A DNA stretch of 64,000 nucleotides from Ruegeria sp. HKCCSA071. Its GTDB lineage: Bacteria; Pseudomonadota; Alphaproteobacteria; Rhodobacterales; Rhodobacteraceae. A program made the position numbers and the translations under genes. The notes beneath the pieces were generated by a model, which saw only the letters and a program-made list of their open reading frames with translations, ran no database searches and was not told where the DNA came from. The DNA is taken from assembly GCF_017872555.1 (NCBI RefSeq), contig NZ_JAEDOX010000002.1, positions 62,001 to 126,000 on the forward strand. The letters run 5' to 3'. Positions 1 through 64,000 of this stretch are shown in pieces; the first letter of the stretch is position 1, and every line of letters begins with the position of its first letter.

Positions 1-1
1 C

Positions 2-1060
2 CGATCCGAGCTGCACTTTCTACTGACCGCCCCGCCGGACGCGGATCTGTCTGCCTGGCCGGAATGCAATTTTCCCCTGATCAACCTGCCTCAGGAGCAA
101 AGCGGGGCCGCGCGTGACTTTATCGAATACTGGCGCCCAAGTATCGGGATTTGGGTCGGCGGTGATCTGATGCCCAACATCATAACCCGAGCCGATGAAC
201 AGGCCGTACCCTTGGTGTTATTTGACGCCCAGTTTACCGTTGCACTGTCCCGGAACGCGCGCTGGCTGCCAGACATAACCAGAGTGACCTTTAGTTGTTT
301 TCGCAAGATACTGACTGCAAATTCTGAAACCGCCCGACACATCCGGAGACTTGGCGTCCCGTTTTCAACAGTCGAAGATTCGCCGCCTTTGCGCATCAGC
401 CCAAACCCCAGACCTTGGCCAGAAGACGAACTGATCGAAACCAACCATACGCTTGCAGGGCGACCCGTTTGGCTGGCTGCCTGGGTGCAGGACAAAGAGT
501 TTATTTCGGTTCTGACAGCACATCGTCAGGCATTGCGCCTTTTGCACCGGTTGGTTTTGGTACTTCACGTCGCCGACGTTCACGAGGCCGCCCCCCTAAG
601 ACGGCGGCTGGAGACGATGGATTTACGCTGTGTCAACTGGGACGATGGTGACTTGATCGAAGACAGCACGCAGGTCGTTCTGACTGCAGACCCCGAAAAT
701 CTGGGGTTGTGGCACCGCGTGTCGGCAGTGACGTTCATGGCCAGTTCAATGGAACGCGGCGCAGGCGGTCAGGACCCGTCCGACGCAATCGCGCTGGGGT
801 CTGCCATAATTTCTGGACCATTCGTGCATCGCCATCACGAGCTTTACGTCCACCTTCAACAGGCAGGCGCAGCCAAGGAGGTCAAGTCAGCAACCGAGTT
901 GGGCGATGCAGTCGTACAGCTTCTGGCACCAGACCGCGCCGCTGACATGGCTTTGGCTGGATGGCAGATAATCACCGAAGGTGCGCCGCAGGCAGACACC
1001 CTCATCGAAATGGTGCAGGATATTCTGGACCAGCGGAGCGCAGATCATGCGGGCACCTGA
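2..1060 (+). CDS. waaA: 3-deoxy-D-manno-octulosonic acid (Kdo) transferase-like protein, 5' truncated
   Basis: The reading frame is open from the first bases of the window, so the N-terminus lies outside; about 352 residues remain of a family usually near 420. It resembles GT30 Kdo transferases, which add Kdo to lipid IVA at the inner membrane. The clearest match is the C-terminal donor-site region [12 protein letters not shown] followed by a GPF segment. Two usual family signatures look altered: the WLAASTHxGE-type motif reads [10 protein letters not shown], and the PRHPER-like segment is not recognisable. It overlaps lpxK by 14 bp, which supports a lipid A role and translational coupling. 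A divergent paralogue with another acceptor is possible. Confidence 0.75.
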
Positions 1061-2048
1061 TTTCTGGAACACTCCTCCGGACCAGCCGGATCTGAGGGCG
1101 CTGCTGCTGGCCCCGCTGGGCCGCCTATATGCCGCGGCGACAGCCCGCAGGATTGCCTCGAAATCAGGGGAAAATCCCGGTGTGCCCGTGATCTGCATCG
1201 GCAATCTCAATGCAGGTGGAACCGGGAAAACGCCCACCGTGATCTGGACTCTCGAACAGCTGGGTAATGCCTGGCACAAGCCGCATGTCGTGACACGAGG
1301 CCATGGCGGGTCACTGGAAGGCCCGGTGCAGGTCGATCCGGGCAGGCACACCGCCGCCGAGGTGGGGGACGAGCCGCTGTTGCTGGCGATGTTTGCTGAG
1401 GTCTGGGTCGCCAAGGATCGGGCGGCGGGCGCGCGTGCAGCGGCCGCAGCGGGGGCAACGGTGATCGTTTTGGATGATGGCTTTCAGAACCCTTCGGTCG
1501 CCAAGGATTTCTCGATTATCGTTGTGGACGCCCAGCGCGGATTTGGAAACGGCTTATGCCTGCCAGCCGGTCCGTTGCGAGAGCCCGTCGATATCGGCCT
1601 GAAACGGGCCGATCTTGTACTATCCCTGGGGGAAGAGGCGGCGCAAAAGGTATTTGCCGACACCTGGAAACGCCGGTTGACCGTTCCCCACGTCACCGGG
1701 GCGGTCGAACCTCTGCAAACCGGTATGGATTGGTCAGAAACACGTGCGTTGGCGTTTGCAGGCATCGGCTATCCCGAAAAGTTCTTCCAAACCCTGCGGC
1801 GGCTGGGTGTAGATCTGGTACGCGCCGAGGCGTTGGACGATCACCAGCCGTTGACACAGGCCCTGATGACCCGACTGGAAAATGATGCGCGTTCACTTGG
1901 CGCTCAGATGGTCACCACCGAAAAAGATGCCGTTCGCCTGCCGCCCGCTTTCCGAAGCAAAGTGATCACTTTGCCGGTTCGGCTTCAGATTTCAGACGCC
2001 GACAGGGTCAGGGACATGCTTTTGAAAGCCGCCCCTTCACCAAAGTAA
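1047..2048 (+). CDS. lpxK: Tetraacyldisaccharide 4'-kinase LpxK
   Basis: LpxK phosphorylates the 4' position of the tetraacyldisaccharide to give lipid IVA at the inner membrane. The protein has about 333 residues, normal for the family, and carries the Walker A-like [12 protein letters not shown] motif near residue 55. A segment reading [13 protein letters not shown] matches the conserved LDDGFQ motif of LpxK. I chose the ATG at 1047 (MRAPDFW) because it matches the family N-terminus and overlaps the end of the upstream Kdo-transferase-like gene by 14 bp. An in-frame start at 981 would extend deep into that gene. Confidence 0.95.
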
Positions 2049-2052
2049 ACCA

Positions 2053-2079
2053 GGCTGGCCCCGGCGAGGCCAGCCGGGG
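2053..2079. terminator. Hairpin between convergent lpxK and the DsbA-like gene
   Basis: The arms GGCTGGCC and GGCCAGCC form an 8-bp stem with a 7-nt loop. An overlapping CCCCGG/CCGGGG pairing competes with it. It fills the short gap between two genes ending tail to tail and probably serves both, although neither side has a strong T-run. Confidence 0.5.
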
Positions 2080-2084
2080 TCGGG

Positions 2085-2747
2085 TCAGCTGCCGAGCTCT
2101 GCTTCGATCAGCTTTTTGAAGTCCGCGTAGGACTGATTGTCAACTTTCTTGCCGTTCACGATGAAGGACGGGGTTGCCTGAATTCCATCGCGTTCAGCGT
2201 TTTCTTGATACCACGCGGCCAATGTCCGTGCTTTGGTGCCATCCTGCAAACAGGCCTCAAGCTGGTCGCCATCGATACCTGCCAGACGACCGATCTTGCG
2301 CAGTTCATCGACGATCTCGGTCGGGCCACCTGCGCGCGTCCATTCTGCCTGACCTTCATAGATCAGATCGGTGATGCCAAAGAATTTCTCGGGACCGGCG
2401 CAGCGCGCCACCATTGACGCCCACAGACCGTAGCGATCAAAATAGACCTCACGATAGGTGAACTTGACCTTACCGGTATCAATGAAATCCTTCTTGAGCT
2501 GTTTATATGCACTCATGTGAAAATTCGCGCAATGCGGGCAGGTGTAGGACGCGTATTCGATGATTTCGACAGGCGCGTCCTCGGCCCCCTGAACCATGTC
2601 AATGATGGTGGATGTATCCAGGTCCGCCTCTTGCGCCTCGGCGGCACTGACCAGCGGGAAACTTGTGTTAGAGTTTGACAGCGACACCCAATAGCCGCCA
2701 GCGGCCACGGCGACGGCTGCACAGATTACGGTTGCAATACGGCTCAT
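2085..2747 (-). CDS. DsbA-family thiol:disulfide oxidoreductase
   Basis: This is a 220-residue exported thioredoxin-fold protein that probably introduces or rearranges disulfides in periplasmic proteins. A hydrophobic N-terminal segment (about residues 3-20) suggests a signal anchor or signal peptide. The redox motif CPHC sits at residues 70-73 in the context YASYTCPHCANFH, typical of the BdbD/DsbA-like DSBA subfamily. The cis-proline loop is visible in QATPSFIVNGKKV near the C-terminus. I placed the start at MSRIATVI rather than 81 bp upstream because that removes an unlikely basic extension and begins directly at the export signal. It lies 13 bp after the DUF721 gene, so the two are probably cotranscribed. 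Confidence 0.9.
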   Translation of the reverse strand: MSRIATVICAAVAVAAGGYWVSLSNSNTSFPLVSAAEAQEADLDTSTIIDMVQGAEDAPVEIIEYASYTCPHCANFHMSAYKQLKKDFIDTGKVKFTYREVYFDRYGLWASMVARCAGPEKFFGITDLIYEGQAEWTRAGGPTEIVDELRKIGRLAGIDGDQLEACLQDGTKARTLAAWYQENAERDGIQATPSFIVNGKKVDNQSYADFKKLIEAELGS

Positions 2748-2760
2748 TCTCAGCCCTTTC

Positions 2761-3267
2761 TCAGCGTTTCTGTTTGGATAAAACGTTGCGCCCAAGACGT
2801 TCAAGGGCCGCGCGCAAATCTTCATCATTTACACTGCGTGACACTTTGTCTGCCTCGGCTGCAATTTCAGGTGCAATCTCGGGTTTTGCTTGCTTCGGTC
2901 TATGGTCAAAACTGGCCTGCCCTTCGGCAAAACCGGTTGGAGCGGTTTGAGTAATGCGGACACGGCTAATCGCATTGTAACCGTAAACCGCGTTCACTTT
3001 ACCACGCAGCTGTTCCTTCTGCATTTCCAGCATCGGGGCCTGCGGGCCTGTGGTCAGAACGGTCAGGGTCGCGCCGAAACCACCTTTGCCATAGCCGACA
3101 CTGACTGGGCGTGCGATAGCGGCGGTATCCTGACCCACGATCTCGGCCCAATGGGTCAACAGACGTGACACAGCAAAGCCCCGGCTTTCCCCGGCGCGCC
3201 TGATCTGGTCATTCAGCAAAGACGCGGTGCGCTTGAACCCGCGGGTTGACGAACGTCTGCGTTGCAT
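2761..3267 (-). CDS. DUF721 / DciA-family protein
   Basis: The 168-residue protein resembles the DUF721 (DciA-like) family, whose members include the helicase-loading factor DciA in bacteria lacking DnaC. The N-terminal part (RGFKRTASLLNDQIRRAGESRGF, then LLTHWAEIVG) has the family's helical pattern with the conserved W-x-x-I-V-G. The rest resembles a KH-like fold ending in a charged tail. The start at MQRRRSS fits the family; the upstream in-frame extension overlaps the mutY promoter region. It is divergent from mutY. Whether it performs the DciA role here is inferred from family membership only. Confidence 0.8.
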   Translation of the reverse strand: MQRRRSSTRGFKRTASLLNDQIRRAGESRGFAVSRLLTHWAEIVGQDTAAIARPVSVGYGKGGFGATLTVLTTGPQAPMLEMQKEQLRGKVNAVYGYNAISRVRITQTAPTGFAEGQASFDHRPKQAKPEIAPEIAAEADKVSRSVNDEDLRAALERLGRNVLSKQKR

Positions 3268-3348
3268 CTGGTTTCCAACTCCTGCGCCGCTATTGTAATA
3301 GGCAGAACACCGGGTGCCAGCGAAACCTGACAGGGAGACGAATAAAAC

Positions 3349-4404
3349 TTGCGTGATTCCTTTGATTTCACTGTCAGCGCTGCGCTTCTGGAGTGGTATG
3401 ACCATAACGCTCGCGCCATGCCATGGCGCACAGGACCGGCAGAGCGCGCCGCCGGGGTGCGCCCCGACCCCTATCGGGTCTGGTTATCCGAAGTGATGTT
3501 GCAACAGACGACTGTAGCAGCGGTGCGGGGTTACTTTCTGCGCTTCGTGACACGTTGGCCGACGGTTCAGGCGCTGGCCGCCGCGCCGGATGATCGGGTC
3601 ATGGGGGAATGGGCCGGCCTTGGTTATTACGCACGTGCGCGCAACCTCTTGAAGTGCGCCCGCGTTGTGACGCGGGATCACAATGGTCAGTTCCCCGATA
3701 CTTATGATGGGTTGCTGAAGTTACCCGGCATCGGCCCTTATACAGCTGCGGCAGTCTCGGCCATCGCCTTTGATCAGCCTGAGACGGTTCTGGATGGCAA
3801 TGTCGAACGCGTCATGGCCCGATTTTACGACATCCACGCGCCGCTGCCCGGCTCGAAACCCCTGCTGAAGGAAAAAGCCTCGGTGCTGACACCTTCTAAT
3901 CGGCCCGGTGATTACGCGCAGGCGGTCATGGATCTGGGGGCCACGATTTGTACACCAAAATCTCCGGCATGTGGCATTTGCCCGCTGCGCGAACCATGCA
4001 AAGCGCGGATTGCAGGAACACAGGCTGATCTTCCCCGAAAAACACCGAAGAAGCCCAAACCGACCCGTCACGGTCACGTTTACATCGCGCGCATGTCAGA
4101 TGGGGCCATGCTGCTGGAGCGCCGACCGGACAAAGGTTTGCTGGGCGGGATGCTGGGCTGGCCCGGATCGGAGTGGGCTGACGATCCGGTCGAGCACCCC
4201 CCGCTTGCGGCAGATTGGAAAATGGTGCCGGGCGAGGTGCGCCACACCTTTACGCATTTTCATCTGATTTTAAGAATATGGGCCGCAGAAACCACCGGTC
4301 AGGATGTTCCTGATCATCTGATTACAGTGGGAAAGCACAATTTCAAACCCAGCGATCTGCCCACGGTGATGCGCAAAGCCTATGATCTGTGGAAAGGACA
4401 ATAA
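3349..4404 (+). CDS. mutY: A/G-specific adenine glycosylase MutY
   Basis: MutY removes adenine mispaired with 8-oxoguanine, preventing G:C to T:A mutations. The 351-residue protein has the catalytic glutamate in SEVMLQQTT (E48), the helix-hairpin-helix LPGIGPYTAAAV, and the catalytic aspartate in LDGNVERV. The [4Fe-4S] cysteines appear in CTPKSPACGICPLREPC. The C-terminal part resembles the NUDIX-like 8-oxoG recognition domain. The start is a TTG at 3349 preceded by GGGAG at good spacing; no upstream ATG is in frame. It is divergent from the DUF721 gene. Confidence 0.95.
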   Translation: MRDSFDFTVSAALLEWYDHNARAMPWRTGPAERAAGVRPDPYRVWLSEVMLQQTTVAAVRGYFLRFVTRWPTVQALAAAPDDRVMGEWAGLGYYARARNLLKCARVVTRDHNGQFPDTYDGLLKLPGIGPYTAAAVSAIAFDQPETVLDGNVERVMARFYDIHAPLPGSKPLLKEKASVLTPSNRPGDYAQAVMDLGATICTPKSPACGICPLREPCKARIAGTQADLPRKTPKKPKPTRHGHVYIARMSDGAMLLERRPDKGLLGGMLGWPGSEWADDPVEHPPLAADWKMVPGEVRHTFTHFHLILRIWAAETTGQDVPDHLITVGKHNFKPSDLPTVMRKAYDLWKGQ

Positions 4405-4465
4405 GACCGCTGTGCATTCCCTGGCCTCGCGGCTAGGCTGACCCCATCTAGTAGGAGCAACAGAG

Positions 4466-5602
4466 ATGACCGCAACAGTCTCGTTGGCACGCTGGCAATC
4501 AGCATCACCCTTCTGGGTGTCCCTGCTGTTGATCCCGCTGATCTGGTTCACTGCTTTCGCGGGTGGATGGTGGGTTTTGCTGATCCCGATCTCGACCTGG
4601 TGGGTCTTTGCCGCGCTGGACCGGATCACCGGACTCAACGTGGAAAATGCGGACCCCGAGACGCCGGACGGCGATCTGCAACGGTACATCCTGCTGACCA
4701 AGCTTTGGGCACCCCTTCAGTTCCTTACCCTGTTTGGCCTGATCTGGTACGCGAGCCACGGCAGCCAGCTTTCGACGCCTGAGAAAATCGGCCTATTCTT
4801 TGGCATGGGTGTTATCTCGGGTACGGTCGGTATCAATTACAGCCACGAGCTGATGCATCAGAAAAGCCATTGGGAACGCTGGCTGGGCGATATCCTTCTT
4901 GCCATGGTACTTTATTCTCATTTCCGGTCCGAGCATCTGCTGGTCCATCACCGTTATGTGGGAACGCCGCGCGATCCGGTGACGGCGCGATACAACGAAG
5001 GGTTTCACCGCTTTTACCCTAGGGTGTTGCGGCAAAGTTTGATCTCGGCCTTCAACGCCGAACGCGGAAAACTGGCCCGCAAGGACCTCCCCTGGACCGA
5101 CTGCTCCAACCCGTTCTGGCGGTACTGGGCGTTGCAAGGGGGGATGCTGGCACTGGCGGCGCTGGTCGGAGGATGGTCAGGTCTGGCCCTGTTTCTGTTG
5201 CAGGCCGGGGTCGCGATCTGGCAGCTGGAACTGGTCAACTACGTGGAACATTACGGCCTGACCCGGAAGCATCTGGGGGACGGGCGGTATGAGCACGTCC
5301 TGCCCAGACATTCCTGGAATGCCTCGCAGAAAGCTTCAAACTGGTTGTTGATCAATCTGCAACGCCATTCGGATCACCACTACAAGCCAAACCGCCGGTT
5401 TCCGCTGCTTCAACACCACACGCCCGAAACGGCACCGCAACTGCCCTATGGCTATCCCGTCATGACTGTGGCTGCGATGATCCCACCGCTGTGGCGGCGG
5501 GTCATGAACCCACGGGTCCGGGAATGGCGGCGCCAGTACTACCCCGAGATCACCGATTGGCACGCCTATAACAAGGCCCTGAACCCGGTACCTGATGCGT
5601 AA
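4466..5602 (+). CDS. alkB: Alkane 1-monooxygenase (AlkB family)
   Basis: This is an integral-membrane non-haem di-iron hydroxylase of 378 residues that oxidises terminal methyl groups of medium-chain alkanes, working with rubredoxin. All diagnostic histidine boxes are visible: HELMHQ, EHLLVHHRYV, NYVEHYGL and LQRHSDHHYKP. Hydrophobic segments near residues 15-45 and 70-120 and in the middle of the protein fit the six-helix topology. No rubredoxin or AlkS-type regulator is adjacent, so electron transfer must come from elsewhere. It follows mutY by about 60 bp but probably has its own promoter. Confidence 0.93.
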   Translation: MTATVSLARWQSASPFWVSLLLIPLIWFTAFAGGWWVLLIPISTWWVFAALDRITGLNVENADPETPDGDLQRYILLTKLWAPLQFLTLFGLIWYASHGSQLSTPEKIGLFFGMGVISGTVGINYSHELMHQKSHWERWLGDILLAMVLYSHFRSEHLLVHHRYVGTPRDPVTARYNEGFHRFYPRVLRQSLISAFNAERGKLARKDLPWTDCSNPFWRYWALQGGMLALAALVGGWSGLALFLLQAGVAIWQLELVNYVEHYGLTRKHLGDGRYEHVLPRHSWNASQKASNWLLINLQRHSDHHYKPNRRFPLLQHHTPETAPQLPYGYPVMTVAAMIPPLWRRVMNPRVREWRRQYYPEITDWHAYNKALNPVPDA

Positions 5603-5604
5603 AC

Positions 5605-5624
5605 GATGCGCCGCCCGGCGCATC
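5605..5624. terminator. Hairpin after alkB
   Basis: GATGCGCC and GGCGCATC form a perfect 8-bp stem with loop GCCC immediately after the alkB stop. An alternative pairing of CCTGATGCG (inside alkB) with CGCATCAGG overlaps it. There is no strong T-run, so termination is inferred from position. Confidence 0.4.
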
Positions 5625-5667
5625 AGGCTCGGCGCTTTGGGTGCTGTTACGGTAGGACATACCGTCT

Positions 5668-7050
5668 TCAGCCTTTCATCACCCAGATATCCATCGGTGT
5701 ATCTACACCGCGCACGGATTGATCGGTAAGCTCTGTAAAGCCAGTCATGGCGACAGACGCAGACTGGTTCTCCTCTGCGATCCGCGCGCGCACGGAATCG
5801 CTGACCACGATACGCGCCTGCAAATCACGCGTCAGCGCCTCAAGCTTGGCCGCGACGTTGACGGCATTCCCGATGACAGCAAATTCAAGTCGGTTCGCGC
5901 CAATGTCTCCCAGCACGACCGAGCCATAGTGCACCCCGATCCCGACGTGGATTTCAGGCTCTCCCGCCCGGCGGCGGTCCAGATTCCATCGGTCGATCAC
6001 GCTGACCATCGCGCGTGCACATCCCAGCGCGTTGCTTGCATCCAACGGCGTGGGCACCGGGGTGCCAAAGGTCGCCATCAGACCATCCCCCAGATACTTG
6101 TCCAGAGTTCCGTGGTGGCGAAAAACTTCGGTTTCCATGCGGGCGTGAAAGCCCCGCAGCACTTCGATCACGTCATAAGGATCGCGCCCGGCGGCGTATT
6201 TCGTAAACCCGACGATGTCGATGAACAGAACGGCCACATTCTCTTTTCGGACCTGTTTCAGCGGCTCGTCATTCTGGCTCAGCTCCTCTACCACGTTGGG
6301 CGAAAAATAGCGTGACAGGTTGGCCCGTTCCCGTTCCAGCCCTGCATTGCTCATCAATAGCCGGTTCAGCCGCTGCATCGAAAGGCCCAAAGTCACGGCC
6401 ACCATCATGAACACGATCACCTGCTGGATGCGCTGAGGCGCCATGAAACTGTTCGGATCCAGAAGCTCGGCAACATCCGGGTAGCCTTGCAAGGCGGCTG
6501 CAACTTTTTCGCTGATCCCGGGAATAGGCGTTGCGACCCACCAGGCAACGATCCACCCGATCGACCACATCATCGCCGTCCAGGACCCGATGGCGATCAC
6601 GGTCCGCCAGGAATAAGCCAATGTGCCCGCGGCCAGAATGATGAAGAAGTACTGAAAGTTGTCGAACCGGTATTGCATGGCCAATGGCCTGACATCATCG
6701 CTGAAGGGATTGGGTACGATCATCCCGAGCGTCATGATCAGCAGGTCGACGAAAATCAAAAACAACTCGCCCCGCGATTGCCCGACACGACCTGCACGGC
6801 GGATCAACCACCCGTTGGCGCAGATCAGCAGCAGAATGAAATGATACCAAAGCACCTCCCATTGCGGGTTCAGAAAAATGAGCAGCACCGCAGTCAGCGC
6901 CATCGCCACCCATCGCGCACGCACAGCCAGTTCCAGACCCTCGCGCTTGTGCCGTTCCAACGCAGCCTCGGTATATTTGTTGTCCAGATCAAACGCATCG
7001 GGCTGGGTGAAAAACAGGCTTCGGCGGGGCTGTGCGGTCGTCTCGGTCAT
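5668..7050 (-). CDS. Membrane-bound class III adenylate/guanylate cyclase
   Basis: The 460-residue protein has an N-terminal membrane domain with about six hydrophobic segments (roughly residues 48-220) and a C-terminal class III cyclase domain (about 265-430). The metal-binding aspartates are visible in FIDIVGFTKYA and in KYLGDGLMATFG. The position normally holding the transition-state arginine (NxxxR) reads NVAAK, so lysine replaces arginine. The linker LSRYFSPNVVEELSQ matches the signalling helix usual in such cyclases. It probably makes cAMP in response to a membrane signal; the ligand is unknown. It lies downstream of ccrM but behind a terminator, so it is likely a separate transcript. 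Confidence 0.88.
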   Translation of the reverse strand: MTETTAQPRRSLFFTQPDAFDLDNKYTEAALERHKREGLELAVRARWVAMALTAVLLIFLNPQWEVLWYHFILLLICANGWLIRRAGRVGQSRGELFLIFVDLLIMTLGMIVPNPFSDDVRPLAMQYRFDNFQYFFIILAAGTLAYSWRTVIAIGSWTAMMWSIGWIVAWWVATPIPGISEKVAAALQGYPDVAELLDPNSFMAPQRIQQVIVFMMVAVTLGLSMQRLNRLLMSNAGLERERANLSRYFSPNVVEELSQNDEPLKQVRKENVAVLFIDIVGFTKYAAGRDPYDVIEVLRGFHARMETEVFRHHGTLDKYLGDGLMATFGTPVPTPLDASNALGCARAMVSVIDRWNLDRRRAGEPEIHVGIGVHYGSVVLGDIGANRLEFAVIGNAVNVAAKLEALTRDLQARIVVSDSVRARIAEENQSASVAMTGFTELTDQSVRGVDTPMDIWVMKG

Positions 7051-7116
7051 GGCCGTGGTCTTTCTTGCGGAGGCTTGGCAGCCTTATGCAATCACTGTTG
7101 AAGGCAAAACAAAAGA

Positions 7117-7138
7117 CCCCGCCGGTTGATCGGCGGGG
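7117..7138 (-). terminator. Rho-independent terminator of ccrM
   Basis: On the minus strand CCCCGCCG and CGGCGGGG form a perfect 8-bp stem with a 6-nt loop, followed by TCTTTTGTTTT. It lies about 50 bp after the ccrM stop. Confidence 0.85.
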
Positions 7139-7189
7139 CAAGGCATAGTGCCATGTGTCAGGCCACAGGCACCGGCGGTGTTCGTGAAT

Positions 7190-8302
<1,113 letters not shown>

Positions 8303-8348
8303 TCAAGTGTCCACGGCGCTTTTGCGCTCATTTGGTTGAGACAAGGAT

Positions 8349-8387
8349 GAGTCAAAGTCGATTCGCCGTCAAATTCTTTTTTGAATC
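8349..8387 (-). promoter_or_regulatory. Cluster of three GANTC sites upstream of ccrM
   Basis: GAGTC at 8349, GATTC at 8360 and GAATC at 8383 lie within 39 bp between rnhB and ccrM. A four-base-specified palindrome is expected about once per 256 bp. The ccrM leader of Caulobacter also contains GANTC sites that tie its expression to methylation state. A similar role here is an inference. Confidence 0.5.
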
Positions 8388-8400
8388 AGCGACTTACGAT

Positions 8401-9012
8401 TTACTCTTGATACAAGATATTGTGCACCGGTTTGAACGAACGCCTATGGTGTGGGGTCACGCCAAGATTTCGCAGCGCTTCCTTGTGTTGTTTTGACGGA
8501 TAGCCCGCGTTGGTTTCCCACCCATAACCCGGATGCTGTTGCGCTAAATCCACCATCACCTGATCGCGCCAGTTTTTCGCCAGGATTGAAGCAGCCGCGA
8601 TCGACACCGATCGTGCATCGCCCTTCACAACGGCCTGTGATTGGATTCTCAGACCCTGTGGAATCAGGTTGCCATCGATCAGCAGGAAATCAGGTGCTGG
8701 GGTCAACACCTCCACCGCGCGCATCATCGCCAAGTGCGACGCCCTCAGAATATTGATCTCATCAATTTCGGCGACAGAGGCTTCGGCCACCGCGAATTCA
8801 GCAGTGTCCCGAATCTCAGCGTCCAACGCGGCCCGGCGTTTTGCGGTCAGCTTTTTCGAGTCATTCAACCCGTCAGGAAAGTGCTTCGGGTTCAGAATCA
8901 CGGCGGCGGCTACAACCGGCCCGGCCAAAGGGCCGCGCCCGACCTCATCCACACCGGCGATACGGATATGGCCCATGTCCAGCAGCGCCTGCTCAAGTTC
9001 GAAGTTTGGCAT
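8401..9012 (-). CDS. rnhB: Ribonuclease HII
   Basis: RNase HII cleaves RNA in RNA-DNA hybrids and removes misincorporated ribonucleotides. The 203-residue protein starts MPNFELEQ and carries the signature GVDEVGRGPLAGPVVAAAVI with the acidic D-E pair, plus later conserved segments (DSKKLTAKRR; LLIDGN; SIAAASILAK; GWETNAGYPSKQH). I chose the ATG at 9012 because an AAGGG ribosome-binding sequence sits seven bases upstream. A second ATG six bases earlier is too close to that sequence. It lies about 107 bp upstream of ccrM on the same strand. Confidence 0.95.
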   Translation of the reverse strand: MPNFELEQALLDMGHIRIAGVDEVGRGPLAGPVVAAAVILNPKHFPDGLNDSKKLTAKRRAALDAEIRDTAEFAVAEASVAEIDEINILRASHLAMMRAVEVLTPAPDFLLIDGNLIPQGLRIQSQAVVKGDARSVSIAAASILAKNWRDQVMVDLAQQHPGYGWETNAGYPSKQHKEALRNLGVTPHHRRSFKPVHNILYQE

Positions 9013-9060
9013 TGTCATGCCCTTGGAAAACCGCGTTTCGCGCAGCACCGCAAGAAGAAA

Positions 9061-9088
9061 AGAGAGGGCGGCCCACACCACCCTCTCT
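9061..9088 (-). terminator. Terminator downstream of the small exported protein gene
   Basis: On the minus strand AGAGAGGG and CCCTCTCT form an 8-bp stem with a 12-nt loop, followed by TTTTCTTCTT. It sits between the 9129-9587 gene and rnhB. Confidence 0.65.
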
Positions 9089-9128
9089 CTCACGGCACTT
9101 CTTTGGCACCGTTCCTGCTCAACCCGAA

Positions 9129-9587
9129 CTACTGATAAACGACGCGGTATCCCTTCTGGCGCAGGCACGCAGGTTCATAGGCCTGCCTGACCTTTTTGCC
9201 ATTCCAGAAACCGACCTTGCACTCTTGCGGCAGGCTATTGGCATGTTTGTAATGTTTCTCGAGGCATTTCGGCCCAAGCAGCGGATGATCCTGCGAATAC
9301 CCATCATAGGTGCGCAGGCAGCGCTGGGGCAGATCGTAACGCGCCACATGCGGCGGTAACGGGCGCACCGGCTGCGCCACATATGGTGTATGGGTATAGG
9401 TCTGTTGACGCGTCGCCCGATCCTTTTTCTTTTCCTTGTTATAGTAATGAACGCCGGCACCGATGATCGCAATGGCCGCCAGCCCCCCAAGAATGTCCTT
9501 TGCGTCGGCCGCCTTCGCCTGAGAAGCTGACACACCGGTAATCGCAACTGCGGCCGCAATGATTAAAGCGATGAATTTCTTATGCAT
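9129..9587 (-). CDS. Small exported protein of unknown function
   Basis: I do not recognise a named family. The 152-residue protein starts MHKKFIALIIAAAVAI, a clear signal peptide probably cleaved near residue 25. Another hydrophobic stretch follows (ILGGLAAIAIIGAGVHYY), then a short basic segment (NKEKKKDRATR). The C-terminal half is rich in Tyr and His with four cysteines (CLRTYDGY, KCLEKHY, QECKVGF, PACLRQ) that could form two disulfides. The start at 9587 is supported by AAAGGA upstream. It is monocistronic and ends in its own terminator. An envelope location is likely; function is unknown. Confidence 0.7.
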   Translation of the reverse strand: MHKKFIALIIAAAVAITGVSASQAKAADAKDILGGLAAIAIIGAGVHYYNKEKKKDRATRQQTYTHTPYVAQPVRPLPPHVARYDLPQRCLRTYDGYSQDHPLLGPKCLEKHYKHANSLPQECKVGFWNGKKVRQAYEPACLRQKGYRVVYQ

Positions 9588-9763
9588 GATGCCTGTCCTT
9601 TCGGATGTTCGTGCGACCGCATGACGGACCGCGTGCTGATTGCCCTGAAAGTGGGGGCACCTGCCCCAGACAAGCAATAACGGCCCGGTGTTATCGGATA
9701 TCAGGCGCCGCAAACCCCTTGGGTTATTGAATATCGCGACAACTCATGCGCAGGATGCGGCCT

Positions 9764-10051
9764 ATGAAACAGATCCTCTCTTCTCTGACCTTTGCGGCCC
9801 TGTTATCGCTTGGTTCTGCTGCGACAGCGGCAGATTGTTACGCGGACTACAAAGCCAAGAAGGACAACCCGCTGCGTTTGCATTACGGCGTCATGCAGGT
9901 CACAAACTGCGACAAGGGGCAGGCCCGGGCAGAAATCGCCCAGCGCCTGAACGCATCAGGTTGGACCTTGCTTGAAGTGCAGTCCGTTTTCGGACCCGAA
10001 GGGTTGGATCAGAGGAAAGGCAATGCCGGACAATTCTATCTCCGTTTCTGA
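9764..10051 (+). CDS. Small exported protein, upstream partner of the membrane winged-helix gene
   Basis: This 95-residue protein has a signal peptide (MKQILSSLTFAALLSLGSAATAA) and a mature part of about 70 residues with two cysteines (DCYADYKAKK; VTNCDKGQAR), which could form one disulfide. The text LRLHYGVMQV, then AEIAQRLNASGWTLL, suggests a compact alpha/beta domain. I recognise no named family. Two other in-frame ATGs lie just upstream (9746, 9755); I chose 9764 because it begins the signal peptide. Its 3' end overlaps the next gene by 29 bp, implying translational coupling with the membrane winged-helix protein. Confidence 0.65.
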   Translation: MKQILSSLTFAALLSLGSAATAADCYADYKAKKDNPLRLHYGVMQVTNCDKGQARAEIAQRLNASGWTLLEVQSVFGPEGLDQRKGNAGQFYLRF

Positions 10052-10724
10052 AGCACGCCGGTCGGGTGTCCGGCTGGTTGTGCTGGGCATCGCGGCCATT
10101 GTCGTCATTCTGATCACCGCTGCCGTTTTCCTGTTCTGGACCTTGCCGGACGCAAATGCGTTCAACGCACGTGTCGAGCGGTTGTTTGTCGAGGCCGATC
10201 TGACGTCACAGACCGAGATTCGTCTGCTTGAAATTCTGGCCCAGTCTGGCACCGCCTTTGCCGACACCCTGTCCAGTTATCGGATGGTGATTTATGTGCT
10301 GCTGGTTTTTGCCAGCGCGATGATGATCTCGGCGTTGGTCTTTCTGGTGATGCTGGTCTTGTTGAACCGGCGCATCGCACAGATCGAACGTACCGGCATT
10401 CAGGTAACGTCGCTGCTGATCAGTCGCGAAGAAAACACTGTCTACCTTAACAACATGGATTTCAAGCTGACACCTGCCGCCATGGAAACCCTGTCGATTC
10501 TGGCGGAATCCCGGTTGGATGACGAGGTATTGTCCGGCGCTCAGATCGAGGCCATGATTTCCGGTCGCGATGCCGCCGATTGTGACGAAGCCGCTGGCGC
10601 AACACGGATCAAACGGTTGCGCGACGCGCTTGGCAACCAGATGGTCAGCGAATTGCTGGTCAAGAATATTGCCAAGAAGGGGTATATGCTGTCGATCGAG
10701 AAAGACGTCATTCAAATGGTCTGA
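10023..10724 (+). CDS. Membrane-anchored winged-helix protein
   Basis: The 233-residue protein has two transmembrane helices (about residues 16-40 and 87-115) flanking a roughly 46-residue periplasmic segment, and a cytoplasmic C-terminal domain (about 137-226). That domain reads like an OmpR/PhoB-type winged helix: FKLTPAAMETLSIL, then GATRIKRLRDALG, then VKNIAKKGYMLSI. The last two match the recognition helix and the wing, which commonly ends G-x-G-Y. ToxR and CadC are membrane-bound OmpR-type regulators, but their DNA-binding domain is N-terminal; here it is C-terminal. The ATG at 10023 has AGAGGAAAGG upstream. A direct DNA-binding role is inferred. Confidence 0.7.
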   Translation: MPDNSISVSEARRSGVRLVVLGIAAIVVILITAAVFLFWTLPDANAFNARVERLFVEADLTSQTEIRLLEILAQSGTAFADTLSSYRMVIYVLLVFASAMMISALVFLVMLVLLNRRIAQIERTGIQVTSLLISREENTVYLNNMDFKLTPAAMETLSILAESRLDDEVLSGAQIEAMISGRDAADCDEAAGATRIKRLRDALGNQMVSELLVKNIAKKGYMLSIEKDVIQMV

Positions 10725-10828
10725 CGTTTTGACGCGTCGCTCGCGCCCGGTAAAATCCCGTTGCGGCCTCTTGGAATGTCAGGTGGAAAGCCCCATTCTA
10801 AACAAACCCCAGGCAGAGGAGGTCGCTT

Positions 10829-12403
10829 ATGAACGTCCACGCCGCGCCGCAGATGAATGGATATGGAATCTCGGTTGAGCCGCTGGATGGCAGGATTGCC
10901 ATTTACCGGAACGACGTTCTTCTGGCTGAAAGCACAAACGCAAAGGTGATGTATGAAACGCGTTTGCCGCCAACGATTTACGTTCCCCGCGCAGATGTCT
11001 GTGTGGATCTGAGCGAAGAAACAGACCTGCAAACATTCTGCCCGTTCAAAGGCACCGCCACTTACCACGACATCAATCTGGCGTCTGAAAGCCTGGCCAA
11101 TTCTGTCTGGGCCTATGAAGAAGCGCTGCCCGAAAGTGCTGCCATTCAAGGCTGTATCGGGTTTGTGTCCGGCGCCTACACCCGTATTGATCTGGGCGAC
11201 AATCGCCTGCGCGAGCCGGACGACGGCAATATCAGCGGACCACTGATCGACTGGCTGATGCGCGGTGCTTCAGCCGCGACCACGCCCGAAAGCTTTACCA
11301 AGGCATTGGCCGCAAAGATGCTGGAGCACGGCATCGCCATCCAGCGGCTGAGCATTCTGGCCTGGTCCTTGCATCCCCTGATCGCGGGCAAACACTATAT
11401 CTGGGAAAAGGGTCAGGACGAGATACTGACCCGCGCCCCGACCTACGAAATCTATGATCACCCGGCTTTCATCAACAGCCCGTTGCGCCATGTCTCGAAC
11501 GGTTTGGGCGGTGTACGGCAAAGACTGAACGACGAAAACCCGCAAAACAGCTTCCCGATCATGGAGGAGTTACGGGCCAAAGGTGCCACCGACTATGTCG
11601 CGATGCCGTTGCCCTTCTCTGACGGGCGAACGAACGTTCTGACCCTGACATGTGACCATCCCAACGGGTTCACCACCGAGAATCTGGGCCTAGTGTTCGA
11701 ATGCTCCTCGGTGATCGCCCGCTTTTACGAAGTGTTCATGCAACGCGAGAATGCGCAGGTTTTGCTGGAAACATATGTTGGAAAACGCTCTGGCGCACGC
11801 GTATTGGGGGGCGAGATCCGGCGCGGTGACGGGGATGAAATCGACGCTGCAATCATGTTCTGTGACCTCCGCAACTCGACAAGCCTAGAAGAGAAACTGG
11901 GGCGGGGCGCATATATCAGTGTTTTGAATGAGTTCTTTGAAACCGTCTCGGGTATCGTTCACGAAAACGAAGGCGAAGTTCTGAAATTTATTGGTGACGC
12001 TGTTTTGGCAGTTTTCCCGGCAACCGATGAAAACGCCAGCGCGGCCCGGGCTAACGCCCAGCGCTCGGCAATCAAAATCGTCGAAACGTTGGGAGAATTG
12101 CGCAAAGCAGGTACCGACATACATTGCGACTGTTCGATTGGCGTGGCTTATGGGCGTGTCACATATGGCAATGTGGGCTCTCGTGAACGTCTTGATTTTA
12201 CGGTTATTGGACAAGCAGCTAACATTGCTGCGCGCTTGGGCGAATATGGGAAAACCGAAGGGCATCGCATAGTCGTATCCGAAGATATCGAGCCTGCCTG
12301 TTCTAACGCTATACCGTTAGGCGCGGTCAACCTGCACAACGTGTCTCGACCCGTTGTATGCTACGCTTTGCACACCACAACCGACGAGATTTTGAACGGT
12401 TAA
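10829..12403 (+). CDS. DUF427 domain - class III nucleotide cyclase fusion
   Basis: The 524-residue protein joins an N-terminal DUF427 domain (about residues 15-115) to a C-terminal class III cyclase domain (about 335-500). DUF427 signs include YETRLPPTIYVPRADV, the CPFKGTATYHDI motif and AWAYEEALPE-like text. The middle section (about 150-320) may be a GAF-like sensor. In the cyclase domain the metal aspartates appear in FCDLRNSTSLEE and KFIGDAVLAVF, and the transition-state pair in NIAARL, so catalysis is plausible. The start has GGAGG at good spacing. It has no transmembrane segment. It lies 104 bp after the membrane winged-helix gene on the same strand. Confidence 0.82.
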   Translation: MNVHAAPQMNGYGISVEPLDGRIAIYRNDVLLAESTNAKVMYETRLPPTIYVPRADVCVDLSEETDLQTFCPFKGTATYHDINLASESLANSVWAYEEALPESAAIQGCIGFVSGAYTRIDLGDNRLREPDDGNISGPLIDWLMRGASAATTPESFTKALAAKMLEHGIAIQRLSILAWSLHPLIAGKHYIWEKGQDEILTRAPTYEIYDHPAFINSPLRHVSNGLGGVRQRLNDENPQNSFPIMEELRAKGATDYVAMPLPFSDGRTNVLTLTCDHPNGFTTENLGLVFECSSVIARFYEVFMQRENAQVLLETYVGKRSGARVLGGEIRRGDGDEIDAAIMFCDLRNSTSLEEKLGRGAYISVLNEFFETVSGIVHENEGEVLKFIGDAVLAVFPATDENASAARANAQRSAIKIVETLGELRKAGTDIHCDCSIGVAYGRVTYGNVGSRERLDFTVIGQAANIAARLGEYGKTEGHRIVVSEDIEPACSNAIPLGAVNLHNVSRPVVCYALHTTTDEILNG

Positions 12404-12479
12404 CTTTTGGTTTATGCAGACCAAATGTGAGACCTAGGATACTAGATTGCGGCCCAGGCTTTTGCCCCGCGTCTTCTAA

Positions 12480-13274
12480 TCACACAGCCCCAAGCAAGAT
12501 TAAAGCGGTCTGCGCTGGCGATATCGTACTCTGAAGGCCCGCGATTTGACTTCTGGCCAGATAGGCGTCGGTCAGGTTCTCCACCGCCTTCTGGTCCGAA
12601 AACTGTGCCAAATCATCCGATCCGGTAAGGCGGAAAAGCCGACTTTTAAATTCGTCCAATTGTTTGTCGATATCTAGTTGGGCGAATGACTGCGGCAGCC
12701 CAAGCGCCGTTTCCATCATTTTGCGCAGTGGTGGCAATCCCATAAGATCGAACCATTTCGTGTCTGTACTGTTTCCACTTTTCGCCAGGTCAGACAGCTC
12801 GCGCTGGGCATAGAGCGAGATGCGCATCGTTTCATCCGACTGCCCGACCGCAATCTCAAACCGCGCAGACAGATTGGCCTGGGCTATCTTTTCCATATTG
12901 GTTACTAGCACCGTTTTTCGAACAGCCCCTGGCCCAAACCCGAAAGCATCTGAAAATTCCCGGTACCGTTTATCCGCCAAACGATTGGACAAAGCGTCCT
13001 CCGCCCGTGTTCCATCCTCCAGGATTTTCCGGATAAAGAACCGGTTATCCACATCCCCTTCCAGCCCAAAGGCACCCAAAGCGACCTGCAACAATCTGCG
13101 GTCCGAAACCAACTGTTCGGCGGTCTTCACTTTCCCGATGTTGTCCAGGAAATACCTTGTCTCCCTCTCATTCACTGCCGAAGACGAGAAACTTTGAAAC
13201 TGACCTTGATAAGTACGTTGCAGAAGCCGCCAGCCGACGATTCCGCCAGTCGGAATGACAGGTTGAAAGCTCAT
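12480..13274 (-). CDS. DUF1217 flagellar-locus protein
   Basis: The 264-residue protein belongs to the DUF1217 family, found in alphaproteobacterial flagellar clusters; its molecular role is not established. Text such as TRYFLDNIGKVKTAEQLVSDRRLLQVAL and the later RKILEDGTRAEDALSNRLADKRY is characteristic. It is mostly helical with no signal peptide. The start at MSFQPVIP overlaps the flbT stop in an ATGA arrangement, so translation is probably coupled. It is the last gene of the fliC-flaF-flbT group. Family members are probably secreted or structural flagellar factors, but that is inferred. Confidence 0.8.
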   Translation of the reverse strand: MSFQPVIPTGGIVGWRLLQRTYQGQFQSFSSSAVNERETRYFLDNIGKVKTAEQLVSDRRLLQVALGAFGLEGDVDNRFFIRKILEDGTRAEDALSNRLADKRYREFSDAFGFGPGAVRKTVLVTNMEKIAQANLSARFEIAVGQSDETMRISLYAQRELSDLAKSGNSTDTKWFDLMGLPPLRKMMETALGLPQSFAQLDIDKQLDEFKSRLFRLTGSDDLAQFSDQKAVENLTDAYLARSQIAGLQSTISPAQTALILLGAV

Positions 13275-13672
13275 TGCTGATAGGCCATCAACCGTTCTTC
13301 GCGCGGAAGAAGCGAGCGAAGTGATTTGAGGCATTTATAATATTGCTCGGCCACCAACGCATCTGTCACCTCGGACAATACACAGCGGCTGTCTGTATCT
13401 GTAAAAACCTGGCTCAGCTCTTCGACGCTGCGCAACAGATGTTGACGTGCCCGAGCCGGATCCATGTCTCCGGACAGAACAAGCTGTGCGGCATAGCAGA
13501 CACGGCGCACCGGAGTATTTACTTCATCCGGGTGTATCGCATCGCGCAGCCGCAGGACATTGGCCTGCGGCGTCATGATCGAAAACCGGCCACGGCGGTC
13601 GCCGTTTTCAATCACAACACCATTGATCAGCACCCTTTCCTTCGGGGCGAGTTTCAAAACCAGCCCGCTCAT
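13271..13672 (-). CDS. flbT: Flagellin regulator FlbT
   Basis: FlbT binds the flagellin mRNA leader and represses its translation until the hook is assembled (known from Caulobacter). The 133-residue protein starts MSGLVLKLAPKERVLINGVVIENGDRR, which is characteristic of the family. The later text TPVRRVCYAAQLVL and the helical C-terminus also fit. It sits directly after flaF with stop and start sharing a base, and is followed by an overlapping DUF1217 gene. The likely target is the long flagellin leader in this window. Confidence 0.93.
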   Translation of the reverse strand: MSGLVLKLAPKERVLINGVVIENGDRRGRFSIMTPQANVLRLRDAIHPDEVNTPVRRVCYAAQLVLSGDMDPARARQHLLRSVEELSQVFTDTDSRCVLSEVTDALVAEQYYKCLKSLRSLLPREERLMAYQQ

Positions 13673-14061
13673 CAGGTTGCCCTCATCTGGCGCAATCCGC
13701 GCAAAATCGCCGTGTTTATTTCAAGCAATGGTTCGATGGACGCGCCATCCGCCAAAATGCGGCTGCTGTGCAGTTCCGTAAACTCGGCAAGGAAAAAGAT
13801 CCTGGCGCGAATATCGTTTGGCAACGCGTTTACCGAATCCGCGACACCCGTCGCCAACACGCCCCATAACCGGCGGTTTTCGTGCACGGCCTGAACAAAC
13901 GCCGAGAAATCCGTTGCCTTGCGCGCTGTAGCCGCCTTGAGACGCCGTGTAATCCTGGAAATTGCCTCATATTCAGTGTCACGGGGCGTTCGCGTCGGCG
14001 CGGCGGATTGCGCATAGGTGTATTGAGCGAGGGTTTGCGGGGTCACTTGAAATCCTTCCAA
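13672..14061 (-). CDS. flaF: Flagellin biosynthesis regulator FlaF
   Basis: FlaF acts opposite to FlbT in alphaproteobacteria and is needed for flagellin production or secretion. The 129-residue protein carries the family pattern: YAQSAAPTRTPRDTEYEAISRITRRL near the N-terminus, then an NRRLWGVLATGVAD segment and RARIFFLAEFTELHS. It lies about 60 bp after the flagellin gene, separated by a strong hairpin. Its stop shares a base with the flbT start. Confidence 0.93.
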   Translation of the reverse strand: MEGFQVTPQTLAQYTYAQSAAPTRTPRDTEYEAISRITRRLKAATARKATDFSAFVQAVHENRRLWGVLATGVADSVNALPNDIRARIFFLAEFTELHSSRILADGASIEPLLEINTAILRGLRQMRAT

Positions 14062-14085
14062 AAAGCCGTCGTCAGGTGGTCACGA

Positions 14086-14110
14086 CCGGGGCGCAAAAAC
14101 CGCGCCCCGG
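14086..14110 (-). terminator. Intercistronic hairpin between flagellin and flaF
   Basis: CCGGGGCGC and GCGCCCCGG form a perfect 9-bp stem with a 7-nt loop just after the flagellin stop. No T-run follows on the minus strand. It may stabilise the abundant flagellin mRNA or attenuate read-through into flaF. Confidence 0.55.
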
Positions 14111-14123
14111 ACCGCGTTGCGTA

Positions 14124-15335
14124 TTAGCGGAACAGCGACAGGATCGACTGCGGGGCCTGGTTGGCGATCGAAAGCGATTGTGTTGCCAGCTGCTGCTGCA
14201 CTTGCAGAGCCTGCAAACGCGCCGAGGTTTCTTCCATGTCAGCGTCGACCAGCGCGCCGATACCGGATTTGAACGAGTCAGAGAGATTCGAAATGAACTC
14301 TTTCTGGGTCTCGATCCGACCCTGTGCCGAGCCAAAGGCCGCCGAAGCATCAATCGACGTGTCGATCAGCGATTCGACAGCCGCCAGCGCAGCGGTTGCC
14401 CCCGCACCGGTCGACACATCAATACCTGCCAGCGCACCCAGACCACCGGCACCCGCATTCACGAACTGAGCCGAGAACGAGATGTCAGATCCTGTGCCGT
14501 TTGTAACCGACAGCGTACCCGCAGTGCCGGAGTCGTAATCGACGGTCAGACCGGTAATTCCAAGCTCTTCGATCTTCGATTTCAACCCGACAGCAACAAG
14601 GTCACCGGTCGTTGTCGCGGCAGCGTCTTCCGCGGAAACGGTATAGGACACAACCTGATCGTTAATGGCGACGACAACCTTGTCTCCGGCCGCGAAAGCG
14701 CCACTGGATTCATCGGTAACCAACGCCGTTGCGGCCGTTGCACCATTGTCAATGGTTGCCCCCACGCGGTCATTGCCGGTCGATGCGCCGGTAGAGCCAT
14801 CGAAAACCTGTTTGGTGACATATCCACCGGTCGACAGGTTCTGCCCCGAGACCGAGATTGACGACGCAGTCACCGCCCCGGTGTTGTCACGATCCAGCGA
14901 CGCGAGGATCGATGCAGAGCCGGTCGAGCCGTCGACAAGGTTCAGACCGTTGAACTGGGCTGCGCTGACAACCGATGCGATCTGATCCTTCAGTGCGGTC
15001 ACATCGTCATTGATCTTACCGCGGTCAACGTTGTCTTCCTGCGCCGCGACGATCTTGCTTTTCATCTGAGTCAACAGGTCGGTGACTGTTTCAGACGCAT
15101 TTCGCGCAACCGCAACAGTCGATTCGCCCAGCGCGAGGCTGTCTTTGATCGCGTTGAAGCCCTTGACGTCGGATTCCATCACCTTCGAGATCGCCCAAAC
15201 CGCCGAGTTGTCCTTGGCAGTCGCGACGTCCTTGCCGGTCGAAATCGCGTTCTGGGTCATTGCCAGGTTCTTGTTGACCGACTTGAGAGTTTGCAGCGCA
15301 ACCATCGCGCCATTGTTTGTCAGAATGCTGGACAT
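14124..15335 (-). CDS. fliC: Flagellin
   Basis: This is the flagellar filament subunit, 403 residues. The N-terminal D0/D1 region (MSSILTNNGAMVALQTLKSVNKNL, then AISTGKDVATAKDNSA) and the C-terminal region (QGRIETQKEFISNL and a tail ending LSLFR) are the conserved halves of the filament core. The middle section is variable and rich in Ala, Ser, Thr and Asp. I placed the start at MSSILTNN because it is the family N-terminus and AAGGAAAAGG precedes it; the earlier in-frame ATG adds only nine basic residues. The upstream intergenic region is about 210 bp and holds a near-CtrA motif and an inverted repeat. It is probably regulated by FlbT and FlaF. Confidence 0.95.
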   Translation of the reverse strand: MSSILTNNGAMVALQTLKSVNKNLAMTQNAISTGKDVATAKDNSAVWAISKVMESDVKGFNAIKDSLALGESTVAVARNASETVTDLLTQMKSKIVAAQEDNVDRGKINDDVTALKDQIASVVSAAQFNGLNLVDGSTGSASILASLDRDNTGAVTASSISVSGQNLSTGGYVTKQVFDGSTGASTGNDRVGATIDNGATAATALVTDESSGAFAAGDKVVVAINDQVVSYTVSAEDAAATTTGDLVAVGLKSKIEELGITGLTVDYDSGTAGTLSVTNGTGSDISFSAQFVNAGAGGLGALAGIDVSTGAGATAALAAVESLIDTSIDASAAFGSAQGRIETQKEFISNLSDSFKSGIGALVDADMEETSARLQALQVQQQLATQSLSIANQAPQSILSLFR

Positions 15336-15448
15336 TGCCTTTTCCTTTTGCCTTCGGGCCATTTTCGCCCATGTTCACCCCGCTGTATCTGCGGGCATTG
15401 GTGTCTTTCTGACTTGTGCGACGCGCCGCGTGGCTGTTCGCGCCACCT

Positions 15449-15463
15449 GATGTTTTCAGGTGC
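15449..15463. repeat. Small inverted repeat in the flagellin leader region
   Basis: ACCTG and CAGGT arms with a short spacer lie about 115 bp upstream of the flagellin start. If transcribed, this would be a leader hairpin and a possible FlbT contact. Evidence is only the symmetry and position. Confidence 0.25.
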
Positions 15464-15544
15464 AGCATCACTTTTGAGCCCGATCCCCTAACGGAGTGCT
15501 AAAACGCCCGGACCAGAAGTTTCAAATTTGAGTTAAACCCAGGC

Positions 15545-15904
15545 CTATGCGCGTTTTTCCAGCTTTGGCGTGTTACGAACGGGAAACTCACTTCGTTGCC
15601 CATCAGCGCCGTAAGTACTGAATTCCTGCCGAACCCGCCGCAGTTCAGCCATGCGGCTGGCGACGGCCCGAATCCCCTCGGCGGCACTGTTCAGCAATGC
15701 CTGGTTGCGTTCGACTTTCTGCTGCACTCGAACCAATGCATCACTGTCAAGCACCTGAAGGTCGTTGATCGCGCCGATCAGTTTTTCTTTTTCCGGCACC
15801 ATATGCGTCAGACGATCCAGATCACCCTGGACAAGCGCGGCACGCTCCAGATCCAAAACTTCTTCCAGAGATTTGATCAGTGCCATGTCGACCTCAGACG
15901 TCAT
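15545..15904 (-). CDS. FlgN-like flagellar chaperone
   Basis: The 119-residue protein is almost wholly helical, with a coiled-coil look: SLEEVLDLERAALVQGDLDRL, then EKEKLIGAINDL and later heptad-like stretches. This matches FlgN-type chaperones, which keep the hook-filament junction proteins soluble before export. Sequence conservation in the family is low, so the call leans on composition and flagellar context. The start at 15904 overlaps the upstream gene by 11 bp and has GGAG at good spacing. A second start (MALIKSL, 15886) with GAGGT upstream is equally possible. Confidence 0.65.
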   Translation of the reverse strand: MTSEVDMALIKSLEEVLDLERAALVQGDLDRLTHMVPEKEKLIGAINDLQVLDSDALVRVQQKVERNQALLNSAAEGIRAVASRMAELRRVRQEFSTYGADGQRSEFPVRNTPKLEKRA

Positions 15905-16169
15905 CGGTTTTCTCCATCAGTGATTTCAGCAGAATTTCTGATAAACCCACCCCGCCAGCCCGGGCCAGTTCGCGTGCCTGATGCTGAACAAGAAACGAAG
16001 AGAACTGGTCTTCACCGACCCCTCCTCCAAAGGACTGGCGCGTCTTGCCCAATCCGGCCGACTTCATCATTTCGCTCAGGAATGCGGCCTCCAACTCGAT
16101 GGCCGCGTCTTTCAGTCGGATCTGGGCCAAGGGCGTTTGAGCCACCTGGGGAATTGCTGAGACCTGCAT
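15894..16169 (-). CDS. Rod-binding protein (FlgJ N-terminal-like)
   Basis: The 91-residue protein matches the rod-binding domain found at the N-terminus of FlgJ, which caps the growing flagellar rod. Signature text includes AAIELEAAFLSEMMKSAGLG and the segment FGGGVGEDQFSSFLVQ, followed by AGGVGLSEIL. It lacks the peptidoglycan hydrolase domain of enterobacterial FlgJ, as is common in alphaproteobacteria. It is the first gene of a short minus-strand unit with the FlgN-like gene and is divergent from fliK. Confidence 0.85.
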   Translation of the reverse strand: MQVSAIPQVAQTPLAQIRLKDAAIELEAAFLSEMMKSAGLGKTRQSFGGGVGEDQFSSFLVQHQARELARAGGVGLSEILLKSLMEKTDDV

Positions 16170-16218
16170 GGTTTTCTCCGAAAATGCTTCGAACTTTCTC
16201 GATCAAAGGTGAAAGCAG

Positions 16219-16234
16219 TTAAAATAAACGTAAC
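16219..16234. promoter_or_regulatory. CtrA-like box between divergent flagellar genes
   Basis: TTAA, seven bases, then GTAAC. The CtrA consensus is TTAA-N7-TTAAC, so one base differs. It lies in the 110-bp gap between the rod-binding gene and fliK. CtrA controls flagellar genes in many alphaproteobacteria. Binding here is inferred. Confidence 0.35.
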
Positions 16235-16279
16235 TTCCTGCGGGCAGAGTTCTGATCACTCACACGGAGCCAGAGCAAA

Positions 16280-17524
16280 ATGCCCAATCCACTAACGCTG
16301 GCGGCCGCAGCGCCAACAGCAATTGCGAGACCCAATTCGTCCGCCAAAGAACCGGGTCGTGCTGCCGGGGCGAGCAGTTTCGAGGACATCCTTGAACAGG
16401 GAAACGAAACTAGTCCCGCCACTGACAGCACGCTTTTGGATGCTTCTATCGAAACAACCGACGAAACTGCCGAGATTGAGGTTGAGGCCGTTCTGCCAAA
16501 CACGGATGAAGCATCTGTCGAGGCGATTTCACCTTGGGCACCAGAGTTGGCAGATAATATTTCACCGCAGGCCGAAATGGCCGGGACATATGAAACGCCT
16601 GGGGCGGATTCTGTGCGTCCCGCGCCGTTTTTTCCCGCCGCAGCGGACATCCCTGCGACAGGCGCGACAGAACCGGAACAAACCGTTGCGTCAACGGGTT
16701 TGCCCCGTCAGACCGACATTCTACCCTTTGTGCCTAGGCAACCAACCGAAGGGCAGGTTCACGCCGCTTCGACCCAAGTCGTGCCAGCCCAAAAACCTAC
16801 AGAGGCTTTGCCTGTGCTAGGCCAGCCAACCCGATCAAAGGACCAGACAGCCGGGTTGAAAGCCGAACCCCTCGTTGAAAGCACAAAGGTGGCGCCCGAG
16901 ACAGCGGAAGTCGCTGCCACGCCCAATCCGACAAGTCCAAACCGCGCAACACCCGTTGCACAGCTTCAACTGATCCTCAACTCAATCGAAACGGAACAGG
17001 TGGCACCGGCACAGGAGGTTGACGCAGGGCCCATCGCCTTAGACGAACCCGTTCAGCAAGCCCCCCGCGAGGTGGCACAACACACGGCGATGCCCTCTCC
17101 GTCCGCCCGTGCTGAAATTGCCCGTGCTATAGCCGGGCAATTGGCGGCAACGATTCAGGCCCAACCAGGAACCGGTATCATGGAAATCTCGCTTAGCCCC
17201 GAAGAATTGGGGCGCGTATCCATTGTCCTGAACGGTCGGGATGACGGGCTGCAGATGACAATCGCCACCGAACGCCCGGACACGATGGAGCTTATGCGCC
17301 GCCACCTGTCCGTTCTTACGGAAGAGTTTCAAAAACTGGGCTATGGAAACCTGAACATTAATCTGGGGACTCCGTCGGATTCAGGTGCACGGGATCAGTG
17401 GGCAGATGAATTCGATGCTCAGGCCGCACCGGAATCCGAACCGGTTCAGAACGTACACCTCGCGCAAGCCGAGCCGCATCCACAAACTCTTGCCCCGGTC
17501 AGGGGCATCGATATGAGATATTGA
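16280..17524 (+). CDS. fliK: Flagellar hook-length control protein FliK
   Basis: FliK measures hook length and switches the export apparatus to filament substrates. The 414-residue protein has a long low-complexity region rich in Pro, Ala, Glu and Thr (about residues 20-270). The conserved C-terminal Flg_hook domain (about 285-370) contains GIMEISLSPEELGRVSIVL and later MRRHLSVLTEEFQKLGY. The variable N-terminal ruler is normal for the family. It is followed three bases later by flgD. Confidence 0.93.
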   Translation: MPNPLTLAAAAPTAIARPNSSAKEPGRAAGASSFEDILEQGNETSPATDSTLLDASIETTDETAEIEVEAVLPNTDEASVEAISPWAPELADNISPQAEMAGTYETPGADSVRPAPFFPAAADIPATGATEPEQTVASTGLPRQTDILPFVPRQPTEGQVHAASTQVVPAQKPTEALPVLGQPTRSKDQTAGLKAEPLVESTKVAPETAEVAATPNPTSPNRATPVAQLQLILNSIETEQVAPAQEVDAGPIALDEPVQQAPREVAQHTAMPSPSARAEIARAIAGQLAATIQAQPGTGIMEISLSPEELGRVSIVLNGRDDGLQMTIATERPDTMELMRRHLSVLTEEFQKLGYGNLNINLGTPSDSGARDQWADEFDAQAAPESEPVQNVHLAQAEPHPQTLAPVRGIDMRY

Positions 17525-17527
17525 AAG

Positions 17528-18190
17528 ATGATCACACCCGTCACTGCCACACGGGCTGCCACCTCTCAGCAAACTGCCGGTCCGTCCCGGAGTTCTGCGA
17601 TCACCTCGGATTTCGAAACGTTTCTGCTGATGCTGACCGCGCAAGCCCAGAATCAGGACCCGCTGGAGCCGATGGATTCAACCGAATACGCATCGCAACT
17701 TGCGCAGTTTTCGATGGTTGAGCAACAGGTTCAAACCAATGACCTGCTTTCCGCCCTGACCAGCACTCTTGGCAGTGTCAATCTGAACGACCTTGCAAGC
17801 TGGGTCGGAATGGAGGTCCGATCTGCATCGGGGTTCCACTTCAACGGCCAGCCGGTAACCCTGTTCTCGCACGCGGACCCTGACGCGGACGCAACCAAAC
17901 TGGTGATCCGTGATCATGAAGGCACAATCGTCGACACGGTTTCCGTTCCCACAACAGCGACAGAGTTTGATTGGGCAGGTGTAAGTTCCTCAGGCGATCC
18001 GTTTGCTGCTGGCAACTACACAGCGACGTTGGAAAGCTACAAGAATGACCGGCTGATTTCCGAGAAACCCGTCGCTGCCTATAACCGCGTCGTCGAAGCG
18101 CAAGTGGGAGAGGATGCTGTTCTGCTGACCCTGCAGGGTGGCCAGGTAATTCCCGCAGATCTGGTCACTGCGGTTCGAACGGGCGCTTGA
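17528..18190 (+). CDS. flgD: Flagellar hook assembly protein FlgD
   Basis: FlgD is the hook cap that guides FlgE polymerisation. The 220-residue protein shows the conserved N-terminal motif FLLMLTAQAQNQDPLEPMDSTE, then QLAQFSMVEQQVQTN. The C-terminal part (about residues 90-215) looks like the Ig/tudor-like cap domain. It starts three bases after fliK, so the two form an operon. The next gene is not flagellar. Confidence 0.95.
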   Translation: MITPVTATRAATSQQTAGPSRSSAITSDFETFLLMLTAQAQNQDPLEPMDSTEYASQLAQFSMVEQQVQTNDLLSALTSTLGSVNLNDLASWVGMEVRSASGFHFNGQPVTLFSHADPDADATKLVIRDHEGTIVDTVSVPTTATEFDWAGVSSSGDPFAAGNYTATLESYKNDRLISEKPVAAYNRVVEAQVGEDAVLLTLQGGQVIPADLVTAVRTGA

Positions 18191-18240
18191 TCTGTCGGGC
18201 AGGACGAGCCAAAGGTTGGCAACTCGACTCGCCAGAAGAA

Positions 18241-19128
18241 GTGAAAAGACCTCTGCCCGACCTGCCTGTCCCCCCTCATGATCTGGTTGAACACCTCAGC
18301 ACTTTGGGGTTGGTCAACATGTATGCGCAGTTCGAAATCCTGTATGGCGGTCGGACCAACAGGGTTTGGAAACTGCTGGGGGACAACGGCGACAAAGTGC
18401 TGAAGCTCTACAGCCCGACCTTACGCAACCCCTTGTTTCGAAATGATGCCAAGCTGGAAGCCCTCTGCCTCAAGGCGCTTGGTCCGACCGGTTTCGTGCC
18501 CAGGCTACGCGCCGCAGGACAATACAAGGACGCGCATTGGGTGTTTTACGACCACGCACCCGGAACACCTTGGCAGAATGGCTCGGACAAAGTTGGTGAA
18601 CTGCTACGCAGGCTGCATTCGCTGCCCAACACCATTCCAGCGCCTGCAGGGTGCAACGGCAGCGCGGACCTGATGGCCCATGGGAGCAGAATTCTGCAAG
18701 GGTGCAGGTCAGAAATCGGAAACGAACTGGCAAAACGGCAACCTTCGATACCCGTCCCCCCCACGACCAAGACATGTCTGATCCATGGCGACCCGGTCGC
18801 TGGAAATATTCTGGTTGCATCCCGCGGCCTGACCTTGATCGACTGGCAATGCCCAGCCTTTGGCGACCCGTGCGAAGACCTTGCGATGTTTCTGTCCCCG
18901 GCGATGCAAAGGTTGTACCGGGGCTCACCGTTGTCGGAGGCGGAAGAAGTTCAGTTTCTGTCCGCCTATCGCAGACCCGAGATTGTTGCTCGATATCAAC
19001 AGCTCAAGCCATGGTATGCTTGGCGCATGGCCGCTTATTGCCTGTGGCGCGCGGAAAACGGTGCACCCGACTATTCCGAAGGGTTGAAACTGGAAATCGA
19101 AACCCTGAAACCGATTGAGTTTATCTGA
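18241..19128 (+). CDS. Aminoglycoside/choline kinase-like phosphotransferase
   Basis: This is a kinase-fold protein of about 295 residues in the APH/choline kinase superfamily. The N-lobe reads ILYGGRTNRVWKLL with the nucleotide-binding glycines. The catalytic loop is LIHGDPVAGNIL and the metal-binding aspartate is in TLIDWQCPAFGDPCEDLAM. The substrate is unknown; choline, thiamine or a sugar are all possible. The start is uncertain: I use the GTG at 18241, but a TTG at 18187 overlaps the flgD stop and would add 18 residues. Its stop overlaps the end of the convergent oxidoreductase gene by 8 bp. Confidence 0.75.
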   Translation: MKRPLPDLPVPPHDLVEHLSTLGLVNMYAQFEILYGGRTNRVWKLLGDNGDKVLKLYSPTLRNPLFRNDAKLEALCLKALGPTGFVPRLRAAGQYKDAHWVFYDHAPGTPWQNGSDKVGELLRRLHSLPNTIPAPAGCNGSADLMAHGSRILQGCRSEIGNELAKRQPSIPVPPTTKTCLIHGDPVAGNILVASRGLTLIDWQCPAFGDPCEDLAMFLSPAMQRLYRGSPLSEAEEVQFLSAYRRPEIVARYQQLKPWYAWRMAAYCLWRAENGAPDYSEGLKLEIETLKPIEFI

Positions 19129-20425
19129 GGTCGGAAAGCGCAAACAGGGCGTATGCCGGTGGCATCAATACGCGACGCCAGCGACCCAACGGAAACCGTT
19201 CAGGTGATTGCCTCATCGGGGCTGGCAAACGGGCATCCTGGCCCAAAGCCAGCCGCGCCAATGCGCGCCCGCTGTAAGTACCCATAGCGACGCCGTTGCC
19301 ATGATACGCAAATCCGGCAAACATGCCTGGCTGCTTGGGTACGGCACCGACATAAGGCATCAGGCTTCGCGAAAGGCACACCATCCCCGACCAGATATGA
19401 GTCGCCTCAACCGACGCCCAGGCCCGGAACATGCGTTTGAAATCCTGTTGAACCTTTGCCCGGATCGCGGCCTCGGACCGGGGCGACGACAACAAGCCGC
19501 CTCTCATTCCGAACAAAAAGCGCCCATCCGGCATTAGGCGAAAATAGTGCAGAAGATTACGCGTGTCGTAACATATCTGGTCCGAGTTCCAGCCCTGCGC
19601 TGATAGTTCTGCCTGGCTAAGCGGGCGTGTTACCATCACCGTCGATTGCGCAGGCAAGTAGCGTCCGGACATCCAATCCGGGATGTCTTCGCTAGAATAC
19701 CCGTTGGTACAAATCAGCACGACCTGTGCGTTAACCTGCCCCGCGCTTGTTTTCAGCCTGAAGCCCGACGTCGTTTTTTCAATGTTCAGAACGGGGCTGT
19801 TCTGAAAGAAATTCACACCCGAAGCTGCCGCAGCGCTGGCCAGTCCGAACAGGTATTTCCGGGGATTGAGCCCAAAGCCGACCGGCAGAGTATACCCGCC
19901 GAAGAATGCACCACCCATACCAAGCGCTGGCAAATCAGCAGCTTGGTGTAGAATGCCGGTCTCGTCCGCGTGACGGCGCAGGACATCCATCGCATGTCGC
20001 GAATGGGCCAGTTGGGTCTCACCATTGGAATGCGTATCCGCATCTATCCGATGCCGCGCCAGGAGATCGGCAACCAGCTGGACCGCGTCCTGTTCAGCCG
20101 TCTCATAGGCCTGCGCAGCTTCGCGGCCATAGCGGCGCACCATGGATTTTTGCCCAAGCTTTGACCCGCCAAGACAGCAGAAACCGCCATTGCGGCCTGA
20201 TGCGCCCCACCCCGGTGGGCCTGCCTCGAGCACAGCAACCGACGTCGCGTTTTCAGCCAGATGCAAAGCCGCTGAGACCCCTGTAAAGCCGCCACCGACG
20301 ATGGCGACATCAACGTTCAGATCGCCCTGAAACTCTGGCCAGTTCGGGTTTGCAATGGTCTCGTCCCACCAGCAACCATCACGAGGACCCGCACCATAGG
20401 TGTATTCGGGAAATATCCGTTTCAT
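19121..20425 (-). CDS. puuB: FAD-dependent amine oxidoreductase (gamma-glutamylputrescine oxidase-like)
   Basis: The 434-residue DAO-family protein has an N-terminal FAD-binding site, VAIVGGGFTGVSAALHLAE, and the downstream motif GWGASGRNGGFCCLGG typical of the PuuB/OrdL group. The C-terminal FAD contact reads MFAGFAYHGNGVAMGTYSGR. Members oxidise gamma-glutamylputrescine or related amines. Its start overlaps the stop of potI (ATGA), so it is cotranscribed with a polyamine transporter, which supports the role. PuuB as the exact activity is inferred; no gamma-glutamylputrescine synthetase is seen in this window. Confidence 0.85.
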   Translation of the reverse strand: MKRIFPEYTYGAGPRDGCWWDETIANPNWPEFQGDLNVDVAIVGGGFTGVSAALHLAENATSVAVLEAGPPGWGASGRNGGFCCLGGSKLGQKSMVRRYGREAAQAYETAEQDAVQLVADLLARHRIDADTHSNGETQLAHSRHAMDVLRRHADETGILHQAADLPALGMGGAFFGGYTLPVGFGLNPRKYLFGLASAAAASGVNFFQNSPVLNIEKTTSGFRLKTSAGQVNAQVVLICTNGYSSEDIPDWMSGRYLPAQSTVMVTRPLSQAELSAQGWNSDQICYDTRNLLHYFRLMPDGRFLFGMRGGLLSSPRSEAAIRAKVQQDFKRMFRAWASVEATHIWSGMVCLSRSLMPYVGAVPKQPGMFAGFAYHGNGVAMGTYSGRALARLALGQDARLPAPMRQSPERFPLGRWRRVLMPPAYALFALSDLR

Positions 20426-21240
20426 TCGGTGCGCCCTGCGGCCTGCTCGTCTTGCCGTTGGCGCATCATGGCGCGCTTGGTCACAAGTGAGGCCGTAATC
20501 ACCCCAACCGTCACGACCGCGATCATGATCGTCGACAGCGCGTTTATCTCGGGGCTGACGCCCAACCGCACGGCCGAAAAGATCTTGATCGGCAGGGTCG
20601 TCGCCGACGGGCCCGATGTGAACGATGCAATAACCAGATCATCCAGCGACAATGTGAAAGCCAGCAGCCAGCCCGAGATCACCGCAGGCGCGATGATCGG
20701 CAGGGTGACCAGACCAAAGGCCTGCGCTGGTGAACAGCCCAGATCTAATGCGGCCTCTTCCAGCGATTTGTCGAATGTCACAAGCCGTGACGAGACAACA
20801 ACCGACACGAAACACATCGAAAAGGTCGTGTGGGCCAGAACGATGGTCAGGATACCCCGGTCCAGCCCGATCCCGATAAACAGCAACAGCAGGGACAGCC
20901 CGGTGATCACCTCGGGCATCACAAGCGGCGCATAGATCATGCCGGAAAACAGTGTCCGGCCAAAGAACCGCTTGCCCCGGACAAGCACATAAGCGGCCGC
21001 AGTCCCCAGAATGGTTGCCAGTGTCGAAGAAAACACCGCAACCCGGATCGTGACCCATGCGGCATCCAGAAATGCCTCGTTCTGAACCAGTTCGCCATAC
21101 CATTTGGTCGAAAACCCGGCCCAGACCGTGACCAGCTTACTTTCGTTAAAACTGAAGATGATCAGGATGATCATCGGAATATACAGGAACGCAAAACCCA
21201 GCGTCAGCGATACCGTATTGAACCAGCTCAATCTGTTCAT
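20422..21240 (-). CDS. potI: Polyamine ABC transporter permease PotI
   Basis: This 272-residue inner-membrane permease has six predicted helices. The ABC permease EAA loop is visible in LEEAALDLGCSPAQAFGLVTLPIIAPAV (about residues 155-185). The N-terminal text SFNESKLVTVWAGFSTKWYGEL is typical of the PotC/PotI subfamily. It pairs with PotH as the second permease subunit. Its start overlaps the potH stop in an ATGA arrangement and its stop overlaps the oxidase start. Confidence 0.92.
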   Translation of the reverse strand: MNRLSWFNTVSLTLGFAFLYIPMIILIIFSFNESKLVTVWAGFSTKWYGELVQNEAFLDAAWVTIRVAVFSSTLATILGTAAAYVLVRGKRFFGRTLFSGMIYAPLVMPEVITGLSLLLLFIGIGLDRGILTIVLAHTTFSMCFVSVVVSSRLVTFDKSLEEAALDLGCSPAQAFGLVTLPIIAPAVISGWLLAFTLSLDDLVIASFTSGPSATTLPIKIFSAVRLGVSPEINALSTIMIAVVTVGVITASLVTKRAMMRQRQDEQAAGRTE

Positions 21241-22127
21241 CCGTCAGCCTCCGCCTGTTTCTGCTGGTTGCGCTGGAACAGCACGATGGGAACGACCAGA
21301 ATAAGCAACAGAACGATCGCGACAGCACTTGCCACGGGCCAGTCTCGGTTCGAGAAAAATTCTTCCCACAGAACCTTGCCGATCATCAGCGTGCCGGACC
21401 CACCCAGTAGTGACGGGATCACAAACTCGCCGATCACGGGGATCATCACCAGAAAACAACCTGCGATGATGCCCGGTTTGGACAGTGGAACGGTGACCAG
21501 CCAGAAGGCTTGTGCCCTCGAGCAACCCAAATCCTCGGCCGCCTCGATTAGCGAACCATCCATGCGTTCCAATGACGAATAAATCGGCAGGATCATGAAC
21601 GGGAGATAGGTGTAAACAATACCGATATAGACAGCGGTCGAGGTGTTCAGGATCGTCAACGGCGTCGAAATGATACCCGTCCACAGAAGCAGTTGGTTAA
21701 GGTATCCCTCATTCGACAGAATGCCCATCCACGCATAGACCCGGATCAGGAATGACGTCCAGAAAGGCAGGATCACCAGCATCATCAGTGTTGGGCGCCA
21801 TTCCTCGGGCGCGCGGGCCATACCGTAGGCGATGGGGTAGCCAACCAGCAAAGTCAGGAAGGTAGAGATCAAAGCGATCTTGACGCTGGACAGGTACGCT
21901 TTCCAGTACAGGTCGTCCTCGGTCAGCCAGACGAAGTTTTCAAGATCAAGTTGGCTGAAGAACTCTTTGATCCCCGCCCAACCAGCTGAAAAATCCAGTG
22001 TCGGTGTATAAGGCGGGATCGCAAGCGCGGTGTCCGACAGCGAAATCTTCAGAACAATGAAGAACGGCACCATGAACAGCGCCAGCAGCCAGACATAAGG
22101 TATGGCGATCAGAACGGCGCGGCGCAT
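21237..22127 (-). CDS. potH: Polyamine ABC transporter permease PotH
   Basis: This 296-residue inner-membrane permease has the EAA loop in LIEAAEDLGCSRAQAFWLVTVPLSKPGI. The N-terminal hydrophobic run (AIPYVWLLALFMVPFFIVLKISLS) and a periplasmic loop (about residues 40-85) fit the PotB/PotH subfamily. It shares overlapping ends with the ATP-binding gene upstream and with potI downstream. Confidence 0.92.
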   Translation of the reverse strand: MRRAVLIAIPYVWLLALFMVPFFIVLKISLSDTALAIPPYTPTLDFSAGWAGIKEFFSQLDLENFVWLTEDDLYWKAYLSSVKIALISTFLTLLVGYPIAYGMARAPEEWRPTLMMLVILPFWTSFLIRVYAWMGILSNEGYLNQLLLWTGIISTPLTILNTSTAVYIGIVYTYLPFMILPIYSSLERMDGSLIEAAEDLGCSRAQAFWLVTVPLSKPGIIAGCFLVMIPVIGEFVIPSLLGGSGTLMIGKVLWEEFFSNRDWPVASAVAIVLLLILVVPIVLFQRNQQKQAEADG

Positions 22128-23254
22128 CAGTCGGCCAGCAGAACCGCAGCCGTGGCCGTCCAGGACAGCCAGACCGGGTCTTCCCAGGTGAACGAACGGC
22201 GCGAGATGCGGCGGGTGTTGGCCGTCTGCGCCTTGATGATTGTGCCGTTTGCAAGTTCAACGTGATAAGTGGACAGATTGCCCAGATAGGCTATGTCGTG
22301 AACCTTGCCCTGCACGGCGTTGACCGCATCGGCGGGCCGTTCGGCAGAGATCGTCACTTTCTCGGGGCGGATCGCCAGATGACACAACTGACCGTTTTCA
22401 AAGTTTTTTGCTGACCCGGCGGTCAGCGGCGCTTGTCCTTCGGCCCAGTCTACCTGATAGGTATCCTCTCCGACAGATGTCGCGCGCCCTTCAATGATGT
22501 TCACGTCCCCGATGAAATCAGCGACATAGACCGAGGCAGGATTCTCATAAATCCGGTCCGGAGTGGCAACCTGCATAAGCTGGCCCTGATCCATCACCGC
22601 CACACGGCTGGCGACTGTCATGGCCTCTTCCTGGTCGTGCGTAACGATCACGAATGTGGTGCCGGTTTTTTCCTGAATATCCATCAGTTCGAATTGGGTG
22701 TCCTGGCGCAATTTCTTGTCCAGCGCGCCCAGTGGTTCATCCAGCAGCAAAAGCTTGGGCGCCTTGGCAAGCGAGCGCGCCAGCGCCACACGCTGTCTCT
22801 GCCCGCCTGAAATCTGATGCGGTTTGCGGCGGGCGAACTTTTCCAGCCGGGTCAGGCGCAGCATTTCTTCGACCCGGTCTTCCAGATCGTGTTTGGGCAT
22901 TCTGTCCCGGCGCAGGCCAAAGGCGATGTTTTCCCAGACGCTGAGATGCGGAAAAAGGGCATAGGACTGGAACATCATGTTTACGGCCCGCTTGTTGGGC
23001 GGGATCGGGTCGATATCCTTCCCCCCAAGCAGGATTTGGCCTTCGGTCGGTGTTTCGAACCCGGCCAGCATCCGCATCATCGTCGTTTTGCCACATCCCG
23101 ACGGACCAAGCAGGGCAAAGAACTCTCGCTCGAAAATATCCAGAGACAGGTTGTCGATGGCAGTAAATTCACCAAAACGCTTGGTCACGTTTCGGAACTG
23201 GATCAAGGGTTTCGCCTGCGGGTCGTCCCATGGCGCAAAGACGTCAGAATTCAC
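22127..23254 (-). CDS. potG: Polyamine ABC transporter ATP-binding protein PotG
   Basis: The roughly 375-residue ATPase powers putrescine/spermidine import. Walker A is LLGPSGCGKTTMMRML, the ABC signature is HQISGGQRQRVALARS and Walker B is KLLLLDEPLGALD. The C-terminal TOBE-like regulatory domain follows residue 240 or so. I chose a GTG start at 23254 (VNSDVFAPWDD) with GAGGG six bases upstream. An in-frame ATG 63 bp earlier would overlap the intercistronic hairpin. Confidence 0.92.
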   Translation of the reverse strand: MNSDVFAPWDDPQAKPLIQFRNVTKRFGEFTAIDNLSLDIFEREFFALLGPSGCGKTTMMRMLAGFETPTEGQILLGGKDIDPIPPNKRAVNMMFQSYALFPHLSVWENIAFGLRRDRMPKHDLEDRVEEMLRLTRLEKFARRKPHQISGGQRQRVALARSLAKAPKLLLLDEPLGALDKKLRQDTQFELMDIQEKTGTTFVIVTHDQEEAMTVASRVAVMDQGQLMQVATPDRIYENPASVYVADFIGDVNIIEGRATSVGEDTYQVDWAEGQAPLTAGSAKNFENGQLCHLAIRPEKVTISAERPADAVNAVQGKVHDIAYLGNLSTYHVELANGTIIKAQTANTRRISRRSFTWEDPVWLSWTATAAVLLAD

Positions 23255-23285
23255 TACGGCCCTCGTTCGAATAGCTGGAAAGAGA

Positions 23286-23310
23286 GGCAAGGCGGCGGCG
23301 CCGCCCTGCC
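23286..23310 (-). other. Intercistronic hairpin between potF and potG
   Basis: GGCAAGGCGGC pairs with GCCGCCCTGCC with one mismatch and a 3-nt loop. Such stems often follow the binding-protein gene and raise its relative expression by protecting the 3' end of its transcript. That role is inferred from position. Confidence 0.5.
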
Positions 23311-23323
23311 GGTGCAATTCGGA

Positions 23324-24409
23324 TCAGGTGCCCGATTTGACCTTGGTCCACAGACGCGTCACGACCCGCTGCGTTTTCGCCGGATAAGGTGTCGTGATGT
23401 ACAGGTTTTGCATCGTGGCATCATCCGGGTAGATGGCCGGATCGCCGATCACGTCCTCTTCCAGAAATTCCTGAGACGCTTTGTTGCCGTTGGCGTAATA
23501 CACATAGTTCGATGCCGCCGCCATGTTGTTGGCGTCCAGAATGAAGTTAAGGAACGTGTGCGCGCCTTCGGGATTTGGAGCATCGACAGGAATTGCCATC
23601 TGGTCGAACCACATCAGCGACCCTTCGGCGAAGGGGTGGTATTCGATCTCCACTCCATTATCTGCTTCAGCGGCGCGGTCGCGTGCCTGAAGGATGTCAC
23701 CCGACCAGCCAACGGCAACGCAGATGTCGCCATTTGCCAACGCATTGATATATTCCGAGCTGTGGAATTTCTGGATATGCGGGCGGACTGCTGTCAGAAC
23801 CGCTTCGGTCTTGCCGATAACGTCCGTGTCGTGGCTGTCGGGGTTTTCACCAAGGTATTGCAGCACCATGGGAATGATCTCGGCCGGGGCATCCAGGAAA
23901 TGCACACCGCAAGTGGCCAGCTTTTCCATGTTCTCGGGCTTCAAGACCAGATCCATGCTGTTCAGAGCAACGTCGTCGCCCAGAACCTCTTTGACCTTAC
24001 CGACATTCACGCCGATCCCGGTTGTTCCCCACATGTAGTTGATCGAATACGCGTTGTCCGGGTCATAACCGGCAGTTCGCTCTTCGATTACATCCCAAAG
24101 GTTTCCGGCGTTCGAAAGCTTGCTTTGGTCCAGCTGCTGAAACGCGCCGGCCTGGATCTGGCGCTGAAGGAATGTACCTGACGGCACCACCACATCATAG
24201 CCCGAGCCACCGGCCAGCATCTTGGTTTCCAGAACCTCGTTGCTGTCGAACACGTCATAGATCAGGGTCAGACCTGTTTCTGCTTCGAACTTGCTCAGCA
24301 GTTCTTCGTCGATGTAGTCGGACCAGTTGTAAACACGCACCTCTTCGGCGAATGCCGCCGAAGTCCCCAATGCGACGACCGCTGTCATGGTCAGCGTTTT
24401 GATTGTCAT
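23324..24409 (-). CDS. potF: Polyamine-binding periplasmic protein PotF
   Basis: This is the 361-residue substrate-binding protein of the transporter. It has a signal peptide (MTIKTLTMTAVVALGTSAAFA), then the PotD/PotF-type opening EVRVYNWSDYIDEELLSKFEAETG. The acidic and aromatic text YNWSDYI and YMWGTTGIGVN matches polyamine-binding proteins. The start at 24409 has GGGAGAAG upstream; the longer in-frame start would precede the signal peptide with basic residues. It is the first gene of the transporter operon. Confidence 0.93.
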   Translation of the reverse strand: MTIKTLTMTAVVALGTSAAFAEEVRVYNWSDYIDEELLSKFEAETGLTLIYDVFDSNEVLETKMLAGGSGYDVVVPSGTFLQRQIQAGAFQQLDQSKLSNAGNLWDVIEERTAGYDPDNAYSINYMWGTTGIGVNVGKVKEVLGDDVALNSMDLVLKPENMEKLATCGVHFLDAPAEIIPMVLQYLGENPDSHDTDVIGKTEAVLTAVRPHIQKFHSSEYINALANGDICVAVGWSGDILQARDRAAEADNGVEIEYHPFAEGSLMWFDQMAIPVDAPNPEGAHTFLNFILDANNMAAASNYVYYANGNKASQEFLEEDVIGDPAIYPDDATMQNLYITTPYPAKTQRVVTRLWTKVKSGT

Positions 24410-24449
24410 ATTCTTCTCCCTGCAAGTGTACGGGTATTTTCCCGTTTTT

Positions 24450-24463
24450 TTGGATTTGATCAA
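24450..24463. promoter_or_regulatory. Candidate operator, copy 1 (potF side)
   Basis: TTGGATTTGATCAA, containing the palindrome TTGATCAA, lies 40 bp upstream of the potF start. An identical 14-mer occurs exactly 100 bp away at 24550. It is a candidate binding site for the adjacent GntR regulator. Confidence 0.45.
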
Positions 24464-24549
24464 GTTTTGCGTTTTCCCTCGATCCAGCGTATGGTTTCAC
24501 GTGGCCTGTCACCTGACAAGTCAGGCTTAGTCGAAATGGGAAGAACCAA

Positions 24550-24563
24550 TTGGATTTGATCAA
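24550..24563. promoter_or_regulatory. Candidate operator, copy 2 (regulator side)
   Basis: This is an exact second copy of TTGGATTTGATCAA. It coincides with the first codons of the GntR regulator gene as I start it, so it would suit autoregulation. Confidence 0.4.
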
Positions 24564-25233
24564 AAATAAGGCATCTGCGTCGACATTCGACAAAGGGAAA
24601 CAGCCCGCACATGAGCAGGTTTATCAAACGCTCAGATCACAGATCCTGTTCGGTGAACTGGTCCCAGGTCAGCCCGTCACAATCCAGGGTCTGACTGATT
24701 CGCTGGGTGTTGGCATGACTCCGGTCCGCGAAGCGATTCGCCGGTTGATCTCGGATGGAGGGTTGGTTTTCCAGGGCAATCGGCGCGTCAGTGTACCGCT
24801 GCTGAACTCCAACGATATCGAAGAGATGATCTTCGCCAGAATTTCAATAGAATCAGAGCTTTCAAGACGTGCAACCGCCAACCTGAAAACACAGGACATT
24901 GATCAACTGGAACGTTTGGACAGGCATTTGGATCGCATGATCGCAGATGGCGATGTCGGTGGCTATCTGCGTTTGAACCAGGCTTTTCACGAAACGCTGT
25001 ATTCTTTTGCAAACGCGCCGATCCTCAGTGACCTGGCCGAAAGACTTTGGTTGCGGTTTGGCCCTTCTTTGCGTGTTGTCTGCGGGCGCTTCGGCACTCA
25101 GAGCCTTCCGGATCGCCACAAGGACATTATTGCTGCTTTGCGTGTCGGTGACGCTGAAATGACCGCAAAGGCAACCGCTCAGGACATCGAACAAGGTATG
25201 GACCTGATGGCAGAAGCATTGACTTCCGTCTGA
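24550..25233 (+). CDS. GntR-family regulator with FCD domain
   Basis: The 227-residue protein has an N-terminal winged helix-turn-helix (HEQVYQTLRSQILFGELVPG, then MTPVREAIRRLISDGGLV, about residues 20-85) and a helical FCD effector domain (about 95-220). It lies between the divergent polyamine transporter operon and the aminotransferase gene, so it probably controls polyamine uptake and breakdown. The start is a TTG at 24550 with GGAAG upstream; a second TTG at 24556 is possible. The upstream 14-bp repeats are candidate operators. Confidence 0.88.
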   Translation: MDLIKNKASASTFDKGKQPAHEQVYQTLRSQILFGELVPGQPVTIQGLTDSLGVGMTPVREAIRRLISDGGLVFQGNRRVSVPLLNSNDIEEMIFARISIESELSRRATANLKTQDIDQLERLDRHLDRMIADGDVGGYLRLNQAFHETLYSFANAPILSDLAERLWLRFGPSLRVVCGRFGTQSLPDRHKDIIAALRVGDAEMTAKATAQDIEQGMDLMAEALTSV

Positions 25234-25261
25234 TTCAGCCTGATTCGATTGACAGGAAAAA

Positions 25262-25280
25262 ATTTGATCATATTGTGATC
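25262..25280. promoter_or_regulatory. Candidate operator, copy 3 (aminotransferase side)
   Basis: ATTTGATCA shares nine bases with the two 14-mers at 24450 and 24550, and a second GTGATC follows a few bases later. It lies about 40 bp upstream of the aminotransferase start. Confidence 0.35.
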
Positions 25281-25310
25281 CGCAACTGCGTTCTTGTAGG
25301 AGATTCTCCG

Positions 25311-26708
25311 ATGTCTACCATCACCAACCATATGCCGACCGCCGAATTGCAGGCGCTGGATGCGGCGCATCACATTCACCCCTTCTCGGCCAATGGTGCG
25401 CTGGGGAAGGAAGGGGCGCGCGTGATCACACGTGCCAATGGTGTTTATCTGACCGACAGCGAAGGTGAGGAAATTCTGGACGCGATGGCGGGTCTGTGGT
25501 GCGTCAATATCGGGTACGGGCGTAATGAGTTGGCCGATGTTGCCGCGCGCCAGATGCGCGAGCTGCCCTATTACAACACTTTCTTCAAAACCACCCACGT
25601 CCCGGCGATTGCTTTGGCCGCCAAGATTGCCGAACTGGCACCGGGCGATCTGAACCATGTCTTTTTCGCAGCAGGCGGGTCCGAGGCAAACGATACCAAT
25701 ATCCGCCTCGTGCGCACCTACTGGGCCCAGAAAGGCCAGCCCGACAAGAACATCATCATCAGCCGCAAGAACGCCTATCACGGCTCATCCGTGGGCTCGG
25801 CCTCGCTGGGTGGTATGGCCGGGATGCACGCGCAGGGCGGCATTCCGATCCCGAATATCCACCACATTAACCAACCCAATTGGTGGGCCGAAGGCGGCGA
25901 TATGTCGCCCGAAGAATTCGGTCTGGCCCGCGCGCGCGAGCTGGAAGAGGCGATCGAAGAGTTGGGCGAAGACCGGGTCGCCGCCTTTATCGCCGAGCCG
26001 GTTCAGGGCGCAGGCGGTGTAATCGTGGCGCCCGATACATACTGGCCGGAAATTCAGCGTATCTGCGACAAGTACGATATCCTGCTGATAGCTGACGAGG
26101 TCATCTGCGGATTTGGCCGGACAGGCAACTGGTTCGGGTCGCAAACCGTTGGCATCAAGCCGCATATCATGACCATCGCCAAGGGCCTTAGCTCGGGCTA
26201 TGCGCCCATCGGCGGGTCCATCGTAAACGACGAAATTGCCGAAGTAATCGGCGGTACCGAATTCAACCACGGCTATACCTATTCCGGCCACCCGGTCGCG
26301 GCCGCCGTGGCGTTGGAGAACCTGCGCATCCTCGAAGAAGAGAAGATCGTTGAGCATGTGCGCGACGTTGCAGCCCCCTATCTGAAAGAGAAATGGGAGG
26401 CACTGGCAGATCATCCGCTGGTGGGTGAGGCCAAGATCGTTGGCATGATGGCATCCATCGCGCTGACCCCGGACAAAGCCAGCCGCGCCAAATTCGCATC
26501 CGAACCCGGCACGGTCGGCTATATCTGCCGTGATCGGTGCTTTGCCAATAACCTGATCATGCGCCATGTTGGCGACCGGATGATCATCTCACCCCCGCTG
26601 ATCCTGACACCTGCGGATATCGACGAAATGTTCGTGCGGATCTACAAATCGCTGGACGAAGCTCAGGCCGAGATCATTGCGCAGGGGCTGATGAAAGCTG
26701 CATCCTAA
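25311..26708 (+). CDS. spuC: Omega-aminotransferase, probably putrescine/polyamine:pyruvate
   Basis: This 465-residue class III PLP aminotransferase resembles SpuC-type putrescine-pyruvate and taurine/beta-alanine aminotransferases. Visible marks are the MAGLWCVNIGYGRNELADVA opening, the glycine loop FFAAGGSEANDTNIRLVR, the PLP-aspartate region LLIADEVICGFGRTG and the Schiff-base lysine in IAKGLSSGYAPIGG. The ATG at 25311 follows a TAGGAG ribosome-binding site. Beside a polyamine transporter and a PuuB-like oxidase, a polyamine substrate is the best guess. Confidence 0.87.
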   Translation: MSTITNHMPTAELQALDAAHHIHPFSANGALGKEGARVITRANGVYLTDSEGEEILDAMAGLWCVNIGYGRNELADVAARQMRELPYYNTFFKTTHVPAIALAAKIAELAPGDLNHVFFAAGGSEANDTNIRLVRTYWAQKGQPDKNIIISRKNAYHGSSVGSASLGGMAGMHAQGGIPIPNIHHINQPNWWAEGGDMSPEEFGLARARELEEAIEELGEDRVAAFIAEPVQGAGGVIVAPDTYWPEIQRICDKYDILLIADEVICGFGRTGNWFGSQTVGIKPHIMTIAKGLSSGYAPIGGSIVNDEIAEVIGGTEFNHGYTYSGHPVAAAVALENLRILEEEKIVEHVRDVAAPYLKEKWEALADHPLVGEAKIVGMMASIALTPDKASRAKFASEPGTVGYICRDRCFANNLIMRHVGDRMIISPPLILTPADIDEMFVRIYKSLDEAQAEIIAQGLMKAAS

Positions 26709-26709
26709 C

Positions 26710-28074
26710 TCAGCGATTTATACGTCTTTTTAGGCGGCCCATCCGGGCCGCCTTTTCTTGCCGCAACCTCTCCAGCAGGTTTGGTGTGGGGTATCCGTCC
26801 GGGACCAGCCCCTGCGCCATTTGATACGCCCGAACCGCGTTGATCGTATTTGGCCCGGTACGCCCGTCGACACCCTTTGTGTCAAAGCCCGCATCCGTCA
26901 GACGGGTCTGAAGTTCCTTTTTCTCGGCAAAGCTCAGCACCCGGTCGCCGCGCGGCCAGTCGGATTGAAACGGTGCGCCCCCTGCAAGCCGGTCGGACAG
27001 ATGCCCGATGCCAATCACATAGGCGTCGGCCCCGTTATACGTCTCGATCACGCTGAAATTTTCGAAAATCATCAGCGCAACGCCCTGACTTCCCGCCGGA
27101 AGCAGGATAGCGGCCTTCCCATGATCCGGCACGACGGTACCATCCCGCGCCACGACACCCTGAGCGGCCCATTCAGACGGCATCAGCGTAAAATCGCGAC
27201 GGGCTGAGGCGTAATCGAAATCGGTCGGCAGACGAACCTCCACGCCCCACGGCTGACCCGTCGTCCAACCATGCCGCGCCAGATAAGACGCCGCCGAAGC
27301 CAGCGCATCCGTCGGGTCATCCGACCAGATGTCCCGCCGGCCATCACCGTCAAAATCCACCGCGTGATCCAGATATGACGTGGGCATGAATTGTGTATGC
27401 CCCATTGCGCCCGCCCAACTGCCAAGCATGTTGCCAGCGCTGATATCGCCAGCCTGCACGATCCGCAGGGCAGCGACCAACTGCGTTTCAAAGAATTGTG
27501 CCCGCCGCGCATCAAAGGCAAGCGTTGCCAATGAACGAAGCGTAGGACTGCTGCCGCGATAGGACCCGAACGAGGTTTCAAGCCCCCAGATGGCAGTGAC
27601 CACCTCTTTTTCGACGCCGTATTCCGCCTCGATCCGGTTCAACACCTGCCGATGCCGCTGCATGGCCGCACGCCCGTTCGACAGGCGCGTTTCCGACACT
27701 GCGGTCTCAAGATACTCCCAGATGGGTTTCGAAAACTCAGCCTGATTGCGATCCCGTTCCAGGACATCTTCGTCATAGCTCATCCCCGAAAACACCTGAG
27801 TCAGTGTTCCCTGCGAAATACCCTGCCGTCGCGCACGGCCCTGAAAGGCGCCGAGCCAGGACTGAAACCGTGCTGTTGTCGCGGAAGCCACGGGCAAGGC
27901 CTCAATTAACGGGCGCGGGACCGGACGGATCGAAACGGTTACATCCGCCGATGCCAGTTGCAGCACATCGCGCGATTTCCCGCCGTCTGCCCATCTGGAG
28001 TTTTCTGTTGTTTCCGCCTGCACTATGGATGCCCACAATGCGACGGTCATGACGCCGCCTACGCATTTTCGCAT
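26710..28074 (-). CDS. mltB: Lytic murein transglycosylase (MltB family) with peptidoglycan-binding domain
   Basis: The 454-residue exported enzyme cleaves glycan strands to 1,6-anhydromuropeptides. It has an N-terminal signal peptide (MRKCVGGVMTVALWASIVQA), then a transglycosylase domain (about residues 65-370) with the catalytic glutamate in AIWGLETSFGSYRG. The text MGHTQFMPTSYLDHAVDFDGDGRRDIW is strongly conserved in MltB proteins. A C-terminal peptidoglycan-binding helical domain (about 385-440) reads LQTRLTDAGFDTKGVDGRTG. The cysteine at residue 4 is not in a clear lipobox. Its 3' end overlaps the terminator of the convergent aminotransferase gene. Confidence 0.9.
   Translation of the reverse strand: MRKCVGGVMTVALWASIVQAETTENSRWADGGKSRDVLQLASADVTVSIRPVPRPLIEALPVASATTARFQSWLGAFQGRARRQGISQGTLTQVFSGMSYDEDVLERDRNQAEFSKPIWEYLETAVSETRLSNGRAAMQRHRQVLNRIEAEYGVEKEVVTAIWGLETSFGSYRGSSPTLRSLATLAFDARRAQFFETQLVAALRIVQAGDISAGNMLGSWAGAMGHTQFMPTSYLDHAVDFDGDGRRDIWSDDPTDALASAASYLARHGWTTGQPWGVEVRLPTDFDYASARRDFTLMPSEWAAQGVVARDGTVVPDHGKAAILLPAGSQGVALMIFENFSVIETYNGADAYVIGIGHLSDRLAGGAPFQSDWPRGDRVLSFAEKKELQTRLTDAGFDTKGVDGRTGPNTINAVRAYQMAQGLVPDGYPTPNLLERLRQEKAARMGRLKRRINR
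26732..26753 (+). terminator. Terminator of the aminotransferase gene
   Basis: AGGCGGCCC and GGGCCGCCT form a perfect 9-bp stem with a 4-nt loop, followed by TTTTC on the plus strand. It lies 24 bp after the stop and inside the 3' coding end of the convergent mltB gene. Confidence 0.8.
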
Positions 28075-28137
28075 TCCGTTTTTTCCTGATTACTGCTCGA
28101 CCACAGGGTAGCGCAAAATCGGAAATTCACAAAGTGC

Positions 28138-28851
28138 TCAGACGTTCGCCTCACGCTCCTGCGCAGCACGCTCTGCCCGAATGCGTTCCAATGCCTCGCG
28201 CAGCAGGGGCACGCGGTTCGGCCTGAAGCTTTGTTCGGTCACTGACATGTCCTGCAAGCGATCCAACCGGAAAACGCGGAAATCCTGTCGCAGGTGGCAC
28301 CAGCCCAACAACACGTTCGAGTGATCCAGATAGACGATACTCAACGGGTTGACGCGCCTGTGCGTAGCATCGCCTTTCGCATCTGTATAGAAAAACTCGA
28401 CCGCGCGCTCATCCCACGTCGCCTGCCGCAGAGTGGCCACGTCAATCGAGGGTTCAGGCGGGCGGTTGAACCGCGTAGCCGCCAGAACCGCATGGCTGAG
28501 CCGATGGGACTGGCGTTGCGGCAAGCGTCCCTGAAGTTTCCGCAGGGCCGTACCCGCCGCGCCCGACAAAGCCGGATCGCCAATCACCTGAACTTCGCGC
28601 AGGCCCAGAACCAACGCTTCAAGCTCATCATCAGTGAACCCCAATGGGGGCAGGGTCGCGTCCTCGATCAGGGTAAAGCCAAACCCCGCTTCGCCGTCGA
28701 TCACGGCACCCAGCCCGCGCAATGCATCAATATCCCGATGAATTGTTCGGGACGAAACACCCAAATCCTGTGCCAGCTGTTCGGATGTTCTGGGCGAAGG
28801 GCCAGAACGCAGGGCTTGCATAAGTTGGAACAATCGGGCGGTGCGGGACAT
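28138..28851 (-). CDS. YafY-type WYL-domain regulator
   Basis: The 237-residue protein has an N-terminal HTH_11 winged helix (MSRTARLFQLMQALRSG, then SEQLAQDLGVSSRTIHRDIDAL, about residues 1-55) and a WYL ligand-sensing domain (about 130-210). The WYL text reads VNPLSIVYLDHSNVLLGWCHLRQDFRVFRLDRL. Members often repress a divergent neighbour. I start at 28851 because the 131-residue in-frame extension would run through the promoter and into the GST gene. A perfect palindrome lies between it and the GST. Confidence 0.9.
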   Translation of the reverse strand: MSRTARLFQLMQALRSGPSPRTSEQLAQDLGVSSRTIHRDIDALRGLGAVIDGEAGFGFTLIEDATLPPLGFTDDELEALVLGLREVQVIGDPALSGAAGTALRKLQGRLPQRQSHRLSHAVLAATRFNRPPEPSIDVATLRQATWDERAVEFFYTDAKGDATHRRVNPLSIVYLDHSNVLLGWCHLRQDFRVFRLDRLQDMSVTEQSFRPNRVPLLREALERIRAERAAQEREANV

Positions 28852-28869
28852 GATGTACAATAGCTTACC

Positions 28870-28894
28870 CCTAATGACAGAAACTGTCATTAGG
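28870..28894. promoter_or_regulatory. Perfect palindromic operator between WYL regulator and GST
   Basis: Arms CCTAATGACAG and CTGTCATTAGG (11 bp each) are separated by AAA. It lies in the 84-bp divergent gap, where a WYL/YafY regulator would be expected to bind. Confidence 0.65.
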
Positions 28895-28935
28895 TCCCGA
28901 TACTCAGTCAGCACACAATGACACGGAGCCTCATA

Positions 28936-29634
28936 ATGCTGACCCTTCTCACCTTCCCCTCTGCCTTCGGCCTGTTCAGTGCCAGCCCCTTCTGCGTCAA
29001 GACAGCATTGATGCTTCAGCAGTCCGGCCGGACCTGGCAACGCTCGGATATGCTTGACCCCCGCAAGATGCCCCACCAGAAGCTGCCCGTTTTGCGGACG
29101 CCGGAACGCCTGGTTCCGGACAGCGACCTGATCCGCGAATGGTTGGAACAGCAGGGCGCGGATTTCGACAAAGGGTTGACGGATGTCGAAAAGGCGCAGT
29201 CCCGCGCCCTGGTGCGCATGGCCGAAGAGCATCTGTATTTTCACATCGTTCTGGATCGTTGGGGCAATGACGAAGTCTGGCCGATCTTGCGTGACACGTT
29301 CTTTACCGGAATTCCCTCGTTGATCCGGAAACCGGCATCCAATGCGATCCGGAAATCCGTTCTGAAGGGGATCACGTCACAGGGAATCGGGCGGTTTTCG
29401 CTGTCCGAACGGCTGGACCGGATCGAACGTGACCTCGAGGCGATCTCGGCCTATTTGTGGCAATCCTCTTTCCTGCTTGGGGACCGTCCGACATCGGCTG
29501 ATATGAGCGTTGGTCCAATGCTTGCCGCGATGCGCGCCACACCTGTGGACACCCCCCTGACCCGCCGGATCAAACAGGATAACCTGCTGAACAGCTACGT
29601 GGACCGGTTGGAACAGGCGATACCAATTGCATGA
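28936..29634 (+). CDS. Glutathione S-transferase family protein
   Basis: The 232-residue protein has an N-terminal thioredoxin-like domain (about residues 1-80) opening LTLLTFPSAFGLFSASPFCVKTALML, with a P-x-L-R-T cis-proline segment (KLPVLRTPERLVPDSDLI). The C-terminal helical domain carries LGDRPTSADMSVGPML, a typical GST N-capping region. It most resembles the fungal/Mtx-like GST group. The ATG at 28936 has CGGAGC upstream. It overlaps the next gene by 4 bp (ATGA) and is divergent from a WYL regulator. Substrate unknown. Confidence 0.85.
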   Translation: MLTLLTFPSAFGLFSASPFCVKTALMLQQSGRTWQRSDMLDPRKMPHQKLPVLRTPERLVPDSDLIREWLEQQGADFDKGLTDVEKAQSRALVRMAEEHLYFHIVLDRWGNDEVWPILRDTFFTGIPSLIRKPASNAIRKSVLKGITSQGIGRFSLSERLDRIERDLEAISAYLWQSSFLLGDRPTSADMSVGPMLAAMRATPVDTPLTRRIKQDNLLNSYVDRLEQAIPIA

Positions 29635-30017
29635 AACCCTTTGAGAACCCTTTGGTCGCTTCGGCCTTTGAAGCCCTGCCCCCGCAAACCCGTGCGGGGG
29701 CTCTGGCCTTGCGGGAGCTTGTGTTTGACACGGCAGCCTCTCTGCCTGCCGTCCGCACGGTGCGAGAGGAACTGCGCTGGGGTCAGCCCGCCTATCTTGC
29801 GCCCAAAGGGTCAACGATCCGGCTGGGCGCGCACAAATCGGCAAGTTTCGCCTTGTTTGTGCACTGTCAGAGCCGGTTGATAAGCGATTTCACATCCGCC
29901 TTTCCGGGCGAGGACCGGATAGATGGGACCCGTGCCGTTCTGTTTGATGACACTGCGCAAATCGATCCAACACGCCACGGATGGTTGATTGCCCGTGCGT
30001 TAACCTATCACCTCTGA
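29631..30017 (+). CDS. DUF1801 (YdhG-like) domain protein
   Basis: The 128-residue protein reads like the DUF1801/YdhG family, small proteins related to the frataxin-like iron-binding fold. The text REELRWGQPAYLAPKGSTIRLG and SASFALFVHCQSRLI is characteristic. Its start overlaps the GST stop, so the two are cotranscribed. Its 3' end overlaps the end of the convergent rnr gene by 10 bp. Function is not established. Confidence 0.8.
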   Translation: MKPFENPLVASAFEALPPQTRAGALALRELVFDTAASLPAVRTVREELRWGQPAYLAPKGSTIRLGAHKSASFALFVHCQSRLISDFTSAFPGEDRIDGTRAVLFDDTAQIDPTRHGWLIARALTYHL

Positions 30018-32266
30018 CGGCGTTTGCGTTCGATCTTGCGCTTGATCTTGTCTTTCTTGCGCTTGGTGCTGATCGCTTTGCGCCGGGATGATCGCCCTTT
30101 TGGTCCCTGTCCGCGCGGCAAGGCCTGGTCGTCGATGGACAGCAGCTCCAGCTCCAACCCGCCGGTCACAGGTGTCGCTTCGGTCAGCCGAACGGTGACA
30201 CGCTGGCCGATGGCGATAATCAGCCCCGTGTCCGCCCCCATAAGGGTCCCAGCCTCGCGGTCGAAATGGAAGAACTCGCGCCCCAATGAACGCACCGGAA
30301 CCAAGCCATCTGCGCCGGTTTCATCCATTTTGACAAAAGCACCAAACCGGGCAATGCCGCTGATCCGCCCTGTGAATTCATTGCCGACCCGCTCGCTCAG
30401 ATACGCGGCCAGATAGCGGTCAGTCGTGTCCCGTTCAGCCATCATGGATCGGCGTTCAGTATCCGAGATATGAGTGGCCGTTTCTTCGAGCCGGGTAATC
30501 TCGTCTTCGGTCAAACCGTCCGTGCCCCAACCGTGGGCTGAGATCAGCGACCGATGCACGACCAGGTCGGCATAGCGTCGGATGGGCGAGGTGAAATGCG
30601 CGTAGTTCCGCAGCGCCAGCCCGAAATGGCCGAAGTTTTCTGGGTTGTAATAGGCCTGTGCCATCGACCGCAGGGTGGTCAGGTTGATCAGTTCCGCATC
30701 CTCGGTTCCGGCGGCGGCGTTCAGCAGCGCATTCAGGTGTCGGGTTTGCAGCACCTGCCCCTTCGCGAGGTTCAATCCGGCAGCCTGCGCCGTTTCCCGC
30801 AGGCTTTCCAGTTTCTCGGGCGCGGGTTCCTCGTGCACGCGGAACAGCAGCGGACGGCGCTTGGCGATCAGTGTCTCGGCAGCCGAGACATTGGCGAGGA
30901 TCATGAACTCTTCGATCAACCGATGCGCATCCAACCGGTCGCGGAAGGCCACGCTTTCAACATGACCCGTCTCGCTGAGCACGATCTTACGCTCGGGCAG
31001 GTCCAGTTCCAGGGGCTGTCGCACAGCTCGCGCTTTCTTCAGCGCGGCATAAGCGGCATAAAGCGGTTTCAAGACCGTTTCCACCAATGGCCCGGTGCGG
31101 TCGTTTGGGTTGCCGTCGATGGCCTCTTGCACTTCGGCATAGTTCAGCGACGCAACCGAACGCATCAACCCCCGCACGAAACGATGACCAATCTTGTTAC
31201 CGTTCGCGTCAATCTGCATCCGCACAGCGACACAGGCACGCGGGACGCCTTCATGCAGGGAACACAGATCACCCGACAGCCGATCAGGCAGCATCGGCAC
31301 CACGCGGTCGGGGAAATAACTTGAGTTGCCCCGCTTGCGCGCCTCGCGGTTCAGGGCCGAGCCGGGCAGCACATAAGCAGCAACATCGGCGATAGCGACC
31401 CATATCACATGTCCACCCGGGTTCTTCGGGTCGTCATCCGCGTGCGCGTAACAGGCATCATCACGATCGCGCGCATCTGAGGGGTCGATGGTCAGCAGCG
31501 GCATGTCCCGCAGGTCCTCGCGGCCCTTCAGGCCAACGGGTTTGGCATTGTCTGCCTCGGCAATGACCTTGTCGGGAAAGTCATCCGGGATACCGTGCTG
31601 ATGGATCGCGATCAGCGAAACAGCCTTGGGAGCGGTCGGATCACCCAGCCGTTCAACGATGCGCGCGCGCGGCAGGCCCATACGGTTTTTGGGCCCGGCC
31701 TGTTCGGCCTCGACCAATTCGCCGTCTTTGGCACCATGCACCGCGCCATCGGCAACCAGCCATTCGGTCTGGCCTGCCTTGTCGATAGGGACGATCCGGC
31801 CCCCCTCGGCCCCTTTGCGGAATATGCCCACGATCTTGCGTGGGTTGGTTCCGATCCGTCGGATCAGGCGGGCTTCGTAATTGTGGTCTTCTTCGTGCAC
31901 GACGGTCAGACGGGCCAGAATACGGTCACCCTCACCCAGGGCCGGGTCGCTGGCCCGCGCGATGATCAGAACGATGGGCTCGACCCCTTCGCCATGCCAT
32001 TCCAGTGGTCGGGCGAACAGATCACCATCGGCATTCGGGGCCTTCACCTGCAAAACACTGACAGGCGGAAGGCGGTCCGGGTCGCGATAGCTGCGCTTGC
32101 GTTTTTCAAGATGCCCTTCGGCCTCAAGCTCTTTGAGGATGCGCTTGAGGTCAATACGATCCGCGCCCTTGATGCCAAAGGCTTTGGCGATATCGCGTTT
32201 CGAGGTCAGGGTGGGGTTCGCCGAGATCCAGTCAAGGACCTCCTGCTTGGTAGGGATGCGAGTCAT
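30008..32266 (-). CDS. rnr: Ribonuclease R
   Basis: RNase R is a processive 3'-5' exoribonuclease that degrades structured RNA. The 752-residue protein has an N-terminal winged helix (about residues 1-65), cold-shock-like domains, and the RNB catalytic domain. RNB signs include TIDPSDARDRDDACYAHADD with the metal-binding aspartates. A C-terminal S1 domain (about 635-715) starts FTGRISGIARFGAFVKMDETGADG. The tail is a long basic stretch (RRKAISTKRKKDKIKRKIE), common in RNase R. It follows the DUF2064 gene by 47 bp on the same strand. Confidence 0.95.
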   Translation of the reverse strand: MTRIPTKQEVLDWISANPTLTSKRDIAKAFGIKGADRIDLKRILKELEAEGHLEKRKRSYRDPDRLPPVSVLQVKAPNADGDLFARPLEWHGEGVEPIVLIIARASDPALGEGDRILARLTVVHEEDHNYEARLIRRIGTNPRKIVGIFRKGAEGGRIVPIDKAGQTEWLVADGAVHGAKDGELVEAEQAGPKNRMGLPRARIVERLGDPTAPKAVSLIAIHQHGIPDDFPDKVIAEADNAKPVGLKGREDLRDMPLLTIDPSDARDRDDACYAHADDDPKNPGGHVIWVAIADVAAYVLPGSALNREARKRGNSSYFPDRVVPMLPDRLSGDLCSLHEGVPRACVAVRMQIDANGNKIGHRFVRGLMRSVASLNYAEVQEAIDGNPNDRTGPLVETVLKPLYAAYAALKKARAVRQPLELDLPERKIVLSETGHVESVAFRDRLDAHRLIEEFMILANVSAAETLIAKRRPLLFRVHEEPAPEKLESLRETAQAAGLNLAKGQVLQTRHLNALLNAAAGTEDAELINLTTLRSMAQAYYNPENFGHFGLALRNYAHFTSPIRRYADLVVHRSLISAHGWGTDGLTEDEITRLEETATHISDTERRSMMAERDTTDRYLAAYLSERVGNEFTGRISGIARFGAFVKMDETGADGLVPVRSLGREFFHFDREAGTLMGADTGLIIAIGQRVTVRLTEATPVTGGLELELLSIDDQALPRGQGPKGRSSRRKAISTKRKKDKIKRKIERKRRQR

Positions 32267-32313
32267 GCTTCCGGCGTAGCACGCGTTTGCGACCGCGTCA
32301 TGACCAAAAAATC

Positions 32314-32889
32314 TCAGGGCTTCAGATCAGCGACCGTATCCACATCGCGCAGCTGGTCCAGCAGGGTCACACGGCAGTTTGGGATCGAGGCAAGTGTGTC
32401 GGCCAAAGCATGTTCTGTCGACCAGCGCACATCGCGGAACAGACCTGCGGGCAGCGCGCCATAACGCTGCGCACCGACCAGCCAATAACCGCCATCCGGC
32501 GCGGGGCCGAACACCATCCGGCATCGCCCAAGCGCACCAAAAGCACGAGCAATATTTGCACGCGAAATGCCCGGAATATCCGCACCGATCAGGCAAACCG
32601 GCCCCTTGGGCATTCCGCGCAACATCCGGCCCATCCGGTCACCCAGATCGCCGGGCCCTTGCGGCACGCGCGGCAGATCAACGGGCCAGATACGGCTTGC
32701 AAGACCTTCGGCATCGGGCGACACGGCCAGCACGATCTGCCAGCGGGGATCACGCAGCTTTCGGATCAAAGCGCGGGTCTGGTGCCGAAACCACCACGCG
32801 GCGCCAACCATGCCGATGTCACGCCCAAGCCGCGTCTTGACACGGCCCGGTCTGGGTTCCTTGACCATGATCACCAATGTGCACTGCAT
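32314..32889 (-). CDS. DUF2064 / TIGR04282-family glycosyltransferase-like protein
   Basis: The 191-residue protein belongs to the TIGR04282 (DUF2064) family with a nucleotide-diphospho-sugar transferase-like fold. Signature text: MVKEPRPGRVKTRLG, then PVCLIGADIPGISRANI and FGPAPDGGYWLVGAQ, and the end LLDQLRDVDTVADL. Some family members act in arsenosugar synthesis; the role here is open. It starts four bases after dapE ends and precedes rnr, forming an operon. Confidence 0.85.
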   Translation of the reverse strand: MQCTLVIMVKEPRPGRVKTRLGRDIGMVGAAWWFRHQTRALIRKLRDPRWQIVLAVSPDAEGLASRIWPVDLPRVPQGPGDLGDRMGRMLRGMPKGPVCLIGADIPGISRANIARAFGALGRCRMVFGPAPDGGYWLVGAQRYGALPAGLFRDVRWSTEHALADTLASIPNCRVTLLDQLRDVDTVADLKP

Positions 32890-32892
32890 GGA

Positions 32893-34032
32893 TCAGGCGA
32901 AATAATCCGTCAGGATACGGGTATAGATCGATTTGAGCTGTTTGATCTGCGCGACCTCAACGCACTCGTCCACCTGATGCATTGTGCGCCCGACCAAGCC
33001 GAACTCCACCACCGGACAATGGTTTTTAACAAAGCGCGCATCCGAAGTGCCGCCGGATGTCGACAGCTCAGGCGCAACGCCGGTTTCGGCTTCGACCGCT
33101 TTGGCCACCAGATCCGACAAAGGCCCCGGCGGGGTCAGAAAACTTTTACCCGATATGCTGATCGTGACACCGATGTCGACACCGTATTGGGCTGCCACCT
33201 GATCCGCCTCTGATTGCAACCAGTCACTCAGGCTGGCCCCGGAATGCAGATCGTTAAAGCGGATATTGACCGCGCCGCTGCATTGCGCCGGGATCACGTT
33301 GGTCGCGGCGTTTCCGGTGTCGATCGTGACAACAGCCAGTGTGGAGGCGTCGAAATGGTCTGTGCCCCGATCCAGTTCATGGCTGGCAAGCCGATCCATC
33401 AGCCGCGCCATGGCGGGCAGAGGGTTTTTGGCCCGATGGGGATAAGCCGAATGTCCCTGCACACCTGTAATCTTAAACCACGCAGTCATTGAGCCCCGGC
33501 GACCGATCTTGATCATCTCGCCCATTTTGTTCGGGCATGTTGGCTCTCCTACCAGACAGACCGACATACGCTCACCCGCGCCTTCCATGTAATCGAGAAG
33601 CGCAGTGGTGCCGTCCAACGCATCGCCTTCCTCATCACCGGTAATCGTCAGGACAATTGCCCCGTCCGGCGGGGTGTCACGCACGAAATCCATTGCGGCA
33701 GCCGCAAAAGCCGCAACTCCGGATTTCATATCGGTGGTGCCGCGCCCATACATCACACCATCCCGCACCTCGGCCCCGAAGGGCGGCGCAGTCCAGGCAG
33801 CTTCGTCGCCGACAGGAACGACGTCCGTGTGACCATTGAATCCGAAACTACGCGCATGACCTTTCCGCCCCCAACGCGCGAACAAGTTGCTGATACCGCC
33901 GCGATCGACGCGCGTGCATTCGAAACCTGCATCCGACAGCACTGTCTCAAGCAAGACAAGCGCTCCGCCTTCTGAAGGTGTTACCGAAGGGCAACGGATC
34001 AGTTCGGCTGTCAATTGGACGGGATCAGTCAT
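32893..34032 (-). CDS. dapE: Succinyl-diaminopimelate desuccinylase DapE
   Basis: DapE is a Zn-dependent M20 hydrolase of the succinylase branch of lysine/diaminopimelate synthesis. The 379-residue protein shows the metal-ligand motifs [27 protein letters not shown] and [15 protein letters not shown]. It matches the usual length. It begins a minus-strand operon with the DUF2064 gene and rnr. dapD, the preceding succinylase step, lies about 3 kb away in this window. Confidence 0.95.
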
Positions 34033-34241
34033 ACGGGGACCTCTGGGACTGTGTCTGACGCGGGTTCGCGCAAAGATTCAACGATTTGGCCGATTTTCCA
34101 ACCCCAATCCGTCAAAAATCGGTAATCCGAATATGTAGATGTCAAAGCGGCACCCCAATAAAACATGGAACTTTACCCCGCGACCACCTTGCCGCCCGCC
34201 ACAAATTCGCGTTACAGGGCCGCGAAACAGGTGAGTTGAAT

Positions 34242-35300
34242 ATGAAGCGCGCCTTCTTCGCACTGATCTGCCTGACTTTCGCCGTCATCGCACAGCAAAG
34301 CCTGGCACAGTCCCTTTCGGTCACAACCGTGACCCGCCCGCCATTTTCCTATGTCGAGGATGGCGACGAAACCGGTTTCTCTATGGATTTGCTGGCGGCT
34401 TTGGCCGAGGCTCTGAACTGGGACTACACGGTCAACCGCGTCGACGCCTTTTCTGACATGTTGGGTGCCGTGCAGAGCGGATCTGCAGACCTTGCCATCG
34501 CCAATATCTCGATCACTGCCCTGCGCGAAACGCAAATGGATTTCTCTCAACCGATCTTTGAGGCCGGTCTTCAGATCATGGTACCCTCGGACGCGGTACG
34601 AAAACCATCGCTGTTGCAGGCCCTGCTGTCAAAAGAACTGTTCATCGCAATCGGGCTGGCCTTTGCCATTCTCCTCGGTGGCGGCATGTTGATGTGGAGC
34701 TTTGAACGCCGCGCCCAACCCTATTTCGACCGCGACCTGAACGAAGCATGGTTCCCATCATTCTGGTGGGCGCTGAACTTGGTTGTGAATGGCGGGTTCG
34801 AAGAGCGAATGCCGCGCACTCCGTTCGGTCGAATGTTGGGTGTCGTGTTGGTTGTGTCATCCTTGTTCATCGTGTCGGTGTTCACCGCCCGTATCACCTC
34901 GGTCATGACTGTGGACGCCATTACCGGTAGCGTGAATTCGGTGAACGACCTGTACGGCAAGACTGTCGGGACAATCTCGGGGTCGACTGCGGCCAGTTTT
35001 CTGAACCGGCGCGAGATCGAGTTTACCAGCTATCCGGGGTTGAATGAGATGCTGGACGCATTCAAGGCCGAAGATCTGGATGCTGTCGTGTTCGACGCGC
35101 CGATCCTGTCCTATTTTGCAGCCCATGAAGGCCGACGGATTGCGTCGATGACAGGCGGTGTTTTCCTGCGCGAGAATTACGGCATCGCTTTCCCGACCGG
35201 ATCGCCACTGGTCGAGGATGTAAACCAGGCATTGCTTGGCTTGCGCGAAGACGGAACCTATGACGAAATCTATCGCAAGTGGTTCGGGTCGCGGAACTAG
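34242..35300 (+). CDS. Bacterial ionotropic glutamate receptor-like protein
   Basis: The 352-residue protein has a signal peptide ([22 protein letters not shown]) and a periplasmic-binding fold split by a channel-like insert. S1 (about residues 23-120) includes [24 protein letters not shown]. Then come a membrane helix (about 132-155), a pore-loop-like segment ([19 protein letters not shown]), and a second helix (about 190-215). The second helix ends [12 protein letters not shown], which aligns with the SYTANLAAFLTV motif of glutamate receptors. S2 follows (about 225-350). The GluR0 filter TVGYG is absent. The start has AGGTGAG upstream. Its stop is shared in a CTAG with a convergent gene. 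Confidence 0.8.
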
Positions 35301-35641
35301 GCCTGCGCCTCGTCTGCGAAAAACGGTGTCATCTGCGCGACGATCACTGCGTTTTCATCCAATGCCCTCTGCATCAGCGCACGTTCGTCCGCCTCGATAT
35401 CGTGACCTTGCGCTTCACGCTCGGCCAATGTGCCGTATCCGGTAACATCCAGCGGTGCGGTGTCTGCCTGCTTCAGGATCGCAACCGTCTCACGCACGGC
35501 CTCGGCCTCATCCACGCCGCTGGCATAGCACATCAGCGCCGCACCGGTCGCCCCATCGGGCAGCCCGTCGCCCTCCTTGCGGCCAATCTGGACCAGAAGG
35601 GTGTAGACTTGTTGACGCGAGGGTTTCTTTTGCTTCTCCAT
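35297..35641 (-). CDS. Conserved hypothetical protein
   Basis: The 114-residue protein starts [30 protein letters not shown] and is mostly helical and acidic. I recognise no named family. The text [26 protein letters not shown] suggests an amphipathic helix pair. The longer in-frame start (35758) would overlap the cupin promoter region and adds a hydrophobic stretch, so I use MEKQKK. A nearby ATG four codons upstream (MARCMEK) is also possible. It overlaps the stop of the receptor-like gene by 4 bp. Confidence 0.6.
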
Positions 35642-35756
35642 GCACCGGGCCATAGCCCCACGCCGGTTCGCGGTCAAGCAGCCAACAATTGCAGGAATCC
35701 CGCCTTGCGCCCATAGTACCCAGAATAAACCGATCCCGGATACAAAGGACGCCTTC

Positions 35757-36092
35757 ATGCCCTACCCAGATTTCATAGCAAGTTTTCCCAGCCTCGACGT
35801 ACCATTCCCTGACGACGTGGTGCAAACGGCCGTGATCCGGTCGGATGCGGGCTTGGTGGCGTTCTTTACGTTTCTTCAGGATTTCGAATTGCCCTTACAT
35901 TCTCACAAAGCCCAGTGGGGCACAGTGGTCGAGGGTGAGATTGAATTGACCATCGACGGGCAGACCCGGACCTACCGCTCGGGCGACAGTTATTCGATCC
36001 CATCAGGCGTGGAACATGGCGGCAAAATCAGGGCTGGCACACGGGTCATCGATGTTTTCGAGGAACCGGACCGATATCCGATCAAGGGATAA
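35757..36092 (+). CDS. Cupin-domain protein
   Basis: The 111-residue protein is a single cupin barrel. Metal-ligand positions are visible: ELPLHSHKAQWGTVVEGEIEL (histidines and a glutamate) and the second motif YSIPSGVEHGGKI. Cupins bind small acids, sugars or amino acids, or act as dioxygenases; nothing here fixes a substrate. The start at 35757 begins the barrel; the longer ORF would overlap the divergent hypothetical gene. Confidence 0.8.
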   Translation: MPYPDFIASFPSLDVPFPDDVVQTAVIRSDAGLVAFFTFLQDFELPLHSHKAQWGTVVEGEIELTIDGQTRTYRSGDSYSIPSGVEHGGKIRAGTRVIDVFEEPDRYPIKG

Positions 36093-36318
36093 GCTGGGTG
36101 AGAGACTCAGTGAACGCGAGTCTCGGCCTCCCTCATTGATTGAAGGTCTCCGGCCTGAAAAGCTGTTGAGTTGAATCCGGCACTTTTGCGCCAGTCTTCC
36201 TCTTCATTTTAGGCCAATTCCCGCTAGCCGGGACACGACGCCAGCAATTCACAACTAAGCGTCGATGCCGGCCCTACGCTGTGGGTACTGCATAAGTCAT
36301 TTTCAAAGGAGAGTTGAG
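36093..36318. other. Intergenic region with a weak hairpin
   Basis: About 226 bp without a gene. GAGACT and AGTCTC near 36108-36130 could pair as a weak 6-bp hairpin, perhaps the cupin terminator. A good ribosome-binding site for the acidic repeat gene is at its right end. I see nothing else. Confidence 0.4.
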
Positions 36319-36807
36319 ATGAGCGTTCTGTCCAGATTGATGACAACAACAGCAAGCGTGATTGTACTTTCCGGTATACCGGCTGTTGCAATTCTGTCCT
36401 TTGTAACAAGTGATGCTGCTTATGCCCAAGAAGCGGGCGGTGAAGGCGGCGAAACCACCGGTGGCGGCGAGGCCGAAGGCGGCGCGCAGACCGAAGGCGG
36501 AGGTGAATCCGGCAGCGATGGTGAGGCCGAAGGTGGCAGTGAAACCGAGGGCGGTAGCGATTCCGAAGGCGGTAGTGAGGCCGAAAGCGGAGGCGAATCC
36601 GGCGGCGATGGTGAATCCGGAGGTGGCAGTGAAGCCGAAGGCGGTGGCGAGGCCGAAAGCGGAGGTGAATCCGGCGGCGATGGTGAATCCGAAGGTGGCA
36701 GTGAAGCCGATGGCGGTGGTGAGGCCGATGGCGGTGGTGAGGCCGATGGTGCGGAAACCAATGCAGGAAGCACAGAAGTGGAAGCCATGCAGGGTGAGAG
36801 CCGCTAA
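36319..36807 (+). CDS. Exported acidic Gly/Glu/Ser repeat protein
   Basis: The 162-residue protein has a signal peptide (MSVLSRLMTTTASVIVLSG, cleaved after AAYA near residue 35). The mature part is almost entirely Gly, Glu, Ser, Asp and Ala. At DNA level a 72-bp (24-residue) unit repeats at 36577 and 36649 with few changes, starting GEAESGGESGGDGESGG-like text. It is very acidic and lacks hydrophobic residues, so it is likely disordered and exported. It does not match the RTX nonapeptide (GGxGxDxUx). I recognise no family. The start has AAAGGAG upstream. Confidence 0.7.
   Translation: MSVLSRLMTTTASVIVLSGIPAVAILSFVTSDAAYAQEAGGEGGETTGGGEAEGGAQTEGGGESGSDGEAEGGSETEGGSDSEGGSEAESGGESGGDGESGGGSEAEGGGEAESGGESGGDGESEGGSEADGGGEADGGGEADGAETNAGSTEVEAMQGESR
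36577..36720 (+). repeat. Tandem 72-bp imperfect repeat in the acidic repeat gene
   Basis: Two adjacent 72-bp units (36577-36648 and 36649-36720) begin GAGGCCGAAAGCGGAGG and differ at only a few positions. They encode the 24-residue Gly/Glu/Ser unit and could expand or contract by recombination. Shorter degenerate units precede them. Confidence 0.75.
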
Positions 36808-36876
36808 GCAGCACTTCAAGGCAGGCTAGGGCCACAAGCTTGGTATCTGCCTTAGCCGACCTGACCCAAAGAACAA

Positions 36877-36908
36877 ATAAGGCCGGAGCGTAACTGCTCC
36901 GGCCTTAT
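36877..36908 (-). terminator. Terminator of dapD (and possibly the acidic repeat gene)
   Basis: ATAAGGCCGGAGC and GCTCCGGCCTTAT form a perfect 13-bp stem with a 6-nt loop. On the minus strand TTTGTTC follows. It lies between convergent genes and may act both ways. Confidence 0.85.
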
Positions 36909-36924
36909 GACATTCCCAGAACGA

Positions 36925-37752
36925 TCAGTCCCGCAGCAATTCGTTGATGCCCGTTTTCGAGCGGGTCTTTTCGTCAACCCGCTTCACGATCACCGCGCAA
37001 TAGAGACTGACATTGTTCTTTGACGGCATGGAACCCGCGACCACAACCGAATAGGGCGGAACCTCGCCATACATGACTTCTCCGGTTTCTCGGTCCACGA
37101 TCTTGGTGGACTTACCAATGAACACGCCCATCCCCAGAACCGAGCCTTCGCGGACGATACATCCCTCGACCACTTCCGAGCGCGCGCCGATAAAGCAATT
37201 GTCTTCAATGATTGTTGGGCCAGCCTGCATCGGCTCAAGCACTCCACCGATGCCAACGCCGCCCGACAGGTGCACATTCTTGCCAATCTGCGCGCAGGAT
37301 CCGACGGTGGCCCAGGTATCAACCATCGTGCCTTCGTCAACATAGGCCCCAAGATTCACGAAAGACGGCATCAGCACCACGCCCGGTGCAATATATGCCG
37401 ACTTGCGGACAACGCAGTTTGGAACCGCGCGGAACCCGGCAGACCGCCACTGGTTTTCACCCCAACCGGCGAACTTGCTGTCTACCTTGTCCCACCAGCC
37501 GCCGTCCTGCGGACCGCCCGGCTGGATTTCCATGTCCTTGATACGGAAGCCCAGCAGAACCGCCTTTTTGGCCCATTGATTTACGTGCCAGTCACCGGTT
37601 TCCAGCTTTTCCGCCACGCGTAACGAGCCACTGTCCAGCGCATTCAGCGTGTCCTCGATCGCCTCGCGCTGCTCGCCTGTCGTGGCGGGCGTGATGGTCT
37701 CGCGTGCCTCCCAGGCGGTTTCGATGGCGGCTTCCAGTTGCGCGTTGGACAT
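36925..37752 (-). CDS. dapD: Tetrahydrodipicolinate N-succinyltransferase DapD
   Basis: DapD transfers succinyl from succinyl-CoA to tetrahydrodipicolinate in diaminopimelate/lysine synthesis. The 275-residue protein has a helical N-terminal domain and a left-handed beta-helix with hexapeptide repeats ([35 protein letters not shown]-type text, read in short runs). The CoA-binding text [17 protein letters not shown] is present. Length matches the family. Its terminator is at 36877-36908. Confidence 0.95.
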
Positions 37753-37861
37753 GGGGTGTCTCCCTACAGAATCTGTTCACGTTGATTTGGCCTATACGCA
37801 AGCCCGACCCATGGCGCAATGCGACGTAGACGAGCCCAATTGCGTCTGAGGCAGAGGGTCA

Positions 37862-38461
37862 TCAGCTTGCGCGCCGGATATGGCGGGTCAGGATCGCCGT
37901 TGCTGTGTCCATTTCCTTGCGCTTCAACGCCCGCACGATGGCCGCATGATCCGTGTCAGCCCGTTGCACCCATTTCAACCGCCATTGCGCGAACAAATGG
38001 CGTGCGCTTGCGATATGCAGATCGTCGATTGCGTGCAAAAGCCGAGGCAACCCGCAAGGTGTCAGGATGGCGCGATGAAACGTTCTGTTCAGAGCCTCCC
38101 ATTGCGGCATCGACTGCGCCTCGTCACAGGCAATGCGTGCGTTTTCGATCTTTTCCAGCGCGACCGGAGACATGTTTTGCATCGATTGCTGCAACGCCAG
38201 CGTTTCCAACACCACGCGCATTTCGATCACCTCCCGAACCTCTGCCGGGTCCAGCGCCGTAACCCGCATTCCCTTGCGTGGTTCATGCCGGGCCAACCCA
38301 TGCGCCTCAAGCCGCAACAAGGCTTCGCGCACCGGAACATGGCTGGTATCGAAGGTTCGGGCAATATGATCCTGCCGCAGCTTTTCACCGGCTGCCAGCT
38401 CTCCGGTGATGATCCGCTGGCTGAGGCTTTGGTAAATCGTGTCGGAAATCATTGCAGTCAT
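37862..38461 (-). CDS. GntR-family regulator
   Basis: The 199-residue protein has an N-terminal winged helix (IYQSLSQRIITGELAAGEKL, then SHVPVREALLRLEAHGL, about residues 8-70) and an FCD-type helical domain (about 75-190). It lies 44 bp after a PLP-dependent dehydratase gene on the same strand. It may control that gene or an amino acid pathway; the effector is unknown. Start ATG at 38461; a second ATG (MISDT) three codons later is possible. Confidence 0.87.
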   Translation of the reverse strand: MTAMISDTIYQSLSQRIITGELAAGEKLRQDHIARTFDTSHVPVREALLRLEAHGLARHEPRKGMRVTALDPAEVREVIEMRVVLETLALQQSMQNMSPVALEKIENARIACDEAQSMPQWEALNRTFHRAILTPCGLPRLLHAIDDLHIASARHLFAQWRLKWVQRADTDHAAIVRALKRKEMDTATAILTRHIRRAS

Positions 38462-38505
38462 GGATTATAGATAAAATCCACCATCCACATCCACAACCCG
38501 ATAAT

Positions 38506-39417
38506 TTACCCAGCGAACGGGTCCGGCGCGATATTTGCACCGCACACCAAAACGGCCACGCGTTCACCCGGTTCAGGCCGATACGCACCCGAGGTCAAGG
38601 CGGCCAATGCGGTCGCGCCCGCAGGTTCTACCAGAATGCGATGCGCGCGCCAAAGCGCCAGTTGTGCCGCAGCGATGGCATCGTCAGACACCAGAACCGA
38701 ACTCATACCCTGTGCCAGTTCAAAACAGATTTCGCCGATCCGCCGCGCGCCCAGCGCGTTTGCGGCGATGCCCGACACGGAAACATCAACCGGCTCACCA
38801 GCGCGCAACGCTGCATTCAACGCACAAGACGTTTCCGGCTCGACCGCCACAACCTTGCGCGCGCCACCGAACCAGGCCAGCGCCCCGGCGATCAGCCCGC
38901 CGCCGCCAACAGCGACCAGTACCGTATCCGCCTGCAAGCCCTGGACGTCCCATTCGGCAAAACAAGTCCCTTGCCCCGCCACCGTGGCCGGGGCGTCATA
39001 AGCATGGATCTGCATTGCACCCGTCGTTGCCTCATGCTCTTGCGCTGCGGTCAGCGCGTTCGCGTATTCACCAGAAACAACACTCAGGTCGGCACCGGTT
39101 TGCCGGATCAGTGCGATCTTGGACGGGCCCGCCAGTTCCGGCACAAATATCTTTGCAGGATACCCCAGCGTCTGCGCTGCATAGGCCGCCGCCGCACCAT
39201 GATTGCCCCCGGATGCGGCGACCACACCCGCAGCCGGCACATCCGAGCTGAGCAGCGTATTGAACGCACCCCGCGCCTTGAAACTGCCGGTATGCTGTAT
39301 GTGCTCGAGTTTCAGCTCAACCGGATAGCCGGGAATGTTGCTTTCCATAACCGGGGTTACCTGCGCATATCCCGCGATGCGGTCCCGTGCTGCCGATATT
39401 TCACTTTTCCAATTCAT
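38506..39417 (-). CDS. Threonine/serine dehydratase-like PLP enzyme
   Basis: This 303-residue fold-type II PLP enzyme resembles threonine dehydratase and serine/threonine racemase. The Schiff-base lysine is in HIQHTGSFKARGAFN, the PLP-phosphate loop reads VGGGGLIAGALAWF and the substrate loop is SGGNHGAAAAYAA. It lacks the C-terminal ACT regulatory domain of biosynthetic IlvA, so a catabolic role is likely. The start at MNWKSEI is chosen because the longer ORF would overlap the divergent LOG-family gene region. A GntR gene follows. Confidence 0.83.
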   Translation of the reverse strand: MNWKSEISAARDRIAGYAQVTPVMESNIPGYPVELKLEHIQHTGSFKARGAFNTLLSSDVPAAGVVAASGGNHGAAAAYAAQTLGYPAKIFVPELAGPSKIALIRQTGADLSVVSGEYANALTAAQEHEATTGAMQIHAYDAPATVAGQGTCFAEWDVQGLQADTVLVAVGGGGLIAGALAWFGGARKVVAVEPETSCALNAALRAGEPVDVSVSGIAANALGARRIGEICFELAQGMSSVLVSDDAIAAAQLALWRAHRILVEPAGATALAALTSGAYRPEPGERVAVLVCGANIAPDPFAG

Positions 39418-39496
39418 TCTCGTCTTTCCGTGACTGGCACTCTGTCCGCGAACCCTATAGCTGTTTGTCAAACACGCAAGCAGGGATCGATCACCG

Positions 39497-40339
39497 ATGA
39501 GAGAAGACCGCCACAGTCCGTTTCGCGATGCGCAGACCGACCGCTCGACCGCAAAAGAGGTTCCGGACACACCGCAAACACGCTCTCCGGCCTACCGTCT
39601 GGCTTTCGCGGATGACGAGTTTCTGTGCCGGGACGAGCTGCGCCCTGTACGCTTGCAGCTTGAGTTGCTGAAACCCGAAATGATCATGACCGAGCGTGAG
39701 ATCGCGTCGACCATCGTCATGTTCGGCGGTGCCCGCATTCCCGAACCCTCGCAAAAGCACACCGCGCGGACAGAAACCCTGGCCGGTCTGTCGAAATATT
39801 ACGATGAGGCGCGCGAGTTTGCCCGGCTGATGACCGTGAAATCGAAAGAAACCGGCTGCCGCGAGAATGTGATCGTCACTGGCGGCGGCCCCGGTGTGAT
39901 GGAAGCCGGCAATCGCGGGGCACACGAAGCGGGCGGGTGCTCGATCGGGCTGAATATCGTGCTTCCGCACGAACAGGCGCCAAACAGTTTCGTGACGCCA
40001 GCGCTCAGCTTCAACTTTCACTATTTTGCGATCCGCAAAATGCATTTCCTGATGCGCGCCCGCGCCATCACCATCTTTCCCGGTGGGTTTGGGACGCTGG
40101 ATGAACTGTTCGAATCCCTGACCCTGATCCAGACCGGCAGAATGGATCGCGTGCCATTCCTGCTGTTTGGCCGCGCGTTCTGGGAAAAGGTCATCAACTG
40201 GGACGCACTGGCGGATGCCGGTACGATCTCGGACGAGGATCTAGACCTGTTCCGCTTTGTCGATACCGCGCAGGAGGCGGTCGATATCATCGACAACTGG
40301 GAACCCGCACCGCCCCGCGACGAAATTCCGGGGCGCTGA
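39497..40339 (+). CDS. LOG-family (TIGR00730) Rossmann-fold protein
   Basis: The 280-residue protein belongs to the LOG family, whose members hydrolyse cytokinin-riboside-type or other nucleoside monophosphates (phosphoribohydrolases). The diagnostic motif PGGFGTLDELFE is visible, with GGGPGVMEAGNRGA upstream. A roughly 70-residue N-terminal extension rich in charged residues precedes the fold. Three bases separate it from the next gene, so they are probably cotranscribed. Bacterial members often act in nucleotide salvage; the exact substrate is inferred. Confidence 0.87.
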   Translation: MREDRHSPFRDAQTDRSTAKEVPDTPQTRSPAYRLAFADDEFLCRDELRPVRLQLELLKPEMIMTEREIASTIVMFGGARIPEPSQKHTARTETLAGLSKYYDEAREFARLMTVKSKETGCRENVIVTGGGPGVMEAGNRGAHEAGGCSIGLNIVLPHEQAPNSFVTPALSFNFHYFAIRKMHFLMRARAITIFPGGFGTLDELFESLTLIQTGRMDRVPFLLFGRAFWEKVINWDALADAGTISDEDLDLFRFVDTAQEAVDIIDNWEPAPPRDEIPGR

Positions 40340-40342
40340 GCG

Positions 40343-41443
40343 ATGAAATTCCCAAAGGCCGGCGAAATGCTCCACCTGCGTGGCAACGCGCTGTCAAAAG
40401 GCGAACCCGTCGCCCTTCCGCTGACGCAAAGCAGCATGTTCCATCTGCCCGGCGCGCCGGACGGTCACCCTACCTATGGCCGTGTCGATAACCCCACATG
40501 GGTACATCTTGAGCATGTTTTGTCGCATCTGGAAGACGCGCCTTGCCTCAGCTTCCCGTCCGGCATGGCTGCAATTTCCGCGGCTCTGTTTGCAACGGTG
40601 CAAGCCGGATCACGCCTTCTGATCCCTTCGGACGGGTACTATGTCACCCGTCTGTTGGCCGACCGGTTCCTTTCGCGTCTCGGCGTCACTGTCCAAGAGC
40701 GCCCGACCACTGCATTCGCCGCAGGTGGTTTTAATGAGTTTGACGTTGTGTTCGTCGAAAGCCCTTCGAACCCCGGTCTGGACATGATTGACCTGAAAGC
40801 CGTAGCTGATCAGGTGCGGTCTGCTGGCGGGGTGACGGTTGCCGACAATACGACGATGACGCCGTTGGGTCAGCGCCCGTTGGATTTGGGCATCGACGTG
40901 GTCGTGTCGTCTGACACCAAGGCGATGGGCGGGCATTCCGACATGCTGATGGGTCACGTGGCCAGCCGCAACAGTGACATCATGGAACGGGTCGAGGAAT
41001 GGCGGAGAGTCTCCGGCTCGATCCCCGGACCGCATGAGGCATGGCTGTTGCATCGCGGGTTGGAAACGCTGGATGTCCGGTTCGACCGGATGTGCAGCTC
41101 GGCTCAGGTAATAGCAGAACGGTTGGCAGGTCACCCAGCGGTCAAGCAGGTCCGCTATCCTGGGCTGGCCGATGATCCGTCACACACACTGGCGCAGGCA
41201 CAAACGGCACGGTTCGGATTTCTGCTATCCTTGACTTTGGAAAGCGAAGACAAGGCCGAAGCCTTCATCAACACTTGCCCGCTTTTGCGCCCCGCCACCT
41301 CATTCGGTGGTGTTCACAGCTCGGCCGAGCGCCGCGCGCGCTGGGGCGATAGTGTCGACCCGGCCTTCATCCGACTGTCCGTTGGATGCGAACCGGTGGA
41401 CGAACTGTGGCAGGCGATCGAGGCCAGCCTGAACGCGCTGTGA
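40343..41443 (+). CDS. Cys/Met metabolism PLP-dependent enzyme (cystathionine lyase-like)
   Basis: This 366-residue trans-sulfuration-type PLP enzyme has the Schiff-base lysine in VVVSSDTKAMGGHSDMLMGH and the aspartate in TVADNTTMTPLGQRPL. The N-terminal TYGRVDNPTW and FPSGMAAISAAL fit cystathionine gamma/beta lyases. The exact reaction cannot be told from sequence alone. It starts three bases after the LOG gene. Its stop abuts that of the convergent membrane gene. Confidence 0.85.
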   Translation: MKFPKAGEMLHLRGNALSKGEPVALPLTQSSMFHLPGAPDGHPTYGRVDNPTWVHLEHVLSHLEDAPCLSFPSGMAAISAALFATVQAGSRLLIPSDGYYVTRLLADRFLSRLGVTVQERPTTAFAAGGFNEFDVVFVESPSNPGLDMIDLKAVADQVRSAGGVTVADNTTMTPLGQRPLDLGIDVVVSSDTKAMGGHSDMLMGHVASRNSDIMERVEEWRRVSGSIPGPHEAWLLHRGLETLDVRFDRMCSSAQVIAERLAGHPAVKQVRYPGLADDPSHTLAQAQTARFGFLLSLTLESEDKAEAFINTCPLLRPATSFGGVHSSAERRARWGDSVDPAFIRLSVGCEPVDELWQAIEASLNAL

Positions 41444-41827
41444 TTACTTCTTCGCGGCACGCAGTTCCTTGAAAACGTAGATCGGCAGCACCACGCTGGC
41501 GATCAGCGCCCCCAGCCAGACAAGCAGCGTCGCCGCCAGCAGGTTCGAGATACCACCAACTGTCAGCCCCGACGCGATGAGGTCGGTCACCAGCAGGCCC
41601 ACAAATGTCACGACCAGGGCGATCCCGCCTTTCAATGCGGGCGCTTTCTTTTCGCCAAGCTTCAGTATCAAGGGCTCGGCGATCACCTGAACGACGGTGA
41701 AAACGATCACAACCACGATAAATGAGATCGGTTTGATCGCGAAACCGGACAGTATCAGCGAAGCCAGCAACAGCCCGATAGCATTGCCGGCCAGCAGGGC
41801 CAAAGCGGATTTGATTCTGCGCGACAT
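41444..41827 (-). CDS. Small four-helix membrane protein (phage-holin-like superfamily)
   Basis: The 127-residue protein has about four transmembrane segments (residues near 8-28, 35-52, 68-88, 95-118) with the pattern ALKGGIALVVTFVGLLVTDLIASG. It resembles the phage holin 4 superfamily (PF04020-like), small membrane proteins of unknown role found in many chromosomes. There is no endolysin or prophage nearby, so the holin name is only a family label. Confidence 0.65.
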   Translation of the reverse strand: MSRRIKSALALLAGNAIGLLLASLILSGFAIKPISFIVVVIVFTVVQVIAEPLILKLGEKKAPALKGGIALVVTFVGLLVTDLIASGLTVGGISNLLAATLLVWLGALIASVVLPIYVFKELRAAKK

Positions 41828-41987
41828 GGGATGGCCTCCGTCAATCTACAATCAGAAATATGAAGATATTAGCAGGCTTCTGAGTTTTTTCGAGACAATT
41901 CAATCGCCTCTTCCTTTTGACCCGTTGAAAACACGTGGTAGAACACATTCATCAAGATCAGACCTGTCCCTGACCCGCGAGTGTGAG

Positions 41988-42908
41988 ATGAGCGACGATC
42001 CCTATTCCGTCCTTGGCGTACCGAAAGACGCCAGCGCCGACGAAATCAAGAAAGCCTACAGGCGTATTGCCAAGGAGTGCCACCCGGACCTGAAACCCGG
42101 CGATGCCAAGGCCGAGGCCAAATTCAAGGCCGCAGCTGCTGCTTATGACTTGCTGAAAGATCCTGAAACCCGCGCCCGCTACGACAATGGCGAAATCGAC
42201 GCATCGGGTCAGGAACGCCCGCAACAACACTATTACCGGGACTATGCCGAGGCCGCTGGAAACCCCTATCGCGGGCGTCAGGCGGACCCGGACGACATGT
42301 CGGACATCTTTGCTGAATTCATGCGTGGCCGCGGTGGATTTGGCGGCCAGCAAAGGCATGAGTTTCATGCGCCGGGGCATAACCTGAACTATTCCCTTCA
42401 GATCAGCTTTCTGGATGCCGTGTTTGGCGCCAGTCAGAAACTGACCCTACCAGACGGCAACCGGATCGAGGTCAAGATCCCCGCCGGTATAACCGAGGGT
42501 CAGACCATCCGTCTGCGCGGCAAGGGGGCTCCGGGTTATGGCGAAGGTCCTCCGGGTGATGCGTTGGTGACTGTCACGGTCGCCAAACATCCGGTGTTTG
42601 ATCGTCAGGGCGACGACATTCATATTACGCTGCCGATCAGCATCGATGAGGCCATTCTGGGCGGCAAAGTCGCCGCCCCCACCATCGATGGCGGTGTGAA
42701 CGTCAATGTTCCGGCGGGTACCAGCAGCGGCAAGACCCTTCGCCTGCGCGGCAAGGGGGTGAAGAAACGCGGCTCATCCCAGCGCGGCGACCAACTGATC
42801 GAACTGACCGTTGCGATGCCTGACAAGGTCGATGATGACCTCAGGCAGTTCATGGAGACCTGGCGCGAGACGCACCGCTACGATCCGCGGAAAGGAATGC
42901 CATCATGA
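41988..42908 (+). CDS. cbpA: DnaJ-type co-chaperone CbpA
   Basis: The 306-residue protein has a J-domain at residues 1-66 with YRRIAKECHPDLKPGD (the HPD motif), and two C-terminal beta-sandwich client-binding domains (about 125-295). It lacks the zinc-finger cysteine repeats of DnaJ, as in CbpA. It stimulates DnaK ATPase. The start at 41988 begins the J-domain. It overlaps the cbpM-like gene by 4 bp, which supports the call. Confidence 0.92.
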   Translation: MSDDPYSVLGVPKDASADEIKKAYRRIAKECHPDLKPGDAKAEAKFKAAAAAYDLLKDPETRARYDNGEIDASGQERPQQHYYRDYAEAAGNPYRGRQADPDDMSDIFAEFMRGRGGFGGQQRHEFHAPGHNLNYSLQISFLDAVFGASQKLTLPDGNRIEVKIPAGITEGQTIRLRGKGAPGYGEGPPGDALVTVTVAKHPVFDRQGDDIHITLPISIDEAILGGKVAAPTIDGGVNVNVPAGTSSGKTLRLRGKGVKKRGSSQRGDQLIELTVAMPDKVDDDLRQFMETWRETHRYDPRKGMPS

Positions 42909-43243
42909 CCCTGACCGAAAAGGAACTGATCGAAACCGTCTCGCGCCTGACCTCTGACCGCCTGACCGAGTATCTTGCGGCCGAGATCGTGATCCCTGAA
43001 CAATCGGAGCAGGGGCTGGTCTATCACAGTATTGACGTTGCCCGGCTGGAACTGGCTTGCGAGTTGCACGAGCAATACGACATGGAGGCCGATGCGCTGT
43101 CGATGATGATCTCATTGATTGATCAGATGCATGGGCTGCGCGCCGAACTGCGCGAGGTTCTGAACGCAGTCGAGGCGCAACCCGAGCCGGTGCGCCATCA
43201 ACTGATCGAAGTCATCGGCACAGCGCGGTTCCGTCGCAGATAA
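42905..43243 (+). CDS. cbpM: Chaperone modulator CbpM-like protein
   Basis: The 112-residue protein resembles CbpM, which binds the J-domain of CbpA and inhibits its action. It reads IVIPEQSEQGLVYHSIDVARLELACELHEQ, matching the MerR-like N-terminal region of CbpM, followed by helices (about residues 70-100). Its start overlaps the cbpA stop. CbpM proteins vary in sequence, so the operon context carries much of the call. Confidence 0.8.
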   Translation: MTLTEKELIETVSRLTSDRLTEYLAAEIVIPEQSEQGLVYHSIDVARLELACELHEQYDMEADALSMMISLIDQMHGLRAELREVLNAVEAQPEPVRHQLIEVIGTARFRRR

Positions 43244-43307
43244 CAGGGTTTTGGGCGCAATGATTTTGGCGCAGAAGGCCGCCTTGATCCTTTGTCAGGT
43301 AGCTTCC

Positions 43308-44966
43308 ATGACCCAGTCCAGATCCGAGTTGCTGATGCCCGCGGGCAATCTGCGCAAACTGAAACTCGCCATCCTCTATGGGGCAGACGCCGTGTATCTG
43401 GGCACGCCGGATATGTCGCTGCGCACCAAGTCCGAGTTTTCGCTGGACGAGGTGATCGAGGGGGTCGAGTTCTGCCACAGCCATGGCCGGCGCGCCTACC
43501 TGACACTGAACCTGTTCTCGCATAACAAAGACATCCCGAAACTGGACGAATACATCGACACGGTGCGCAAGGTGCAGCCCGACGGGTTGATCATCGCCGA
43601 TCCGGGCGTGTTCCAATACGTCCGCGAGCGCGCGCCCGAACTGCCGCTGCACATCTCGACCCAGGCTAATATCTGTTCGTGGCTGTCGGTGAAGTTCTGG
43701 CAGGATCAGGGGGCCGAGCTGGTGGTTCTGGCCCGCGAGGTTTCCTATCCCGAACTGGTCGAGATCCGTGAGAATTGCCCTGATATCAAGCTCGAGGCCT
43801 TTGTGCACGGCGCCATGTGCATGACCTATTCGGGCCGCTGCCTGCTGTCGAACTTCATGGCGGAACGCGGCGCGAACCAGGGCAACTGCGCCAATTCCTG
43901 CCGCTGGAACTATGCGCTGAAACTGCGCCTGAAGGACGGCACCCATCAGGAGTTGCGCATCACCGAGGAAAACGCCGACCTGTTCGAATTCCTGCTGGAA
44001 GAAGGATGCCGCCCCGGTGATCTGATACCGATCGAGGAAGACGACCGCGGCTCGTACATCCTCAACTCACGCGACCTCTGCATCATGCCGAAGCTGGACG
44101 AGTACCTGAAAATCGGAGTCGACAGCCTCAAGGTCGAAGGGCGCGGCAAATCGGAATACTACGCCGCGATCGTCGCGCGGGCCTATCGTATGGCCATCGA
44201 CGATTACTATGCCGACCCCCAGAACTGGGACCCGAAACCCTATATGCGCGAGTTGGAGACCGTGGGTAACCGCGGCTATACGCTGGCCTTCCACGAAGGG
44301 CGGCTGACCAATTACGCCCATGATTACGAACACACGGCGTCCATCGCGCAGTGGGAATATGCCGGGATCGTCACCGAAGTGACCGAGGATGCCTTTTTGG
44401 TCGAGGTAAAGAACAAGCTGGAACCGGGCGATGTGCTGGATTTCGTCTCGCCCATCTCGCGCGAGACGGTTCTGCTGCGGGTTTATGATTTCGAACGCGC
44501 ATCCGATGGTTCGCGGATGGACGTGGTGCATGGCAGCACCAAAACAGTGATCCGCCTGCCCTTCACCCTGTTCGACCACGAGGATATCGACGATCTGCGC
44601 GCCAGGTTCCCCGCCTATTCCGTTCTGCGCAAGGAACGCGCCCTGACCGACGAACACTGGAGCCGCATTCGCTTTGACAAGCTCGTGCAGGGATTGGAAA
44701 CCTCCGGTCGAGACAATCCAACAGCTTATGCACGCCGTCGCGATGATCTGGTTGAAAAGATCGGCGAAGACGGTAACGAACGCCGGTTCAAGACAAACCG
44801 CATCGGCACGGAAGGATGCTGCGGCAAGGGCTGCAACGGATGCCTGATCTTCTGGCAGGATGACAAATACGCGTTGGCCCGCGAGGTACTGTCCAAACGG
44901 AAGCAAGGCGAGCAACTCAGCCGCCGCGAGGCGACAGAACTCAAGCTGCCGGGAGAACCGGCTTAG
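43308..44966 (+). CDS. Peptidase U32 family protein (tRNA/rRNA hydroxylation type)
   Basis: The 552-residue protein belongs to the U32 family (TrhP/YegQ and RlhA group), which add hydroxyl groups to tRNA U34 or rRNA C2501. Family marks are SELLMPAGNLRKLKLAILYG, ADAVYLG and the cysteine cluster in CMTYSGRCLLSNFM followed by NCANSCRW, thought to bind an Fe-S cluster. At about 552 residues it is longer than YegQ (about 450). A further cluster (CCGKGCNGC) lies at the C-terminus. The exact substrate is not clear from sequence. Its stop is shared with the convergent P460 gene. Confidence 0.82.
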   Translation: MTQSRSELLMPAGNLRKLKLAILYGADAVYLGTPDMSLRTKSEFSLDEVIEGVEFCHSHGRRAYLTLNLFSHNKDIPKLDEYIDTVRKVQPDGLIIADPGVFQYVRERAPELPLHISTQANICSWLSVKFWQDQGAELVVLAREVSYPELVEIRENCPDIKLEAFVHGAMCMTYSGRCLLSNFMAERGANQGNCANSCRWNYALKLRLKDGTHQELRITEENADLFEFLLEEGCRPGDLIPIEEDDRGSYILNSRDLCIMPKLDEYLKIGVDSLKVEGRGKSEYYAAIVARAYRMAIDDYYADPQNWDPKPYMRELETVGNRGYTLAFHEGRLTNYAHDYEHTASIAQWEYAGIVTEVTEDAFLVEVKNKLEPGDVLDFVSPISRETVLLRVYDFERASDGSRMDVVHGSTKTVIRLPFTLFDHEDIDDLRARFPAYSVLRKERALTDEHWSRIRFDKLVQGLETSGRDNPTAYARRRDDLVEKIGEDGNERRFKTNRIGTEGCCGKGCNGCLIFWQDDKYALAREVLSKRKQGEQLSRREATELKLPGEPA

Positions 44967-45583
44967 TTTCCCACCCGATATTCTTCGGGAACAAAGAACG
45001 TATAGTCACGATCCGCCACTTGTTCGTGACAGACATGGCAATATGCAACTTCGCTGGCACGGGCGCCCATTGTATCGCCATACAAGGACCCGTCTGGCAG
45101 CACCATGATATAACGCCAGTCAGCGGTGTTCGGGCTGGTACCCTCTGGCAGTTTTTCCATTATGAACATGGCGCCGGGATGTATGTGACCTTCATCGGTC
45201 ACAGTCATGCTGTCCTTGGCAAGCACCGATCCCATGGGAAGTTCTTCGCCTTGCTGCAATGTCCCGTAGTTATGGGCCATTCGGTTGGCATACGTGTTTA
45301 CGTAACGCTGACCGTGTGTCGCGGAAATATATGGCGCGTCGTTGAAAAGCGGCCAGCTTTGATAGTTTAGAACCAGATCCAGTTGCGCCGCAGCATACCC
45401 CCGTGCCATGCGGCGGCGCAGTGAATGGTAGTGAGCCGCGGCTTCATCCTTGCTCAGCTCTGCCGGATTTTCGATCGCGATATGAGCGTTGTGGCCATCC
45501 GCTGTTGCCAGCCCTGCTGAAACCAGAAGTATCGCGCACGCAATGGCCTTGTGCTGGAGAATAATTCGAAGATACGAGTCCAT
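44963..45583 (-). CDS. Cytochrome P460-family protein
   Basis: The 206-residue exported protein resembles the cytochrome P460 family, whose members oxidise hydroxylamine or detoxify nitrogen oxides. A CxxCH haem site is visible as CHVCHEQVADRDYTFFVP near the C-terminus. Upstream text (GSVLAKDSM, then GAMFIMEK and DWRYIMVLPDGS) fits the P460 barrel. An N-terminal hydrophobic segment (about residues 15-28) is the export signal. No other nitrogen-cycle gene is in the window, so function stays open. Confidence 0.75.
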   Translation of the reverse strand: MDSYLRIILQHKAIACAILLVSAGLATADGHNAHIAIENPAELSKDEAAAHYHSLRRRMARGYAAAQLDLVLNYQSWPLFNDAPYISATHGQRYVNTYANRMAHNYGTLQQGEELPMGSVLAKDSMTVTDEGHIHPGAMFIMEKLPEGTSPNTADWRYIMVLPDGSLYGDTMGARASEVAYCHVCHEQVADRDYTFFVPEEYRVGN

Positions 45584-45869
45584 TATTACGACCCACCTGA
45601 AAATCAGTTCGCCTGAGCGCCACTTGACGGCAGTATTCGCATTTAAGCGGCTCCGGGATCTCTTACCAGCTCAGGTCCCGGAAACTCACCGCCTTGTGCA
45701 TCTATTTGAACCTGCATCCTGCGGCATTGAATCATTAAAATATAGCAAATTTTGCATATTGAATCAGCACCTGAAACATTAAGTTTACAGGCACACTTCA
45801 TGCGTGCAGGCGGTCATCTTTGACAATCAAAGCACGACCATCCAAACCATGATGAATCCAACAGAAAAA
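45584..45869. other. AT-rich intergenic region upstream of the P460 gene
   Basis: About 286 bp between rlmN and the P460 gene, both on the minus strand. GCAAATTTTGC with AT-rich flanks sits at 45745-45755 and could be a regulator site or promoter element. I see no ORF, RNA gene or clear terminator. Confidence 0.5.
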
Positions 45870-47057
45870 CTACCGGGTTAAACCGGCTTCGGACTCAATC
45901 TGTTTGCGCGATTTGCGGGCGCGTTCGGTTGCCGATTTCAACTGACCGCACGCCGCCATGATATCCTCGCCCCGTGTCTTGCGAATGGGAGAGGCGTAGC
46001 CTGCCTGATAGATGATGTTGGCAAAAGCGCGGATGCGGTTGTTCGAGCTGCGCTTGTACGGTGCACCGGGCCATTCGTTGAACGGGATCAGGTTGATCTT
46101 GGCCGGAATCTTGTGACGCTTGATGTGGTCGATCAAACGATGGGCATCCGCGTCGCTGTCATTCACACCGTCCAGCATCACGTATTCGAACGTGATCCGC
46201 TCGGAGTTCGAGGCATTCGGATAGCTGGCCAGCGCCTGCAACAACTCCTCGATATTCCAGCGTTTATTGATCGGAACCAGAACGTCGCGGGTTTCATCCG
46301 TGGTTGCATGGAACGAGATCGCCAGCAGACAGCCGATCTCCTCGGCGGTGCGCGCAATTTCGGGCACCACTCCGCTGGTTGACAGCGTAATGCGGCGGCG
46401 CGACAGGGAAATCCCCTCGGGATCCATCGCGATCTTCATCGCATCGCGGACGTTTTCGAAATTGTAGAGCGGCTCGCCCATTCCCATCAGAACGATGTTC
46501 GACAGAAGGCGCGTTTCATCCTTTGGCGCACCGGGGGTCGGCCATTCTTCAAGATCGTCGCGCGCCATCATGATCTGCCCGACAATTTCTGCAGATGTTA
46601 AATTACGTACAAGTTTCTGGGTGCCGGTATGACAAAACGAACATGTCAACGTACATCCGACCTGAGACGATATGCACAGCGTTCCGCGATCTTCCTCGGG
46701 GATGTAGACCACCTCGACCTCATGCCCACCCGCGATCCGGCACAGATATTTGCGGGTGCCGTCCTCGGACACCTGTCGGGTCACCACCTCGGGTATCTCG
46801 ACCACAAAGTTGTCGGCCAGTTGCGCACGGTAGGCTTTGGCAAGATTCGTCATGTGGGAAAAATCACGCACGCCCCATTGATAAATCCACTGCCAGATCT
46901 GACCGGTGCGCATCTTTGCCTGCTTTTCCGGCGTGCCATGTTCGATCAGAACCTCGCGCAAACGGTCGCGGGTGAGACCGACAAGGTTCACCTTCCCCTC
47001 GGGCAATTTACGAGGGAGGGTCATGACGTCTTGAGTGATCGGCGCTTTGGGCGACAT
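45870..47057 (-). CDS. rlmN: Dual-specificity 23S rRNA/tRNA adenine-C2 methyltransferase RlmN
   Basis: RlmN is a radical SAM enzyme that methylates C2 of A2503 in 23S rRNA and A37 in some tRNAs. The 395-residue protein has the radical SAM CxxxCxxC in [19 protein letters not shown]. The text [17 protein letters not shown] and the C-terminal cysteine region [13 protein letters not shown] (the catalytic Cys) also match. Its length suits the family. It is monocistronic as far as visible. Confidence 0.95.
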
Positions 47058-47150
47058 TGTGGTACCTGCTGAGGCGTATCTTCAAGGATTCTGGCTTGGG
47101 ATGCGCCTCTATATAGGAACCTGTGCAAAGATCAAAAGGAATCGTTTCAG

Positions 47151-47528
47151 TCAGTCTGCAAAACTCAACAGTTCTTCAACGCGTGCCCGCCCTAAATTCA
47201 CCCGGCATGATGTGATTGCGATACCTGTACCCGATCCGCCACCAAACGACGCGCCGACGGCGGTGCAATGCGTATCGCGATAGGTTTCCCAGGCCTGTTG
47301 CGCCGCCATAAGGGCAGGTTCAGCCACTATCCGCCCGGTGACCTCGTCCAGTTCCTTGGCAGATTGTACCGCCAAATCAAAACTCACCTGCAGCGCGCGC
47401 GAGACCCGTGCTTCCATCTCTCCGACGCAGGATCCGATTTCGACTTGTGATCCGGCGTCGGAACATTCCAACGCCGGGTCGGCGGTTGCGGTGGCTGGCA
47501 AAAGCAGCGCGATCAAGATCAGACGCAT
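47151..47528 (-). CDS. Exported LprI-like (DUF1311) protein
   Basis: The 125-residue protein has a signal peptide (MRLILIALLLPATATA) and a DUF1311/LprI domain with paired cysteines (ECSDAGSQVEIGSCVGEME and later HCTAVGASFGGGSGTG, CRVNL). Some family members inhibit lysozyme; others have no known role. I use the ATG at 47528, preceded by GAGGCGG, instead of one five codons upstream. Confidence 0.75.
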   Translation of the reverse strand: MRLILIALLLPATATADPALECSDAGSQVEIGSCVGEMEARVSRALQVSFDLAVQSAKELDEVTGRIVAEPALMAAQQAWETYRDTHCTAVGASFGGGSGTGIAITSCRVNLGRARVEELLSFAD

Positions 47529-47587
47529 GGCCGCCTCATTCATCCATTCAGCAGGGGTCGGGCCAGAGTAACATGTTTTGCCAGAAA

Positions 47588-47616
47588 GGTTTAGATGCCG
47601 GTTGGCCCCCTAAACC
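47588..47616 (-). terminator. Possible terminator of the small lipoprotein gene
   Basis: GGTTTAG and CTAAACC pair over a 15-nt loop on the minus strand, followed by TTTCTGG. It lies 20 bp past the stop. The loop is long, so this is a weak case. Confidence 0.35.
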
Positions 47617-47636
47617 AACGGAAATGCAGTTCCGCG

Positions 47637-47804
47637 TCAGACACCCGCGGGTGGGATATAGCAATCTTCGGCATCCAGGGTCTTGACCGGATCGTTCGGT
47701 CCGCATTGTTCGCCGGTTACAGGATAAGTCTCGCCCTTGTTTTCGCAGGCACTCAGCAGCATGGCTGATATCATCATCAACGCGACAAGAGATTTGTTCA
47801 GCAT
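47637..47804 (-). CDS. Small lipoprotein
   Basis: A 55-residue lipoprotein. The N-terminus MLNKSLVALMMISAMLLSACENKG has a lipobox (LSAC, cysteine at residue 20), followed by a short mature part with two further cysteines (EQCGPNDP, AEDCYIPP). The start has CCAAGGAG upstream. I recognise no named family. A TTGAT-N4-ATCAA (Fnr-type) box lies about 60 bp upstream, so oxygen-dependent expression is possible. Confidence 0.65.
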   Translation of the reverse strand: MLNKSLVALMMISAMLLSACENKGETYPVTGEQCGPNDPVKTLDAEDCYIPPAGV

Positions 47805-48242
47805 GGTGGCAACTCCTTGGTTTCTCTTGAACTGATTAGTTCGGAAATCGTCAGAGCTCACATTGATACGGATCAAGTAAACGGGTTGATCCTGCGTAAA
47901 GTTGCATCTTGCGCTCTGGGGTGAGTAACAGTGCTGTTCCACGTTGTGATTGAGTTCTGCGGTGTTGAAGGTTCCCCATCTCAGAGGGTTTCAACATAGC
48001 TACGACGGAAGCGCTTGTGTGGCATACTGTTTGAATGCGGAGCGTACCGAAAGCGGCGCTTGGTGATACTGAACCCCGACATGCACAAATAAGAAAAAGC
48101 TTACGCAAAGTCGGTGGCGCATCTAACATGGCGTCACTCGGCGGCGCGCTAGCCTGCCCGTTTGAAGGCGCAATTTGCTCAATACCAATGCTAAGCGCCC
48201 CATCTTTCCACAATCCCTTCAATAGAACTAAGGTCATTGAAA
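47805..48242. other. 438-bp region without a clear gene
   Basis: It holds the Fnr-type box at its left end (47863-47876) and no ORF I would defend. A minus-strand frame (47851-48237) translates to a low-complexity text with no family match. It might hold remnants of a degraded gene, but I cannot name one. Confidence 0.5.
47863..47876. promoter_or_regulatory. FNR/FnrL-type box upstream of the small lipoprotein gene
   Basis: TTGATACGGATCAA matches the consensus TTGAT-N4-ATCAA exactly. It is 58 bp from the lipoprotein start. Alphaproteobacterial FnrL or Dnr-type regulators use this site. Regulation is inferred. Confidence 0.5.
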
Positions 48243-48740
48243 ATGATTTCAGCCGAATATTGCCAACTCATGGCACGCTACAACAGCTGGCAAAACTCCT
48301 CACTCGTTACAGCGGCCAACGAATTGACAAATGCCGAGCGTTGGATGGATCGAGGCGCTTTTTTTCAGTCCATCGCCGGGACATTGAACCACCTCTATTG
48401 GGCCGACGCGCTTATCCTTGAGCGCATCAAAGGCAATGAACGCCCACAAGATACGATCACACACTCACTAACCAGTCCAACAGACTGGTCTGAGTTCAAA
48501 AGCTTACGCATAGAACGAGACGCGGAAATCGAGCGGTGGGCAGCCAGTACAACCGACACAGATATCAAGGGCGCGATCAAATGGTACCCGCCGGACGGCT
48601 CTGCCAAAATTGAAATGCCGAAAGCTGTCTGTGTCGTTCAGCTTTTCAACCACCAAACCCATCACCGGGGACAGGTACATGCCATGCTCACTGCGACAGG
48701 GGTAACTCCTGAACCAACGGACATTTCAGGAATGCCGTAG
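48243..48740 (+). CDS. DinB-family protein
   Basis: The 165-residue protein fits the DinB/YfiT metal-binding four-helix bundle. The histidine ligands appear in GTLNHLYWADALILER and in LFNHQTHHRGQVHAML, the typical HxxxH pattern near the C-terminus. Some family members are thiol transferases; this one is unassigned. The ATG at 48243 has AAGG upstream. A TTG two codons earlier is possible. Confidence 0.85.
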   Translation: MISAEYCQLMARYNSWQNSSLVTAANELTNAERWMDRGAFFQSIAGTLNHLYWADALILERIKGNERPQDTITHSLTSPTDWSEFKSLRIERDAEIERWAASTTDTDIKGAIKWYPPDGSAKIEMPKAVCVVQLFNHQTHHRGQVHAMLTATGVTPEPTDISGMP

Positions 48741-48773
48741 CAATTGCTGAACGCCGTTGACCGTAGCCCAATC

Positions 48774-48800
48774 AAAAAAAGCCCCGCCAAAGACGGGACC
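48774..48800 (-). terminator. Terminator of the IalB-family gene
   Basis: On the minus strand CCCGTC and GGCGGG pair (with a wobble) over TTT, followed by GC and TTTTTTT. It lies 20-45 bp after the stop. Confidence 0.75.
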
Positions 48801-48820
48801 ATTTGCTTAGGTCGGGGTGC

Positions 48821-49357
48821 TTACTTGGTGCAGCGCTTTTCGGCGTCTTCGATTGCTGCGGTAAAGCCCAGCAGCGAGAAGGTGTCCTTGGTTTGCGTGC
48901 CGCGTTCGGACCGGGCGGTCAGAACAGCCTCGGTTCCGCGTTTCAGCGCGGTGACGATCTTGGCGTCATCTGCATCTGATGCGGGCCAGGCCCACTCACC
49001 TTCGGTGAACAGCTCAAACTCGGACCCGTCGACATTCAGGTTCACCGTCGATCCCGGTGCAAACGGATAGCCGCCGGTAAAGGTCACTTGTCCTTTGACC
49101 TCGGCATTGGGGCGATAGAACACAAACAACAGGATGTCGCTGCGCCGCACGGATACGACGCGCCCGCCCCGGGTGTTCACGGTTTCCTTGGGGGCCGAAA
49201 CGCTCCAGCATTCGGTGGGATCATCTTCGACAAAAACGCTCCAGTCCGTTTTTGCAGCAACCCGGTTTGTGCTTGTCGCCTGTTGGGCGAGTGCAGACGT
49301 TGCGGCGATGCCTGCCACACACAGGCCCGCAATCGTACGAACGAGCATTGATCCCAT
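48821..49357 (-). CDS. Invasion-associated locus B (IalB)-like exported protein
   Basis: The 178-residue protein has a signal peptide (MLVRTIAGLCVAGIAATSALA) and the IalB beta-sandwich text KTDWSVFVEDDPTECWSVSAPKE. IalB was named in Bartonella for invasion of red cells, but homologues are widespread in free-living alphaproteobacteria and their role is unknown. The start at 49357 has GGAGG upstream; a second ATG three codons later is possible. Confidence 0.87.
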   Translation of the reverse strand: MGSMLVRTIAGLCVAGIAATSALAQQATSTNRVAAKTDWSVFVEDDPTECWSVSAPKETVNTRGGRVVSVRRSDILLFVFYRPNAEVKGQVTFTGGYPFAPGSTVNLNVDGSEFELFTEGEWAWPASDADDAKIVTALKRGTEAVLTARSERGTQTKDTFSLLGFTAAIEDAEKRCTK

Positions 49358-49536
49358 TTGTCCAGCCTCCTAGCTCGACCGATACCTCAAATCCATCGGA
49401 CATGGCTGCGAACCCTTCCGGCCCGTCTATTCCGTTGCGCATTCCGATGATTGCCGACATACACACACTAACGCAGGTTTCGCCACAGGCGAAAGGGCGA
49501 TTGGCAGATTTTTGCGCATAAATTTCGGAGGTCCTG

Positions 49537-50535
49537 ATGACGCAGCCCGTAGCAATGACAGAACTGTGGCGCGGCAACTTGCTGGAAAGCCTGCATCTGG
49601 GCCACGCGGTCATCTGCGACGACACCGGCCAGATCGTGCGCAGCTGGGGCGACCCGCAGGCGGTTATCTATCCGCGCTCATCCGCCAAGATGATTCAGGC
49701 GCTTCCGCTGGTCACGTCTGGAGCCGCGGCAAAATACGGATTGAACAGCGAACATCTTGCGCTGGCCTGCGCGTCACACAACGGGGCCGCGATCCATACC
49801 GACCGCGTGACGGCGTGGCTTGATCATCTGGGGCTGAGCGAGCACGACTTGCGCTGCGGGCCACAGGAGCCAGCGGACACTGCCGCGCGGGATCGGCTGA
49901 TTCTGGCGGATGACACCCCGTGCCAGATCCACAACAACTGTTCCGGCAAGCATTGTGGTTTCCTGACACTGGGTCAGCATATGGGCGCAGGGCCGGAATA
50001 TCTGGAAATCGATCACCCGGTGCAGCAGGCCTGCCTGTCTGCCATCGAAGAAACGTCAGGCGAAACCAGCCCCGGTTATGGTATTGACGGCTGTTCCGCC
50101 CCGAATTTCGCCGTGTCCCTGTCCGGGCTGGCCCGGTCGATGGCGTGGTTCGCCAGCGCCTCGGATCGGTCCGACCGTTCCAGCGAGGCAGCGGTTCAGT
50201 TGGTGGCGGCCATGGTGAAACACCCGGAACTGGTCGCCGGTGAGACCCGTGCCTGCACCGAACTGATGCGCGCCATGAACGGACGCGCCGCCATCAAGAC
50301 CGGGGCCGAGGCGGTGTTTGTAGCCATCATCCCGGAAAAACGCATGGGCGTTGCGTTGAAGATCACCGATGGCACCACGCGGGCCAGCGAATGTGCCATC
50401 GCCGCCATTCTGGTGAGCCTTGGTGTGCTGGAGGCCGATCACCCGGCCACCCGCAAATTCATGAACGCCACGCAATACAGCCGCCGGGGGCTGGAATGCG
50501 GCGTGATCAAACCTGCGCCGGGTTTCCCCGGCTAA
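49537..50535 (+). CDS. L-asparaginase (type II, Rhizobium-like family)
   Basis: The 332-residue protein matches the asparaginase II (AnsA-unrelated, R. etli-type) family, which hydrolyses L-asparagine to aspartate and ammonia. Family text includes YPRSSAKMIQALPLV, ALACASHNGAAIHTDRV and HNNCSGKHCGFLTL. The catalytic residues are thought to include the serine in RSSAK and the lysine three residues after it. It follows GGAGGT by five bases. It is monocistronic. Confidence 0.88.
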   Translation: MTQPVAMTELWRGNLLESLHLGHAVICDDTGQIVRSWGDPQAVIYPRSSAKMIQALPLVTSGAAAKYGLNSEHLALACASHNGAAIHTDRVTAWLDHLGLSEHDLRCGPQEPADTAARDRLILADDTPCQIHNNCSGKHCGFLTLGQHMGAGPEYLEIDHPVQQACLSAIEETSGETSPGYGIDGCSAPNFAVSLSGLARSMAWFASASDRSDRSSEAAVQLVAAMVKHPELVAGETRACTELMRAMNGRAAIKTGAEAVFVAIIPEKRMGVALKITDGTTRASECAIAAILVSLGVLEADHPATRKFMNATQYSRRGLECGVIKPAPGFPG

Positions 50536-50540
50536 GGCCC

Positions 50541-50861
50541 CTACATCTCGATCTCGTGCACCTCGGCCACTTCAACCGAGCCCGAGCCGTTGACAACCAT
50601 CGGACAGCCCTTGGCCATCTCGGTCGCGGCGTCGATGCTGTCGGCCTTGATCACGGTAAAGCCCGAGGCCGGGTTTGCACCGCCATTGTCGACAACCCCG
50701 CTGCTGCTGACCGTATAGGATTGTCCGACCGGGTTGCCGGGGATTTCCAACGCTTCGGCCATACCCTGAAACCATGCGCCCCAAGCGGCCATGGTCGCCT
50801 CAATTTCGGCGGGGTCGGTCGGGGTGTGTCCCCCGTGATAAACAAACAAATATTGGGGCAT
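50541..50861 (-). CDS. YCII-related protein
   Basis: The 106-residue protein matches the YCII/DGPF domain (text MPQYLFVYHGGHTPTDPAEIEATMAAW and GCPMVVNGSGSVEV). The family has a ferredoxin-like fold and mostly unknown function. It is the last gene of an ArsR-SRPBCC-YCII operon, a common bacterial arrangement. Confidence 0.83.
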   Translation of the reverse strand: MPQYLFVYHGGHTPTDPAEIEATMAAWGAWFQGMAEALEIPGNPVGQSYTVSSSGVVDNGGANPASGFTVIKADSIDAATEMAKGCPMVVNGSGSVEVAEVHEIEM

Positions 50862-50883
50862 ATCGCTCCTCCCTGATGAAACC

Positions 50884-51312
50884 TTATTTGCACTTCGCTT
50901 CGAGTTTGCGCAGCGAAGATGTCCAGCCCTGTTTGTGGTTCGCGGCTGCTTCGGCATCGGCCAGTTCGCGGTGGTCCAAAACCAGACGTGACCCCGTGCC
51001 TGTCGCTGTGACTGTGAAGGTGACGTGGCTTTCGGCCCCGCGCTGATCCTGATCGTCATGCCAGCCCCAGGTAAACCCCACCGAGTTTGGCGGGTCGACA
51101 TGCGTGACGTGGCCCGAGACCTTGTATTGCTGGCCCTCGCTGTTTTCCATGACCGAATACCACGGGCCGGTGCGCGAGAAATCCAGATTGTGTTCAGGCA
51201 CGTGCATCCCTTCGGGCCCCCACCATTGCAACAACCGGCTGCCGTCGCTGATCCATGCGAACAGGTCTTCTGGGCTGACGGGGAAGTCCCGTTCCAGTTT
51301 CAGGTCGGCCAT
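50884..51312 (-). CDS. SRPBCC / AHSA1-family protein
   Basis: The 142-residue protein has the START-like ligand-binding fold. Family text: MADLKLERDFPVSPEDLFAWI, then LLQWWGPEGM and later GFTWGWHDDQ. AHSA1-type proteins bind small hydrophobic molecules or partner proteins. It overlaps the ArsR gene by 13 bp and precedes the YCII gene, so the three act together. Confidence 0.88.
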   Translation of the reverse strand: MADLKLERDFPVSPEDLFAWISDGSRLLQWWGPEGMHVPEHNLDFSRTGPWYSVMENSEGQQYKVSGHVTHVDPPNSVGFTWGWHDDQDQRGAESHVTFTVTATGTGSRLVLDHRELADAEAAANHKQGWTSSLRKLEAKCK

Positions 51313-51629
51313 GAATTCTCCCTTTCGATGATATCACTGAGGCGATCGAGGCTGCTCTCCCAGAATTGTCGTTTGGAGATGGTCCAGTCGGCAATCATCC
51401 GCAGCCCGTCGGACCGGATGGAGTACATCCGTTGTGTGCCCCGCACACGCTGCTGAACCAACCCTGCCTCGCGCAGCACCTTGAGGTGTCGCGAGATTGC
51501 AGCGCCGGATATTCCACGCCCTTCGATCAGGTCACCAGCGGGCAGTTCGCCCTGCTCCATCAACTGCTCGACAATCGAGAACCGGGTGGCATCAGACAAA
51601 GCGGAAAAGGTGGTCAGAAGCGTGCTCAT
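51300..51629 (-). CDS. ArsR-family regulator
   Basis: The 109-residue protein is a winged helix: FSALSDATRFSIVEQLMEQGELPAGDL, then ISGAAISRHLKVLREAGLV, and the wing RVRGTQRMYSIRSDGL. It lacks the usual cysteine metal sites, so the signal may be a ligand bound by the SRPBCC partner. It overlaps the SRPBCC gene. An 8-bp palindrome lies just upstream. Confidence 0.9.
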   Translation of the reverse strand: MSTLLTTFSALSDATRFSIVEQLMEQGELPAGDLIEGRGISGAAISRHLKVLREAGLVQQRVRGTQRMYSIRSDGLRMIADWTISKRQFWESSLDRLSDIIERENSWPT

Positions 51630-51636
51630 GACCTCT

Positions 51637-51656
51637 ATTTAACACAAATGTTAAAT
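51637..51656. promoter_or_regulatory. Palindromic operator upstream of arsR
   Basis: ATTTAACA and TGTTAAAT flank four bases, a perfect 8-bp inverted repeat eight bases before the start codon. ArsR-family repressors typically bind such AT-rich palindromes in their own promoter. Confidence 0.6.
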
Positions 51657-51670
51657 AATGGAAAGCCCTG

Positions 51671-52549
51671 TCAGGATTCGGCAAAATCCGCGCGACTGTA
51701 CCCTTGCAGGTAAAGCAGTGCCGTCAGGTCGCCGTGATTCACCCGCACGTCGCATTTTGCGGCCACCGACGGCTTGGCATGAAGCGCAACCCCGGTTCCG
51801 GCCCGCCCCAGCATGCCCAGATCATTGGCCCCGTCGCCCACGGCGATCACGTCACTTTCGGACAGGCCAAGGCGTGTCGAGATCTGTTCAAGCGCTTCGA
51901 TCTTGGCCTGACGTCCCAGAATAGGACGCGCCACATCGCCCGTCAGTTTGCCATCTGAGGCCAGCAGAGTGTTGGCGCGGTTTTCATCGAACCCCAGCAG
52001 TTCTGCCACCCGCGCGGTGAAGGCGGTAAAGCCACCGGACACCAGTGCAGCATAGGCACCGTTGGCCCGCATTGTTGCCAGCAACACCTGTCCGCCGGGC
52101 ATCAGGGTGATCCGTTCGCGCAGGACTTTGCCAATGACGCTTTCATCCAGATCCTTCAGCAGACCAACCCGTTCGATCAGAGCACCCTCGAAATCCAGCT
52201 CTCCGTTCATGGCGCGGGCTGTGATGTCCTTGACCCTTTCGCCGACGCCAGCCTCATCCGCCAGTTCGTCAATGCATTCCTGCTGGATCATGGTGCTGTC
52301 CATATCGGCCAGCAGCATCTTTTTGCGCCGCCCAGCCGCAGGCTGTACAATCAGGTCCACGCCCATGCCTTGCAAGTCTGCCCAAACGTCCCAGCGATTG
52401 GCGGGCATGTCGCGCAGGTCAAACTCGACCGCCTCGTCCGGGCTGAGCCACAGGACATCCCCACCGCCCCACGCGTTGCGCAGCGATTCTGGCAAGGCGC
52501 GGTCCAGTGAGGGTGCAGCCGGGTTGGTCAGCAAAGTGGCGACGTACAT
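51671..52549 (-). CDS. serB: Phosphoserine phosphatase SerB
   Basis: SerB is the last step of serine synthesis. The 292-residue HAD enzyme has the nucleophile motif LADMDSTMIQQEC, the second motif LVSGGFTAFTARVAEL and the third GDGANDLGMLGRAGTGVALHAKPSV. An N-terminal extension of about 80 residues is usual. The start at MYVATLL is chosen because the longer ORF overlaps the metallophosphatase end. The gene lies downstream of a metallophosphatase and a terminated serC-serA unit. Confidence 0.95.
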   Translation of the reverse strand: MYVATLLTNPAAPSLDRALPESLRNAWGGGDVLWLSPDEAVEFDLRDMPANRWDVWADLQGMGVDLIVQPAAGRRKKMLLADMDSTMIQQECIDELADEAGVGERVKDITARAMNGELDFEGALIERVGLLKDLDESVIGKVLRERITLMPGGQVLLATMRANGAYAALVSGGFTAFTARVAELLGFDENRANTLLASDGKLTGDVARPILGRQAKIEALEQISTRLGLSESDVIAVGDGANDLGMLGRAGTGVALHAKPSVAAKCDVRVNHGDLTALLYLQGYSRADFAES

Positions 52550-52584
52550 ATTCCAATCTCCAGTGTCATACCCATGCGGAACGG

Positions 52585-53313
52585 TCAGGGCGTCAATGGT
52601 GTTCGACCTTGTTCGGTCAGTTCCCAGCAATTCTGTCCCTCGAATACGGCGACGCCCGTCGGGCGTCCGTACCCGGCCCCCGTGTCCAGATTGATCCGGT
52701 TGCCATAATGCGTCGCCTGATCCACAGGCGTGTGTCCATGAACGATCAGTTTGGGATGCGGGCCTTGGTAGTCGTGGAAGTCCTGTCTGATCCAGATCAG
52801 ATCACTTGCCTGCTGTTCATTCAGCGGCACACCCGGACGGATACCCGCATGAACAAAGGCAATCTCGGGCGTCTGATGCATCGCCACCAGATCGCGCAGA
52901 AAGGTCAGGTGCGATTTCGGCACGGCTGCCTGTGCCATCCGGTGCAGGTTTTCAAGGCGGATCTGACCTTCGAATTCCACCCCATAGCTGCGCAGGGTTT
53001 CGACCCCGCCCAACCTGTCATGCAGCCAGTGGTATCCCACCAACAAATGCGGATCGTGGCGCGGCGTGTCCTCCATGAACCAGGCAAACATGCGATCGTG
53101 ATTGCCCAGCAGAGTGATCCAGTTCCGACCCGCATCACGCCCGGCAATCAGGCGTTCGATCAGCCCGCGACTGTCAGGGCCGCGGTCAACGTAGTCACCC
53201 AGAAACACGATCTGAGCATCGGGGCCGCCGTCGCTTTGGATCAGGGACAGCGCGCGCTCCAGCTCAGCCACCTGCCCGTGCAGATCACCAATAACATAGA
53301 TTGGCTGCGTCAT
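52585..53313 (-). CDS. Serine/threonine-type metallophosphatase
   Basis: The 242-residue protein is a calcineurin-like phosphoesterase of the PPP/ApaH-like group. Metal motifs are visible: YVIGDLHGQVAELERAL, IVFLGDYVDRGPDSRG and TLLGNHDRMF, with VHGHTPV near the C-terminus. It may act on proteins or dinucleotides. It lies between serA (after a terminator) and serB on the same strand. A functional link to serine synthesis is not shown by sequence. Confidence 0.87.
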   Translation of the reverse strand: MTQPIYVIGDLHGQVAELERALSLIQSDGGPDAQIVFLGDYVDRGPDSRGLIERLIAGRDAGRNWITLLGNHDRMFAWFMEDTPRHDPHLLVGYHWLHDRLGGVETLRSYGVEFEGQIRLENLHRMAQAAVPKSHLTFLRDLVAMHQTPEIAFVHAGIRPGVPLNEQQASDLIWIRQDFHDYQGPHPKLIVHGHTPVDQATHYGNRINLDTGAGYGRPTGVAVFEGQNCWELTEQGRTPLTP

Positions 53314-53375
53314 AGACGGCCTCCGGCGGTAAAGTTCAGCTTGCTTGTGCCTCAGATCATGGTTTGAGAGAACAA

Positions 53376-53405
53376 AGGACCCGGATATTCGCATAACCGG
53401 GTCCT
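53376..53405 (-). terminator. Terminator of serC-serA
   Basis: AGGACCCGG and CCGGGTCCT form a 9-bp stem over a 12-nt loop on the minus strand, followed by TTTGTTC. It lies 30 bp after the serA stop. Confidence 0.75.
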
Positions 53406-53434
53406 GAACTGTTCCTCAAACTCAACAGCCCCGA

Positions 53435-55030
53435 TCAGGCGACGTCGAATTCCAGTGGCTTGATCTGTGTGAACAGGCCTGTTTCGGCAAGCTTCGCCCG
53501 CGCTTCGGCCGGGACCGGTTCGTCGACATAGAGCAATGCAATCGCTTCGCCTCCGGCCTCAGCGCGGCCGAGGGTAAAGTTGGCGATATTGACGTTGCTC
53601 TCACCCATGGTCTGACCCAGCGTGCCGATGATGCCTGGCACGTCTTCGTTGGTGGTGTACAGCATATGAGCGCCGACCTCGGCATCGATGTTGATGCCCT
53701 TGATCTGGATAAAGCGCGGCTTGCCATCGCTGAACACGGTGCCGGCGATCGACCGTTCACGCTTGTCCGTTACGACTGTGACCTTGATATAGCCATCAAA
53801 AACACCCGACTTGTCCTGATTGGTGGTCGAGATTTTGATCCCGCGTTCTTTCGCGACCACAGGGGCCGAGACCATGTTCACCTCGGGGTTGAACTTTTTC
53901 ATGATCCCTGCGACCACGGAACAATTCAGCGCAGCCAGATTCATTTCAGAAGCCACACCGTCATAGAGGATGTTGATCGCCTTGACCGGCTCGTCCGTCA
54001 TCTGGCCGATGAAGCTGCCCAGATGACCTGCCAGCTTGATCCACGGCCCCATCAGCTTGGCTTCTTCCGCAGTCACGCTGGGCATGTTCAGCGCGTTCTC
54101 GACCGCGCCTGTCAGCAGGTAGTTCGAAATCTGTTCAGCCACCTGCAAGGCCACGTTCTCCTGCGCCTCGGTCGTCGCCGCACCCAGATGGGGCGTGCAG
54201 ACCACGTTGGGCAGGTTGAACAACGCGTTGTCCTTGGCGGGTTCCTCGCTGAACACGTCAAAGGCCGCTCCGGCAACATGGCCGGATTGCAGCATCTCGG
54301 CCAGAGCCACTTCATCCACCAAACCGCCACGGGCACAGTTGATGATCCGTACACCCTTTTTGGTTTTGGCCAGATTTTCGCGGCTCAGGATGTTGCGGGT
54401 TTGATCCGTCAGCGGCACATGCAGGGTGATGAAATCGGCGCGCGCCAGCAGTTCGTCCAGTTCGACCTTTTCGACACCCATCTTGGAGGCTTTCTCTTCG
54501 CCCAGATAAGGATCATAAGCGATGACTTTCATCTTCAGGCCCAAAGCACGTTCGCACACGATGCCACCAATGTTACCGGCACCGATCACGCCCAGTGTCT
54601 TGTTGGTCAGCTCGATCCCCATGAACTTGGACTTTTCCCACTTGCCCGCATGGGTCGAGGTGCTGGCCTCGGGGATCTGCCGCGCCACGGCGAACATCAT
54701 CGCGATGGCGTGTTCGGCGGTGGTGATCATGTTGCCGAAGGGCGTGTTCATCACGATCACACCTTTTTTCGAGGCCGCCTCTTTGTCGACATTGTCGGTG
54801 CCGATCCCGGCGCGGCCGATGACCTTCAGCCTGTCGGCTTTTTCCAGCAGGGTCGGTGTGACCTTGGTGGCCGAACGGATGGCAAGACCATCATATTGAC
54901 CGATCACCTCGGCCAGCTTGTCTTTGTCCTTGCCCAGATCGGGCATGAAATCCACGTCGATGCCACGGTCGCGGAAAATTTGCACTGCGGTTTCGCTGAG
55001 CTTGTCGGATACCAGTACTTTGGGAGCCAT
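53435..55030 (-). CDS. serA: D-3-phosphoglycerate dehydrogenase SerA
   Basis: SerA makes 3-phosphohydroxypyruvate, the first step of serine synthesis. The 531-residue protein is the long form. It has the NAD-binding motif LGVIGAGNIGGIVCERALGLKM, the catalytic histidine in CTPHLGAATTEAQENV, an intervening domain, and a C-terminal ACT domain (VPGIIGTLGQTMGESNVNIANF, about residues 460-531) for serine feedback. It follows serC, with a REP-like hairpin pair between them. Confidence 0.96.
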   Translation of the reverse strand: MAPKVLVSDKLSETAVQIFRDRGIDVDFMPDLGKDKDKLAEVIGQYDGLAIRSATKVTPTLLEKADRLKVIGRAGIGTDNVDKEAASKKGVIVMNTPFGNMITTAEHAIAMMFAVARQIPEASTSTHAGKWEKSKFMGIELTNKTLGVIGAGNIGGIVCERALGLKMKVIAYDPYLGEEKASKMGVEKVELDELLARADFITLHVPLTDQTRNILSRENLAKTKKGVRIINCARGGLVDEVALAEMLQSGHVAGAAFDVFSEEPAKDNALFNLPNVVCTPHLGAATTEAQENVALQVAEQISNYLLTGAVENALNMPSVTAEEAKLMGPWIKLAGHLGSFIGQMTDEPVKAINILYDGVASEMNLAALNCSVVAGIMKKFNPEVNMVSAPVVAKERGIKISTTNQDKSGVFDGYIKVTVVTDKRERSIAGTVFSDGKPRFIQIKGINIDAEVGAHMLYTTNEDVPGIIGTLGQTMGESNVNIANFTLGRAEAGGEAIALLYVDEPVPAEARAKLAETGLFTQIKPLEFDVA

Positions 55031-55061
55031 TTTGCTTGGTCCTTTGAATTCTTCAGGGGGT

Positions 55062-55117
55062 GGCGGGCTGACGCCCGCCCTATATCGGTGATGGGGTAGG
55101 CCGGGCTTCAGCCCGGC
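55062..55117. repeat. Inverted REP-like hairpin pair between serC and serA
   Basis: Hairpin one has arms GGCGGGC and GCCCGCC (55062-55079). Hairpin two has GCCGGGC and GCCCGGC (55100-55117), preceded by GTAG on the plus strand. The GTAG tetranucleotide before a GC-rich hairpin is the layout of REP elements, and two in inverted order resemble a REPIN. Copies elsewhere in the genome would decide it. Confidence 0.5.
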
Positions 55118-55126
55118 ACATAAAAC

Positions 55127-56281
55127 TCAGGCAGCCTGCGCCTGCGCTTTGATCTCGGTCGCAAAGGCCCAGGCCAGCCAGGGCAGCATCGCCTCGATAT
55201 CCGAGGTTTCAACCGTACCGCCGCACCAGATGCGCAGACCTGCTGGCGCGTCGCGATAGGCGCCGATATCCAGCGCGATATTCTCGATCTCAAGCCGCTT
55301 GGCGACTGCCTTGGCAAAGGCTGCACCGTCCTGAATACGCGCATCGGTGAACTTCAGGCAGACCGAAGTGTTCGACCGTGTCGCCTCATCCTCGGCCAGG
55401 TTTGCGATCCAGCTGTTCTGGTCGCAGAACGCGTGTACCGCACCCGCATTGGCATCGGCCCGCGCGATCAGCCCCTGCAATCCGCCCACCGAGCGCGCCC
55501 AGTCCAGCGCAAACAGATAATCTTCAACCGCCAGCATTGACGGTGTGTTGATCGTTGCCCCGGTAAAGATGCCCTCGATCAGCTTGCCGCCCTTGGTCAG
55601 GCGGAAAATCTTGGGCAGCGGCCATGCGGGGGTATAGCTTTCCAGCCGTTCAACAGCACGCGGGCTGAGGATCAGCATCCCGTGGGCTGCTTCGCCGCCC
55701 AGCACTTTCTGCCAGCTGAAGGTCGTTACATCCAGCTTGTCCCAGGGCAGATCCATCGCAAAGGCCGCCGAGGTTGCATCACAGATCGTCAGGCCCTGGC
55801 GATCATCCGCAATCCAGTCGCCATTGGGCACCCGAACACCCGAGGTGGTGCCGTTCCACGTAAAGACCACGTCATTTGCGAAATCGACCGAGGCCAGATC
55901 AACGATCTGCCCGTAATCCGCGGTTTTCACCTCGGCGTCGATTTTCAACTGCTTGACCACATCGGTCACCCAGCCGGACCCAAAGCTTTCCCAGGCCAGC
56001 ATCTCGACCTTGCGCGCACCCAGCAAAGACCACAGCGCCATTTCAACCGCGCCAGTGTCCGAGGCGGGAACGATGCCAACGCGGTAATCCGCCGGAATGC
56101 CCAGAATCTCGCGCGTGCCTTCGATGGCCGCCTTCAGCTTGTCCTTGCCGACAGCGGCGCGGTGCGACCGGCCCAATGCGGCATCGGCCAGTTTTGTCAG
56201 GTCAAATGTGGGGGGTTTGGCACAGGGGCCCGAAGAAAAGCGCGGATTGGCCGGCCGCGTCGCCGGTTGTTCGATCGTCAT
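55127..56281 (-). CDS. serC: Phosphoserine aminotransferase SerC
   Basis: SerC converts 3-phosphohydroxypyruvate and glutamate to phosphoserine. The 384-residue PLP enzyme reads [22 protein letters not shown] at its start and has the Schiff-base lysine in [19 protein letters not shown]. It is the long alphaproteobacterial form. The start at 56281 ([10 protein letters not shown]) is preceded by GGAAGGG. A structured leader that resembles the serC RNA motif lies just upstream. Confidence 0.95.
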
Positions 56282-56290
56282 GTGTATTAC

Positions 56291-56336
56291 CCTTCCAGAT
56301 ACACGCCCCTCGTTGGGGAGGGGTGTCCCACGGACA
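56291..56336 (-). ncRNA. Candidate serC RNA leader (RF00517-like)
   Basis: On the minus strand a small hairpin with arms TGTCC and GGACA (loop GTG) is followed by a second with CCCCTC and GAGGGG (loop CCCAAC), then the ribosome-binding GGAAGGG and the serC start. Two tandem hairpins abutting the Shine-Dalgarno sequence are the layout of the serC motif known from alphaproteobacteria. I identified it by structure and position only. Confidence 0.5.
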
Positions 56337-56442
56337 GACCTAGGGGGCCTTCGCACCTGCAGCAAGCGGAAAAGACGCTTTACCGGGTAAAAACGACATC
56401 TGAAACGGGCACAAATCAGAACACGCGTTTCCGATTGGCGAA

Positions 56443-56470
56443 AAACCCCGCCGATGTTTCGGCGGGGTTT
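56443..56470 (-). terminator. Terminator of the gcv operon
   Basis: AAACCCCGCCGA and TCGGCGGGGTTT form a perfect 12-bp stem with a 4-nt loop, extended by a TTTTT run on the minus strand. It lies just past the gcvP stop and separates it from serC. Confidence 0.9.
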
Positions 56471-56477
56471 GTTTGTG

Positions 56478-59333
56478 TTACTCAGCGGCGTCTTCGTATG
56501 CGTCCATTGGTGGGCATGTGCAGACGAGGTTTCGGTCGCCGTATGCGTTGTCGACGCGGTTGACGGGGGACCAGTATTTGTCGACGCCCATGGATCCCGG
56601 CGGGAAGCAGGCCTGTTCGCGGGTGTAGGGGCGGTCCCAGTCGCCGACCAGATCGCGCACTGTGTGGGGGGCGTTTTTCAGCGGGTTGTTTTCCGCGTCG
56701 ATCTTGCCGTCGATGATGTCCTGCGCTTCCGAGCGGATCGAGAGCATGGCGTCGCAGAAGCGGTCGAGCTCGTCCTTGGGTTCGGATTCGGTGGGCTCGA
56801 CCATCAGGGTTCCGGCCACCGGCCAGCTCATCGTGGGCGCGTGGAAGCCTGAATCGACCAGACGTTTGGCCACATCGTCGACGGTGACATGCGCCGCCTC
56901 GTCCAGCGGCCTTGTGTCGAGGATGCATTCATGTGCCACCCGGCCCGTTTCCGATGTGTAGAGGATCGGATAGGCGTCCTTCAGCCGCGCCGCGATGTAG
57001 TTGGCGTTCAGGATCGCCACTTTCGTGGCCTGCGTCAGCCCCGCGCCGCCCATCAGCAGCACATAGGCCCATGAGACGGGAAGGATCGAGGGCGAGCCGA
57101 AGGGGGCCGCCGAGACCGGACCCACGGCGGTGCCGTATTCCGGGTGGCCCGGCAGGTGCTCGGCCAGATGCGCCTTGACGCCGATCGGACCCATGCCGGG
57201 GCCGCCACCGCCATGCGGGATGCAGAAGGTCTTGTGCAGGTTCAGGTGGCTGACATCGCCGCCAATGTCACCGGGACGCGCCAGGCCGACCATGGCGTTC
57301 ATGTTGGCGCCGTCGATATAGACCTGACCGCCATGCTCATGGGTGATTTGGCAGACCTCCTGCACGGTGGTCTCGAACACGCCATGGGTCGAGGGGTAGG
57401 TGATCATGCAGGCGGCCAGATGGTCCGAATGCTTTTCCGCCTTTTCGCGGAAATCATTCAGATCGATATTGCCCTTGGCATCCGATTTCACCGGCACAAC
57501 CTGCCAGCCCACCATCTGCGCCGAGGCCGGGTTGGTACCATGGGCCGAGGTCGGGATCAGGCAGACATTGCGCTGCCCTTCGCCGCGGGCGAAGTGATAG
57601 TTGCGGATGGTCAGAAGACCCGCATATTCGCCCTGCGCGCCCGAGTTGGGCTGCTGGGAGATCGCGTCATAGCCGGTGATCTGGCACAGCTTGTCGTTCA
57701 GATCCGCAATCATCTCGTGATAGCCCCGCGCCTGATCTTCGGGCACGAAGGGATGCAGGTTGCCGAACTCGGGCCAGGTGACCGGGATCATCTCGATCGT
57801 GGCGTTCAGCTTCATGGTGCACGAGCCCAGCGGGATCATCGCCCGGTCCAGCGCCAGGTCGCGGTCGGCCAGACGGCGCATATAGCGGGTGATCTCGGCC
57901 TCGGCCCGGTTCTTGTGGAAGATCGGGTGGGTCAGGTACGCGCTTTCGCGCAGCGCGTAATCCGGCAGGCGGTATTGCTTGTTCGAGCTGTCATCCTTGC
58001 GGTCAATGCCAAAGGCACCCCAGACCGCCTCGATGGTTTCGGGGCGGGTCTGTTCGTCCAGGCTGATGCCCACGCGGGTCTCGCCGACCTTGCGCAGGTT
58101 GACGCCGCGGGCCACGGCGGCCTCCATCACCACGTTCTGCAGATGGCCGACCTCGACCGTGATGGTGTCGAAGAACACTTCGGGTTCAACCGCAAAGCCC
58201 GCCTCTTCCAGACCGGCGGCCAGGCGCGAGGTCTTGCGGTGCACCGACTGCGCAATCGCCTTGATGCCGTCGGGTCCGTGATAGACCGCATACATCGAGG
58301 CAATGACGGCCAGCAGCGCCTGCGCGGTGCAGACGTTCGAGTTCGCCTTTTCACGGCGGATGTGCTGCTCGCGGGTTTGCAGCGCCAGGCGGTAGGCCTT
58401 GTTGCCGCGGCTGTCGATGCTGACCCCGATGATCCGCCCCGGCATCGAGCGCTTCAGCTTGTCGGTGGTCGCCATATACGCGGCGTGCGGGCCGCCATAA
58501 CCCATCGGCACGCCAAAGCGCTGGGTCGAGCCGATGGCGATATCCGCGCCCATCTCGCCGGGGGATTTCAGCAGCGCCAGCGACAGGATGTCGGCGGCGA
58601 CCACAGCGATGGCGTTATGTTCATGCAGCGCCGCGATCTCGTTCGTGAAGTCGCGTACATGGCCATGGGTGCCCGGATACTGGAAGATCGCGCCAAAGAC
58701 GGCACCTGCATCCAGCTGATCGGGATCGCCCACCTGCACGTCGATGCCCAAGGGTTCGGCGCGGGTTTTGATGACCGCGATGGTCTGCGGGTGACAGTTG
58801 CGATCCACGAAGAAGGCCGCGTTATTGGCTTTGGACCGGCCGCCGCGCTTGGCCATTGCCATGGCTTCTGCCGCAGCCGTGGCTTCGTCCAGCAGGGACG
58901 CGTTGGCCACATCGAGCCCGGTCAGGTCGCTGACCATGGTCTGGAAGTTCAGCAGCGCCTCGAGCCGGCCCTGGCTGATCTCGGGCTGATAGGGCGTGTA
59001 GGCCGTGTACCAGGCCGGGTTTTCCAGGATGTTGCGCAGGATCGGTGCAGGCGTGGTGGTGCCGTAATAGCCCTGACCGATCAGCGAGGTCAGAACCTTG
59101 TTCTTGCCCGCCACCTGTTTCATGTGGAAAAGCGCATCGCGTTCCGTCATCGCCGGGCCCCAGTCCAGCGGTTCCTTCTGCCGGATCGCGGGCGGGACGG
59201 TGGCGTCGATCAGCTGGTCCAGCGTCTTGAAGCCGATCACCTGCAGCATGTCGCGCATCTCGGTCGGGCTGGGCCCGATATGGCGGCGATTGGCGAAGTC
59301 ATAGGCTTCGTAGTCGGTCAGTTTGAAGGCCAT
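56478..59333 (-). CDS. gcvP: Glycine dehydrogenase (decarboxylating) GcvP
   Basis: GcvP is the PLP-dependent P protein of the glycine cleavage system. The 951-residue protein is the fused form (N- and C-terminal halves). The PLP lysine is in [22 protein letters not shown]-terminal text [17 protein letters not shown] is typical. I start at MAFKLTDY because AGGAG lies at correct spacing and the MRSAA extension does not have one. It is the last gene of gcvT-gcvH-gcvP. Confidence 0.97.
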
Positions 59334-59379
59334 TGCAGCGCTCCTCAAGGATAGGTCAGGTCCGGCGGAGACGGCAGGA

Positions 59380-59412
59380 GCCTCCGGCGGGAGTATTTGG
59401 AAAAAGATGAAG
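59380..59412. repeat. Candidate Rhodobacterales interspersed intergenic motif
   Basis: CCTCCGGCGGGAGTATTTGG followed by AAAAAGATGAAG resembles a motif I recall recurring between genes in Rhodobacterales genomes. It lies between gcvH and gcvP. Function is unknown. Recognition is from memory, so it needs a genome-wide search. Confidence 0.4.
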
Positions 59413-59415
59413 CGG

Positions 59416-59439
59416 GGAGCCCCGATCTCTGGGGGCTCC
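59416..59439 (-). other. Intercistronic hairpin between gcvH and gcvP
   Basis: GGAGCCCC and GGGGCTCC form an 8-bp stem with an 8-nt loop ten bases after the gcvH stop. No T-run follows. It may stabilise or attenuate the transcript. Confidence 0.5.
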
Positions 59440-59448
59440 GGGCCGGAT

Positions 59449-59814
59449 TCAGCCGATGAAGGCCTTGTAGCCGGCTTCGTCCATCAGATCTTCCAGCTGC
59501 GCGGCATCGGCGATCTTGATCTTGTAGATCCAGGCCTCGCCCTCGGGGTCGTCGTTCAGCGCGCCGGGGTTGTCGGCCAGCGCCTCGTTCACTTCCGTAA
59601 TCTCACCATCAACCGGCGCGTAAAGCTCGGAGGCGGCCTTGACGGATTCGATCACGCCGATCTCGCCATCCTTCTCGAACTCGTCGCCCACCTCCTGCTG
59701 CTCGACAAAGACCACCTCACCCAGCTGCTCGGCCGCGTGTTTGGTGATGCCCAGCGTGGCCGTGTCGCCGTCGACCGCCAGCCATTCATGCTCTTCGGAA
59801 TAATAGGTTGCCAT
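59449..59814 (-). CDS. gcvH: Glycine cleavage system H protein GcvH
   Basis: GcvH carries the lipoyl arm that shuttles intermediates between P, T and L proteins. The 121-residue protein has the lipoylation lysine in [16 protein letters not shown]. The text [27 protein letters not shown] is typical. The start at MATYYSEE is the family N-terminus; the in-frame ATG seven codons earlier is less likely. It starts 17 bp after gcvT ends. Confidence 0.97.
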
Positions 59815-59831
59815 GTCTCTCTCTCCTGACT

Positions 59832-60926
59832 TCAACGCTTGTAATTCTGTTTGACAAAGGGCAGCGCCACAATCTGCGCCGGTTGCGCCTTGCCCCGGAT
59901 GATCAGGTTGACCTTCTCGCCCGGCTCGCCATGGCCCGCGGACACATAGCCCATCGCAACCGGGCCGCCGACCGTGGGGCCAAAGCTGCCCGAGGTGATC
60001 TGACCGATGGTATTGCCCTCAAGGCATTGCACTTCCACGCCCTGACGCGCGGGGGCGCGGCCGTCAGGCTTGATGCCCACCAGCTTGCGCGCAGGCCCCT
60101 CGGCCAGTTCGCGCTGCACACGTTCCGCACCCGGAAAGCCGCCTTCTTCCTTACGGCGCTTCTGCATCGCCCAGCCAAGGCTGGCCTCGACCGGCGAGGT
60201 CGTCTGGTCGATGTCATTGCCGTACAGGCACAGCCCGGCTTCAAGCCGCAGGCTGTCGCGCGCGCCCAGACCTGCCGGTTCGCAATCCTCATGCGCCAGG
60301 AACGCCCGGGTGATCTCGATCGCCTTGTCCTCGGGGATCGAGATCTCATACCCGTCCTCGCCCGTGTATCCCAGCCGCGAGATGCGGCATTCGACACCCA
60401 GGATGTCGGCAATCGTGGTTTCCATGAACTTAAGATCGCGCGCCGCAGGGCAGAGCGCGCCTACCACATCTTCGGCCTTGGGACCTTGCACCGCGACCAG
60501 CGCGCGGTCGAAAATCTCGGTCACTTCGACGCCGTCCAGATTGGCGCGCATATGCGGAATGTCCTGATGGCGCAGCGCCGCGTTCACCACCACAAAGTAA
60601 TGATCCCCCGCGTTCGACACGATCAAATCGTCCATGATCCCGCCTTCGGCATTGGTGAAGAACCCGTACCGCGCCTTGCCTTCCTTCAGCGTCGCATAAG
60701 CCTGCGGACACAGTGCTTCCAGCTTCTCGCCCACATTCTCGCCCCGCAATATCACCTGACCCATATGCGACACATCAAACAACGCCGCCTTCTCGCGGCA
60801 CTGCTTATGCTCGCCCATGATCCCCAGCGGATACTGAACTGGCATCTCCCACCCGGCAAAATCAACCATCTTGCCGCCCAACTCAACGTGAAGCCCATAC
60901 AACGGCGTGCGTCTAATCTCGGTCAT
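59832..60926 (-). CDS. gcvT: Aminomethyltransferase GcvT
   Basis: GcvT transfers the methylene group to tetrahydrofolate and releases ammonia. The 364-residue protein has the family text TPLYGLHVELGGKMVDFAGWEMPVQY and later GYTGEDGYEISIP and GARDSLRLEAGLCLYG. The start at MTEIRRTPL is the usual one; the upstream ORF extension is not typical. It is the first gene of the gcvTHP operon. No glycine riboswitch is visible upstream. Confidence 0.96.
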   Translation of the reverse strand: MTEIRRTPLYGLHVELGGKMVDFAGWEMPVQYPLGIMGEHKQCREKAALFDVSHMGQVILRGENVGEKLEALCPQAYATLKEGKARYGFFTNAEGGIMDDLIVSNAGDHYFVVVNAALRHQDIPHMRANLDGVEVTEIFDRALVAVQGPKAEDVVGALCPAARDLKFMETTIADILGVECRISRLGYTGEDGYEISIPEDKAIEITRAFLAHEDCEPAGLGARDSLRLEAGLCLYGNDIDQTTSPVEASLGWAMQKRRKEEGGFPGAERVQRELAEGPARKLVGIKPDGRAPARQGVEVQCLEGNTIGQITSGSFGPTVGGPVAMGYVSAGHGEPGEKVNLIIRGKAQPAQIVALPFVKQNYKR

Positions 60927-60983
60927 CTTGGATACCTTTTCGTATCTATCGGTTTCGAACGCATTCCCGTCAGTCTGCCCCAC

Positions 60984-61012
60984 GCTATCAATTTTGCAAC
61001 GATTCCGGTCAA
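60984..61012 (-). promoter_or_regulatory. Possible promoter upstream of gcvT
   Basis: On the minus strand TTGACC (61007-61012) and GATAGC (60984-60989) are 17 bp apart, about 60 bp before the gcvT start. The -35 fits well and the -10 fits poorly, so this is weak. Confidence 0.3.
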
Positions 61013-61214
61013 CTTGCGAACCAGAGTACCGTCTGTTGGACAAGCCTGTATACGGGTGCATGCATCCCTTGCGTTCCTATAGGAAACTTTTTTCCCTTAG
61101 GCAACATTCGTCTTTTGGCTTTTGCAAAGGTTTGCCGATCACAGTTTCGAGCGCGACGATAACACCAGACCAACCAACCGCAATGGCCTGTAAAAACAGT
61201 ATTTTGCCCGCACC

Positions 61215-62411
61215 TTATCGCGCCTGCCCGTCAAGTGACTGCACTGCGAGATCCAGCACCCTCAGCCCGGCCACAAGATCGCTTTCGGTGGTATCTTCGG
61301 CAAAATCGTGGCTGACACCGTTGATCGAGGGCACAAACAGCATCGCAACAGGCATAAGGCGCGACACGTTTGTGGCATCGTGTAGAGCGCCCGACGGCAT
61401 CCTGCGCCATTTGCCGGGTGCCACCTGTTCGGCCCCATGTTCCAGCGCCGCGCGCAGGGACTGATCCATCGTGACGGGTTCCAACCCAAGCAAAGGGCCG
61501 TAGGTCAGTACCATGCCCTGTTCGCTGGCTATTTCCTGCGCTGCGGTACGGATGATCTCCTCCATCCGCGACAGCCGATCCGGATCGCCATCGCGCCACT
61601 GCATCGAGAACCGCGCCCGACCCGGCACGATGGACGACGCATTGGGGTGAAGATCGACCCGCCCGATGGTCCAGACGGTTTGCGGTGTCACCACGTTGCG
61701 AAACCGTTCGTTGAGGCGCGTATTGAACAGTGACAACGCCTGAAACGCATCGCGGCGCAAATGCATCGGCGTGGTGCCCGCGTGATTCTGCTGCCCTTCG
61801 AAGGTGATCGACATGTCCCGGATGCCGACGATATCGGTGACGACACCGATCTGCTCGTTCGCTGCGTCCAGAGAAGGGCCCTGTTCGATATGCATCTCGA
61901 CAAAGCCGCTGAACCGCGCGGGATCGACAAAACCCTGCGACAGGTCCGCCATGGAAGATCGGGCCTCGCCAAAGCTGACGCCAGAACCGTCGGTCAACAC
62001 ATCGGCCTTGTCCAGCGGCAGACCGCCGGACCAGACCGCCGAACCCGTGGTCACACCGAACCGGCCTTCTTCGTCCTGAAAACTGACGACCGAGATCGGC
62101 TGGTCGCTGGACCGCGCGATTTCCAGCGCGGCAATCACGCCGAGCGCGCCGTCCAGCCAGCCGCCTTCGGGCTGGCTGTCGGAATGCGACCCCATGAGCA
62201 GAGAGCGACCAGGCGCCAGCCCGAACAGGTTGCCTACCGGGTCGAAATGCGGTGTCAGACCTGCATCGTCCATACGGTCCGCCAGCCATTGGCGCGCAGC
62301 GATATCCGCTTTGGAATAGGCCGGGCGAATGACCCCTTTGCCCACACCCGAGGCACCGAATTCACGCAGCTTGTGCAGATCCTCCAGAAAACGCGTGTGA
62401 TCGACGGCCAT
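61215..62411 (-). CDS. M20-family Zn-dependent amidohydrolase (carbamoylase/allantoate type)
   Basis: The 398-residue protein resembles N-carbamoyl amino acid hydrolases and allantoate amidohydrolases. Metal motifs are visible: [21 protein letters not shown] and [19 protein letters not shown]. Further conserved text: [20 protein letters not shown] and [15 protein letters not shown]. The exact substrate cannot be told from sequence. It is on the minus strand upstream of gcvT by about 290 bp and likely separate. Confidence 0.85.
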
Positions 62412-62550
62412 GAATCCCTCCGGGCGTGGTTGGTCAGGGCGACCATAGCCAGAAACCGGACAGCTGCGAATGTTTTTCCGGCGAGATCAAGAAACCCCTC
62501 TGGTCCCGGCAAGGAACCTGCCCTAAGACTTCGGCGCAAGAGGGAGCGAC

Positions 62551-63201
62551 ATGTCACATATCACATTGGTGCGCCACGGGCAGGCAAACACGACGGCGCG
62601 CGACGAAGCAAGCTATGACAAGCTGAGCGATCTGGGCCATCAACAGGCCCGCTGGCTGGGCGCGCATCTGCGTGACACCCGCAGCCACTATACACGCGTC
62701 TATTGTGGCACCCTGACCCGCCATACCGAGACGGTGACCAGCATGGGATTGACCGATCCTGTCTGCGACGCACGGCTGAACGAGATCGAGTATTTCACCC
62801 TTGCACAGTTGTTCGAAGAACAACACGGCGTCGAAATCCCGACCGATCGCGAGGGATTTGTCGAGCACCTGCCCAAAACCTTCGCGGCCTGGGCCAGCGG
62901 AAAGATCGAGAACGCGCCGGAATCCTTCGACGCGTTTGAAGCCCGCGTCCGCGATGCACTGCACGAGATCGGGACCGAGGGCGGACCGGCCATCGTCGTG
63001 ACCTCGGGCGGGTTGATCTCGATGGTGGTGCGGCAGGCGATGGGGTTGGACATCCCGTCGATGGCACGGGTGGCCCTTGCCATCATGAACACGTCGATGC
63101 ATCGTCTGCACCCGATTGGCGCGCAGCTGAGCCCGGTTCTGTTCAATGCGGTGCCGCATCTGGAAGCACCCGACCGGCAGTTCGCGCAGACCCACCTCTA
63201 A
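62551..63201 (+). CDS. Histidine phosphatase family protein
   Basis: The 216-residue protein has the phosphoglycerate mutase-like RHG motif at its start (MSHITLVRHGQANTTA) and the second histidine region VTSGGLISMVVRQAM, where the usual histidine in the TSGGxI-type motif is not evident. The family is broad (phosphatases, mutases); substrate unknown. The start has GGGAGC upstream. It precedes a GST gene by 18 bp. Confidence 0.83.
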   Translation: MSHITLVRHGQANTTARDEASYDKLSDLGHQQARWLGAHLRDTRSHYTRVYCGTLTRHTETVTSMGLTDPVCDARLNEIEYFTLAQLFEEQHGVEIPTDREGFVEHLPKTFAAWASGKIENAPESFDAFEARVRDALHEIGTEGGPAIVVTSGGLISMVVRQAMGLDIPSMARVALAIMNTSMHRLHPIGAQLSPVLFNAVPHLEAPDRQFAQTHL

Positions 63202-63219
63202 CCAGATCGGAGATCCCTG

Positions 63220-63834
63220 ATGCAGCTTTATTATGCACCCCGAACCATCTCGGTCGCTGTTGCGATTGCTCTGGAAGAGGCCGGGCTGGACTATGAAGCG
63301 ATCAAGCTGGACTTTGCTGATGGGGAACAGACAAAACCGGCCTACAAGCAGATCAATCCCAAGGGGCGCGTTCCGGCGCTGGTGGTCGATGGCGGCATCC
63401 TGACCGAGACCGGCGCGTTGCTGGAATATATTGCGGCCAAGGCACCCGAGGCCGAATTGGTGCCAGCTGATCCGGTCGTGGCCGCCCGTATGCGCGAGGT
63501 GATGTTCTATCTGGCCTCGACCATGCATGTGAACCACGCCCACAAGCTGCGCGGGCATCGCTGGGCCGACAAAAAATCCAGCTGGAAAGACATGACGGAC
63601 AAGGTCGCGCAGACGATGACCGCATCTTGCGACTATATCTCGTCAAACGGGTTGCGCGGGCCGTTTGTTCTGGGGGACACGTTCTCTCTGGCCGATGCCT
63701 ATCTTTATGTGGTTTGCAGCTGGCTTGAAGGTGACGGCGTCGATGTCTCGGCCTTCCCCAAAATTCTCGCCTTCCGCAAGGCGATGGAGGCACGGCCTTC
63801 GGTTCAGGCGGTGCGCGCTGCCGGGATGCTCTGA
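63220..63834 (+). CDS. Glutathione S-transferase
   Basis: The 204-residue protein reads MQLYYAPRTISVAVAIALEEAGL (thioredoxin-like N-domain), with the glutathione-binding region NPKGRVPALVVDGGILTETGALLEYI. The C-terminal domain carries LGDTFSLADAYLYVV. It resembles the beta-class bacterial GSTs, though the catalytic cysteine is not in the first 15 residues. It probably forms an operon with the histidine phosphatase and the following gene. Confidence 0.9.
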   Translation: MQLYYAPRTISVAVAIALEEAGLDYEAIKLDFADGEQTKPAYKQINPKGRVPALVVDGGILTETGALLEYIAAKAPEAELVPADPVVAARMREVMFYLASTMHVNHAHKLRGHRWADKKSSWKDMTDKVAQTMTASCDYISSNGLRGPFVLGDTFSLADAYLYVVCSWLEGDGVDVSAFPKILAFRKAMEARPSVQAVRAAGML

Positions 63835-63845
63835 CAAAAGGAATT

Positions 63846-64000
63846 ATGATGACACATCTCTGGGTCAGGGCGGAACAGCGCCCGAACGAAGAACGGGTGG
63901 GGCTGACACCCGAAGGGGCTGCCGCACTGATCGCCGCAGGTCTCCGCGTGACGGTTGAGGAGAGCCATGTCCGCGCCATTCCGATTGATGGCTACAAGGA
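63846..64000 (+). CDS. Saccharopine dehydrogenase-like protein, 3' truncated by window end
   Basis: The first 51 residues are visible (MMTHLWVRAEQRPNEERVGL, TPEGAAALIAAGLRVTVEES). They match the alanine dehydrogenase/PNT N-terminal domain of saccharopine dehydrogenase (L-lysine-forming type). It starts 11 bp after the GST. The first of two adjacent ATGs is taken as the start. The rest is outside the window. Confidence 0.75.
   Translation, partial: MMTHLWVRAEQRPNEERVGLTPEGAAALIAAGLRVTVEESHVRAIPIDGYK

Follow-up and report, generated by a model that had tools for sequence, protein, structure and literature searches.

A recurrent fusion of DUF427 to a predicted GAF domain and a class III cyclase in Ruegeria and other Alphaproteobacteria

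The gene at 10829..12403 (+) of the window, the 64,000-nucleotide stretch of Ruegeria sp. HKCCSA071 DNA that was analyzed, encodes a protein in which a DUF427 domain precedes a predicted GAF domain, a signaling helix and a class III nucleotide cyclase. Comparison of sequences across genomes indicates that the fusion is an old and recurrent architecture, not a local peculiarity. We favor, with modest confidence, the reading that it is a soluble, homodimeric class III (IIIb-type) adenylate cyclase in which a GAF core supplies one input and DUF427 a second.

One gene encodes DUF427, a predicted GAF domain and a cyclase domain

The open reading frame at 10829-12403 (+) encodes 524 amino acids, with an ATG start, a TAA stop and no internal stop codons in frame. 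A likely ribosome-binding site (AGGAGG, 10817..10822, +) is separated from the ATG by a six-base spacer; 2 matches of the AGGAGG type were observed in the window and 2.4 were expected by chance, so the site taken alone is weak support for the start. Pfam analysis of the protein returned PF04248 (DUF427, also called NTP_transf_9) and PF00211, both above their curated cut-offs, and the middle of the protein had no match, to the GAF profile or any other, at E values up to 1. A full-length structural model had a mean pLDDT of 87.7 and a pTM of 0.74. Because a fold search with this model returned mostly cyclases, a separate AlphaFold2 model of residues 1-326 was used, which was built from 61 aligned sequences (mean pLDDT 91.5, pTM 0.85). 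The domain order is DUF427, GAF, signaling helix and cyclase, with GAF assigned from its predicted fold alone. The gene as a whole was supported by the reading frame, the Pfam matches, full-length homologues and signs of purifying selection. The fusion is not an artifact of assembly or frame, since it occupies one open frame and the same domain order recurs across genomes, at least one of which (G1013) is a single-contig assembly.

Selection was assessed by comparing the window gene with 11 Ruegeria orthologues. Median dN was far below median dS in all five segments (ratios 0.005-0.11), with values of 0.086 (DUF427), 0.043 (GAF), 0.005 (helix) and 0.063 (cyclase). These ratios are rough, as dS approached saturation and took a finite value for 4-10 of the 11 orthologues. 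The values indicate purifying selection on all segments within Ruegeria. For broader comparison, 57 fusion rows were aligned, 37 from roseobacters (12 family-draw fusions and 25 taken from the best 80 named relatives); the class draw supplied the other 20, one of which (L284) is also a roseobacter. These rows represent 56 loci, as L008 and L111 are the same locus and were both counted in this alignment and in the GAF-cyclase tree; L008 was left out of the DUF427 residue comparison and the DUF427 tree as identical to L111, which left 36 roseobacter fused domains. Mean identity within DUF427, GAF and cyclase was 60%, 70% and 68%, respectively, in 36 roseobacter rows and 35%, 42% and 42% in 19 class-draw rows.

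The N-terminal domain is a DUF427 domain with the residues of its family

The DUF427 domain, which has a beta-tent fold, covers residues ~12-123 (10862..11197, +) and was identified by Pfam, phmmer and the predicted model. PF04248 scored 86.8 bits over residues 25-113 (cut-off 22.1, E 9e-25) and 90.8 bits in the genome search; the HMM search thus supported the N-terminal DUF427 domain of the original prediction. A phmmer search against solved structures matched the N-terminus to 3djm, a DUF427 protein of Rhodobacter sphaeroides (49.4 bits), and the model of residues 13-123 superposed on 3djm_C with a Z score of 18.4 and 1.4 A over 109 residues. The two domains have sequence profile, fold and conserved residues in common, yet the domain in the window, unlike 3djm, fronts a signaling enzyme.

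Conserved residues were compared among 36 fused, 19 pepP-linked and 41 other DUF427 domains. Glu43, Tyr51, Pro53, Cys71, Lys74, Gly75, Ala77, Tyr79, Trp94, Tyr96, Ile106 and Phe112 were kept across the family, and all of them are present in the window protein. Cys71 and Glu43 occur in 57/57 fusion rows and Lys74 in 56/57; in the other DUF427 domains Cys71 and Lys74 are kept in at least 94% and Glu43 in 85% or more. The 20 class-draw fusions retain the residues checked almost throughout, with P53 in 19 cases, Y79 in 16 (His in 4), W94 in 17 (Phe in 3) and F112 in 19, and Thr44, Arg45 and Phe70 are among the extra residues fixed in roseobacter fusions. Cys71 is the only position in DUF427 conserved as cysteine, which fits the missing zinc site described for DUF427 in the available text of PMC4287342, where the domain is said to occur mainly in bacteria and fungi.

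On the predicted strands the conserved residues often alternate (51/53, 69/71 counting Thr/Ser69, 75/77/79 and 94/96), an arrangement that would put many of them on one face of the sheet, like the lining of a pocket. In the beta-tent domains CULT and MsrB, according to the available text of PMC4287342, the fold has an aromatic groove in which ligands bind. By analogy, the groove of these domains and the one-faced conserved residues favor a ligand-binding role for DUF427; the conserved Cys71 and Lys74 would suit a catalytic role just as well. No molecular function or enzyme activity for DUF427 was found in those parts of the open-access literature that were searched. In the available portions of two papers, PF04248 is linked to EC 1.14.99.29 by a predicted association of 'silver' grade, a database association only (PMC5307852), and DUF427 is named in one table row on domain enrichment (PMC3388012).

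A predicted GAF domain and a signaling helix lead into the cyclase

The possible sensor that had been suspected between DUF427 and the cyclase now has a candidate fold. The AlphaFold2 model predicts a GAF domain at residues ~136-282 (11234..11674, +), and the model of residues ~133-314 matched the GAF structures 3o5y (Z 13.8, rmsd 2.7 A over 138 residues) and 3k2n (Z 13.0); it also matched LuxR-type ligand-binding domains (LasR, Z about 12.6). The middle domain is therefore described here as a predicted GAF-like fold of divergent sequence. It is followed by a signaling helix region at residues ~283-334 (11675..11830, +), with predicted helices at 283-317 and 319-325, the former of which runs on towards the cyclase. 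This region is the most conserved segment of the roseobacter fusions, with a mean identity of 85%.

The GAF-cyclase part of the protein (residues 139-487) also matches the phage protein family phrog_34154 with 163 bits, which suggests that GAF-cyclases of this kind are present in records classed as viral.

The cyclase domain retains its catalytic positions

The catalytic domain of the class III cyclase covers residues ~335-515 (11831..12373, +). PF00211 matched residues 340-487 with 51.9 bits against a cut-off of 21.9 (E 9.1e-14), and the nearest solved structures were the photoactivated cyclases OaPAC and bPAC, then CyaB, Cya2 and CyaC. The cyclase had been called apparently intact, and it keeps the positions that we take to be catalytic from class III cyclase structures. 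The metal ligand positions Asp346 (11864..11866, +) and Asp390 (11996..11998, +) are Asp in 57/57 fusion rows, and the adenine-selecting position Lys386 (11984..11986, +) is Lys in 51/57 and Arg in 6/57. Thr458, the second substrate-selecting position (class IIIb type; 12200..12202, +), is kept in 56/57 rows with one gap, and the transition-state positions Asn465 and Arg469 (12221..12235, +) are kept in 55/57 (one Ile, one gap) and 56/57 (one gap), respectively. The shortfalls at these last three positions are accounted for by the one Ile and by a class-draw fusion (L282, genome G973) that stops before the end of the catalytic domain. The window protein itself has both metal Asp residues and the Asn/Arg pair (D346, D390, N465 and R469), together with K386 and T458, presumably the class IIIb adenylate cyclase pattern.

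Arg386 was found in 6/20 class-draw fusions. In six fusions (L271, L273, L274, L276, L280 and L283) Arg at 386 occurs together with Glu at the Asp456 position, a pair that hints at a changed substrate pocket.

OaPAC, bPAC, CyaB and CyaC have catalytic domains near that of the window cyclase, and we assume that the layout of sensor, helix and cyclase is common to all of them. The sensors of OaPAC and bPAC are BLUF domains and those of CyaB and CyaC are other domains; we know of no DUF427 in these four proteins. With 17 matches to PF00211 and 9 cNMP-binding matches, the source genome could have many cyclases that act side by side.

The fusion recurs across alphaproteobacterial families

A fusion was counted where one match spanned nearly the whole query, among the matches listed; the family, order and class draws are overlapping samples, in which the best few candidates per genome were scored. 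The fusion was found in 12/149 genomes of the family draw, at 58-100% identity, and in 59/390 genomes of the order draw, which included 24/24 of the window's genus and members of 12 further genera. Every genome listed in the order draw belongs to the window's family, and a sharp gap followed the fusions (E 1.6e-199 versus 8e-65 for the next matches). The class draw gave 20/385 genomes, of which three belong to the family and the remaining 17 to 11 other families; these 17 have 19 loci at 38-47% identity. Of the 325 named relatives, the best 80 were headed by Ruegeria, and the fusion was also present in Tropicibacter, Falsiruegeria, Seohaeicola, Leisingera, Phaeobacter, Parasedimentitalea, Shimia and others.

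The plasmid copy of Parasedimentitalea marina is annotated 'DUF427 domain-containing protein', a name that omits the cyclase. In this species a block of site-specific DNA methyltransferase, RNase HII and fusion genes lies on a 110-kb plasmid record (L345, NZ_CP033223.1 28010-41548).

DUF427 was found in 95/398 genomes of the phylum draw, about a quarter. The view that DUF427 is usually a stand-alone domain agreed with the sampled loci, where it occurs alone or as a tandem pair, and in ten long open frames from outside the family DUF427 was the sole Pfam domain, present twice in one of them. No paper on the DUF427-cyclase fusion was found in the open-access literature searched, and among papers on Ruegeria, adenylate cyclase and cAMP or on rhizobial GAF cyclases none dealt with this protein in its title or the opening of its abstract; any user of Pfam could see the architecture.

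DUF427 was probably joined to an older type of GAF-cyclase

The closest relatives of the C-terminal part are alphaproteobacterial GAF-class III cyclases of ~400 residues, whose GAF, helix and catalytic domains align to residues ~130-515 at ~28-40% identity. Several occur per genome, many of them on rhizobial replicons. These paralogues differ from the fusion in the absence of DUF427, which matched in 0/26 of those examined. The two groups are further distinguished by Gly227 and Gly228 of the GAF domain, which are present in 57/57 fusion rows versus 7 and 11% of the 26 paralogues.

In a midpoint-rooted tree of the 57 fusion rows and 26 paralogues, the fusions formed one clade (support 0.98) apart from one DUF427-less member, L287, inside it. 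A single clade implies that the fusion has kept its DUF427 while some dozen alphaproteobacterial families diverged. To see whether L287 is a split gene, a DUF427 gene was sought in the 17 kb around it and none was found; the sole DUF427 match of that genome is on another contig. Given its nested position and this result, loss is the simplest reading, and L287 is perhaps a natural deletion of DUF427.

Origin of the fused domain from the local stand-alone paralogue was rejected, as the fused domains do not group with pepP-linked DUF427s. A smaller DUF427 tree placed the fused domains beside one domain of the tandem protein L156, which was numbered d2 from the order of the hits (support 0.994). 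In a larger tree 56 fused domains and four of six tandem first domains formed one group, with support of only 0.625, and the other two tandem first domains adjoined the fused group, which is separate from the stand-alone DUF427 domains of the window's family. Pairs of DUF427 hits at tandem spacing occurred in 11/17 class-draw genomes with a fusion. The fusion probably arose when a tandem-type N-terminal half was joined to a GAF-cyclase, although tree support for this is weak, and the event probably took place early in or within the Alphaproteobacteria.

DUF427 as a proposed second input to the cyclase

A two-input adenylate cyclase is the best explanation of the observed domain order, intact frame, catalytic and DUF427 consensus residues and long conservation, taken together with the model-predicted folds. 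We infer from these the cAMP product, dimerization, a ligand for DUF427 and allosteric coupling. The cyclase dimer would make cAMP from ATP, and the two N-terminal modules, stacked on the signaling helix, would set its activity. GAF would be the old regulatory core common to many paralogues, to which the DUF427 beta-tent would add a second input: a ligand in the DUF427 groove would shift GAF and the helix and thereby change the alignment of the two catalytic halves. Since the GAF-cyclase core occurs without DUF427 in many paralogues, GAF may be the principal input, with DUF427 as an addition. GAF-cyclases presumably work without DUF427, and the DUF427-less clade member L287 suggests that the domain may be dispensable. 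A fuller version of this proposal, in which DUF427 is a small-molecule sensor with a groove of Tyr, Trp, Glu, Lys and Cys, the cyclase family is a dual-input cAMP switch derived from a tandem first half and a GAF-cyclase, and the ligand is maybe derived from an amino acid or small peptide, seems unlikely as a whole.

The lower conservation of DUF427 relative to GAF and cyclase, seen in both roseobacter and class-draw rows, counts against an input through DUF427. It would suit a passenger domain that was joined by chance and tolerated while GAF does all the regulation, as would the one apparent loss in L287. We consider such a passenger very improbable, as the family residues are almost always kept in the 57 fusion rows, dN/dS is low and the fusion is present in 24/24 sampled genomes of the genus. 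DUF427 might instead be a docking or dimerization module that binds no small molecule and places the cyclase at a partner or stabilizes the dimer. The beta-tent Rab exchange factor MSS4 acts through protein contacts (available text of PMC4287342), and GAF is already the likely sensor in the paralogues; the conserved residues, however, are those of DUF427s generally, in varied surroundings, which a common ligand or chemistry fits better than one partner does, and docking seems unlikely.

The same residues bear on an enzymatic role, in which a reaction involving Cys71, Lys74 and Glu43 would make or remove the ligand sensed by GAF. Their near-invariance in fusions, their high retention in other DUF427 domains and the catalytic cysteine of MsrB, a protein of related fold (available text of PMC4287342), speak for such a role. 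However, Glu43 or the cysteine could be structural, and the open-access literature, as far as it was covered, yielded no DUF427 activity, the link to EC 1.14.99.29 being a database association only in the accessible part of PMC5307852; we regard an enzyme as quite unlikely.

The original prediction had valued the fusion as a handle on what DUF427 senses. This holds as a fair proposal, and its value as a handle is greater for an architecture that is old, wide and recurrent; GAF, however, is the shared regulatory core, and sensing by DUF427 is putative. Because the fused cyclase converts the binding of a ligand into a product that can be measured, candidates are screenable by enzyme assay or in an E. 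coli cya mutant that carries a cAMP reporter. With representatives in about a dozen alphaproteobacterial families, there are many variants to compare, including L287, without DUF427, as a contrast. If the sensor reading is true, the cyclase would be the first readout of what DUF427 binds.

Other DUF427 loci offer a weak ligand lead

Non-fused DUF427 genes were examined for neighbors that might point to a ligand. Twenty stand-alone or tandem Rhodobacteraceae loci were picked from matches in the genome and family searches, and 19 of them had pepP (M24, aminopeptidase P) upstream on the same strand, 18 within about 150 bases and L153 at 0.8 kb; tandem L156 had none. Among 84 further loci (50 from the phylum draw, 30 of these with 1.5 kb flanks only, 20 fusions and 14 tandem), pepP was present at two only (L228 and L232), both of the window's family, and no pepP link was seen outside the family. 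The stand-alone DUF427 gene of the source genome (contig C11, L140 5962-6303) lies directly after an aminopeptidase P gene.

By raw count, oligopeptide-type ABC genes were beside or within 5 kb of tandem DUF427 in 5/16 loci (L156 and L321-L324), four of the five being from one genus and two of these from one genome. The tandem DUF427 of L156 directly follows an oligopeptide-type ABC operon that encodes a binding protein, two permeases and a double ATPase (L156 54-6390). Outside the family, 116 neighbors of 38 non-fused loci were classified, comprising 115 of 150 ORFs (mainly shorter ones were dropped) and one ABC ATPase frame in L239 added by hand; as the ORFs were chosen by length, some are antisense frames. 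No family was prominent: LysR regulators were the commonest, with 5, followed by two each of POT (di/tripeptide transporter) and M19 (dipeptidase). The ten genes downstream of tandem DUF427 had no common family beyond pairs. An amino-acid or peptide-like ligand for DUF427 is a weak lead, not a result, and the neighboring genes gave no clear ligand for the DUF427 of the fusion.

The genomic neighborhood of the fusion is inherited

The gene upstream of the fusion (9972..10724, +) lies 104 bases from it, is possibly co-transcribed with it and encodes a membrane protein that has a winged helix at its C-terminus (PF00486, 27.4 bits, narrowly over the cut-off of 26.2). It looks like an uncharacterized membrane-bound transcription regulator and is preceded by a small ORF at 9746-10051. 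On its other side the fusion gene faces opposite-strand genes read as flagellar, with DUF1217 at 12480-13334. The gene order ccrM-rnhB-p194-p101-wHTH-fusion hardly varies in the best 80 of the 325 named relatives, and p101 and wHTH lie upstream of the fusion in 79/80 loci, the 80th being cut by a contig end.

This arrangement was considered as a clue to the ligand but is no proof of a pathway, because the p101-wHTH block is older and is present in fusion-less genomes of the family, which makes the order an inherited one. The wHTH gene was found in 117/149 family genomes, most of them without the fusion, and in 12/12 fusion-less genomes examined p101 and wHTH were present but no fusion followed. 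Two of the 12 family genomes with a fusion (G100 and G139) carry it on a different contig from wHTH, and the fusion locus of G078 has neither p101 nor wHTH. No common family was found among 90 neighbors of 19 class-draw fusions, where the top count was 3/90; since these neighbors share nothing beyond that, the fusion protein appears self-contained.

A second class III cyclase gene lies at 5668-7050 (-), upstream of the fusion and adjoining DNA methyltransferase and RNase HII genes. It encodes 460 amino acids with a PF00211 match of 86 bits and a hydrophobic-looking N-terminal half, and it keeps its place in 75/80 named loci (best 80 of 325) and in 5/12 fusion-less loci.
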